Positions 1-33,210 of a stretch of DNA of 33,210 nt are shown here, in pieces. Source of the DNA: Candidatus Sumerlaeota bacterium (lineage in GTDB: Bacteria > Sumerlaeota > Sumerlaeia > JADFCW01). How positions within the stretch are numbered: the stretch's first letter is position 1; the number at the start of each line of letters is the position of its first letter. Made by a program: the position numbers and the translations under genes. Location: the NCBI GenBank assembly GCA_017161705.1, contig JADFCW010000039.1:1-33210 (forward strand), in the 5' to 3' direction. The notes beneath the pieces are model-generated. The model did no database searches. It saw only the letters and a program-made list of their open reading frames with translations, and had not been told where the DNA came from.

Positions 1-1438
1 AAAACACCGGCTGATCGAGTGGAACGCGCCGGTCTCCTTTCTCCTGTGCCAACCTCGTTTCCTCATCGCCGATCCAGATCGAAACTCCCGCGCTTCGGGG
101 CAGAACCAGCTGCGAAAACAGGCCGACGGGATTGGAAGCGTTGCGCGCAAAGCCTGAGTCCTTGGGCGAGGCCGACGCCAGCATCAGCACCTCGCGTTCG
201 CGCTGAACGCTCATCAGGAAGGGTGCCACGTGGAGCGCCTTTAGATGTCCGCCGCCGGTCACCTCCTTCTTATTGCCGAAGGGATCGTTTCGCGCGTCCA
301 TGAAGAAGTTGACCATGGGCATTTTGGCCCCCCCGCGCGCAAATTGAATCGTCAGCGGCTTGTCCATATTGCCGTAGGTTGCCCCCGCCGAAGCGATGCT
401 GATCTCCCGCCCAACATAATGCGCTGCACGGTCGCCCGTTCCGCTGCCCCATCGTTGGCGTACCATGCGGGGAACCCTGCCCGTAGCCAGTTCGCGCAGA
501 TCGTCGGGCGGCAACCACGAGCCAAGCAGGGCAAAGCGCACGGGAAGACCGTCGGCTCGGGGTGCCCAGCCGCGCGCCGCGTAGCCATGAGCCACGTAAG
601 TGTCGAGATTCCCATGGCCTGTGAGATAATCATAGTCGCGGCTATGCGCGCCGCCAAGCCGTTCGCAGGGCGCAAACCAATTGGCCGCAATATCGGTCCA
701 GAAGTATCGCAGGGCGATCTCCGCCTGTTTGCGAGCCCGATCGTTTTGCGACAGTCTTGCAATCAGCGCCAGAGAGTCGAGATCCACGGCATAATAGGTA
801 GGACTGAGATACTCGTGGATGCCATTCTCCCACGTGTAGAGTATCCAGGCATCCAACATGCCGTAGCCTTCCTTGGCCAGATCCGGTCGGTTGGTGTTCT
901 CGCCGAGCGCGATGCAGTTCCAGATTTTCATCAGAAAAATGTTCGTGTAACTCACCGCGACGCGATGCCGCCGGATGCCCTCGATCGAGAGCGTAATGAG
1001 GCGTTCGAGCCGCTCGCGCGCTTCAGCATCCAGTCGCTCGCGGTGACGCATCCACAGCAGCGCGGCATCCTGCATGGAGAACTCCACGGCGTTTCGGTCG
1101 TCCGGTCCCTTGTCCCCCCAGCGCCACTTGAAATTGCCATAGGTAACGCTCTTAGGATCGCGGTCCTGCATCTGCTCGGCCAGAGCCAGTGCGCGGGCGA
1201 TCCGCTCCATTTTGTAGTCGGCTTCGGCCGATTCGAGCGCAAACGTGAACAGTTCGCGGACACCCATGCCGGGAGCCAGCTTTTGGATCGCTGCCCACCG
1301 CAGATCCAGCCGCAGCACCACATTTTTGCGCTGTTCGGCCGTCAATGGCGGCGCGGTATAGATCAAGGCCGCGGCCTGAGATATGCTTGCGGCCCCGCAG
1401 AGCATCAGGGCTGCGAAGGTATGACATCGAAGGGACAT
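1..1438 (-). CDS. exported protein of unknown function (C-terminus cut by window edge)
   Basis: The minus frame is open from an ATG at 1438 to the left edge, giving 479 codons without a stop, so the C-terminus lies outside the window. An AAGGAG ribosome site at 1445-1450 sits 6 bases before the ATG. Residues 1-23 look like a Sec signal peptide (MSLRCHTFAALMLCGAASIS, then QAA). The mature part is rich in amphipathic helices and aromatic residues, with runs such as GHGNLDTYVAHGYAARGW and NFFMDARNDPFGNKKE near residues 275 and 400. This is reminiscent of alpha/alpha-toroid polysaccharide lyase or hydrolase-type proteins, but no family signature was recognised, so no function is assigned. It lies about 170 bp downstream of the BMC shell gene on the same strand and has its own strong ribosome site. 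The coding assignment is firm; the function is unknown. Confidence 0.8.
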   Translation of the reverse strand, partial: MSLRCHTFAALMLCGAASISQAAALIYTAPPLTAEQRKNVVLRLDLRWAAIQKLAPGMGVRELFTFALESAEADYKMERIARALALAEQMQDRDPKSVTYGNFKWRWGDKGPDDRNAVEFSMQDAALLWMRHRERLDAEARERLERLITLSIEGIRRHRVAVSYTNIFLMKIWNCIALGENTNRPDLAKEGYGMLDAWILYTWENGIHEYLSPTYYAVDLDSLALIARLSQNDRARKQAEIALRYFWTDIAANWFAPCERLGGAHSRDYDYLTGHGNLDTYVAHGYAARGWAPRADGLPVRFALLGSWLPPDDLRELATGRVPRMVRQRWGSGTGDRAAHYVGREISIASAGATYGNMDKPLTIQFARGGAKMPMVNFFMDARNDPFGNKKEVTGGGHLKALHVAPFLMSVQREREVLMLASASPKDSGFARNASNPVGLFSQLVLPRSAGVSIWIGDEETRLAQEKGDRRVPLDQPVF

Positions 1439-1608
1439 AAGATGCTCCTTTCCTGATAAGGATGAAACTTCAAGGTTCGAACATCCGGCCGGTTTCCGAA
1501 GGTTTTTTCCAGACTTCCGACCCTTGCCTTTGACTTCTGGGGTGGCGTTCCGAGGCTGCGGCATGAATCCGTGAACTTGGAATTTGCTCCGACGGCCAGA
1601 ATGTCCGC

Positions 1609-2169
1609 CTAAACATATTCTTCCAGGAGTTCACGGCGAGGGGCAGGGATGACCTGCTTGCTGACGAGCATGCCGTCGGCGGCGGCGACAGTAGCGGCGG
1701 CTTCGACCGAGGCGTGAACGGCCGCAACGTCGCCGGTCATCAGAAGAAACCCCTTGCCGCCGACCGCCATGGCCAAATGCACACGCAGAAGCGTGACCGG
1801 TGCTGCCTTGGCTGCTGCATCCGCGGCCTCCACAGCGCTCGAGGCCGAAAAAGTTTCGACCACCCCCAGGGCCTCGATCTCTGCTTCCATCAGCGGCACG
1901 GACAGACCGATGGCCGGGAACACGGACGGATGCACGCGGGGGATGACGCGCTCTTCGATCAAAGCATCTTCGGCCAGAGCAACGCCGGCTGAAACGCTGG
2001 CCCGCACGGCCGAAACTTCGCCGCCGATCACGATCAAATACTTGCCCGAGCAAATCGTGCGCGCCACCAGCAACTCCACCGACGCGGCTTTCAGCATCGC
2101 GTCCTCGACTTTCAGTCCGACGCCGATGCTCGTTACCTCGATCAGTCCGATGGCTTCGAGAGCGGCCAC
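1609..2169 (-). CDS. pduT: PduT-like tandem-BMC shell protein (BMC-T) with Fe-S-cluster Cys
   Basis: This 186-residue protein contains two consecutive BMC domains (about residues 3-90 and 95-180), the layout of trimeric BMC-T shell proteins; PduT is of similar length. Landmarks are AIGLIEVTSIGVGLKVEDAM, HPSVFPAI between the domains, then ALGVVETFSASSAVEAADAA and VHLAMAVGGKGF. In PduT, Cys38 of each subunit binds one [4Fe-4S] cluster at the trimer pore. Here Cys40 sits in the matching string RTICSGKYL, so cluster binding is likely. The start is taken as GTG 2169, because a GGAGGTGA ribosome site (2174-2181) lies at ideal distance. An in-frame ATG at 2193 would place that site inside the gene. 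The stop of the PduS-like gene (TGA, 2174-2176) is part of this ribosome site, so the two genes should be translationally coupled. No BMC-H or BMC-P shell gene occurs in the window. Confidence 0.93.
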   Translation of the reverse strand: MAALEAIGLIEVTSIGVGLKVEDAMLKAASVELLVARTICSGKYLIVIGGEVSAVRASVSAGVALAEDALIEERVIPRVHPSVFPAIGLSVPLMEAEIEALGVVETFSASSAVEAADAAAKAAPVTLLRVHLAMAVGGKGFLLMTGDVAAVHASVEAAATVAAADGMLVSKQVIPAPRRELLEEYV

Positions 2170-2173
2170 GAAA

Positions 2174-3469
2174 TCACCTCCGATTCCTTTCAATCACAAT
2201 TGCCCCGTTCACCTCGGTCACAACGCCGTCTATTGAGGCATGAATATTTGCGCCAAGAGCGTTTTCGGGAATCGCCGCCACGAGATCGCCTTCTTTCACG
2301 CGTTCTCCAACTTTCACGGTCGGGACAGACGGCGCGCCCGCATGCTGTTTCAGCGGGAGGACGACGCGCGCCACGGGTGCGGCAATGTCCACATAGGGGC
2401 CGGCGTTGTGAAACTGGCGCAAGTTTAGTTTGGCAATCAGCTTTGCAACCGGCGGACGCCGCGCGTTCATCAGGGGATGAACCCCGCGCGGCTTGCCCGT
2501 CCATTTCAGACCGGCCTGACGCACCAACTGTTTGTCGAACACACACACATTTTTCGGATCGAGGTTTTCGGGGCACGAGAAAAGACTGCACAAATTGCAT
2601 TCGCAGCAGTAAGGCGTTCCGACGATTAGCATGTCTTTTTCGGGAGCGAACATCAATGCGCGCATGGCCTTGTGCGGCTCGATGGGATGACCCAGCAGAT
2701 AACGCGGGCAGCGCTCGGTGCAGAAGACGCACTGATCGCACGCCGACTTGCCAAGCCGGTTGATCGCCTTCCAATCGCGCCGATACCAGCCGAGAAGAGG
2801 ATGATCTTCCGGCAGAACAATCAGTCCGCCCACGGTTTTGGTGATCGGATCGTCGGGGCTTTGGGCAAGTTTGCCCATCATCGCGCCGCCGACCAAAATG
2901 CCGTAAGGCTGGGCGGCAGGCCCGCCGGCCATCTCGATCGCTTTGCGCATGGGCGCACCGACCGGAACGCAAACAGTCGCGGGAGAATGCACAGCGCCGG
3001 CCACGGTCAGATACTTTCGGGTGACAGGACGCCGCCGGCCGAGATTAACCAACGTTTCGACATTGTTGACGACTGCATCCACATCCAGCGGCAGCCCGCC
3101 CGGCGGGATGACGCGCCCCGTGACATCATAAACAAGAACAAATTCGTCGCCCGCGGGATAGTAATCGCCCAACGGATGAATCCGCGCCCACTTTGGCAGT
3201 CGCGGCGCAAGAGCCTCGATGACATGGCGGTATTTGCCCTTGATACCGATGACCGCCTCGCGTGCGCCGCTGCGCTCCATCGCCAGAGTCAGGCCGGCAA
3301 TAAAATCGTCGCTGAAGTGGACAAGAAGTTCCTTGTCTTTGTGAAGCAGCGGCTCGCATTCGGCCGCATTGACAATGAATGTTCCCACCGGACGGCGATA
3401 TTTGACGTCGGTGGGAAAACCCGCCCCGCCGGCTCCGACTACGCCCCAATCGCGAATATCATCCGGCAC
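2174..3469 (-). CDS. pduS: PduS-like RnfC-family Fe-S flavoprotein (microcompartment electron transfer)
   Basis: The RnfC/PduS family passes electrons from NADH through FMN and Fe-S clusters; PduS is the cobalamin reductase of propanediol microcompartments and partners PduT. Visible signatures are the N-terminal GVVGAGGAGFPTDVKY dinucleotide/flavin region, NAAECEPLL, VNNVETLVNLG and GGAMMGKLAQ. Two 4Fe-4S motifs follow: CDQCVFCTERCP (Cys 244, 247, 250, 254) and CCECNLCSLFSCP (Cys 288-299). The C-terminal barrel-sandwich domain contains VKVGERVKEGDLVA. The start is uncertain. GTG 3469 has a GAGG site 8 bases upstream and leaves the short leader usual for the family. TTG 3493, GTG 3514 and TTG 3532 (452 residues) are alternatives, but the last almost coincides with the predicted transcription start. 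The gene ends inside the ribosome site of the BMC-T gene. The pairing implies electron transfer across a shell, although no encapsulated enzyme is nearby. Confidence 0.9.
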   Translation of the reverse strand: MPDDIRDWGVVGAGGAGFPTDVKYRRPVGTFIVNAAECEPLLHKDKELLVHFSDDFIAGLTLAMERSGAREAVIGIKGKYRHVIEALAPRLPKWARIHPLGDYYPAGDEFVLVYDVTGRVIPPGGLPLDVDAVVNNVETLVNLGRRRPVTRKYLTVAGAVHSPATVCVPVGAPMRKAIEMAGGPAAQPYGILVGGAMMGKLAQSPDDPITKTVGGLIVLPEDHPLLGWYRRDWKAINRLGKSACDQCVFCTERCPRYLLGHPIEPHKAMRALMFAPEKDMLIVGTPYCCECNLCSLFSCPENLDPKNVCVFDKQLVRQAGLKWTGKPRGVHPLMNARRPPVAKLIAKLNLRQFHNAGPYVDIAAPVARVVLPLKQHAGAPSVPTVKVGERVKEGDLVAAIPENALGANIHASIDGVVTEVNGAIVIERNRR

Positions 3470-3540
3470 CAGATAGCCCTCTGTTTCGACCAAGTTTACG
3501 CGCGGCCGGCGCACCTGCGCGCATGCACGCAACCACCGGC

Positions 3541-3570
3541 AGTATTTGTGTTCTCTTGGCGCAATGTCAA
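3541..3570 (-). promoter_or_regulatory. candidate sigma70-type promoter for the pduS-pduT pair
   Basis: On the minus strand a perfect TTGACA (3565-3570) is followed, after 18 bases, by AATACT (3541-3546), which matches 4 of 6 bases of TATAAT. Transcription would begin near 3534, just before the PduS-like gene. This argues for a downstream start codon (GTG 3469 or GTG 3514) rather than TTG 3532. It rests on pattern matching only. Confidence 0.45.
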
Positions 3571-3672
3571 AGGATTTTACCCCGGCCGCTGCGGACGCGC
3601 CCCGGACGGCGCTCCTCCGGAAAGTTTCCCTCGACGGCCGAATAACCCTTTCTCATTTGCGAATAAAACAGG

Positions 3673-5112
3673 CTACGATCGAAGGATATGCGACAGTCTT
3701 CGCGCGGCAGCGCCGAGATAGCGCACGGCCCGGCGCGGCGAGCCCGCGCGGAACAATGTTCGGGCAATATAGTACGGCCGCAGCGAAAGACGCAGAAGCG
3801 CCCGCCGGCGCCACTTGTTCAGTTCGTCCCGCGAAAGATGAAACGTTCGTGCCGCCGCCCGCGCATACCCCGCCTTCGGGTATTCCGCCTCCTCGAGCAA
3901 CCCCTCGCTTCGCGCGATTTCGTAAAACTCGGTTCCCGGCAGCGGGTAAGCGATATTGAAATCGAAAAAATCGGTGTCGAGCTCCCGCGCCAAACGAAAC
4001 GTCGCCTCCAGCGTTGCGGCACTCTCCCACGGCAACCCTATCACATAAAAGGCATGGGTTCGAAGACCGTGGCGGCGGCACACGGCAACGGCTTGCCGCG
4101 CCGCCTCGACCCGCGCACCCTTCTTCATCTTGTCCAACATCTCCTGCGATCCGCTTTCGACGCCGAATGCCACCACCCAGCACCCGGCGCGCTTCATCCA
4201 CTCGGCCCGCTCGTCATCCATCGTGTCCACGCGGCTATTGCATCCCCAGCGAATGTCCAGTTTCGCCTCGACAATCCGTTGGCACAGTTCCACCAGCCAT
4301 TTCCGATGAATCGTGAACGTATCGCCATGAAAAAGAAACTCCCGGATGCCGAATCGCTCGACGCACTCGCGAATCTCACCCACCACATTCTCCGGCGAGC
4401 GATACCGCACGCGATAGCCTGAGAGCGCCCCGGCCGGACAGAAAATACAGCGCGAAGGACAGCCCCGGTGAGCGTGGATTACCGTCAGACGATTGCCGGT
4501 TTCGGGACTGCGGTAAAGGTCATTGTCGAGCAAATCGCGCGCCGGATATGGCAGCAAGTCCAGGTCGTCGAGAAACGGCCGCGAGGATGTAGTGATAACC
4601 CTCGGCAAATCTTCCTTATTGCGCCAAAAACTCACTCCCCCAATACCCGAAAAATCGCAGAGGCCTACCAGATCGCCCAGGACTGCTTCCGGCTCGCCGA
4701 CAACCACTATCTCCAGCGACGGATGAGTACGCAGAATCTCCTCGCGGCGATAGGCCAGCGACTCGCCGACCCCGATCGTGACAATTTCCTGTGACATCTC
4801 CTTGGCGGCCTCGCACGCCCGCAGGTCTGCTTCCAAAGTGGCCAGGGTCGTTTTGATCACAACTGCGTCGGGTTGCAGAATACGCAAGTCGTGCAGATAG
4901 CCACCCCAGCCGGTCCGCTGGGCGGGATAATCGCGCAAATGAACGACTGCCCCCCGCGCCCGAAGCACTGCCGCGTACGTAGCCAGATCAATCGGTGCGA
5001 ACACCACCTCGACTGTTTGATCCTCGACGCGCGACTGGCAACGGTCGTCGCGGCGATAGAGGCCGGTCGGCGGATTAATGATAAGAAAGCACTTGAGCGG
5101 TCGAGTTCTCAT
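3673..5112 (-). CDS. B12-binding-domain-type radical SAM protein
   Basis: This 479-residue protein has the two-part layout of cobalamin-binding-type radical SAM enzymes (BchE/HpnJ-like class). A Rossmann-like N-terminal domain (about 1-170) contains IGVGES and VVVGEPEAVLGDLVG. The radical SAM core follows, with the CxxxCxxC motif HRGCPSRCIFC (Cys 218, 222, 225), FLFHGDTFT and VAFGVESGSQEMLDKMKKG. The Cys triad binds the [4Fe-4S] cluster that cleaves SAM. No DxHxxG cobalamin-ligating motif is visible, so B12 may be absent or bound base-on. The C-terminus (about 400-479) is Arg-rich and helical. ATG 5112 is chosen; a TTG 21 bases upstream is less likely. The product cannot be predicted from sequence; relatives modify lipids, tetrapyrroles and natural products. 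The gene lies on the strand of the pduS-pduT pair, 140 bp or more upstream of it, and probably has its own transcript. Confidence 0.9.
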   Translation of the reverse strand: MRTRPLKCFLIINPPTGLYRRDDRCQSRVEDQTVEVVFAPIDLATYAAVLRARGAVVHLRDYPAQRTGWGGYLHDLRILQPDAVVIKTTLATLEADLRACEAAKEMSQEIVTIGVGESLAYRREEILRTHPSLEIVVVGEPEAVLGDLVGLCDFSGIGGVSFWRNKEDLPRVITTSSRPFLDDLDLLPYPARDLLDNDLYRSPETGNRLTVIHAHRGCPSRCIFCPAGALSGYRVRYRSPENVVGEIRECVERFGIREFLFHGDTFTIHRKWLVELCQRIVEAKLDIRWGCNSRVDTMDDERAEWMKRAGCWVVAFGVESGSQEMLDKMKKGARVEAARQAVAVCRRHGLRTHAFYVIGLPWESAATLEATFRLARELDTDFFDFNIAYPLPGTEFYEIARSEGLLEEAEYPKAGYARAAARTFHLSRDELNKWRRRALLRLSLRPYYIARTLFRAGSPRRAVRYLGAAARRLSHILRS

Positions 5113-5143
5113 CCCGCATTTCCCATTTCGCAAACCATATTCC

Positions 5144-5794
5144 CTACCGACCGTTCACATGAGCTTCGAGCCATCGAAGGAAATCACGCGGATTATCCAA
5201 AAAGACTTCCGGCGACAGGGCCAAAAGCCGCTCGCGGTTGGCCGACTCCGCCCATGCCGCCGCAACCGGCAGAACCCCGACTTCGCGCGCCGCGCGAACA
5301 TCCGCTGGCGTATCGCCGACATAGATCGCTTCTTCGGGCGAGAGATTCCACGCCGCCAGCACTTTTCGGATGTTGGGGGCTTTGACGTCGCCGTCGGGCG
5401 AGCCCGTTTCGATGCGGTCGAAATAGTGGCCGAAACCCAGGAAGCGAAGCGAAATCGCCGCGCTTGGTTCCCCCTTGCCTGTTACAATCGCCATCGGGAT
5501 GCGGCGTCGCTTGAGCAATTGAAGCGCATCTTCAATTCCGTCAAATGGCCAGGTGCAGGCCGCATGGGCACGTTCGTACGCCTGCAGATAGGTGTCCAGA
5601 CATTCGCTCCACCGCTCTTTCGGAGCCAAGCGGCGAATCACTCCCTCCTCCGTTGGCCCAAACATCGCCTTGATTTCCTGGTCGGTAGGAACGTAATCCG
5701 AAACCGACGCAATCGCTTCGCGGCAGGCGATCAAACAAACGGGAATCGTATCAGCCAGCGTTCCGTCCAGATCGAAAATCACACCTTTTATCAT
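5144..5794 (-). CDS. HAD-superfamily phosphatase (phosphoglycolate-phosphatase-like)
   Basis: This 216-residue protein carries the four HAD motifs in order. Motif I is FDLDGTLADT (residues 7-16, nucleophile Asp), motif II is AIVTGKG, motif III is the Lys in GDVKAPNIRK, and motif IV is IYVGDTPADVRAA. A helical cap lies between motifs I and II, the subclass I arrangement of phosphoglycolate phosphatase (Gph) and beta-phosphoglucomutase. The start is ATG 5794, preceded by GGGAG about 9 bases upstream; the frame is open further but lacks a better start. It begins only 16 bases after the stop of the glycosyltransferase gene, whose TGA precedes the ribosome site, so the two form an operon. The substrate is unknown. 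A small phosphorylated sugar or alcohol is typical, and the linkage suggests a link to glycan precursor metabolism, but that is inference. Confidence 0.9.
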   Translation of the reverse strand: MIKGVIFDLDGTLADTIPVCLIACREAIASVSDYVPTDQEIKAMFGPTEEGVIRRLAPKERWSECLDTYLQAYERAHAACTWPFDGIEDALQLLKRRRIPMAIVTGKGEPSAAISLRFLGFGHYFDRIETGSPDGDVKAPNIRKVLAAWNLSPEEAIYVGDTPADVRAAREVGVLPVAAAWAESANRERLLALSPEVFLDNPRDFLRWLEAHVNGR

Positions 5795-5810
5795 GTCAGT
5801 TGCTCCCTGT

Positions 5811-7382
5811 TCATGGCAATTCTGCAGCATCTTGCCGAGTCGGTGCAGCCAGCGCACCTATGCGGCCCAATAAAACCCCCATTCCTATGCACATGGGTGG
5901 AATCAGCGGAAAGTGGTATCGTTCCTGACCGAGCCACGCCGCCGTGATCAATAGCGTATAAATGACGAAAGCGTCAAGAAAGCGGTCGCTCGATGCGCGT
6001 GCATCCTGCCGCCAACGAAAAACCAGCATCTCAAGTGCAAACAAAAACAGCACAGGCCAATAGACCGTATTGGACACCGCCACAGCCGCCGGCCACACTA
6101 CCTTTGGCAGCGGACGCTCGGTTTCCAGCAACGCCAGGCGCGTCCATGTGCCGTCGCTCAGAAGCATCATCACAATCTTGCGGCCGGCGAGCAGGACCCC
6201 TTTTCCAGGATAATCGCGGATAAAGGCAAAGCCCAACCGAAATCCCTCCCGGTTGCGCTCGACCTCCGAGGCAATGTGTGCCGTCTGGTCGGGAACTTGT
6301 CCCCAGAACTCGAATCCCGTGCCGTTGGTCCATGGATTATTGCCATAGTAGAAGTTCAAACCGGCATTCGTGGAAAACGGCACAAAACCGCCGACAGCAC
6401 GCACATTGCGCAACCCCCAAAACAGTATGGCCGCCGCCGGCACAATTGCAAGTGCCAGATGCAACCGGGTTGACCAGATCCACCCGCGGCGGCGCCCCAG
6501 CAGCCACCATGTCCATACCGGAAACAGAGCAATCTGTGGACGCATCATCATGGCCCCCGCCGTCAGCGCGCCGAAAGCCAGACCCACCGCCTCCGGCCGG
6601 TTCCATGACCGGTCGGCCGCCGCTTTCATGCCCAGCAGCAAACCCATTATCATTGCCGTAAAAGGAATCTCCGTGCACAGCAGGCTTGTATAAGCAATGT
6701 GTGAAGGGAATATGCTTAACACTAAAGAAGCCAAACGTGCACAAGCCTCTCCGGCAAATCCCCGGGCCAGAAAATACGTCAGAGCAACCGTCAACACACC
6801 GACAGCAATGTTTAGCAACTTCGGCGCCCAGTAGGTCTTGCCCGCAACTGCATACAGTAGAGCTAGCAGCGCCGGATAGCCGGGCGGCCAGAAGGCGGTT
6901 GGTTGGCCATTGACAGTACAATAGCAGCCAGTTTCGACCAACGAGACTGCCAGCTCATGATAATGGAGAAAATCGGTAACTGGCAGCGACGGCACGGCCA
7001 AAACCCAGACGAAGCGAAACCCTCCGGCCAGTGCGAGAACGGCAGCAAGAAAAGTGACAGTCGGCACCTCAGCCAGCCGATCAAGAGCCCGGCTCGACCA
7101 GCGGCTAACGGCGCGATAAAAAACCACAACCGCCACAAGGAACAGGGCCGCAGGTGCAGCTGCATAAGACGCTGCACGTACCACGCGCAAGTTCGACGGC
7201 GAAAGATGCCCGTCGCTGGAAAGCCGCACGGCAACGGCCGCTAAGCCGCCGGGAAGAATGCTCAGCGCCAACAACACCGCGGCAACGCCTGCAATAGATA
7301 TTGCGAGGGCGCGCCGCTCGCCCACAGAAGGCGGAACTGGCACATGCCGTGGGTTGAGCGGCGCCGGTTCTGACGGCCTCAT
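5811..7382 (-). CDS. GT-C-fold membrane glycosyltransferase (ArnT/PMT-like)
   Basis: This 523-residue polytopic protein has about 11-12 hydrophobic segments. The first large periplasmic loop holds PSLPVTDFLHYHELAVSL, followed by the FWPPGYPALLALLY motif. This is the signature arrangement of the GT39/GT83 (PMT/ArnT) family, in which an acidic residue after the first helix acts in transfer from a polyprenyl-phosphate sugar donor. A soluble loop near residues 350-420 has NAGLNFYYGNNPWTNGTG, and ERYHFPLIPP lies in the last helices, as in this family. The start is set at ATG 7382 because GAGGA lies 8 bases upstream; ATG 7409 in frame lacks a ribosome site. The acceptor could be lipid A, a protein or a cell-surface glycan and cannot be told from sequence. 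It is transcribed with the HAD phosphatase and diverges from the methyltransferase gene at 7504. Confidence 0.88.
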   Translation of the reverse strand: MRPSEPAPLNPRHVPVPPSVGERRALAISIAGVAAVLLALSILPGGLAAVAVRLSSDGHLSPSNLRVVRAASYAAAPAALFLVAVVVFYRAVSRWSSRALDRLAEVPTVTFLAAVLALAGGFRFVWVLAVPSLPVTDFLHYHELAVSLVETGCYCTVNGQPTAFWPPGYPALLALLYAVAGKTYWAPKLLNIAVGVLTVALTYFLARGFAGEACARLASLVLSIFPSHIAYTSLLCTEIPFTAMIMGLLLGMKAAADRSWNRPEAVGLAFGALTAGAMMMRPQIALFPVWTWWLLGRRRGWIWSTRLHLALAIVPAAAILFWGLRNVRAVGGFVPFSTNAGLNFYYGNNPWTNGTGFEFWGQVPDQTAHIASEVERNREGFRLGFAFIRDYPGKGVLLAGRKIVMMLLSDGTWTRLALLETERPLPKVVWPAAVAVSNTVYWPVLFLFALEMLVFRWRQDARASSDRFLDAFVIYTLLITAAWLGQERYHFPLIPPMCIGMGVLLGRIGALAAPTRQDAAELP

Positions 7383-7503
7383 TGGCAAAATCCTCAGCCG
7401 TTTGGCCATGCGCGCAAAAGCACGACAAAAAAAGAATTTGCCTGGACCGCGGCGCTTGTCAAACGGCAACCATGTTCTTCCCCTCCATCCATGAGGTTCT
7501 TTC

Positions 7504-8289
7504 TTGACGCACCGACAGGATGGCAACACGTTTTCTTTTACAGAGAGGAGAGTGTGCCCGATCGTGGGAGCCAATGATGCGGAAATCTGGAGCACGACAT
7601 GGCAGAGAAGCCGCAGCCGACCGAAGCCGCGCTGGGGATTCATTTTCCACCGCATCGCCGCGCATGTTCCCCTGGCCGATCAAACAATCCTGGAGTTGGG
7701 CGCGGGCGAGGGCAATCTTGCCCACTATGCCCTGAAGGCCGGAGCGCGGCATGTGACACTGGTGGATTTTTCCGAAGCGGCATTTCAGCGGGCACGCCGG
7801 CTGCTCGAACCGTGGCCCGACGCGAAAAAGTCGTTTGTCTGCGCCAATTTGCTGAATGTAGATTTGGGCCGCCGGTTCGATCTGGTTTGGTCGTCCGGCG
7901 TCGTCGAGCATTTTGCGGGGGCCGAACTGGAGCGCTGCATCGAGCGCCATGCCGCCCACAGCCGCCTCCATGTTGCCATTGTGGCGCCCTCGGATACGGC
8001 GTTCAACCGCCGGCGGTCGCTCGATCCTCGCTGCCGCGCTCTGTTTGGCTTCTGGCAGACGATCCCCGATGCGGTGCTGGCGGATTTGGTAAGCCGCCAA
8101 GGATTCGACGTCCGGGTCTGCCAGCGGTTCCGCCGGTCCTACGGCGTGCCGCTGTTGCCGATTCGTGGAACGCGGCGGGTGCAGGCATGGTTGCATAGGA
8201 TACTGTTCGACTTTTTGCTCTCGCCCGTTTTGCCAGCGCGCACAGGCGGCTTGCTTTTGGTTGTGGGCGAACGGCACTCGGGCACATAA
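7504..8289 (+). CDS. class I SAM-dependent methyltransferase
   Basis: This 261-residue protein is a Rossmann-type methyltransferase. Motif I is ILELGAGEGNLAHYA (about residues 62-76), the acidic residue after strand 2 is in HVTLVDFSEAA, and FDLVWSSGVVEHF is the motif IV/post-IV region of the Methyltransf_11/25 type. The C-terminus has a hydrophobic stretch (WLHRILFDFLLSPVLPARTGG), as in methyltransferases acting on lipid- or sugar-linked substrates. The start is probably TTG 7504, with GAGG at 7493-7496 and a 7-base spacer. GTG 7552 or 7564 are alternatives that would shorten a poorly conserved N-terminus. It diverges from the glycosyltransferase gene across a 121-bp gap and lies 49 bp upstream of the acylphosphatase gene on the same strand. 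The substrate is unknown. Confidence 0.88.
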   Translation: MTHRQDGNTFSFTERRVCPIVGANDAEIWSTTWQRSRSRPKPRWGFIFHRIAAHVPLADQTILELGAGEGNLAHYALKAGARHVTLVDFSEAAFQRARRLLEPWPDAKKSFVCANLLNVDLGRRFDLVWSSGVVEHFAGAELERCIERHAAHSRLHVAIVAPSDTAFNRRRSLDPRCRALFGFWQTIPDAVLADLVSRQGFDVRVCQRFRRSYGVPLLPIRGTRRVQAWLHRILFDFLLSPVLPARTGGLLLVVGERHSGT

Positions 8290-8338
8290 ATTGGGCTTTC
8301 CGTGGAAAGCGCCGACTCCATAGACGAGGCGGACAGTC

Positions 8339-8605
8339 ATGGCGTTCGTAAAAGCAATCGTGCATGGAATGGTGCAAGGCGTGGGCTACCGATACGTGAC
8401 GCGAAACACGGCGCAACGGCTTGGTGTTAAAGGCTTTGTGCGCAATCTGGACGACGGCACGGTCGAGGTCCAGGCTGTTGGCGATCTGCCCGTCTTGCAA
8501 CGGCTGGTCGAGGCGCTCGAGCGCGGACCGGGCTACGTGGCGCGCGTGGATTGCGAGTGGGCGGAAACCGGACCCGACTTTATGGATTTTCGCATTATGT
8601 TTTAA
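8339..8605 (+). CDS. acyP: acylphosphatase
   Basis: This 88-residue protein has the length and fold pattern of acylphosphatase, which hydrolyses carboxyl-phosphate bonds such as acetyl phosphate or 1,3-bisphosphoglycerate. The catalytic loop is GMVQGVGYRYVTRN, whose Arg (VGYR) binds the phosphate. The catalytic Asn lies in GFVRNLDDGTVEV, the second family signature. Both catalytic residues are present. The ATG at 8339 has GAGG about 9 bases upstream. It follows the methyltransferase gene by 49 bp on the same strand, so co-transcription is possible. There is nothing unusual in the protein; it is a housekeeping enzyme present in many bacteria. Confidence 0.96.
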   Translation: MAFVKAIVHGMVQGVGYRYVTRNTAQRLGVKGFVRNLDDGTVEVQAVGDLPVLQRLVEALERGPGYVARVDCEWAETGPDFMDFRIMF

Positions 8606-8622
8606 ACGCTACGGGAGATAGA

Positions 8623-8676
8623 ATGGACGGCATGGACTGAGTCGGCGGCACGGACCACAAGGACTGGGTGGACAGA
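8623..8676. repeat. degenerate 9-bp tandem repeat with GGAC core (about 6 units)
   Basis: GGAC occurs at 8625, 8634, 8652, 8661 and 8670, that is at exact multiples of 9 bp; the missing unit at 8643 reads CGGC. The units read roughly (a/g)(t/c)GGACnnn. The array begins 17 bp after the acylphosphatase stop and lies outside any gene I can support. It may be the remnant of a short-period repeat or a protein-binding array. Confidence 0.5.
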
Positions 8677-8748
8677 GGCCTAATGCAATTCATTATGCCC
8701 ATTTCACCCGCGCCGGCCATTCCCGCCAATTCTTTCCTACAATTCCCC

Positions 8749-8777
8749 TTGCTATCTTGCATTTCCCCCGCTATAGA
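8749..8777 (+). promoter_or_regulatory. candidate promoter for the DUF486 gene
   Basis: TTGCTA (8749-8754) and TATAGA (8772-8777) are separated by exactly 17 bases; each matches 4 of 6 consensus bases. The surrounding stretch is pyrimidine-rich and AT-richer than average. The predicted start near 8785 would give a leader of about 75 bases before ATG 8859. This suggests that the DUF486 gene is not simply read through from the acylphosphatase gene. Confidence 0.4.
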
Positions 8778-8858
8778 CAAAAATCTGTTTTTCGTCGGGT
8801 GAAGAACCATGACGCAAACATCATTTTCACCTCATTTTTTCTGAAAGATATTTTCGCG

Positions 8859-9188
8859 ATGCGCACGATTATTCTGCTGACGATCTCCAATATCTTCATG
8901 ACATTTGCCTGGTATGGCCACCTCAAGTATAAAACCGCAGACTTGTGGAAAGCAGTCCTGGTCAGTTGGCTGATTGCGTTTGTCGAGTATTGCTTTCAAG
9001 TGCCGGCAAACCGGATCGGGCATGCGCATTTCAGTGCGGCACAGCTGAAAACCATGCAGGAAGTTATCACGCTTCTGGTATTTTCGGTCTTTTCGATTCT
9101 ATATCTCAACGAAGATCTGAAATGGAACTACATTGTCGGGTTTCTGATGATTATCGGCGCGGTGTTTTTTGTATTCAAAAAATGGTAA
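8859..9188 (+). CDS. DUF486-family small membrane protein
   Basis: This 109-residue protein has four predicted membrane helices: about residues 3-20, 29-46, 68-84 and 90-107. It opens with MRTIILLTISNIFMTFAWYG and carries VEYCFQVPANRIGH in the loop after helix 2, which are hallmarks of the DUF486 family, a relative of the small DMT/SMR transporters. No transported substrate is known for the family. The start is ATG 8859, giving the usual family length of about 110; the frame is open upstream to 8757, but those residues are basic and not family-like. The ribosome site is weak. The stop lies 25 bp before the start of the CocE-like hydrolase gene, so the two may share a transcript. Confidence 0.88.
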   Translation: MRTIILLTISNIFMTFAWYGHLKYKTADLWKAVLVSWLIAFVEYCFQVPANRIGHAHFSAAQLKTMQEVITLLVFSVFSILYLNEDLKWNYIVGFLMIIGAVFFVFKKW

Positions 9189-9213
9189 TCGGGGGCGGGA
9201 AGGAGCACCTGTT

Positions 9214-10968
9214 ATGGATACCACAGCCAGTGTCCTACGCATGAATCGGGACCGCGGGCTGTCGGCGCGCGGTGCACAGTTTGCGCTTTTCGCCGGCACG
9301 CTTGTCTTGTTGATTGCTGCGCTATCGAGCCGTGCCTCCGCGCAGAGGTATGAAGAAAAAATTAAAATGCGCGACGGCAAAAAACTGGCCACCGATATCT
9401 ATCGCAACTGGTTGGACCCCTTTGATCATCCAGTGATCCTAATCCGAACGCCCTACGGAAAGCGCGACACTTTGGCCATGATTGGAGTGGCCCTCTTTAC
9501 CCAGGCCGGCTATATTGTCGTTACCCAAGACATTCGCGGCACGGGCAACAGCCAAGGCACCTATGATTTGTTTCAGAGCGACGGATGGGGAACGAATCAG
9601 GACGGCTACGATACGATTGACTGGATCGCCGACCAGTGGTGGTGCGACGGCAATGTCGGGATGTTCGGTGTTTCGGCGCTTGGAATAGCCGCCTATCTGG
9701 CCGCCGGCGCACGCCCTCCGGCGCTCAAGGCCGAAGTGGTAGCCTTTGCCGCCGCCGATCTCTATGACCAGGCGGCCTATCAGGGCGGCCAGCTGCGCGC
9801 CGAACTGATTGACGGCTGGGTCGGCGATATCGCACCCGAACGGATTCCCGACATTCTCAACAACTCGGTGCGCACCTCATTCTGGGACATTCTCGATTGC
9901 GAGGACCGCCAGCCCCAAATTAAAGTGCCGACCCTTCACATCGGCGGCTGGTATGATTGTTTCCTCCAAGGCACGATCAATCACTTCGCAGGATTGCAAA
10001 CCCGCGGCGACACGGGCGCGCGCGGCAAACAAAAAATGATTATCGGCCCTTGGACCCATGGCAATTTTACCAGCCGCGATCAAGGCCAGCTAACCTATCC
10101 ATCCAACAGCGTCACGTTTGACGTGATCGAAGAGGCGCTCGACTGGTTCGATTACTGGCTCAAAGATCGAGACAATGGCGCAATGGACGGCCCCAGCGTC
10201 AAATACTACATCATGGGGGATGTGGACAGAAGTTCCGCCCCGGGCAACGAATGGGCCGAATGCGACGTCTGGCCCCCGACCAGTCAGGAAGGGCGTCTCT
10301 ATCTTTGGGCAGGAAAAGAACTGTGGGGGGTGCCCGCGCGCGGCCCTGGCGTTGCCCCTGAGACATTTCGATATAACCCCAACAACCCAGTGCCCACCAA
10401 AGGCGGTGCCAATCTCGAAATTGACAATGGTCCCTACGACCAACGATCCATCGAAAGCCGCAGCGACGTCCTGGTCTATACCTCGCCGCAATTGACCGAG
10501 CCGCTGGAAATCACCGGTCGCGTTTGGGTCGAACTGTACGCAGCCTCATCGGCAGTAGACACCGACTGGACGGCGCGGCTGTGCGATGTCTATCCCGACG
10601 GCCGCTCGATGCTCGTCTGCGACGGCGTCCTGCGGGCGCGCTGCCGCGACAGCACATCGTCGCCAACGGCCATTGTCCCGCACCAGGTCTATCGCTATAG
10701 GATTGATCTGTGGTCCACGAGCCTTGCGTTCAACACCGGACACCGCATCCGGTTGATTATCTCGAGCAGCAACTCCACACGGTTCGAGCCCAACCGAAAC
10801 AACGGGCTTCCGCCGCGATCGGGAAGCGCCATTGTGGCCTATAATACCATCTACCATGACGCCGCGCGGCCGTCGGCCCTGATTCTGCCGGTCACCAAAC
10901 CCGCCGGCCAGCATCCGGTTTTCCGCTCAGTGAAAACCGATGCGGCACGCTGGGGACTCTATCGGTAG
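9214..10968 (+). CDS. exported CocE/NonD-family hydrolase (X-Pro dipeptidyl-peptidase-like)
   Basis: This 584-residue protein has an N-terminal hydrophobic signal segment (about 22-43, ending ASAQ), so it is exported. The alpha/beta-hydrolase domain follows, with YIVVTQDIRGTGNSQG and the nucleophile elbow GVSALG (Ser154). The acid is likely Asp248 in GGWYDCF and the base His282 in GPWTHGNF, the same order and context as in cocaine esterase CocE. The C-terminal part (about 370-584) is the jelly-roll domain of the family, with WVELYAASSAVDTDWTARL and GHRIRLIISSS. All three catalytic residues are present. The start ATG 9214 has AAGGAG 9 bases upstream. Family members cleave esters, amides or acyl groups of varied small molecules and peptides; the substrate here is unknown. 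Confidence 0.92.
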   Translation: MDTTASVLRMNRDRGLSARGAQFALFAGTLVLLIAALSSRASAQRYEEKIKMRDGKKLATDIYRNWLDPFDHPVILIRTPYGKRDTLAMIGVALFTQAGYIVVTQDIRGTGNSQGTYDLFQSDGWGTNQDGYDTIDWIADQWWCDGNVGMFGVSALGIAAYLAAGARPPALKAEVVAFAAADLYDQAAYQGGQLRAELIDGWVGDIAPERIPDILNNSVRTSFWDILDCEDRQPQIKVPTLHIGGWYDCFLQGTINHFAGLQTRGDTGARGKQKMIIGPWTHGNFTSRDQGQLTYPSNSVTFDVIEEALDWFDYWLKDRDNGAMDGPSVKYYIMGDVDRSSAPGNEWAECDVWPPTSQEGRLYLWAGKELWGVPARGPGVAPETFRYNPNNPVPTKGGANLEIDNGPYDQRSIESRSDVLVYTSPQLTEPLEITGRVWVELYAASSAVDTDWTARLCDVYPDGRSMLVCDGVLRARCRDSTSSPTAIVPHQVYRYRIDLWSTSLAFNTGHRIRLIISSSNSTRFEPNRNNGLPPRSGSAIVAYNTIYHDAARPSALILPVTKPAGQHPVFRSVKTDAARWGLYR

Positions 10969-11156
10969 GAAAGTGCGAGCGCGCCTTCTATCGCGCGCAG
11001 GCACGCCATCGAGGCAAGTAAGCCGCCGCGTCGTTCGCGCTTCAGCGTGCCCTTCGTAGTCCTCACTTTAGGCCCTTTACCCGGATGCAGCGACAAAAAA
11101 TAGCATGTTCAGTTAGGGCGGCAGACTACGTGGGGTGCGTCGAAACTTGCCGGGCA

Positions 11157-11188
11157 AAAGCGGCAGCCATGCTGCCGCTTTGCTGTAA
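11157..11188. repeat. dispersed hairpin repeat, copy 1
   Basis: Perfect 11-bp arms AAAGCGGCAGC (11157-11167) and GCTGCCGCTTT (11171-11181) surround a CAT loop. The 29 bases from 11160 to 11188 are identical to 31110-31138, some 20 kb away, so this is a dispersed intergenic repeat of REP type. It lies between two convergent genes and might also stop or stabilise transcripts. It has no T-tract directly after the stem. Confidence 0.75.
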
Positions 11189-11245
11189 CGATTCATCGCC
11201 AGACAAACGATTGCCCTCTCGTTCACGGCCGCCTTGGGCATCTGG

Positions 11246-11274
11246 AGATTTCGCCATCTTGCGAAGATCTTTTT
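11246..11274 (+). terminator. possible rho-independent terminator
   Basis: The arms AGATTTCGC (11246-11254) and GCGAAGATCT (11261-11270) form a 9-bp stem with one bulged G and a 6-base loop, followed by four more T residues. It is about 280 bp downstream of the hydrolase stop, which is far, so the hairpin may be incidental or may serve a longer transcript. Confidence 0.35.
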
Positions 11275-11325
11275 AGTCGCGGGCATAGGCCGCCTTTGTG
11301 TGGACTGCTTTCCGCGAAGGGTAAA

Positions 11326-12156
11326 TTACAAACTATTGCTTTCATGCTCTTTGGCTTCATTCCACAAGGCATCCATTTCGGCCAGAGACATGTCCTCAAG
11401 GTTGCGGTTTTGCTCGGCGGCGCGTTCTTCGATATACCGGAACCGCCGAATAAACCGCTCGACGCACTCGTGCAGCGCCAACTCGGATTGCACCTTCAGA
11501 AAACGGGCGAGGTTGACGATGGCAAACAAAATATCGCCGATTTCCGCCTGAACCCCCGCGGCGCTGCCGGCCGCGACCGCCGCTTCGAGCTCCCCGATTT
11601 CTTCCCGCACCTTGGCAAACACGTCGCGGACTTGCTCCCAGTCAAAACCCACTCGCGCGGCCTTCTCTTGAACGCGATGCGCCCGCAGCAACGCCGGCAG
11701 TTGCTTGGGCACGCCGCCCAACCGCGACGGCGCTTCCTCGCGGTTTTTCTTCTCGCCGAGCTTGATTTGCTCCCAGTTCTGGAGCACTTCGGCCGATGAG
11801 GCAACCTCGACATTGCCAAACACATGGGGGTGGCGCGTAATCAATTTGCTGCAGATTCCGCGCAGCACGTCATCAATGTCGAAACGACCAGCCTCGCGCG
11901 CCAGCTGGGCATGGAAGACTGCCTGCAGCAGGAGATCGCCCAGTTCTTCGCGCAGACCTTCCATATCGCCGCGGTCTATGCTCTCTTTGACCTCGTAGGA
12001 TTCCTCGATCAGATACGGAACCAACGATTGATGGTTCTGCTCCCGATCCCACGGGCAGCCGCCTTCGCCGCGAAGGCGCGCCATGATGGCCACCAGACGC
12101 CGGAAGGGGTCGGCCGCCGGATCCGTTGGATCAGGCAAAGGCACAGAAGGATTCAT
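11326..12156 (-). CDS. mazG: nucleoside triphosphate pyrophosphohydrolase MazG
   Basis: MazG hydrolyses NTPs and dNTPs to the monophosphate and PPi, a housecleaning function. This 276-residue protein has two MazG domains. The first starts MARLRGEGGCPWDREQNHQS and carries the metal-binding EESYEV and EELGDLLLQAVFH motifs, then ITRHPHVFG. The second carries EEIGELEAAV and EIGDILFAIVNLARF. This is the length and layout of the full E. coli-type enzyme. The start is ATG 12156: GGAG lies upstream, and the ATG overlaps the stop of the preceding PGPGW gene as ATGA, giving translational coupling. The open frame continues upstream to 12582, but those residues are antiparallel to nothing recognisable and overlap the upstream gene. 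Confidence 0.96.
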   Translation of the reverse strand: MNPSVPLPDPTDPAADPFRRLVAIMARLRGEGGCPWDREQNHQSLVPYLIEESYEVKESIDRGDMEGLREELGDLLLQAVFHAQLAREAGRFDIDDVLRGICSKLITRHPHVFGNVEVASSAEVLQNWEQIKLGEKKNREEAPSRLGGVPKQLPALLRAHRVQEKAARVGFDWEQVRDVFAKVREEIGELEAAVAAGSAAGVQAEIGDILFAIVNLARFLKVQSELALHECVERFIRRFRYIEERAAEQNRNLEDMSLAEMDALWNEAKEHESNSL

Positions 12157-12575
12157 CCGTTCTTTTTCTCCGAATTTGGGGATTGCGCGCGACTGCGACG
12201 GGGCCGTGAAAAGCAGGTATGCCAAAACTTGCGCCACTTGCCGACGGCTTTCGATTCCCACCGTTTGAGAGCGTCCATTTGAGTGGGAAATCGTTCGCGA
12301 AGCTTGCGAAACCACCGGCGCACCAACGGCACATCGCGCGACAGCAACATTAGACCAATCAGGACAAATATCCATCCCTGAAGAAAGGGAATAAAGCCGC
12401 CGATAAACCCGAAAAGCAAAAATAAAACGCCAAGCGAAATGCGCGCAATCCTCACCACAAGCGGACGTGTCACGCGCTTTTGCTTCGGCACAGCCGATCC
12501 GTCGGCTGCAGTCTCGTTGCCGTCGTTTGTCTTCCGCCTGCGCCAACGACGGAAACGTGTCGAGGGTTGTTTCAT
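12153..12575 (-). CDS. small membrane protein with PGPGW-type transmembrane hairpin
   Basis: This protein of about 140 residues has a basic N-terminus, then a hydrophobic hairpin of about 34 residues (ISLGVLFLLFGFIGGFIP then LQGWIFVLIGLMLLS), and a basic, Trp-containing C-terminal tail. The helix-turn-helix with GGFIPFLQGW resembles the PGPGW motif of the TMEM/PGPGW family of small inner-membrane proteins of unknown role. ATG 12575 is chosen; a TTG-initiated start at 12662 would add 29 residues of low similarity to anything. No clear ribosome site marks ATG 12575. The TGA stop overlaps the mazG ATG by four bases, so the pair is one operon. The functional link between them is unknown. Confidence 0.72.
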   Translation of the reverse strand: MKQPSTRFRRWRRRKTNDGNETAADGSAVPKQKRVTRPLVVRIARISLGVLFLLFGFIGGFIPFLQGWIFVLIGLMLLSRDVPLVRRWFRKLRERFPTQMDALKRWESKAVGKWRKFWHTCFSRPRRSRAQSPNSEKKNG

Positions 12576-12869
12576 TCGGCAAGAAAAACGCGGCGATCTC
12601 GCGCCGCGAAGTCCTCGTCTACTTTCTTCGGCCCCTGCGGGCAGCAGCAACGACCGCGTCAACCATCCGCCCGTTGCATCCTACTCGTCAAGCATATCCC
12701 GACACCCCCCATTTATCTCCCCCTATGGCTGATGTTCAAATGGGGATGCTTGTGCAAAAAATCATGAACTATAGGTTCACATACATTCTCGCCGATTTCA
12801 AAGAATGCATAGCCAACAATCCCTGCCCTCTGCGAGATCTGCGGATGGCAGCGAGGTCGCCTCCGCGGA

Positions 12870-14327
12870 CTACAGATCGTGAATGCCCACGCGCGTTTCG
12901 TAGCGCACCACGCCCTTTTCATTGACCTGGTAGCCGAACTGCTTCCAATAGGCTTCGCGCGGCTCGAACCTGTCGCCCGTGCGTTCCAGCCACCCATTCA
13001 ACTCGCGGTCCAGTTCCTCGCGAATCTGCCGATGCGAGGCCGACTCCACGAGGTTGTTCATCTGATAGGGGTCCTTTTGGTTGTCGAAAAGCAACCACGG
13101 GCCGCTTCGAGTCCGCACAAAAGTGTATCGCTCGGTTCGGACGCCGCGCCATTCGGGTATCGGCTCGCCGAACGGACAATGATTGGCGATCAGGGTGGAA
13201 GCAGGGCCTTTGCTGTTCCGTCCCAGCACAATATCCGATAAATCACAGCCCTCGGTTCCGCGGGGAATCGGCACGCCGGCCAGACCCAGCAACGTCGGCA
13301 TGATGTCGGGCACATTGAACAGAACGGGCGTTCGGCGGCCGGCGGCTACGCGGCGCGGATAGACCAGTACAAAAGGCACGTGCACCGACTCGTCCCACGG
13401 CTTTTGTTTTTTCTGCATGCCCTGCGAGCCTAGCATGTCGCCGTGATCGCTGGTGAACACAACGATCGTATCGTCGGCGCGGCCGCTTTTCTCCAGCGCA
13501 TCCATCAGACGCCCGAAGTTTCGGTCTAAAGCCTCAATGTGCGAATAGTATCCGGCGATGTCCTCGCGCCAACGCTGCTCGTCCTGGCAGTTGGGCGGCA
13601 GTTTGATCTCCCGCGGATCGAACGTCTTGTATTCTTTGGGCATAAGCTGATAAGGGTCGTGGGGCGGTCCCCAGGACATGAACAGGCAGTAGGGCCGCTC
13701 CGTGCCGTGAGTGCGGACATACTCGATGGCGAGGTCGGTCTGATGATCGGCGTCGTAGCCCTCGATCCAGATGGGCGTGGGATCGTCGCGATAGTAGTGC
13801 GACTTCATATAGTTATGCGTACAGTCGGCGGCGGCCCAATAGTCGAAGCCCTGGCGCCGCGGACCGGGCGGCGTGAATCCGCCGCGCTTGTCGCCATCCA
13901 GATGCCACTTGCCGATATAGCCCGTGTCGTAGCCGGCGGCCTTGAGCGATTTGGCGATGGTGGGTAATTCGGTGTTCAACCGCACATCGTTCACGCATAA
14001 ACCGTGGCGGAGCGGGTAAAGGCCGGTCAGAAGCGACGCGCGATAGGGCGTGCACACCGGGTTGCACGACACAGCGTTGTCGAAAATCAGGCCGCGCCGC
14101 GCAAAACGGTCGAGATTGGCTGTTCGCACCTGCTCGTTGCCCATCCAGCCGGCGGCGCTGGCGCGCATCTGGTCGGCGAAGACGAAAAGGATGTTGGGCC
14201 GTGAAACAGGACCGGCGGTTCGTCCTCTGGAACATGAATACAAAACCGACGATGCGGTCGAACCAACGACCGCGGCCTGAACGACAGATTGCTGCAGAAA
14301 CTCGCGTCTGTTCATAGTTGAGGTCAT
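12870..14327 (-). CDS. Tat-exported sulfatase (alkaline phosphatase superfamily)
   Basis: This 485-residue type I sulfatase removes sulfate esters. It opens with a twin-arginine signal (MNRREFLQQS plus a hydrophobic stretch). The formylglycine motif CxPxR is CTPYRASLLTG, with Cys92 as the residue to be oxidised. The calcium-site residues begin with FVFADQ (Asp52), GKWHLDG holds the catalytic Lys and His, and TSDHGDMLGSQG gives the distal metal ligands. CTPYR rather than CSPSR is a known variant. The start is ATG 14327, with GGAG 10 bases upstream; ATG 14315 is a possible inner start. Activation requires a formylglycine-generating enzyme encoded elsewhere. The substrate is probably a sulfated polysaccharide, inferred only from family and neighbourhood. 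A 15-bp palindrome lies about 140 bp upstream. Confidence 0.95.
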   Translation of the reverse strand: MTSTMNRREFLQQSVVQAAVVGSTASSVLYSCSRGRTAGPVSRPNILFVFADQMRASAAGWMGNEQVRTANLDRFARRGLIFDNAVSCNPVCTPYRASLLTGLYPLRHGLCVNDVRLNTELPTIAKSLKAAGYDTGYIGKWHLDGDKRGGFTPPGPRRQGFDYWAAADCTHNYMKSHYYRDDPTPIWIEGYDADHQTDLAIEYVRTHGTERPYCLFMSWGPPHDPYQLMPKEYKTFDPREIKLPPNCQDEQRWREDIAGYYSHIEALDRNFGRLMDALEKSGRADDTIVVFTSDHGDMLGSQGMQKKQKPWDESVHVPFVLVYPRRVAAGRRTPVLFNVPDIMPTLLGLAGVPIPRGTEGCDLSDIVLGRNSKGPASTLIANHCPFGEPIPEWRGVRTERYTFVRTRSGPWLLFDNQKDPYQMNNLVESASHRQIREELDRELNGWLERTGDRFEPREAYWKQFGYQVNEKGVVRYETRVGIHDL

Positions 14328-14467
14328 GATCGTTTGACTCCTATTGATTTCACTTTGTTTTTCCCATCCAAATCCGCATACCCAAGTGCATTGAAAATAT
14401 CCTCTGGCGCTCTACATCGGGAAAAGCAATGAAACCTCTTCAGCGCTCATGCACGCCGCCCCCCTGC

Positions 14468-14482
14468 TGGCAACTGTTGCCA
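14468..14482. promoter_or_regulatory. 15-bp perfect palindrome upstream of sulfatase (candidate operator)
   Basis: TGGCAAC-T-GTTGCCA is perfectly symmetrical, with 7-bp arms around one base. It lies about 140 bp upstream of the sulfatase start at 14327 and about 100 bp beyond the stop of the 149-residue protein gene. The size and symmetry suit a dimeric repressor site, but no regulator is encoded nearby. Confidence 0.35.
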
Positions 14483-14583
14483 CGGGTATTCGCAAGCATC
14501 CTATGCACGGAACACTTCCCATTTGTTCGGGGTGAATTGCGATTCTGCCGGCTTTCAGGAAAAAACTCCATTTCGGCCTTCGT

Positions 14584-15033
14584 TCATTTTGGCCTCGTTC
14601 CCTTCGAGTTGAAGGATGGGCCCCGCTTTGAACCATTTACCTTATTGCCCGCGTCGGGAGCACATCGCGCAGCCGCTTCCGATGTGTCCAATTTGACCGT
14701 CGCCGAAACCACGCGCGAGCGACTGGGCGGCAGGTCCGATCGGCCCGGTCCCAGAACCCGAATAGTGATTTCGTCGCCTTCTTTGACCGTCAAGGGTTCC
14801 CAAGCTTCCTGATAGTCGCCGGTCATCGCGCCAATGCGCAGACGGCATTCTTCCCGACACCAGCGTTCCGCAGTTTTCAGCGGCGGACGTTTCTTCGGAT
14901 CGCGTTTGATCCACACCAGATTCAAAGCCAAAACTCCGTAACGTCCGCTGCCAGCCAGACAGTACCGTGTGCCGTTGACCACCGTATCGAACCGTAGAGC
15001 CGACCGGCGCGTTGCTTTGCCGTTTCTTGTCAT
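14584..15033 (-). CDS. conserved-looking small protein of unknown function (149 aa)
   Basis: ATG 15033 has a GGAAGAG ribosome site at good distance (about 7 bases). The soluble protein has no signal peptide. The core reads FDTVVNGTRYCLAGSGRYG, then VLALNLVWIKRDP, ERWCREECRLRIGAMTG, and EGDEITIRVLGPGRSD. These alternating hydrophobic strands suggest a small all-beta domain, with Cys24-type and paired Cys residues (WCREEC) that could bind metal or form a disulfide. The C-terminal 35 residues are basic and look disordered. I do not recognise a named family, although small proteins with a similar VNG-x-C-x-AG-x2-G-x-GVL pattern occur in planctomycete-type genomes as far as I recall. It lies between a sulfatase (same strand) and the divergent secretion-type ATPase. 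Confidence 0.75.
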   Translation of the reverse strand: MTRNGKATRRSALRFDTVVNGTRYCLAGSGRYGVLALNLVWIKRDPKKRPPLKTAERWCREECRLRIGAMTGDYQEAWEPLTVKEGDEITIRVLGPGRSDLPPSRSRVVSATVKLDTSEAAARCAPDAGNKVNGSKRGPSFNSKGTRPK

Positions 15034-15196
15034 GGTATCTCTTCCTTTCCCAGCCCGTCAACTCAACCCTGCCATGGCCGATACTGTCCACGCAACAGAA
15101 TTTGTTCGCGCGATCTGCGCGGGTCCTCTTCACAGGGCCGCGCAATTGGTCCACGCAGAAAAAAGCTTGCGCGCCGCACTATTTAGTCCCTACATG

Positions 15197-15210
15197 CTTT
15201 GTCTACAAAG
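15197..15210. promoter_or_regulatory. 14-bp palindrome in divergent promoter region
   Basis: CTTTGT-CT-ACAAAG has perfect 6-bp arms. It lies 57 bp before ATG 15268 of the secretion-type ATPase, in the 234-bp region shared with the divergent 149-residue protein gene. It could be an operator or chance; no matching second copy was noticed. Confidence 0.25.
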
Positions 15211-15267
15211 AATCCGTCCCGGCGCGACGGACAGACGCCACCTACGACAGTTCTCCAGCAGCAGCGA

Positions 15268-17472
15268 ATGAGAGAGAAGACCCACAAACCCCGCGGAGCG
15301 GCAGCAGTGATTGCTGTGAGTGCGTTCCTGGGCTGGTGGACTCGCGCCGCTGCCGCGGACACGATTATCCTCTGGACGGAGCGCGGCACTACAACCTCGG
15401 TCGAGGGCGAGTTCACCAGCGGTCCAACCGGCGGCCTCTTGCGTTTGAGCGGTTCGGCCGGCGCCATGGAGATTCCGCTCGACCCAGCCCGAGTGGTTCG
15501 CATCATTCGCAAGACCACACCGTCGGCCGCGCCGCATCCCCCAAGAACATCTTTGCCGTCCGCCGGTCCGGCGGTTCCTGCTCCAGAGGGCGACAGTTCG
15601 CACTTGGAAACGCGCCCGTTGCCCACGCCGCCGATCGGCATCCCGACCACGCCCAGGTCTCTGGCCACTCCGCCGCCGCCGATCAGCGTTACGCCCTATC
15701 CAACGGCAACAGCCGTGCCGACAGCCGCGCCCAGTATGGACCTCCCATCTTTGTCCCCAGCCGCGGCCCCGGCAGTTGCCCCCCCGGGAGCTGTCCCCTC
15801 TGCTGTTGCGGCGAGGCCGTCGGTTCCGCCGCCATCCCGCTCTCTCACGCTTGCTTCCATTGCGCAGCGGCTTAAAAAACAGGACTGGACCGCATTCGGC
15901 GATCTGCTCGATTGGGCGCTCAGCGAGGACGTGCTGCCGTTTCTAATCGGCGTTCCCTTGTTCATTGCGGTCTTCTGGGTGATGCCCAACAAACTGTTGT
16001 ATGCGCTCGCGCGGCGGGGCGACGTGGCAGCCTCGATCTGGGTGCTGCGGGTCAAATGGCTAGGCGTGCTTGCACTTCTGGGTTATCTCGCCGGGAAGGT
16101 TCGGATGCCGCGACGGCCCAAAAGCCGCTGCCCGATCTGCAACAAGGCGATAGATGATCCAGAGGAGTATGCTGACTTCAATTTCTATGTTTGCCCCCAT
16201 TGCGGCGAAAACATCACGCCCGTCTATGATCTCAACAGCTACATGCAGCATTTGATCGAACAGCTTGACCGCGAAGTGCATCAGCGGCGCGCGAAGCGGC
16301 CTGAATTTGTGACTGAAAAGGACGCCACAACCAAGCTCGTCCGGGCGATTATCACGCGCGCCGTCCGCTCGCGCGCCAGCGACATCCACATTGACACCAG
16401 CGCCGAAGGCGCTGTCGTCCGCGAGCGCGTGGACGGCGTCCTCCTGGACATGCTGGCGCTGCCCAAAAGCGTCGTGCCTCCGGTGGTCTCCGCGATCAAG
16501 GTCATGGCCAAACTCGACATTGCCGAGCGTCGTATTCCGCAGGACGGCAAGTTTTCGACCTGGGTGGATCGCAACGATATTGACGTGCGGGTAAATACCT
16601 CGCCGGCTATGCACGGCGAAAAGGTCAGCATGCGCCTTCTGGACAAGCGCGCCATTGCCGTGGGGCCGGCGGGTCTGGGCCTCGAAGGACAGAACCTTGC
16701 TCTGTTCGATCAGGCGATTCACCGCCCTCACGGAATGTTGATTGTCACAGGGCCGGCGGGTTCGGGCAAATCCACGACGCTCTATGTGGCGTTGAATGTG
16801 ATCAACACGGGGGAGAAAAACATCATCACGCTCGAAGACCCCATCGAATACGAAATGAAGGGCGTGACACAGATGCAAGTCAACCCCGCCGTCAATTTCA
16901 CGTTTGCAACAGGGCTGCGCACCATTGTGCGGCAGGACCCTAACGTGATCATGGTCGGCGAGATTCGTGATAAGGAAACCGCCGAAATGGCCATCGAGTC
17001 GGCCATCACCGGCCATTTGTTGATGACAACCATGCACACCATAGACACCACCACGGTCTTCACGCGGCTGGCGGACATGGGAATAGACTCCAGGCGCTAT
17101 GCATCGGCTCTGGCCTTGATCGTGGCCCAGCGCCTCGTGCGCGTCAACTGCGGGGAATGCCGGCGGCCGTATGCGCCGGATCCGCGGCAGCTCGAGCAGT
17201 TGCGCCTGTTGCAGAGCGCCAAGGATATTGTTTTCCTCAAGGGCTATGGCTGCGCCCGGTGTTTGGAGACGGGTTACTACGGCCGGACCGGTTTGTTTGA
17301 GATTCTGGCGCCCGACCGCGAAATCGTGGCCATGCTCGAGCAGAACCTGCCGGCCTCGCGAATCCGCGAGGCCGTGCGGCGCAAAGGCATGCGCAATATT
17401 CGCGAGGAGGGAGTATTGAAAGTAATGCGAGGCCAAACAACGATCGAGGAAGTGATCCGGGCCACAACCTAG
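15268..17472 (+). CDS. GspE/PilB-type secretion ATPase with exported N-terminal domain and membrane anchor
   Basis: The C-terminal 390 residues are a canonical type II secretion/type IV pilus assembly ATPase. Walker A is GPAGSGKST (495-503), the Asp box is LEDPIEY, Walker B is IMVGEIRD (561-568), and the His box is HLLMTTMHT. A tetracysteine zinc site is formed by Cys628, 631, 662 and 665, as in PilB/GspE. The N-terminal half is not. It has a signal-peptide-like segment (residues 1-30, basic n-region, AAAVIAVSAFLGWW, then AxA), a small beta domain (31-82) ending IPLDPARVVRI, a Pro/Ala-rich linker (83-192), hydrophobic segments at about 222-240 and 264-278, and a CPIC/CPHC zinc ribbon (288-312). 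The usual MshEN domain is missing. ATG 15268 is preferred over TTG 15199. No pilin, platform or secretin gene is adjacent. The ATPase itself must act in the cytoplasm, which constrains the topology. Confidence 0.93.
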   Translation: MREKTHKPRGAAAVIAVSAFLGWWTRAAAADTIILWTERGTTTSVEGEFTSGPTGGLLRLSGSAGAMEIPLDPARVVRIIRKTTPSAAPHPPRTSLPSAGPAVPAPEGDSSHLETRPLPTPPIGIPTTPRSLATPPPPISVTPYPTATAVPTAAPSMDLPSLSPAAAPAVAPPGAVPSAVAARPSVPPPSRSLTLASIAQRLKKQDWTAFGDLLDWALSEDVLPFLIGVPLFIAVFWVMPNKLLYALARRGDVAASIWVLRVKWLGVLALLGYLAGKVRMPRRPKSRCPICNKAIDDPEEYADFNFYVCPHCGENITPVYDLNSYMQHLIEQLDREVHQRRAKRPEFVTEKDATTKLVRAIITRAVRSRASDIHIDTSAEGAVVRERVDGVLLDMLALPKSVVPPVVSAIKVMAKLDIAERRIPQDGKFSTWVDRNDIDVRVNTSPAMHGEKVSMRLLDKRAIAVGPAGLGLEGQNLALFDQAIHRPHGMLIVTGPAGSGKSTTLYVALNVINTGEKNIITLEDPIEYEMKGVTQMQVNPAVNFTFATGLRTIVRQDPNVIMVGEIRDKETAEMAIESAITGHLLMTTMHTIDTTTVFTRLADMGIDSRRYASALALIVAQRLVRVNCGECRRPYAPDPRQLEQLRLLQSAKDIVFLKGYGCARCLETGYYGRTGLFEILAPDREIVAMLEQNLPASRIREAVRRKGMRNIREEGVLKVMRGQTTIEEVIRATT

Positions 17473-17488
17473 CATACGGCCGACCGTC

Positions 17489-18937
17489 TCACTTCATCTT
17501 CAGCAGCGCACAGCCTTCCCTGCTGCTCCCGCCCTTCCACACATCGTACTTCGGGTCCGCGTAGCGATCGAAAAAATCGTCGAGACGCCGTTGCAAGGTT
17601 CGGCGGATGGCCGCCATGTCCGACGCTGCGATGAGGTTGGTCGTTTCGCCCGGGTCTTTTCGCAGATCATAGAGTTCATCCGGCCCGTCCGGGTGGCGGC
17701 GGACAAGTTTCCATTCCGGCGTACGAACCACGCGCGTATTGAGAAATTCATAAAAGATCACATCCTCCCACTCAGCCTCCCCGCCGCCAAGCAATGGCGA
17801 GGCGTCGCGGCCGGGCGATTGCGGAAAGTGTGCGCCGGATTGTCCGAGGCCGAGATAGCTTACGAGCGTCGGCGCCACATCGTAAGTACAAACCATTCGA
17901 TCGCATTCCCGCCCCGCTCCGATGGCACCCGCGTGGCGGATAATCAACGGAATGTGCATCGTTTCGTCAAAGGCATTGAGCGGGCGCGTGTGGTCGGCCA
18001 TTCCCCAGATGCCGTGATGGCCGCCGCTCCAGCCTTGGTCGGCGAGAAAAACTACAACGGTCGTCGCGTCGAGATTCAACCGCTTCAGCGCCGCCATGAC
18101 TACGCCCACCCCGTCGTCCACGCCGCTGACCTCAGCGGCCATCCGCCGGATCGCTGTGTCCGTATTGATATACTCGCGGTTGTGTACCAGCCACGGATGC
18201 ACGGGCAGTCGCGGAAAGGACGGCAGAGATTTATCGGCGTAATAGGCGGCGTGTCGGTTTCGCGCCGGCTCGGCCATGCTCTTGCCTAAACCATAGGGAC
18301 CATTGTAGGCCAGATAGAGGAAAAAAGGCCGGTCGCGGTTTTGTTCGAGGAAACGAACGGCGTGGCGCGTCCAGAAGCCGGTCAAATACTCCGGTTCGCG
18401 GCGCACCTTGCCGTTCTCGATGATCTCCGCATCATAAAAGGTTGTCGTATGACCGTGCGGCATGGTAACCCAATATGAGAAACCCTCCTGAGGTGTGAGA
18501 TTGCCGCCCAGATGCCACTTGCCCACAAGGCCGCAGGTATAACCAGCCCGGCCGAGAATTTTCGGCAAACTCGGAAACTCCGCGATCGTGCAGTAGGCCT
18601 TAGGACCGGTCTGCGCGCCGCCTGCAGATAGATACGTATGAACGCCATGCTGCGAGGGAATGAGACCCGTCAGGAGCGAAGCACGGGTCGGCGAACAGAC
18701 AGCGTTGCAAGAGAAGGCGCGGGTGAAACGAACGCCTTCGGTGGCGAGGCGGTCAATATTCGGCGTGCGAATATCGGGATTCCCATAACAGCCGAGAGTC
18801 CATGCACCCTGATTGTCGGTCAGGATGAGCAGGAGGTTAATCGGGCGCGAAGAGGTTCCGGCTCCGGACGGCCGGCGCAGCAACCCGGCGGCCGCAGCCG
18901 CCGTCAGCCCCAGAAAACTCCGCCGCGCGAGCGTCAT
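17489..18937 (-). CDS. Tat-exported sulfatase
   Basis: This 482-residue type I sulfatase begins with a twin-arginine signal (MTLARRSFLGLTAAAAAGLL). The formylglycine motif is CSPTRASLLTG (Cys81); Asp41 in LLILTDNQG is the first metal ligand, GKWHLGG contains the catalytic Lys and His, and VFLADQGWSGGHHG provides the distal metal ligands. The form LADQGW-x-GGHHG, with Gln where many sulfatases have His, distinguishes it from the sulfatase at 12870. ATG 18937 has GAGG 7 bases upstream and begins 22 bp after the glycosidase-like gene, so it is the last gene of the minus-strand run starting at 26979. It ends 16 bp from the convergent ATPase gene. The probable role is desulfation of a polysaccharide attacked by its operon partners. 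Confidence 0.95.
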   Translation of the reverse strand: MTLARRSFLGLTAAAAAGLLRRPSGAGTSSRPINLLLILTDNQGAWTLGCYGNPDIRTPNIDRLATEGVRFTRAFSCNAVCSPTRASLLTGLIPSQHGVHTYLSAGGAQTGPKAYCTIAEFPSLPKILGRAGYTCGLVGKWHLGGNLTPQEGFSYWVTMPHGHTTTFYDAEIIENGKVRREPEYLTGFWTRHAVRFLEQNRDRPFFLYLAYNGPYGLGKSMAEPARNRHAAYYADKSLPSFPRLPVHPWLVHNREYINTDTAIRRMAAEVSGVDDGVGVVMAALKRLNLDATTVVVFLADQGWSGGHHGIWGMADHTRPLNAFDETMHIPLIIRHAGAIGAGRECDRMVCTYDVAPTLVSYLGLGQSGAHFPQSPGRDASPLLGGGEAEWEDVIFYEFLNTRVVRTPEWKLVRRHPDGPDELYDLRKDPGETTNLIAASDMAAIRRTLQRRLDDFFDRYADPKYDVWKGGSSREGCALLKMK

Positions 18938-18959
18938 CGTTGCACCTCGACGCTTGAGA

Positions 18960-20366
18960 TCACTCGCGAATATACAGCACCGCGTCGTTGGGGAAGGGCG
19001 AATCGAAAGTCTGTTTCCCGGCCACCCAAACCATTCCACCCTCCCGCGTTTCGCCGGTTTTGGGATCGAACCATTCGACCGTGACGCGCCTCGACGCTCC
19101 TGACAAATCCACAGTGACCGGCCCGCTTGTGGGCAAGTAAACAAGATACTCCTTGCCCGGATTGGCCAGACAGAAACCCGACGAGGCCAGTTCGCCCTGA
19201 GGTGTCATGGCGGTGAGATCCATGCGGCGAGCATAGGACAGGGTATAGCCCATGTTTTTCCGGACACCAAGACCGTCGAGATTGGGTCGAGTTTGGAGAA
19301 CCCGCTCGTCGTAAGGGTCCATGAAAATCGGATTGTGGCCGCGAGTAAAGCTTTTCCACACCCACGCTCGGTTGCCCCAAATCCCTCCCAAATGATCGGT
19401 GTCGTTGAGGACTACTTTCTTGCCGTCAGCCGGCGGCGGATTGTCGCGGTAGCCGCCTTCGAAATTGGGCGAAATCCATTCGGCCGGGCTGGCAAACAGG
19501 TCGGCGTTCCTTCCGCCTTTGTATTGAAAGGTCATCCCGACGGGATGTTGCTTGGGTTTGGTCTTTTCATACTCGTGAATGAAGTTGATCATGTGATATT
19601 GCCACGGAGTCGAAGCAGGATGGTTTTCATTGGAGATTTCATAAAGCACATTGTCGAACTCGTTGACGGTATCAATGACTTTGCGGACATAGCGTTCCTG
19701 CAGTTCCGTAATGGTGCGATTTCCCAACTCATGCACCTCGGTTCCTATGCCATCGCCGTTGGCGTCTGCCTCTATCCCGTTGATATTATTGTTGCCGTTG
19801 AAGGGGTGGCTTTTCCATCCATTCTTCATGAACTGCACGCCCCAGCCCTCGAAAAGCATGACCGAGACATAGATGCCCCGGTCGCCCGCCATGGCAACAC
19901 GCTCGCGCAGGCGCTGAAAATACTCGGGATCGAACCGGTTGAGATCGAACTTGGGTTTGCCATCGAGCGCCAGACCCGGCCCGGTGCGAGCATAGACCAG
20001 TGGACGGACAAAATGGCGTCGGGCCTGCTTCTCGCGGTTGGCCGCCGTATCCCATGAGGACAGTTCCCACGTCCACATGCGGATGAAATTATGGTTCAGG
20101 TTTGCGAGCATGTCGAGATAGGCTGGAAAATCAAAGGCCGGCGGCGGATCGCTTTCGCCCATATCCACAAGGTTGTTCCATGTATGCGAGCCGGTCAGAT
20201 AGATGGCGCGGCCGCTGGCGTCGGTGAAATAGCGCGGATTGGCCGAGCACACGCGGAGCGGGCCGTTCATGCGGCCCGGCCCCCGAACGGCCAGACGGGC
20301 GCAAGCGGCCATGCCCGACAAAACAAAGGTGGTCAGCAGCAGAAAAGTGGCGATTCGGGACTTCAT
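18960..20366 (-). CDS. glycosidase-like exported lipoprotein with C-terminal PF12904-type domain
   Basis: This 468-residue protein has a strong AAGGAGG ribosome site before ATG 20366. The signal sequence ends GMAAC, a plausible lipobox with Cys22 as the lipidated residue. The catalytic part looks like a TIM-barrel glycosidase of the DUF4038/DUF6298 type. RYFTDASGRAIYLTGSHTW (46-64) is the N-terminal strand signature, FIRMWTWELSSW is the strand 2 region, and NVLYEISNENHP provides Asn246-Glu247, the acid/base position of clan GH-A. A clear Glu nucleophile was not found; VVLNDTDH (318-325) stands where one might be expected. The C-terminal 75 residues (FCLANPGKEYLVYLP, VTVEWFDPKTGE) match the 'putative collagen-binding' beta domain that often follows such barrels. 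The loop NGIEADANGDGIGTE resembles a dockerin-type calcium loop. The substrate is unknown. Confidence 0.87.
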   Translation of the reverse strand: MKSRIATFLLLTTFVLSGMAACARLAVRGPGRMNGPLRVCSANPRYFTDASGRAIYLTGSHTWNNLVDMGESDPPPAFDFPAYLDMLANLNHNFIRMWTWELSSWDTAANREKQARRHFVRPLVYARTGPGLALDGKPKFDLNRFDPEYFQRLRERVAMAGDRGIYVSVMLFEGWGVQFMKNGWKSHPFNGNNNINGIEADANGDGIGTEVHELGNRTITELQERYVRKVIDTVNEFDNVLYEISNENHPASTPWQYHMINFIHEYEKTKPKQHPVGMTFQYKGGRNADLFASPAEWISPNFEGGYRDNPPPADGKKVVLNDTDHLGGIWGNRAWVWKSFTRGHNPIFMDPYDERVLQTRPNLDGLGVRKNMGYTLSYARRMDLTAMTPQGELASSGFCLANPGKEYLVYLPTSGPVTVDLSGASRRVTVEWFDPKTGETREGGMVWVAGKQTFDSPFPNDAVLYIRE

Positions 20367-20467
20367 GGCTCGGCCTCCTTTTGGTGAGAGTTTTTTCTCT
20401 CCACGGCGATGGACCAAATGGGCAAGCCTGGTCGAGATAGACGGAACATGGCTTGTCAACGGCCGTC

Positions 20468-23400
20468 TTATTTTGACTCTTGCAAACATAACAGGCTGCC
20501 GTCCTCCAACGAAACCAACAACCGCCCGGGAACGGCAATCATGCCGTCGAATACCGGCGGCGTATCCAGCGGCTGCTCGCTAATTTTCGATCCGTCTTTC
20601 GGCGACACGGCCACCAGCCGCGCGCCAAGCCGGCCTTCGAATGCCGCATAGGGATCTTTCTCGTCCAGCACGTCGGGCGTACCGGCGACAAACAGTGCCT
20701 CCGCGGTTTTCACCATCGCCCGAATCCGCACAGGCAACCAAACCGCCCAAACGGGCGGCTCGGCCCGCGTGTAGCCGATGCCTTTGTCCTGACCGAACGC
20801 CTCGCTGTCCAATGTGCGCAACCCACTGGAAGCCATGTAGGCCGATTGCGGCAGCCATTCGACCGGCGGTCGGGCACCCTCGTCGCCCACGATCTGCGGC
20901 TCGTTGCTGTTGGCGTCGGCAAACAGCAAATAGCCTTCTTTTCCGGGGAAAAACATGGGACTGTGGCAGTTGCGGCGATAGAAGGGATTGACCGCATACG
21001 TCTGCTGATCGTCCACCACCAGAAGCTGGCCGCTCTTCGAGGCCTGATTGGCCAGCTGAAATCCCGGCCATCGTTTGGCATACATCCAAAACGCGCGATT
21101 GTACCACGAGCCGTCGAGAAGACCGGAGGTCGAGAAAACATGCAGCCCAACGTCGGACTCGCCTTTGCTCGAAAGCACTTTGCAGGATTGCTCCTGAAGC
21201 GCCGGTGTCAGGCGCTTCTGCCGCATGTAGATCGCATCGCCCTCGCTGACAAGAACATCAGAGTTGGCGCCCGGAATATAAAAGGCCATATCCCGAGCAT
21301 ACTCTTTTCCATCAGGAAAAGGCCCGGTCAGCACACCACGATGAACCACTTTGCCGGTCAGCGGCTCCAGTCCGTAGAGATAAATGCCCCCGTCCAGATA
21401 GGTCGAGCGGCCGGCAGTAACATAAGCAATTCCATCGCGAATGAGTACACTGCCATGCACGGGCCACGCCGATTCGATGCGGTCGTCAACGACGATACGG
21501 CGATGGGCGGGAGCGGCGAGAAAACGCCAGACAAGAGCGCCGTCGTCTGCGCGCAAACAATAAACCCAGCCGTCCGCGCTGCCGAAGAGAACAAGACCTT
21601 TCTCGACGGTTGGCGGAGAATCAATTCGTCCGCCGGCGACATAAGTCCACACCGGCTTTCCCGTGGCGAGGTCCAGTGCGTAGAGTGTTTGTGCTTCGAT
21701 TGCTGAAACATAGACTCGATCGCCGACGGCAACCGGCGCACTGAGACGGCCCGTGATCTTCGCACGCCACGCTTCGCGCAAATTGTTCTGAACGCGCGCC
21801 GAAGTTGAACCGTGGCGGGCCGGATCGTGCCGGAACGTGGGCCAGTCATCGGAATTTTGGATTTTCGATTTTGGATTTTGGATCGAGCCGTACGCAGGGC
21901 CGCGTTCGAGGCGTTGGTCATCACGGATGGGCCGCACCGGTTCGGGCGGCTCCGGACCGAGAGCCACAAAGCCAAGCACCTTCCCGCCCGGCTGGCAGAA
22001 ACACTGGTCCGGCGGCGAGTAGAGCAAGCCGTTGCAAGGAACCATGCCCATCTTGCAGGCGCCGCGCACAAAGTTGTTCTGCCCGTGCCGACCGTTCTCC
22101 AAGTCCACAAACTCCGCGCCTTCCATCGAGGTAATCATATAGCGCGCCGTCGCCCTGTTGCGATAGCAGCGGTGATGATGCTCCGGACTGATCAGATTGG
22201 GGACAAAGATCCGTTTCTTCTCTTCACCTGTACGCAAATCATAGCCAACGGCCAGCGCGTTGTCAGCATCCCTGCCCACCGGCTGCTGCGCATCGTCCAC
22301 ACACTGGACGCCCGGCCAAACCACCCCATCCACAATAAATAAATCTTCCGGAGCCATACGGCCGACCTGGATTCCGGTCCGAAACCAGAGCATTCCCCCG
22401 TTGGTCGCATCGTGGGCTTCGAGCGTTTGTGCGCCGCGCGTCACTACCACCCCGTCGCAGAGAACCATCGTGCGAACCGACGGCTCGATCAGTTGCGTGT
22501 GCCAGACTTCATCGCTGGTTTTGAGGTCAAGGGCCGTGATCTTGCCGCCAGACAGATAGACCACCTGACCGCTGTGAATCGCCAGCATCGTGTCGTTGAT
22601 CGAGGGAACATTCTTTCGCCACAGCACATCGCCCGTTGCACCGCGGATGGCAATCAGACAGTTCGGCGATGCCTCGGCCTCCTTGCCGCGCCGCTTGAGG
22701 ACTGACGCCTCGGGCGGCTCGGAATAGACTACAACAATGCCGTCATTGGCGACGATCTGTCGAACCGGCGAGGTTCCCTCGACGGTGGCTAGCGTTCTGC
22801 CCGTTGCTGCTTCGAGGATCGAAAGCGGCGACTGATAGCCGAGCGTGGCGTAGAGGCGGTCGCCGTCGGCGACCAGACGGCGCTGGTTTTCATCGGGCAC
22901 AACAGTGCGGCCGCCGCGAATGACCGTCCAGTCAATACCCTGAAATTTTTCGACTGCCCACTGCGGCCATCCCCACGGCTCGACGGGCCGCCGCCAGAGA
23001 AGTTTGCCGTTGAAGGCGTCGCGGCAAATCAACGCCCAGCGCTCGGGAAGGCGCTGGTCGGTAATGCCGATGATGCCTTCATCGAGGAGATAAAAAACAC
23101 GCCCGCCGCCGATGACCATTGCCTCGAAGCCCGACGGTGTCTCATGGCTGCGCAACCAGAGCGGACCGGCTGTCCATTGCACCGAGCGCGGCGGGCCGAC
23201 AACGCTGTCGCGGGCGACAGCATTGTTGCTCGCGTCATGGAGGAAATGCGTCCATTCGTCAATCGTAGCGGGCCGCGGCTTGACGGTCTTGGTCCATGCG
23301 CCCCCCTGTTTGACATAAGCAACGCCATTGGGTACGAGAACTCGCAGCACCTCGCTCGTGGGGATTTCCCCGAGATTCTCGGAGACAACCAGATTGACGA

Positions 23401-23716
23401 GATTGTCGGCATAGGGCAGACGCGGCCCTGTCCACTGCTCGACGGCGACCTTGCCATACAGGCCGAGCGATTGAATATGTTGGCGGGAGGCTGCGACATT
23501 TTTTGCGTCGGCATCCAGGCCGTGAACGACGTATTGGTCGCTTGCACAAAGTGCAGCCGTGAGCCGTCCGTCGCCGCAGCCGATATGCACAATCAAGCCG
23601 CCTTTGACGCCAGCCGCTTGGAGAATTTCGCCGGCCGGGTTGCTTGCGCCCCCCAAAGCTGCGGCGGCGCACATGACAAATCCCACGATTTGCATTTTTC
23701 TCCGGTACCCTTTCAT
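20468..23716 (-). CDS. exported methyltransferase-fold / PQQ-like beta-propeller fusion, copy 1
   Basis: This 1082-residue protein has a signal peptide (1-24). A class I methyltransferase-like domain follows (about 28-150): LIVHIGCGDGRLTAAL is the SAM-binding loop, HGLDAD holds the acidic residue, and LPYADNLVNLVVSENLGEIP is motif IV. The rest consists of two PQQ-type beta-propeller regions, with repeats such as DAFNGKLLWRRP, LDLATGKPVWTYVAGG and RADDGALVWRF. A central segment carries HHHRCYRN (513-520) and a Cys set (554, 561, 572, 574) in GMVPCNGLLYSPPDQCFC. Residues 611-622 are a repeat-derived linker, listed separately. The ATG has GGAGG upstream. It is 26 bp downstream of its paralogue and 101 bp before the glycosidase-like gene. 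A SAM-dependent enzyme outside the cytoplasm would lack SAM, so the fold may bind another ligand. Function unknown. Confidence 0.9.
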   Translation of the reverse strand: MKGYRRKMQIVGFVMCAAAALGGASNPAGEILQAAGVKGGLIVHIGCGDGRLTAALCASDQYVVHGLDADAKNVAASRQHIQSLGLYGKVAVEQWTGPRLPYADNLVNLVVSENLGEIPTSEVLRVLVPNGVAYVKQGGAWTKTVKPRPATIDEWTHFLHDASNNAVARDSVVGPPRSVQWTAGPLWLRSHETPSGFEAMVIGGGRVFYLLDEGIIGITDQRLPERWALICRDAFNGKLLWRRPVEPWGWPQWAVEKFQGIDWTVIRGGRTVVPDENQRRLVADGDRLYATLGYQSPLSILEAATGRTLATVEGTSPVRQIVANDGIVVVYSEPPEASVLKRRGKEAEASPNCLIAIRGATGDVLWRKNVPSINDTMLAIHSGQVVYLSGGKITALDLKTSDEVWHTQLIEPSVRTMVLCDGVVVTRGAQTLEAHDATNGGMLWFRTGIQVGRMAPEDLFIVDGVVWPGVQCVDDAQQPVGRDADNALAVGYDLRTGEEKKRIFVPNLISPEHHHRCYRNRATARYMITSMEGAEFVDLENGRHGQNNFVRGACKMGMVPCNGLLYSPPDQCFCQPGGKVLGFVALGPEPPEPVRPIRDDQRLERGPAYGSIQNPKSKIQNSDDWPTFRHDPARHGSTSARVQNNLREAWRAKITGRLSAPVAVGDRVYVSAIEAQTLYALDLATGKPVWTYVAGGRIDSPPTVEKGLVLFGSADGWVYCLRADDGALVWRFLAAPAHRRIVVDDRIESAWPVHGSVLIRDGIAYVTAGRSTYLDGGIYLYGLEPLTGKVVHRGVLTGPFPDGKEYARDMAFYIPGANSDVLVSEGDAIYMRQKRLTPALQEQSCKVLSSKGESDVGLHVFSTSGLLDGSWYNRAFWMYAKRWPGFQLANQASKSGQLLVVDDQQTYAVNPFYRRNCHSPMFFPGKEGYLLFADANSNEPQIVGDEGARPPVEWLPQSAYMASSGLRTLDSEAFGQDKGIGYTRAEPPVWAVWLPVRIRAMVKTAEALFVAGTPDVLDEKDPYAAFEGRLGARLVAVSPKDGSKISEQPLDTPPVFDGMIAVPGRLLVSLEDGSLLCLQESK
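21851..21883. repeat. in-frame A-rich repeat (IQNPKSKIQNS type) in propeller linker
   Basis: Read on the minus strand, the heptamer-like unit AATCCAAAATC recurs and is translated as SIQNPKSKIQNS. This AT-rich sequence contrasts sharply with the GC-rich gene around it. Short repeats that translate to NPKSKIQN are familiar intergenic and linker repeats in many bacterial genomes (from general knowledge). Here the insertion keeps frame, between the two propeller regions. Confidence 0.7.
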
Positions 23717-23742
23717 CTCGCTTCCTCCCTGACGTTAGATGA

Positions 23743-26700
23743 TCAGTTACCCAAACATGCTAGACGGCCATCCAGACATGCAATAAAAAGCCGCCCGTAC
23801 CCGGCGGCCATCCCGTCCCATACCGGCGGTGCAGACAATTTGGACTCGGAAAGCAGTTTGCCCTCCGCGGCCGAAAATACGGCCAGCACGCCGCCCTTTC
23901 GCCCTTCCCACGCGCCGTGCGGGTCGGTGGGATCCACAATGTCCGGCGAGCCGGCGACAAAGAGCCTCTCTCCAGCTAGCACCATCGCCGTAATCCGAAT
24001 GGGGACTTGTCGTTCCCAGATCACATTGGAATCAGGCGCGGATTTCCCGGGGCGGCCGGCCTTTTTCTCTTTGGGTCGGCCGGCGGGCTTTTCCGGAGAA
24101 AAGGCCATAAGGCGATAGCCCCCGACGCCGGGTTTGAATACCGTTTCGCGACTGCGCGACGGATAGATCTCCACGCCATACGCGGCGTCTTCGCTCATAA
24201 CCATCAGTCCGGTAGTTTCGGCGCTGCCGACTTTATAGAAGGTGCGATTGAACCAACTGGAGTCGAGAAACCCGGCGGTTGTGTAAAGATGACGGCCTTC
24301 GGCAGCGCCCGGCGCCGAGATATTCATCTGCCGGATGAAAACGTTAGCACCGTCCGTGCCGGGAATGTCATTGAGGAAACCGGGAATCTTGTTAGGGGCC
24401 TGCTTGATCATCTTCCCCGTGTCTGGGTCGGGGCTATAGTGAATTTCTTCGCGGGCCGCGCGCCCGGTTTCCGGATCGAGGGCATAGACACGAATGCCGC
24501 CGTCCAGATACGTCGAGCGGCCGGCGGCAAACCAGACTTTGTCGTCGTGAACCAGGACGCTGCCGGGAACCGGCCAGGGCGATTCAATCTGATTGTGGGC
24601 AATGACGCGGCGTTCCTGCGGAGCGGCGTCGAACCGCCAGGCCAACGCGCCGTCGGATGCCCGAAGGCAATAGACGCGCCCGTCGGCCGACCCGAAGAGG
24701 ACGCGGCCTTTGTCAATGGTGGGCGGCGAATCCACGCGGCCGCCGGCTGTGTATTGCCAAAGCCTTTTTCCGCTTTGGGCATCGAGGGCGTGGACGGTGT
24801 GCCGGTCCACATCGGCGACGAGAACCTTTCCATCCGCAACAACTACGCCGCTCAGCCGTGCACCGACCTGAGACTGCCAGATCGGTTTCGGTTCAGCGGC
24901 AACGGATGCCGCGGTGGCGCCGCTGCGGCGCGAATCGCCCCGGTAGGTCGGCCATTCAGATCCATTGCGGATTGCTGATTGAAAATTGTGGATTGAATCG
25001 TAGGCGGGGCCGATCTGGAGACGTTCGTCGGCCTGTTTTCCCGGCGCAGCGAGGTCGGTTGACTTATCGCCAGTCTCGGGCGCGAGGGCAAAAAACCCGC
25101 TTAACTTGGCCTCGATATAGCACCAGCAGGGATGCGGGGCCACATACAGCAGGCCGTTGCACGGCAGGTTGCCCAACAGACAGCCGCTTCGCACCCAGTG
25201 GTTGAGAGAGTTTTCTCCGCTAGCCAAGTCCACAAACTCGACCCCGCGGCGCGAGGACATCAAAAACTGCACCGTGCTTCGGTTGCGGTAGCAGCGGTGA
25301 TGATGCTCCACATCGAAAATCTCTCGGGTGGAAAATCGTTGTCGGACTTGCCCTGTCTTCAGATCTATGCCTTGAATCGCATAATCTACCACGGATGTGT
25401 TGCCGGCGCGCACGCCGCCGGCCGGCGCCGACGCGAACTCAGCGGGCGCATCCTCGTGAGTCCATACCAAACCATTGGCAACAAACACATCCGGCGGCGT
25501 GCAATGGCCCCACCCGCCATAGTGGCGCTTCCACATGGCCCGGCCGGTCTTGGCATCGAATGCATAGAGCGTCCCCGGCATAGTGTGATACGTGTGGGGA
25601 GCATTGGGCTCCGGTTGCGCGACTAGGACAACCCCGCCGTGATACACCATGACGGCAAGGCGATACTCATAGACAGCCCCGAAACCCAGTTTCCGCACCG
25701 CGTGTTCAGGCAGGGACGGCCGCTCGATCCGCCAAAGCCGATCGCCCGAGTCCAGCGAAAGGCTCTCGATCGTATCTTCGGTGAGCAGGAACACCTGCCC
25801 GTCGCCTGCGGCAAGCTCCAGGCGGCCATAAGGATCCTTGCCCTGTGTTGATGAAAAACCCGTAAACCCGCTCTTCTTCCAAAGTATCCTGCCCGTTTCC
25901 GGATCGAGCGCGCAGACGTGCTTGGCGGTGGTGTATTCCTTGCCTTCGCGCGGCTCATTGAGTGCAACGACCAGCTTGCCCTCGGTATAAAGTATTTCGT
26001 CCGCGTTGACCGTCTCGAAATACGTCCGCCGCTCGGCCCCGGTCCGCGCATCGAGGGCGGTAACCGGCGCATAGGCCCCGAGCGTCACATAGACCGTATC
26101 GCCGACAGCCACGAACCGCTTGGCGAGATGCGGCGGCATGGTGAACCGGCCCACTCCTTGATTGCCGGCGGTGCCGCTGAAAAAATCCGAACCCCAGTTA
26201 GGAATCGGCCGTTTCCACAAGAGCACGCCATTGAAGGCGTCGCGCGCCACGAGCATCCATTTGTCGGGAACCGTCCCGTCCACCCCCGTTAGTGTTTCAT
26301 CGCAAATATAAAAGAGCCGTCCGCGCGCAGACACCATAGCGCTAACGCTGGGGGTCCAGCCGTGGCTGCGCGCCCAAACAGGTCCGGCCGTCCATTGCAA
26401 ATGCCTGGGCGGCCCAACCACCTTGTCCGCCGCCACCGGGTTGCCGCCCGCGTCGTGCAAATTGTGCGTCCACTCGTCTATGTCTTTCGGCCATGGCTTG
26501 ACCCTTTTTGTCCATGCACCGTCGCTGCCGCGAATACAAACGACTCCCAGAGGTGCAAGGACGCGCAGGACCTCGTCCATCGGTACGCTGCCGAGGTTTT
26601 CAGCGACAAGCAAATTGACCATGTTGTCCGCATACGGCAACCGATGGCCCGACCAAAGTTCCACCGAGACCCGTCCATAGAGCCCTTGCGACTGGATGTA

Positions 26701-26979
26701 CTTCCGGGCCGCAGCGACGTTTTCTGCATCGGCATCCAGGCCGTGAACCACGTATTGGTCGTTTGCACAGAGCGCGGCGGTGAGCCTGCCGTCGCCGCAG
26801 CCCAGATGAACAATCAAGCCGCCCGTAATCCCGCCGGCATTGAGAATTTCCAGCGCGGACTGGCGCGGGACAGGAGCCGCGAAGAACACAACAGCGGGAA
26901 GAATGAGCGCGCTATATCGCAACCAGAACCAGCCACCGGCGGCAAATCGTTTTCGCTGACCCGAAGCTGTCTGTTCCAT
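23743..26979 (-). CDS. exported methyltransferase-fold / PQQ-like beta-propeller fusion, copy 2
   Basis: This 1078-residue protein is the tandem paralogue of the preceding entry, with the same architecture. It has a basic N-terminus and one hydrophobic export segment (about 22-36). The methyltransferase-like domain carries LIVHLGCGDGRLTAALCAND (54-73), HGLDADAENVAAARKYI and LPYADNMVNLLVAENLGS. The propellers follow, with LDPETGRILWKKSG, LDAQSGKRLWQYTAGG and RASDGALAWRF. It shares with copy 1 the segments VEHHHRCYRNRST and LPCNGLLYVAPHPCWC. ATG 26979 has AGAGG 6 bases upstream; the open frame extends to 27171 without a convincing start. It is the first gene of a four-gene minus-strand run and diverges from the GH20-like gene. 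Duplication with only moderate identity suggests an old event and diverged ligands. Function unknown. Confidence 0.9.
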   Translation of the reverse strand: MEQTASGQRKRFAAGGWFWLRYSALILPAVVFFAAPVPRQSALEILNAGGITGGLIVHLGCGDGRLTAALCANDQYVVHGLDADAENVAAARKYIQSQGLYGRVSVELWSGHRLPYADNMVNLLVAENLGSVPMDEVLRVLAPLGVVCIRGSDGAWTKRVKPWPKDIDEWTHNLHDAGGNPVAADKVVGPPRHLQWTAGPVWARSHGWTPSVSAMVSARGRLFYICDETLTGVDGTVPDKWMLVARDAFNGVLLWKRPIPNWGSDFFSGTAGNQGVGRFTMPPHLAKRFVAVGDTVYVTLGAYAPVTALDARTGAERRTYFETVNADEILYTEGKLVVALNEPREGKEYTTAKHVCALDPETGRILWKKSGFTGFSSTQGKDPYGRLELAAGDGQVFLLTEDTIESLSLDSGDRLWRIERPSLPEHAVRKLGFGAVYEYRLAVMVYHGGVVLVAQPEPNAPHTYHTMPGTLYAFDAKTGRAMWKRHYGGWGHCTPPDVFVANGLVWTHEDAPAEFASAPAGGVRAGNTSVVDYAIQGIDLKTGQVRQRFSTREIFDVEHHHRCYRNRSTVQFLMSSRRGVEFVDLASGENSLNHWVRSGCLLGNLPCNGLLYVAPHPCWCYIEAKLSGFFALAPETGDKSTDLAAPGKQADERLQIGPAYDSIHNFQSAIRNGSEWPTYRGDSRRSGATAASVAAEPKPIWQSQVGARLSGVVVADGKVLVADVDRHTVHALDAQSGKRLWQYTAGGRVDSPPTIDKGRVLFGSADGRVYCLRASDGALAWRFDAAPQERRVIAHNQIESPWPVPGSVLVHDDKVWFAAGRSTYLDGGIRVYALDPETGRAAREEIHYSPDPDTGKMIKQAPNKIPGFLNDIPGTDGANVFIRQMNISAPGAAEGRHLYTTAGFLDSSWFNRTFYKVGSAETTGLMVMSEDAAYGVEIYPSRSRETVFKPGVGGYRLMAFSPEKPAGRPKEKKAGRPGKSAPDSNVIWERQVPIRITAMVLAGERLFVAGSPDIVDPTDPHGAWEGRKGGVLAVFSAAEGKLLSESKLSAPPVWDGMAAGYGRLFIACLDGRLACLGN
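24963..24996. repeat. in-frame A-rich repeat (IHNFQSAIRN type) in propeller linker
   Basis: Read on the minus strand, this AT-rich stretch contains CAGCAATCCGCAAT and is translated as SIHNFQSAIRN, the NPQSAIRN class of short bacterial repeats. It lies at the same place in the protein as the IQNPKSKIQNS repeat of copy 1, just before the conserved (D/E)WPT(F/Y)R string that opens the second propeller. Confidence 0.6.
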
Positions 26980-27100
26980 CGCCCTACCTCTTTCCATGTT
27001 TTTTCGCCCAACACCAAACCGCGCTATATGGCGGAACGATGCTTTTACCGAAATGGGCGTCCCGCTGGCCGCCTGTTCACGTTCCTCCCATAAATTCACC

Positions 27101-27127
27101 GCATCGAACATGCAAGATGTTTGATGC
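27101..27127. promoter_or_regulatory. dyad in divergent promoter region (candidate operator 1)
   Basis: GCATCGAACAT (27101-27111) and ATGTTTGATGC (27117-27127) are inverted copies with one G/A difference (a G-T wobble) and a 5-base centre. The site lies 122 bp upstream of the propeller operon start and 146 bp upstream of the GH20-like start, so one factor could control both directions. Confidence 0.4.
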
Positions 27128-27152
27128 ATGCAAGTAAAATTCTTGAAAAAGC

Positions 27153-27191
27153 TGGACCCGTAGCGGTCCACCCTCTAATTGCTCCAGAGGG
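27153..27191. promoter_or_regulatory. two adjacent short dyads in divergent promoter region
   Basis: TGGACC-(6)-GGTCCA spans 27153-27170, and CCCTCT-(9)-AGAGGG spans 27171-27191. They abut each other directly and lie 26 bp from the larger dyad at 27101-27127. They may be operator half-sites or a structured leader of the GH20-like transcript. No convincing -35/-10 pair was found in this 293-bp region. Confidence 0.3.
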
Positions 27192-27272
27192 GAGTAGCTA
27201 AAATTTGTTGCGAATTGGCCTGTTGACGGAATAGACAAACCTTGCAAAAGTAGCCGAATGAGGAGGACTACA

Positions 27273-28427
27273 ATGTTTATCAGAGCAGACAATCCCCGAC
27301 TTTGGAGGGCCTTCCGGCTCTTGGCCGTAGCCGTGATGCTGCTTGGCGCGGCCGGATTTGACAGCGCACATGCGGCCGTCGGTAAAGCCCGGCCGAAAAA
27401 AACGGCAGACCGGCTTCCCGTGCGCGGCATCCACCTCAGGGCGCCGGCCAAAACCGATTTGCAAACTGCGCTGGACTTCATCCGCGACGTGTTGCCCAAG
27501 GAGGGTGTCAACACGCTCATCCTCGAGTTCAACTATGAGTTCGACTATCAGTCGCGGCCGGAGTTCGCCAATCCCAGGGCGCTCAACAAGGCCGACGTGG
27601 AACAACTCGCCGCCGCCTGCCGCGCCCGCAACATCGAACTCATCCCCCAGATCAATTGTCTTGGCCACCAGTCATCCTCCAGGACCACCGGCAAGTTGCT
27701 CCGGCTCCATCCGGAGTTCGACGAAACGCCGGGGAAATATCCCGAAAACAAGGACATCTATTGCCGCAGCTATTGTCCGTTGCATCCCGACGTTCACGAA
27801 GTCCTCTTCGACTTGATGGACGAACTGGCAGCAGCCTGCAATGCGAAATCCTTTCACGTTGGCATGGACGAAGTTTTCATCTTGGCCGACCCCGACTGTC
27901 CGCGCTGCAAGGGCAGGAATCCGGCGGACCTGTTCGCGGGCGAGGTCGAACGTCTCCGCGATCACCTGCGCTCGCGCGGCTGCCGCATGTGGATGTGGGG
28001 CGACCGATTTCTTGATGCCAAAACAACGGGTCTTGGTCGCTGGGAAGCCGCCGACAACGGAACAGCGCCGGCCGTTGACCGCGTGCCCAAAGACATTGTG
28101 ATCTGCGACTGGCACTACGAAAAAGCTCCCGATACCCCGCGCTACTTTGCCGAAAAAGGATTCGACGTGGTGGCCTGCCCGTGGCGAAAGTCCAACGTGG
28201 CGCTCGATCAACTCGCCCACATTCGGGCCATCCGCGGCGGCGCGGACAAGGCCGTTGCCTCGCGTGCTCTTGGCATGGTGCAAACGACCTGGTGCGGCTT
28301 TGGCGCCTTTGTTCAGGCGTATCAGGCGCAGACAGGCAGTCCAACACCCGTCAAAAACAACGCGGCCGAGGCCGCGCAATGCTTCCGCACATTGTTCGCA
28401 GCGATTCGGCAACCGAACCCAAAATGA
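27273..28427 (+). CDS. exported GH20-like beta-N-acetylhexosaminidase (TIM barrel only)
   Basis: This 384-residue protein has AGGAGG 6 bases before ATG 27273 and a Sec signal peptide (about 1-35, ending SAHA). The barrel opens RGIHLRAP, continues with GVNTLILEFNYEF and ELIPQINCLGHQ, and carries FHVGMDEVF, whose Asp199-Glu200 pair matches the catalytic DE of GH20 enzymes. There, Asp orients the substrate acetamido group and Glu is the acid/base. WMWGDRF and WRKSN follow at later strands. The N-terminal GH20b domain common in the family is absent, so this is a minimal or divergent member. CPRC and other Cys residues (YCRSYC) suggest disulfides, in keeping with export. It diverges from the sulfatase/propeller run and would remove terminal amino sugars. 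Confidence 0.86.
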   Translation: MFIRADNPRLWRAFRLLAVAVMLLGAAGFDSAHAAVGKARPKKTADRLPVRGIHLRAPAKTDLQTALDFIRDVLPKEGVNTLILEFNYEFDYQSRPEFANPRALNKADVEQLAAACRARNIELIPQINCLGHQSSSRTTGKLLRLHPEFDETPGKYPENKDIYCRSYCPLHPDVHEVLFDLMDELAAACNAKSFHVGMDEVFILADPDCPRCKGRNPADLFAGEVERLRDHLRSRGCRMWMWGDRFLDAKTTGLGRWEAADNGTAPAVDRVPKDIVICDWHYEKAPDTPRYFAEKGFDVVACPWRKSNVALDQLAHIRAIRGGADKAVASRALGMVQTTWCGFGAFVQAYQAQTGSPTPVKNNAAEAAQCFRTLFAAIRQPNPK

Positions 28428-28431
28428 AGTG

Positions 28432-29511
28432 CTAGTCCGTTTGGCGGGCAAGATGCAGAAGCGCGGTCACAAGGCCGGCGGCCACAACCATCATGGCGAG
28501 AAACAACGCAAACGGTCCCCATTGCGGATGAATAGCGAGTTCGCCTAACTGAAAATGGGGGGCGAGCGCCGCCCGCCGGATTCCATCGCGGGCGAACCCA
28601 ATCATGATCAGTCCGAGCACGTAAACCGCCATAGGCAGAATCAATGTCGAAAGAGTCGGCGACCTGCGCGCCTTGACGAATAGCAGGAGAGAGCCGGCCA
28701 GACAGCCAATGGCCAGCACAGAAAACAGAGACACCCAGCGGAAGTCGAAAACGGCTTTCCGCTGTTCGGACGGCAGAAAGATAACCAGCAATATTCCCGC
28801 GGCGATCTGCAACCCCATGCACATCGGCGCCGCACGCAGCCCAATCTCCACCGCCGCACGGTCCGCTTGTTCGTCGTAAGCGAGACCTGTTTTCCCCAAA
28901 AGCATAACAAACATGGCTCCTAAAGCGGCAAACCCCAACAGGGCGAATAACACACGCCCGACCATTCCTCCACCGTGGTAAAAACCCGCCCCGTGCAACC
29001 GCCACACCGACTCCCACGCCGACGGCGTTTGAAAAAGCGTCATATTGCCCGACAAAATCATGGCCAGCACCAACAGTATCCCGGCAAGAATCGCAGGCAA
29101 AAACGGCCCCAACACTTTCCCGGCGGCCAGACGAACCTTCGCCACATAGAAAAGATATGTCGTCCCAATCACGAGCGGAATGATCAGCAGCCACCACAGC
29201 GCCATCATCACGTTGGCGGAGTAAAAGAAATGCCCATAGACCACCTGCACAAACAGCAGCGGTGCAACACCCAGGGTCACGCCCATGGAAAGCATGAACG
29301 GCAAAAAACCAAGGATCGCCTGATTCAGCCGTGCCCGCGCCGCATCGCCGCGGCCCGTCACGGCATTATGCAAAACAATCAGCGTCCCGCCGAACACCGC
29401 TCCGACAAACACCCAATGCAGCGCCAGCGTGGCGTTCAGCAGCACCAAAAGCAAAAGCGGATGCGCGGGCAATCCCAGCATGTCCGGCGCGGGTATGAGT
29501 TGCGAATTCAT
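28432..29511 (-). CDS. polytopic membrane subunit of the cytochrome bd-like oxidase (second subunit)
   Basis: This 359-residue protein has about 9-10 membrane helices. The N-terminus, PAHPLLLLVLLNATLALHWVF with GVAPLLFVQVVYGHFFYS after it, contains several His residues within helices, which could ligate haem. YHGGGMVGRVLFALLGF follows near residue 175. The sequence does not look like standard CydB, and some features resemble a second CydA-like chain. The assignment rests mainly on its partner: ATG 29511 shares its A with the TGA stop of the CydA-like gene (TGATG), with AGGGGG upstream; GTG 29514 is the alternative. Such coupling indicates a fixed-stoichiometry complex. It ends 4 bp from the convergent GH20-like gene. 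It could instead be a quinone- or cytochrome c-linked module that is not an oxygen reductase. Confidence 0.75.
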   Translation of the reverse strand: MNSQLIPAPDMLGLPAHPLLLLVLLNATLALHWVFVGAVFGGTLIVLHNAVTGRGDAARARLNQAILGFLPFMLSMGVTLGVAPLLFVQVVYGHFFYSANVMMALWWLLIIPLVIGTTYLFYVAKVRLAAGKVLGPFLPAILAGILLVLAMILSGNMTLFQTPSAWESVWRLHGAGFYHGGGMVGRVLFALLGFAALGAMFVMLLGKTGLAYDEQADRAAVEIGLRAAPMCMGLQIAAGILLVIFLPSEQRKAVFDFRWVSLFSVLAIGCLAGSLLLFVKARRSPTLSTLILPMAVYVLGLIMIGFARDGIRRAALAPHFQLGELAIHPQWGPFALFLAMMVVAAGLVTALLHLARQTD

Positions 29512-30842
29512 CACTTCCCCCTGCGAGTCAGCGTGGCCATATATGCAGCCAATGCATCTTTTTCTGCGTCTGTCCCCGGAAAGGGCGGCATCATCGGCCG
29601 CTGCTCATGCATCGTGTCTAGATACGAACGCAGGGTTTCCCGTGTCCAGCCCCCGATCAGCGGCTGAACCGCGTTGTATCCCGCATAAACCTGGTGGCAC
29701 GCTAAGCAAGCCGCTTTGAACACCGCATACCCCTTTTCCTCCGGGGTCAGTTCCGCAATGGTCCTCCCCAAAGGCAAAACCCACGACGCCGCCGACAGAA
29801 CTCCCTTTTCGCGCAGCACAGCAAGGCTCGCCCGTTTGTCCAGTGCCTGTCCTTTTTCGGTTGTTACTCCCGTTGAATACATAAACCCCTCGATGACATA
29901 GGGCTTGCGGGCTCCCTCGCGCACAAACTCGAAGCAGGCGTACCCGACAAACGCAAAGAAGATCAGGAGCGAAGCCCCCAGAACCGACGGATTCCATTCG
30001 CGCCGCACCATCGCCAGTATGGTTCCCAATGCCAGCAGGCTGAAGCACGCCATCCCCATCGCAAAAAACAGGGTCATCGCAATGGCGCCGCCCTGAATAA
30101 ACTGCTGGGACCGTTCGGGAATGACCGAAAACGCCCACGGCAGCAGCACCAAACATGCCAGCGCCGGGAGCATCATCCTGTAGGCCAGCCGCGTCATTTT
30201 CTCGCGTACCGCCGCAGGCACCGTTCGCATCAGCGCCATCAGCAGGAGCGCAACAGCACCGGCTAGCGCCAAAGACACGAAAAAACGCATCAGCGTTGTC
30301 GGCCAAAAGGACGGATTGAAAAACGCTTTCCAAAAACCATACGGGGCGAGAGGTTCCCAACTCCCCGGAGTCAGCATGAACGATAGAATGCCATTGATGA
30401 GAACGAGCGTGACCGTCGAGGATACAGCCAGAATCCACCCAATGGCATTGTGCGCAGACGGCCGGATCCGGTCCCACGTATAAACATATAGATAAATCGC
30501 CACAATATCCACGATGAACATGGTCCATTCGGCAGCCCAGCCCCACACAAACAAGTGGATCATGCTCGAGATCGCTCGCGGACTTGCCACCGACGTGGCA
30601 AACCAGATTCCCACGCCCGTCATCGCGCCGAGCACATAAGGGACAAGCAATACCGTGAACGCGTAGGTTTTTAAAAACGCCCGCGTCTCACTGTCGCCCT
30701 CGCGGTTCGCGCGCCGCTCGGCCAGCGCCAGCAGAAAACTTGCGCCCACGGAAAACTGCGCGATAAATACGTGCGGGATCGCAATCGCCGCAATCAGCAA
30801 ACTTCCGCCGAAAAACGGCAAATCGAAAATAGGATACTCCAC
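29511..30842 (-). CDS. cytochrome bd-like oxidase subunit I fused to cytochrome c domain
   Basis: This 443-residue protein has about nine membrane helices in the CydA pattern. IPHVFIAQFSVGASFLLALAE holds His24, the counterpart of E. coli CydA His19; TGVGIWFA and GWAAEWTMFIVDI (Glu105) follow. RFFVSLALAG stands where CydA has a His-containing RF-x-H-x-x-x-AG segment (the haem b558 ligand), so that His appears replaced. No Q-loop is seen. The C-terminal 75 residues are a cytochrome c domain, with CLACH (379-383) and a Met in RPMMPPFPG as probable axial ligand. This suits the cytochrome bd-like families that use cytochrome c rather than quinol. GTG 30842 is chosen because AGGAG (30850-30854) lies 7 bases upstream; TTG 30887 would lie inside a palindrome. 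It is followed directly by the second subunit gene. Confidence 0.88.
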   Translation of the reverse strand: MEYPIFDLPFFGGSLLIAAIAIPHVFIAQFSVGASFLLALAERRANREGDSETRAFLKTYAFTVLLVPYVLGAMTGVGIWFATSVASPRAISSMIHLFVWGWAAEWTMFIVDIVAIYLYVYTWDRIRPSAHNAIGWILAVSSTVTLVLINGILSFMLTPGSWEPLAPYGFWKAFFNPSFWPTTLMRFFVSLALAGAVALLLMALMRTVPAAVREKMTRLAYRMMLPALACLVLLPWAFSVIPERSQQFIQGGAIAMTLFFAMGMACFSLLALGTILAMVRREWNPSVLGASLLIFFAFVGYACFEFVREGARKPYVIEGFMYSTGVTTEKGQALDKRASLAVLREKGVLSAASWVLPLGRTIAELTPEEKGYAVFKAACLACHQVYAGYNAVQPLIGGWTRETLRSYLDTMHEQRPMMPPFPGTDAEKDALAAYMATLTRRGK

Positions 30843-30866
30843 CTTTCCTCTCCTCGCTCCGTCCGT

Positions 30867-30887
30867 TTGGGAAAAATCTTTTCCCAA
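30867..30887. promoter_or_regulatory. perfect 21-bp palindrome upstream of oxidase genes (candidate operator)
   Basis: TTGGGAAAA-ATC-TTTTCCCAA has perfect 9-bp arms. It lies 25-45 bp upstream of the GTG start and just downstream of the predicted -10 box at 30901-30906, the usual place for a repressor site. As RNA it would also form a 9-bp hairpin in the 5' leader. The regulator is unknown. Confidence 0.5.
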
Positions 30888-30900
30888 GACTCGAAGCGAC

Positions 30901-30927
30901 CATCTATGCCGAAACCGCGACTGTCAA
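30901..30927 (-). promoter_or_regulatory. candidate promoter of the bd-like oxidase operon
   Basis: On the minus strand a perfect TTGACA (30922-30927) is followed after 15 bases by TAGATG (30901-30906). The spacing is short and the -10 box is poor (3 of 6), which suits a regulated or weak promoter. The palindrome begins about 14 bp downstream. Confidence 0.38.
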
Positions 30928-30963
30928 GCTTGGAAAATCAGCCGAGGCCACCCCAAGTGCATC

Positions 30964-30999
30964 TCCCTAAAGGGGTTGTTGGAGTTGTGCGCTTAGGGA
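30964..30999. promoter_or_regulatory. spaced dyad upstream of oxidase promoter
   Basis: TCCCTAA (30964-30970) and TTAGGGA (30993-30999) are perfect inverted heptamers with a 22-base gap, so their centres are 29 bp apart, near three helical turns. This could be a distal binding site for the oxidase promoter at 30901-30927. Confidence 0.28.
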
Positions 31000-31101
31000 A
31001 GAGCGCAAACGACTGTGTGTGATGTTCGATTGTGTATCATGTCCAATTATTCATGACACTGGCCTTCCTGGCGCGAGGTGCGGCTCGCCCGTTTGCGAAT
31101 C

Positions 31102-31217
31102 TTTGGACTGCGGCAGCCATGCTGCCGCTTTGCTGTAATCACAGAGCAGTTCGGCCAAACGTTGCCGCCAGCACCAGCAACCCGAGCAAAGCGGTAGCAT
31201 GGCTACCGCAGTCCAAA
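31102..31217. repeat. BIME-like inverted pair of dispersed hairpin repeats (copies 2 and 3)
   Basis: Copy 2 (31102-31134, plus orientation) and copy 3 (31185-31217, minus orientation) are 33-base elements, identical at 31 positions. Each contains its own hairpin with 8-bp arms and a CAT/ATG-type loop. The two differences are a C-to-T and a G-to-A that face each other in the stem (GCGGCAGC/GCTGCCGC against GCGGTAGC/GCTACCGC), so pairing is kept. Bases 31110-31138 match 11160-11188 exactly. The head-to-head pair with a 50-base spacer resembles REP/BIME or RAYT-dependent elements. Confidence 0.75.
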
Positions 31218-31247
31218 AGAAAAACGTTCTCTTCAGCCTTTCAGGCC

Positions 31248-31292
31248 CTTGATCCTTCACATCGCCTTTTAAAGACGATGCGAAGGATCAAG
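31248..31292. repeat. 45-bp near-perfect palindrome
   Basis: CTTGATCCTTC (31248-31258) and GAAGGATCAAG (31282-31292) are perfect 11-bp arms. The symmetry continues inward to the centre at 31270 with only two mismatches (A/C and C/A). On the minus-strand transcript both mismatches become G-U wobbles, so that RNA would fold into a continuous 22-bp stem. It lies 105 bp upstream of the galactokinase gene and 30 bp from the hairpin repeat pair. Confidence 0.7.
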
Positions 31293-31396
31293 AACGATTC
31301 ATCCCCCGGCAAATTCTCAGTTGCAGGCGCACGGACCGTTTCTCTACATCTCGCAATGGCAACTGCAACGCAATCGGCAAGTAGGAGGTTGGGACT

Positions 31397-32686
31397 GTGA
31401 ATCTTTCGGAATGGAAAACACAACTGGGCGGCGGAAAACTTTCCCGCGCTATGACCTCCCTTTACGGCAACGCGATGGCGGCACAACATGCCGCCGCGCG
31501 ATACAATCAACTGCTCGACATGTTCGTCCGGCGGTTCGGTTCTGCTGCCGGCGCCTGCGCCGCGCTGTTCAGCGCCCCGGGACGTGTCGAGGTCGGCGGC
31601 AATCACACCGATCACAACCACGGTCGTGTGCTGGCGGCAGCAATCAATCTCGATACCATCGCCGTCGCCGAGCCGGTCGCCGAACCCCGCGTCACCATTT
31701 GGTCGGAAGGCTACGAGGCACCCTTTGTAGTGGACGCGGACGAGGGGGCGCCGCGGCGCGACGAGCAGGGCACATCGCAGTCGCTCATTCGCGGCGTGGC
31801 GGCGTGGCTCAGCGCCAATGGCCATCGCGTCGGCGGTTTTCGCGCCTGCGTAGCCAGCCAGGTGGCCGTCGGGTCGGGTCTCAGTTCATCAGCGGCCTTC
31901 GAGGTGCTGGTGGGAACGATCTTCAACCACTTTTACAACGACGGCCGAGTCGCGCCGTCGGCGATTGCCATTGCCGGCCGTCATGCCGAAAATCATTTTT
32001 TCGGCAAACCGTCGGGGCTCATGGATCAAATGACCAGCGCCGTCGGCGGCTTTGTCACCATTGATTTTGCCGACCCTGCCCGCCCGCAGGTCCGCCAGGT
32101 CAACTGCGACCTGTCGGCTTCCGGACTGGCGCTGGTCGTAACCAACACCGGCGGCAGCCATGCCGATCTCACCCCCCACTACGCGGCCATTCCCAATGAA
32201 ATGAAAGCGGTCGCACGAGCCATGGGCGCCGAGACCCTTCGCGATGTTTCGACGGATGCATTTCACGCTCGGATCGGCGACCTGCGTACAGCCGTGGGCG
32301 ACCGCGCTCTCCTTCGCGCGCTCCACTTCTTTGGCGACAACGCACGTGTGGTCGAGCAGGTGACCGCGCTCGAAGCGGGCGACCTGCCGCGATTCCTTGC
32401 ACTGCTCATCGAGTCGGGCCGAAGTTCCTGGATGCACCTTCAAAACTGCTACGTACCCGGAGCAGCGGACCAAGGGCTGGCGTTGGCCCTTGCGCTGAGC
32501 GAGGAAATCTTGCGCGGCCGCGGGGCCTGGCGCGTTCACGGCGGCGGCTTTGCAGGAACCATTCTGGCGTTTGTTCCCGAATCTCTCCTCCACCGCTACA
32601 CGGCGTGCATGGACGGGGTGTTCGGCGCTGGCGCAGCCCAAATACTCCACGTGCGTTCAGTCGGCGCAACTGTGTTGCAGCCGTGA
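31397..32686 (+). CDS. galK: galactokinase (GHMP kinase family)
   Basis: Galactokinase phosphorylates galactose to galactose-1-phosphate, the entry step of the Leloir pathway. This 429-residue protein carries the family motifs in order. SAPGRVEVGGNHTDHNHG (about 60-77) is the galactokinase signature in the GNHTDH form known from other bacteria. VGSGLSSSAAFEV is the GHMP ATP-binding motif. GKPSGLMDQMTSAVGG contains the catalytic Asp, and HGGGFAGTILAFVP is GHMP motif 3. The first 40 residues are longer than in E. coli GalK. GTG 31397 is the start, with AGGAGG 8 bases upstream. The stop overlaps or nearly abuts the transporter gene, so the two are probably an operon. A related sugar kinase specificity (for example N-acetylgalactosamine) cannot be excluded. 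Confidence 0.93.
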   Translation: MNLSEWKTQLGGGKLSRAMTSLYGNAMAAQHAAARYNQLLDMFVRRFGSAAGACAALFSAPGRVEVGGNHTDHNHGRVLAAAINLDTIAVAEPVAEPRVTIWSEGYEAPFVVDADEGAPRRDEQGTSQSLIRGVAAWLSANGHRVGGFRACVASQVAVGSGLSSSAAFEVLVGTIFNHFYNDGRVAPSAIAIAGRHAENHFFGKPSGLMDQMTSAVGGFVTIDFADPARPQVRQVNCDLSASGLALVVTNTGGSHADLTPHYAAIPNEMKAVARAMGAETLRDVSTDAFHARIGDLRTAVGDRALLRALHFFGDNARVVEQVTALEAGDLPRFLALLIESGRSSWMHLQNCYVPGAADQGLALALALSEEILRGRGAWRVHGGGFAGTILAFVPESLLHRYTACMDGVFGAGAAQILHVRSVGATVLQP

Positions 32687-32703
32687 GCCGGAAAGGCGGC
32701 GCC

Positions 32704-33210
32704 ATGCGCTACGCCATTCTTGCCGCATCGGTCCTGATACAACTATGTCTGGGCGCGACTTATTCATGGTCCATTTTTGTCAACGAATTGAGATCGCGCG
32801 GCGGCATCGGACAGGGGTGGGTGCAACTGCCCTTTACCGCTTTCTATATCGTTTTTCCGGCGGCCGCCATCTTTGCCGGCGGGTTGATTCAGCGGTTCGG
32901 CCCCCGGCGCTGCGCCATGGCCGGCGGACTCCTCTTTGGCGGCGGCTGGATTCTGGCCGGCCTTTTCGGCCCCATGCATTTCGCATTCACCGTCCTCGGC
33001 ATCGGCCTGCTCGGCGGTGCCGGCGTGGGACTGGCCTATCTGGTTCCGATTACGACCTGTGTGCTGTGGTTCCCGCGCCAAAAAGGACTGGTCACAGGAA
33101 TCGCCGTAGCCGGTTTCGGCGGCGGCGCAGCACTGGTGGCGGCCTTCGCTGGCCATTGGATCGAGGCGTCCGCCTGGTCTCCATTCGATTGCTTTCGACT
33201 GTTTGGAGTG
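32704..33210 (+). CDS. MFS transporter, OxlT-like (C-terminus cut by window edge)
   Basis: The frame is open from ATG 32704 to the right edge (169 codons), so only the N-terminal third to half is present. It has five or so membrane helices. It opens ILAASVLIQLCLGATYSWSI, typical of the oxalate:formate antiporter (OxlT) branch of the major facilitator superfamily, where helix 1 reads G-x-x-YSWS. The loop between helices 2 and 3 carries GLIQRFGPRRCAMAGG, the MFS motif A variant (D replaced by Q). LLGGAGVGLAYLVPITTCV and FPRQKGLVTGIAVAGFGGGA also fit. GTG 32683 is an alternative start overlapping the galactokinase stop (GTGA). The substrate cannot be inferred; a carboxylate or sugar-derived acid is possible. 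Confidence 0.88.
   Translation, partial: MRYAILAASVLIQLCLGATYSWSIFVNELRSRGGIGQGWVQLPFTAFYIVFPAAAIFAGGLIQRFGPRRCAMAGGLLFGGGWILAGLFGPMHFAFTVLGIGLLGGAGVGLAYLVPITTCVLWFPRQKGLVTGIAVAGFGGGAALVAAFAGHWIEASAWSPFDCFRLFGV

Follow-up and report, generated by a model that had tools for sequence, protein, structure and literature searches.

The gene examined here encodes an ATPase of the GspE/PilB family that carries its own predicted membrane anchor behind a putatively exported N-terminal arm, and the layout recurs in two bacterial phyla. The window, which is the whole stretch of 33,210 nucleotides analysed, comes from a Candidatus Sumerlaeota metagenome-assembled genome of 4.67 Mb in 395 contigs. Its reading frame runs uninterrupted from the ATG at 15268 to the stop at 17472 and encodes 734 amino acids, which from the N to the C terminus comprise a signal-peptide-like start, a small beta domain, a Pro/Ala-rich linker, a strong transmembrane helix (TM1), a weaker hydrophobic helix, a CPxC/CPxC ribbon and a complete ATPase (Table 1). 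As judged from the sequences, the domain order is conserved and both the catalytic and the zinc sites are intact.

Domain architecture and selection

To define the catalytic half, we combined profile, structure and alignment comparisons. The Pfam family PF00437 (T2SSE) matches residues 352-731 with 390 bits (gathering threshold 24.9) and covers profile positions 6-370 of 370, and the match to the PDB profile of PilB (5zfr) begins at profile position 110, directly after the ribbon. In a Foldseek search with the predicted ATPase half, the closest folds were PilF and PilB, with a TM-score by target length of ~0.94. The Walker A, Asp box, Walker B and His box are all present and their key residues are invariant in 26 relatives, among them the Walker A lysine and E565; the eight cysteines, four in the ribbon (C288, C291, C309, C312) and four in the tetracysteine site, are invariant in the same set.

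Table 1. Features of the anchored ATPase gene, with positions in the window
Feature	Residues	Positions	Strand	Basis
Whole gene, GspE/PilB-family ATPase with membrane anchor	734 aa	15268..17472	+	ORF reading; relative L039 (86%) aligned from residue 1
Signal-peptide-like segment: basic n-region, AAVIAVSAFLGWW, AAA/DT	1-30	15268..15357	+	sequence; relatives
Small beta domain	31-85	15358..15522	+	dN/dS 0.02; predicted strands; conserved in both phyla
Pro/Ala-rich linker, ~110 residues	86-195	15523..15852	+	pLDDT ~30; dN/dS 0.37
Predicted transmembrane helix (TM1)	222-250	15931..16017	+	hydrophobicity; AlphaFold model; conserved in alignment of relatives
Second hydrophobic helix	253-278	16024..16101	+	conserved Gly; weaker hydrophobicity; charge; AlphaFold model
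CPIC-x17-CPHC zinc-ribbon-like motif	288-312	16129..16203	+	four Cys invariant, n=26; dN/dS 0.012
ITPVYDLNSYMQHLIEQL segment	314-342	16207..16293	+	start of homology to soluble PilB/GspE
N2 and C-terminal ATPase domains (T2SSE)	352-734	16321..17469	+	PF00437 E=1e-116; Foldseek to PilF/PilB
Walker A GPAGSGKS	495-502	16750..16773	+	invariant positions
Asp box EDPIEY	523-528	16834..16851	+	alignment of 26 relatives
Walker B VIMVGE, catalytic Glu E565	560-565	16945..16962	+	
His box	H583..H590	17014..17037	+	alignment of 26 relatives
Tetracysteine zinc site as in PilB/GspE	C628, C631, C662, C665	17149..17262	+	alignment of relatives

The N-terminal half is less well defined structurally. The AlphaFold model of the full protein has high confidence for the ATPase alone and fair confidence for two helices at residues 223-250 and 253-278. 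A signal-like helix is modelled at residues 11-29, and most relatives have an equivalent hydrophobic start followed by D. The beta domain is modelled at low confidence with six short strands between residues 32 and 82, and with three strands when modelled alone; a two-sequence model reached a pLDDT of 67 at most, and Foldseek found no match for it below E=0.5. We noticed that another secreted protein (L187:519-2111) bears the same kind of beta domain, which looks like a shared envelope module that belongs to no Pfam family. Residues 82-193 are disordered in the model. The sequence-only reading had taken residues 31-192 as one putatively exported part made of a small beta domain and a linker; both elements stand, and the boundaries are now set at residue 85 for the end of the beta domain and at about 110 residues for the linker behind it. 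In most relatives a TPR domain of ~200 aa lies between the two. It is absent from the genus of the window, which by sequence comparison either lost it or never had it. The module of TM1 and the second helix matched no known family in a Pfam profile search.

For the comparison of selection along the chain, we used the best named relative for this gene, L039 from a Candidatus Sumerlaeia metagenome-assembled genome, which is 86% identical starting at residue 1. Between the two, dN/dS is 0.021 for the beta domain, 0.073 for the TM helix, 0.012 for the ribbon and 0.025 for the ATPase, against high values of 0.52 for the signal segment and 0.37 for the linker; these are rough values from a single pair in which synonymous sites are close to saturation in some segments. 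High dN/dS is usual in signal peptides. The split by domain matches what a signal peptide, a folded domain, a linker, a TM helix and cytoplasmic domains of a single polypeptide should show, and it indicates that the N-terminal half and the ATPase are one selected chain, rather than a chance fusion or an artefact. Taken together with the intact gene, the PF00437 match and the motifs, it bears out the earlier proposal that a secretion-type ATPase is fused to a signal-like segment, a beta domain, a linker and a ribbon.

Distribution and variants of the anchored core

The same domain order had been suggested as something to look for in related genomes, and it does recur, in Sumerlaeota and in a second phylum. 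With a profile that spans TM1 to the ribbon, the core of TM, ribbon and ATPase was found in 32 of 40 Sumerlaeota genomes, including 19 of the 20 high-quality ones, each of which has exactly one copy. The profile gave only three matches at E<1e-4 in 346 further bacterial genomes. Two of these led to the second phylum, where 9 of 14 genomes carry the core and where the members read at full length have the order signal peptide, beta domain, TPR-like region, Pro-rich linker, TM, ribbon and ATPase. The third (G167, with its sister G304) is a minimal form consisting of TM, second helix, ribbon and ATPase, in ORFs of 516-541 codons. A broader profile added four lineages (L253, L254, L255, L257) in which a TM module stands directly before the T2SSE domain and the ribbon is missing; the kinship of their TM module to the window's family is suggested by a weak profile match. 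The core, as read from these sequences, is thus TM, second helix and ATPase, usually with the ribbon, and the exported arm is optional yet widely kept.

Several families depart from this plan. In the Sumerlaeota families f2 and f11 (L032, L034, L038), several extra hydrophobic segments take the place of the exported arm; the last of them matches the TM module with E ~1e-12 and an earlier one matches weakly, a weak sign that the module may be repeated. Family f264 of the second phylum (L175, L176, L202, L203) lost the Asp box EDPIEY and the His box and retains the signal peptide, beta domain, TPR-like region, TM, ribbon and Walker A; it is possibly a receptor form in which the motor is dead. 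In G009 the ATPase gene is found in two ORFs with a stop close to Walker A (L186:445-3030), from either an assembly error or a broken gene. A phylogenetic tree resolved three groups: the Sumerlaeota sequences (support 99/100), those of the second phylum, and the soluble PilB/GspE proteins of the same genomes and of other phyla. The position of the root is unsure because of the long f264 branch, and by sequence the membrane form may have a single origin.

Comparison with known ATPases and their gene neighbourhoods

The window protein resembles PilB and PilF (PDB 5tsg, 5zfr, 5oiu) in its N2 and C-terminal domains, its Walker, Asp and His boxes and its tetracysteine site. However, those proteins are soluble and begin with an MshEN/GSPII N1 domain, whereas the window protein has the ribbon, the second helix, the TM and the exported arm in that place. 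The MshEN/N1 soluble domain had no match in the window protein, nor was it among the families listed for 18 N-terminal halves. With GspE/EpsE (PDB 4pht, 1p9r) it shares ~45% identity over the ATPase, and GspE gave the best NCBIfam score overall. GspE attaches to the membrane by binding to GspL (4pht is the GspE-GspL complex), whereas the window protein has its own TM. The retraction ATPase PilT, which is not known to have the tetracysteine site, belongs to the same superfamily and is an occasional gene neighbour. All three NCBIfam scores lie below their cut-offs: 478.3 against 630.25 bits for GspE (TIGR02533), 429.1 against 675.65 for PilB (TIGR02538) and 145.8 against 319.1 for the PilT family (TIGR01420). 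The layout also resembles that of minimal TM-anchored T2SSE proteins (L180, L244, L253, L254, L255, L257), which have an N-terminal TM and a second helix directly before the ATPase and, in two cases, a ribbon. They have no beta or TPR domain, and a signal-like start with a Pro-rich stretch is seen only in L257. A 2024 review of PilB describes a GSPII/MshEN-type N-terminal domain and does not contain the word 'transmembrane' (PMC11656802). Our keyword search of the open-licence literature found no account of a membrane-spanning PilB or GspE, and we therefore take the membrane-anchored layout as new, on a known type of ATPase.

To see whether the gene has a partner in a filament system, we inspected its flanks in the window and in relatives. 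No pilus or T2SS gene, and no GspF/PilC or (pseudo)pilin cluster, lies beside the ATPase gene within the window, and in most relatives it stands alone with no adjoining pilus gene. The statement of the sequence-only reading that no such gene is adjacent is thus accurate for the window and does not extend to some relatives. In the Sumerlaeota genomes G003, G020 and G028 the ATPase gene has a pilT gene on its own strand at most 3.5 kb away, three loci against 0.21 expected, with the caveat that the expectation is approximate, being drawn from the density of pilT-like genes in six genomes, and that the excess was seen post hoc. Among the minimal forms, pilT is adjacent or one gene away in G174 and G244; the order is ATPase, CvpA-like (Colicin_V), pilT at L253:2397-5747 and pilT, ATPase at L257:1246-4577. 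In G039 a T2SSF (GspF/PilC) gene lies two genes upstream, and the T2SSF and ARMT1-like genes run straight into the ATPase gene; this is the only T2SSF gene in the examined flanks of family members.

We also followed candidate partners and set them aside. An orphan PilC (G005, G019, G014), whose T2SSF gene lies ~100 kb away and has no adjacent ATPase, was dropped; it shares 73% identity with the PilC of the classical gspE-pilT-pilB-pilC cluster in G004, which implies that in all likelihood it works with another partner. The short T2SSF of the G039 type was rejected as a general partner, with matches elsewhere at or below ~31% identity. A conserved Sumerlaeota operon partner did not emerge, as gene clusters recur only within a family or among a few genomes.

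Proposed function, topology and alternatives

We consider it moderately likely that the protein serves as a motor ATPase anchored in the membrane and belongs to the GspE/PilB branch, which extends type IV filaments, with a cytoplasmic ATPase, a periplasmic arm and a platform encoded elsewhere. In such a machine, the signal peptide would export the beta domain and the linker, together with the TPR repeats in relatives, to the periplasm, TM1 would return the chain to the cytoplasm, the second helix would lie on the inner face, and the ribbon would stand in for the N1/MshEN docking domain of the soluble proteins. Six subunits could assemble into the usual ring, placing six TM helices and periplasmic arms around a GspF/PilC-type platform, so that the ATPase would drive a pilus or pseudopilus as a stationary motor with its own anchor. 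The arm might bind the cell wall, alignment proteins or cargo, and the genes for the platform and the filament would lie at other places in the genome. The link to type IV filaments is drawn from the intact motor half, whose closest matches are GspE and PilB despite scores below the two cut-offs, from the pilT genes near the ATPase gene in three Sumerlaeota genomes and near two minimal forms, and from the T2SSF gene in the G039 run. Three observations count against a motor: the lack of adjoining pilus genes in the window and most relatives, the several soluble PilB/GspE ATPases that genomes carrying the membrane ATPase already encode, and the loss of the Asp and His boxes in f264, a change that would be surprising in a motor.

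Current models treat PilB and GspE as a cytoplasmic ring that must be brought to the membrane, where it turns or pumps the platform protein. A ring of six membrane-fixed subunits could not spin freely, which would favour a static ATPase with a rotating platform and open that question to testing; it would also be a link between motor and periplasm that needs no adaptors of the GspL/PilM type and is conserved in two phyla. More tentatively, and on balance doubtfully, the ATPase ring itself may span the inner membrane with periplasmic TPR arms and so act as its own stator, reading or pushing on the periplasm directly, with a motor-dead receptor in some lineages.

A transmembrane signalling or gating ATPase is a rather unlikely alternative, in which the beta/TPR arm would sense the wall or a protein and the ring would drive a cytoplasmic output or a periplasmic movement, with no filament. 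Its main support comes from four genomes of the second phylum (L178:7277-12584, L179, L198, L201), where the ATPase gene comes after genes for two secreted proteins, first one with beta and TPR parts and then one with an FGE-sulfatase domain, and the orphan position of the gene in most genomes and the retained envelope half of f264 would also fit. However, the motor motifs and the tetracysteine site are invariant in Sumerlaeota, the catalytic half belongs to the motor branch of the superfamily, and some lineages have pilT and T2SSF neighbours.

Both the motor and the signalling readings place the arm outside and the ATPase inside, as had been proposed from the sequence alone together with a single crossing back and a peripheral or re-entrant second segment. 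Comparison with relatives agrees on all of these points. The summed octanol-scale value of TM1 is about -7 to -19 in all relatives but one, in which a different stretch was picked, and its flanks are mostly neutral or acidic on the N side and positive after the helix; the second segment, at about +4 to -13, is less hydrophobic, and in nearly all relatives it is flanked on either side by net positive charge. With a signal peptide in front, these values suggest that the arm is out, the ATPase in, and that the second helix probably does not cross but stays on the cytoplasmic side as an interfacial or re-entrant segment. An improbable arrangement has the signal segment as an uncleaved first TM, or the two later helices crossing as a hairpin with the N terminus inside. 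It could draw on the AlphaFold model, where helices 223-250 and 253-278 are adjacent with a two-residue break, and on relatives in which the second segment is quite hydrophobic. Against it stand the cleavage-like motif of the first segment, the rapid evolution of that segment and the positive charge around the second, and a hairpin with the N terminus inside would give no account of the signal segment.

Could the TM and second helix themselves be the platform, so that the ATPase moves pilins or another substrate with no GspF/PilC? The near absence of T2SSF from the family flanks and the conservation of the module even in minimal forms are compatible with this, but we judge it very improbable: a platform has three TMs and two cytoplasmic domains, for which the module is too small, and several T2SSF/PilC domains that could act in trans are encoded elsewhere in each of the Sumerlaeota genomes searched, in addition to the one in the G039 run. 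Given these domains, the earlier suggestion that the ATPase is coupled to the envelope without separate platform proteins is not supported. Finally, we rejected as hardly credible an internal start at Met280 (16105) that would make a soluble ribbon and ATPase the real product and the N-terminal half incidental. A ribosome-site-like GGGAAGG precedes this ATG in the window, but the nearest relative has GTG and no such site, the others have no start at that position, and strong purifying selection acts on the upstream beta domain and TM. Of the two findings named beforehand as refuting the fused design, neither turned up: no homologue in the family starts near residue 285-320, and no frameshift separates the N-terminal part.

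Elsewhere in the window, sulfatase genes flank the ATPase gene on either side (12870-14327 and 17489-19144, minus strand), and a sulfatase gene also adjoins the ATPase gene on contig L119 of the same genus. Two adjacent paralogues on the minus strand (20468-23716 and 23743-27171) fuse a SAM methyltransferase domain to a beta-propeller region of the PQQ/BamB type, an unusual pairing, and a further gene (29511-30887, minus strand) joins a membrane part resembling cytochrome bd subunit I and a cytochrome c domain in one protein.
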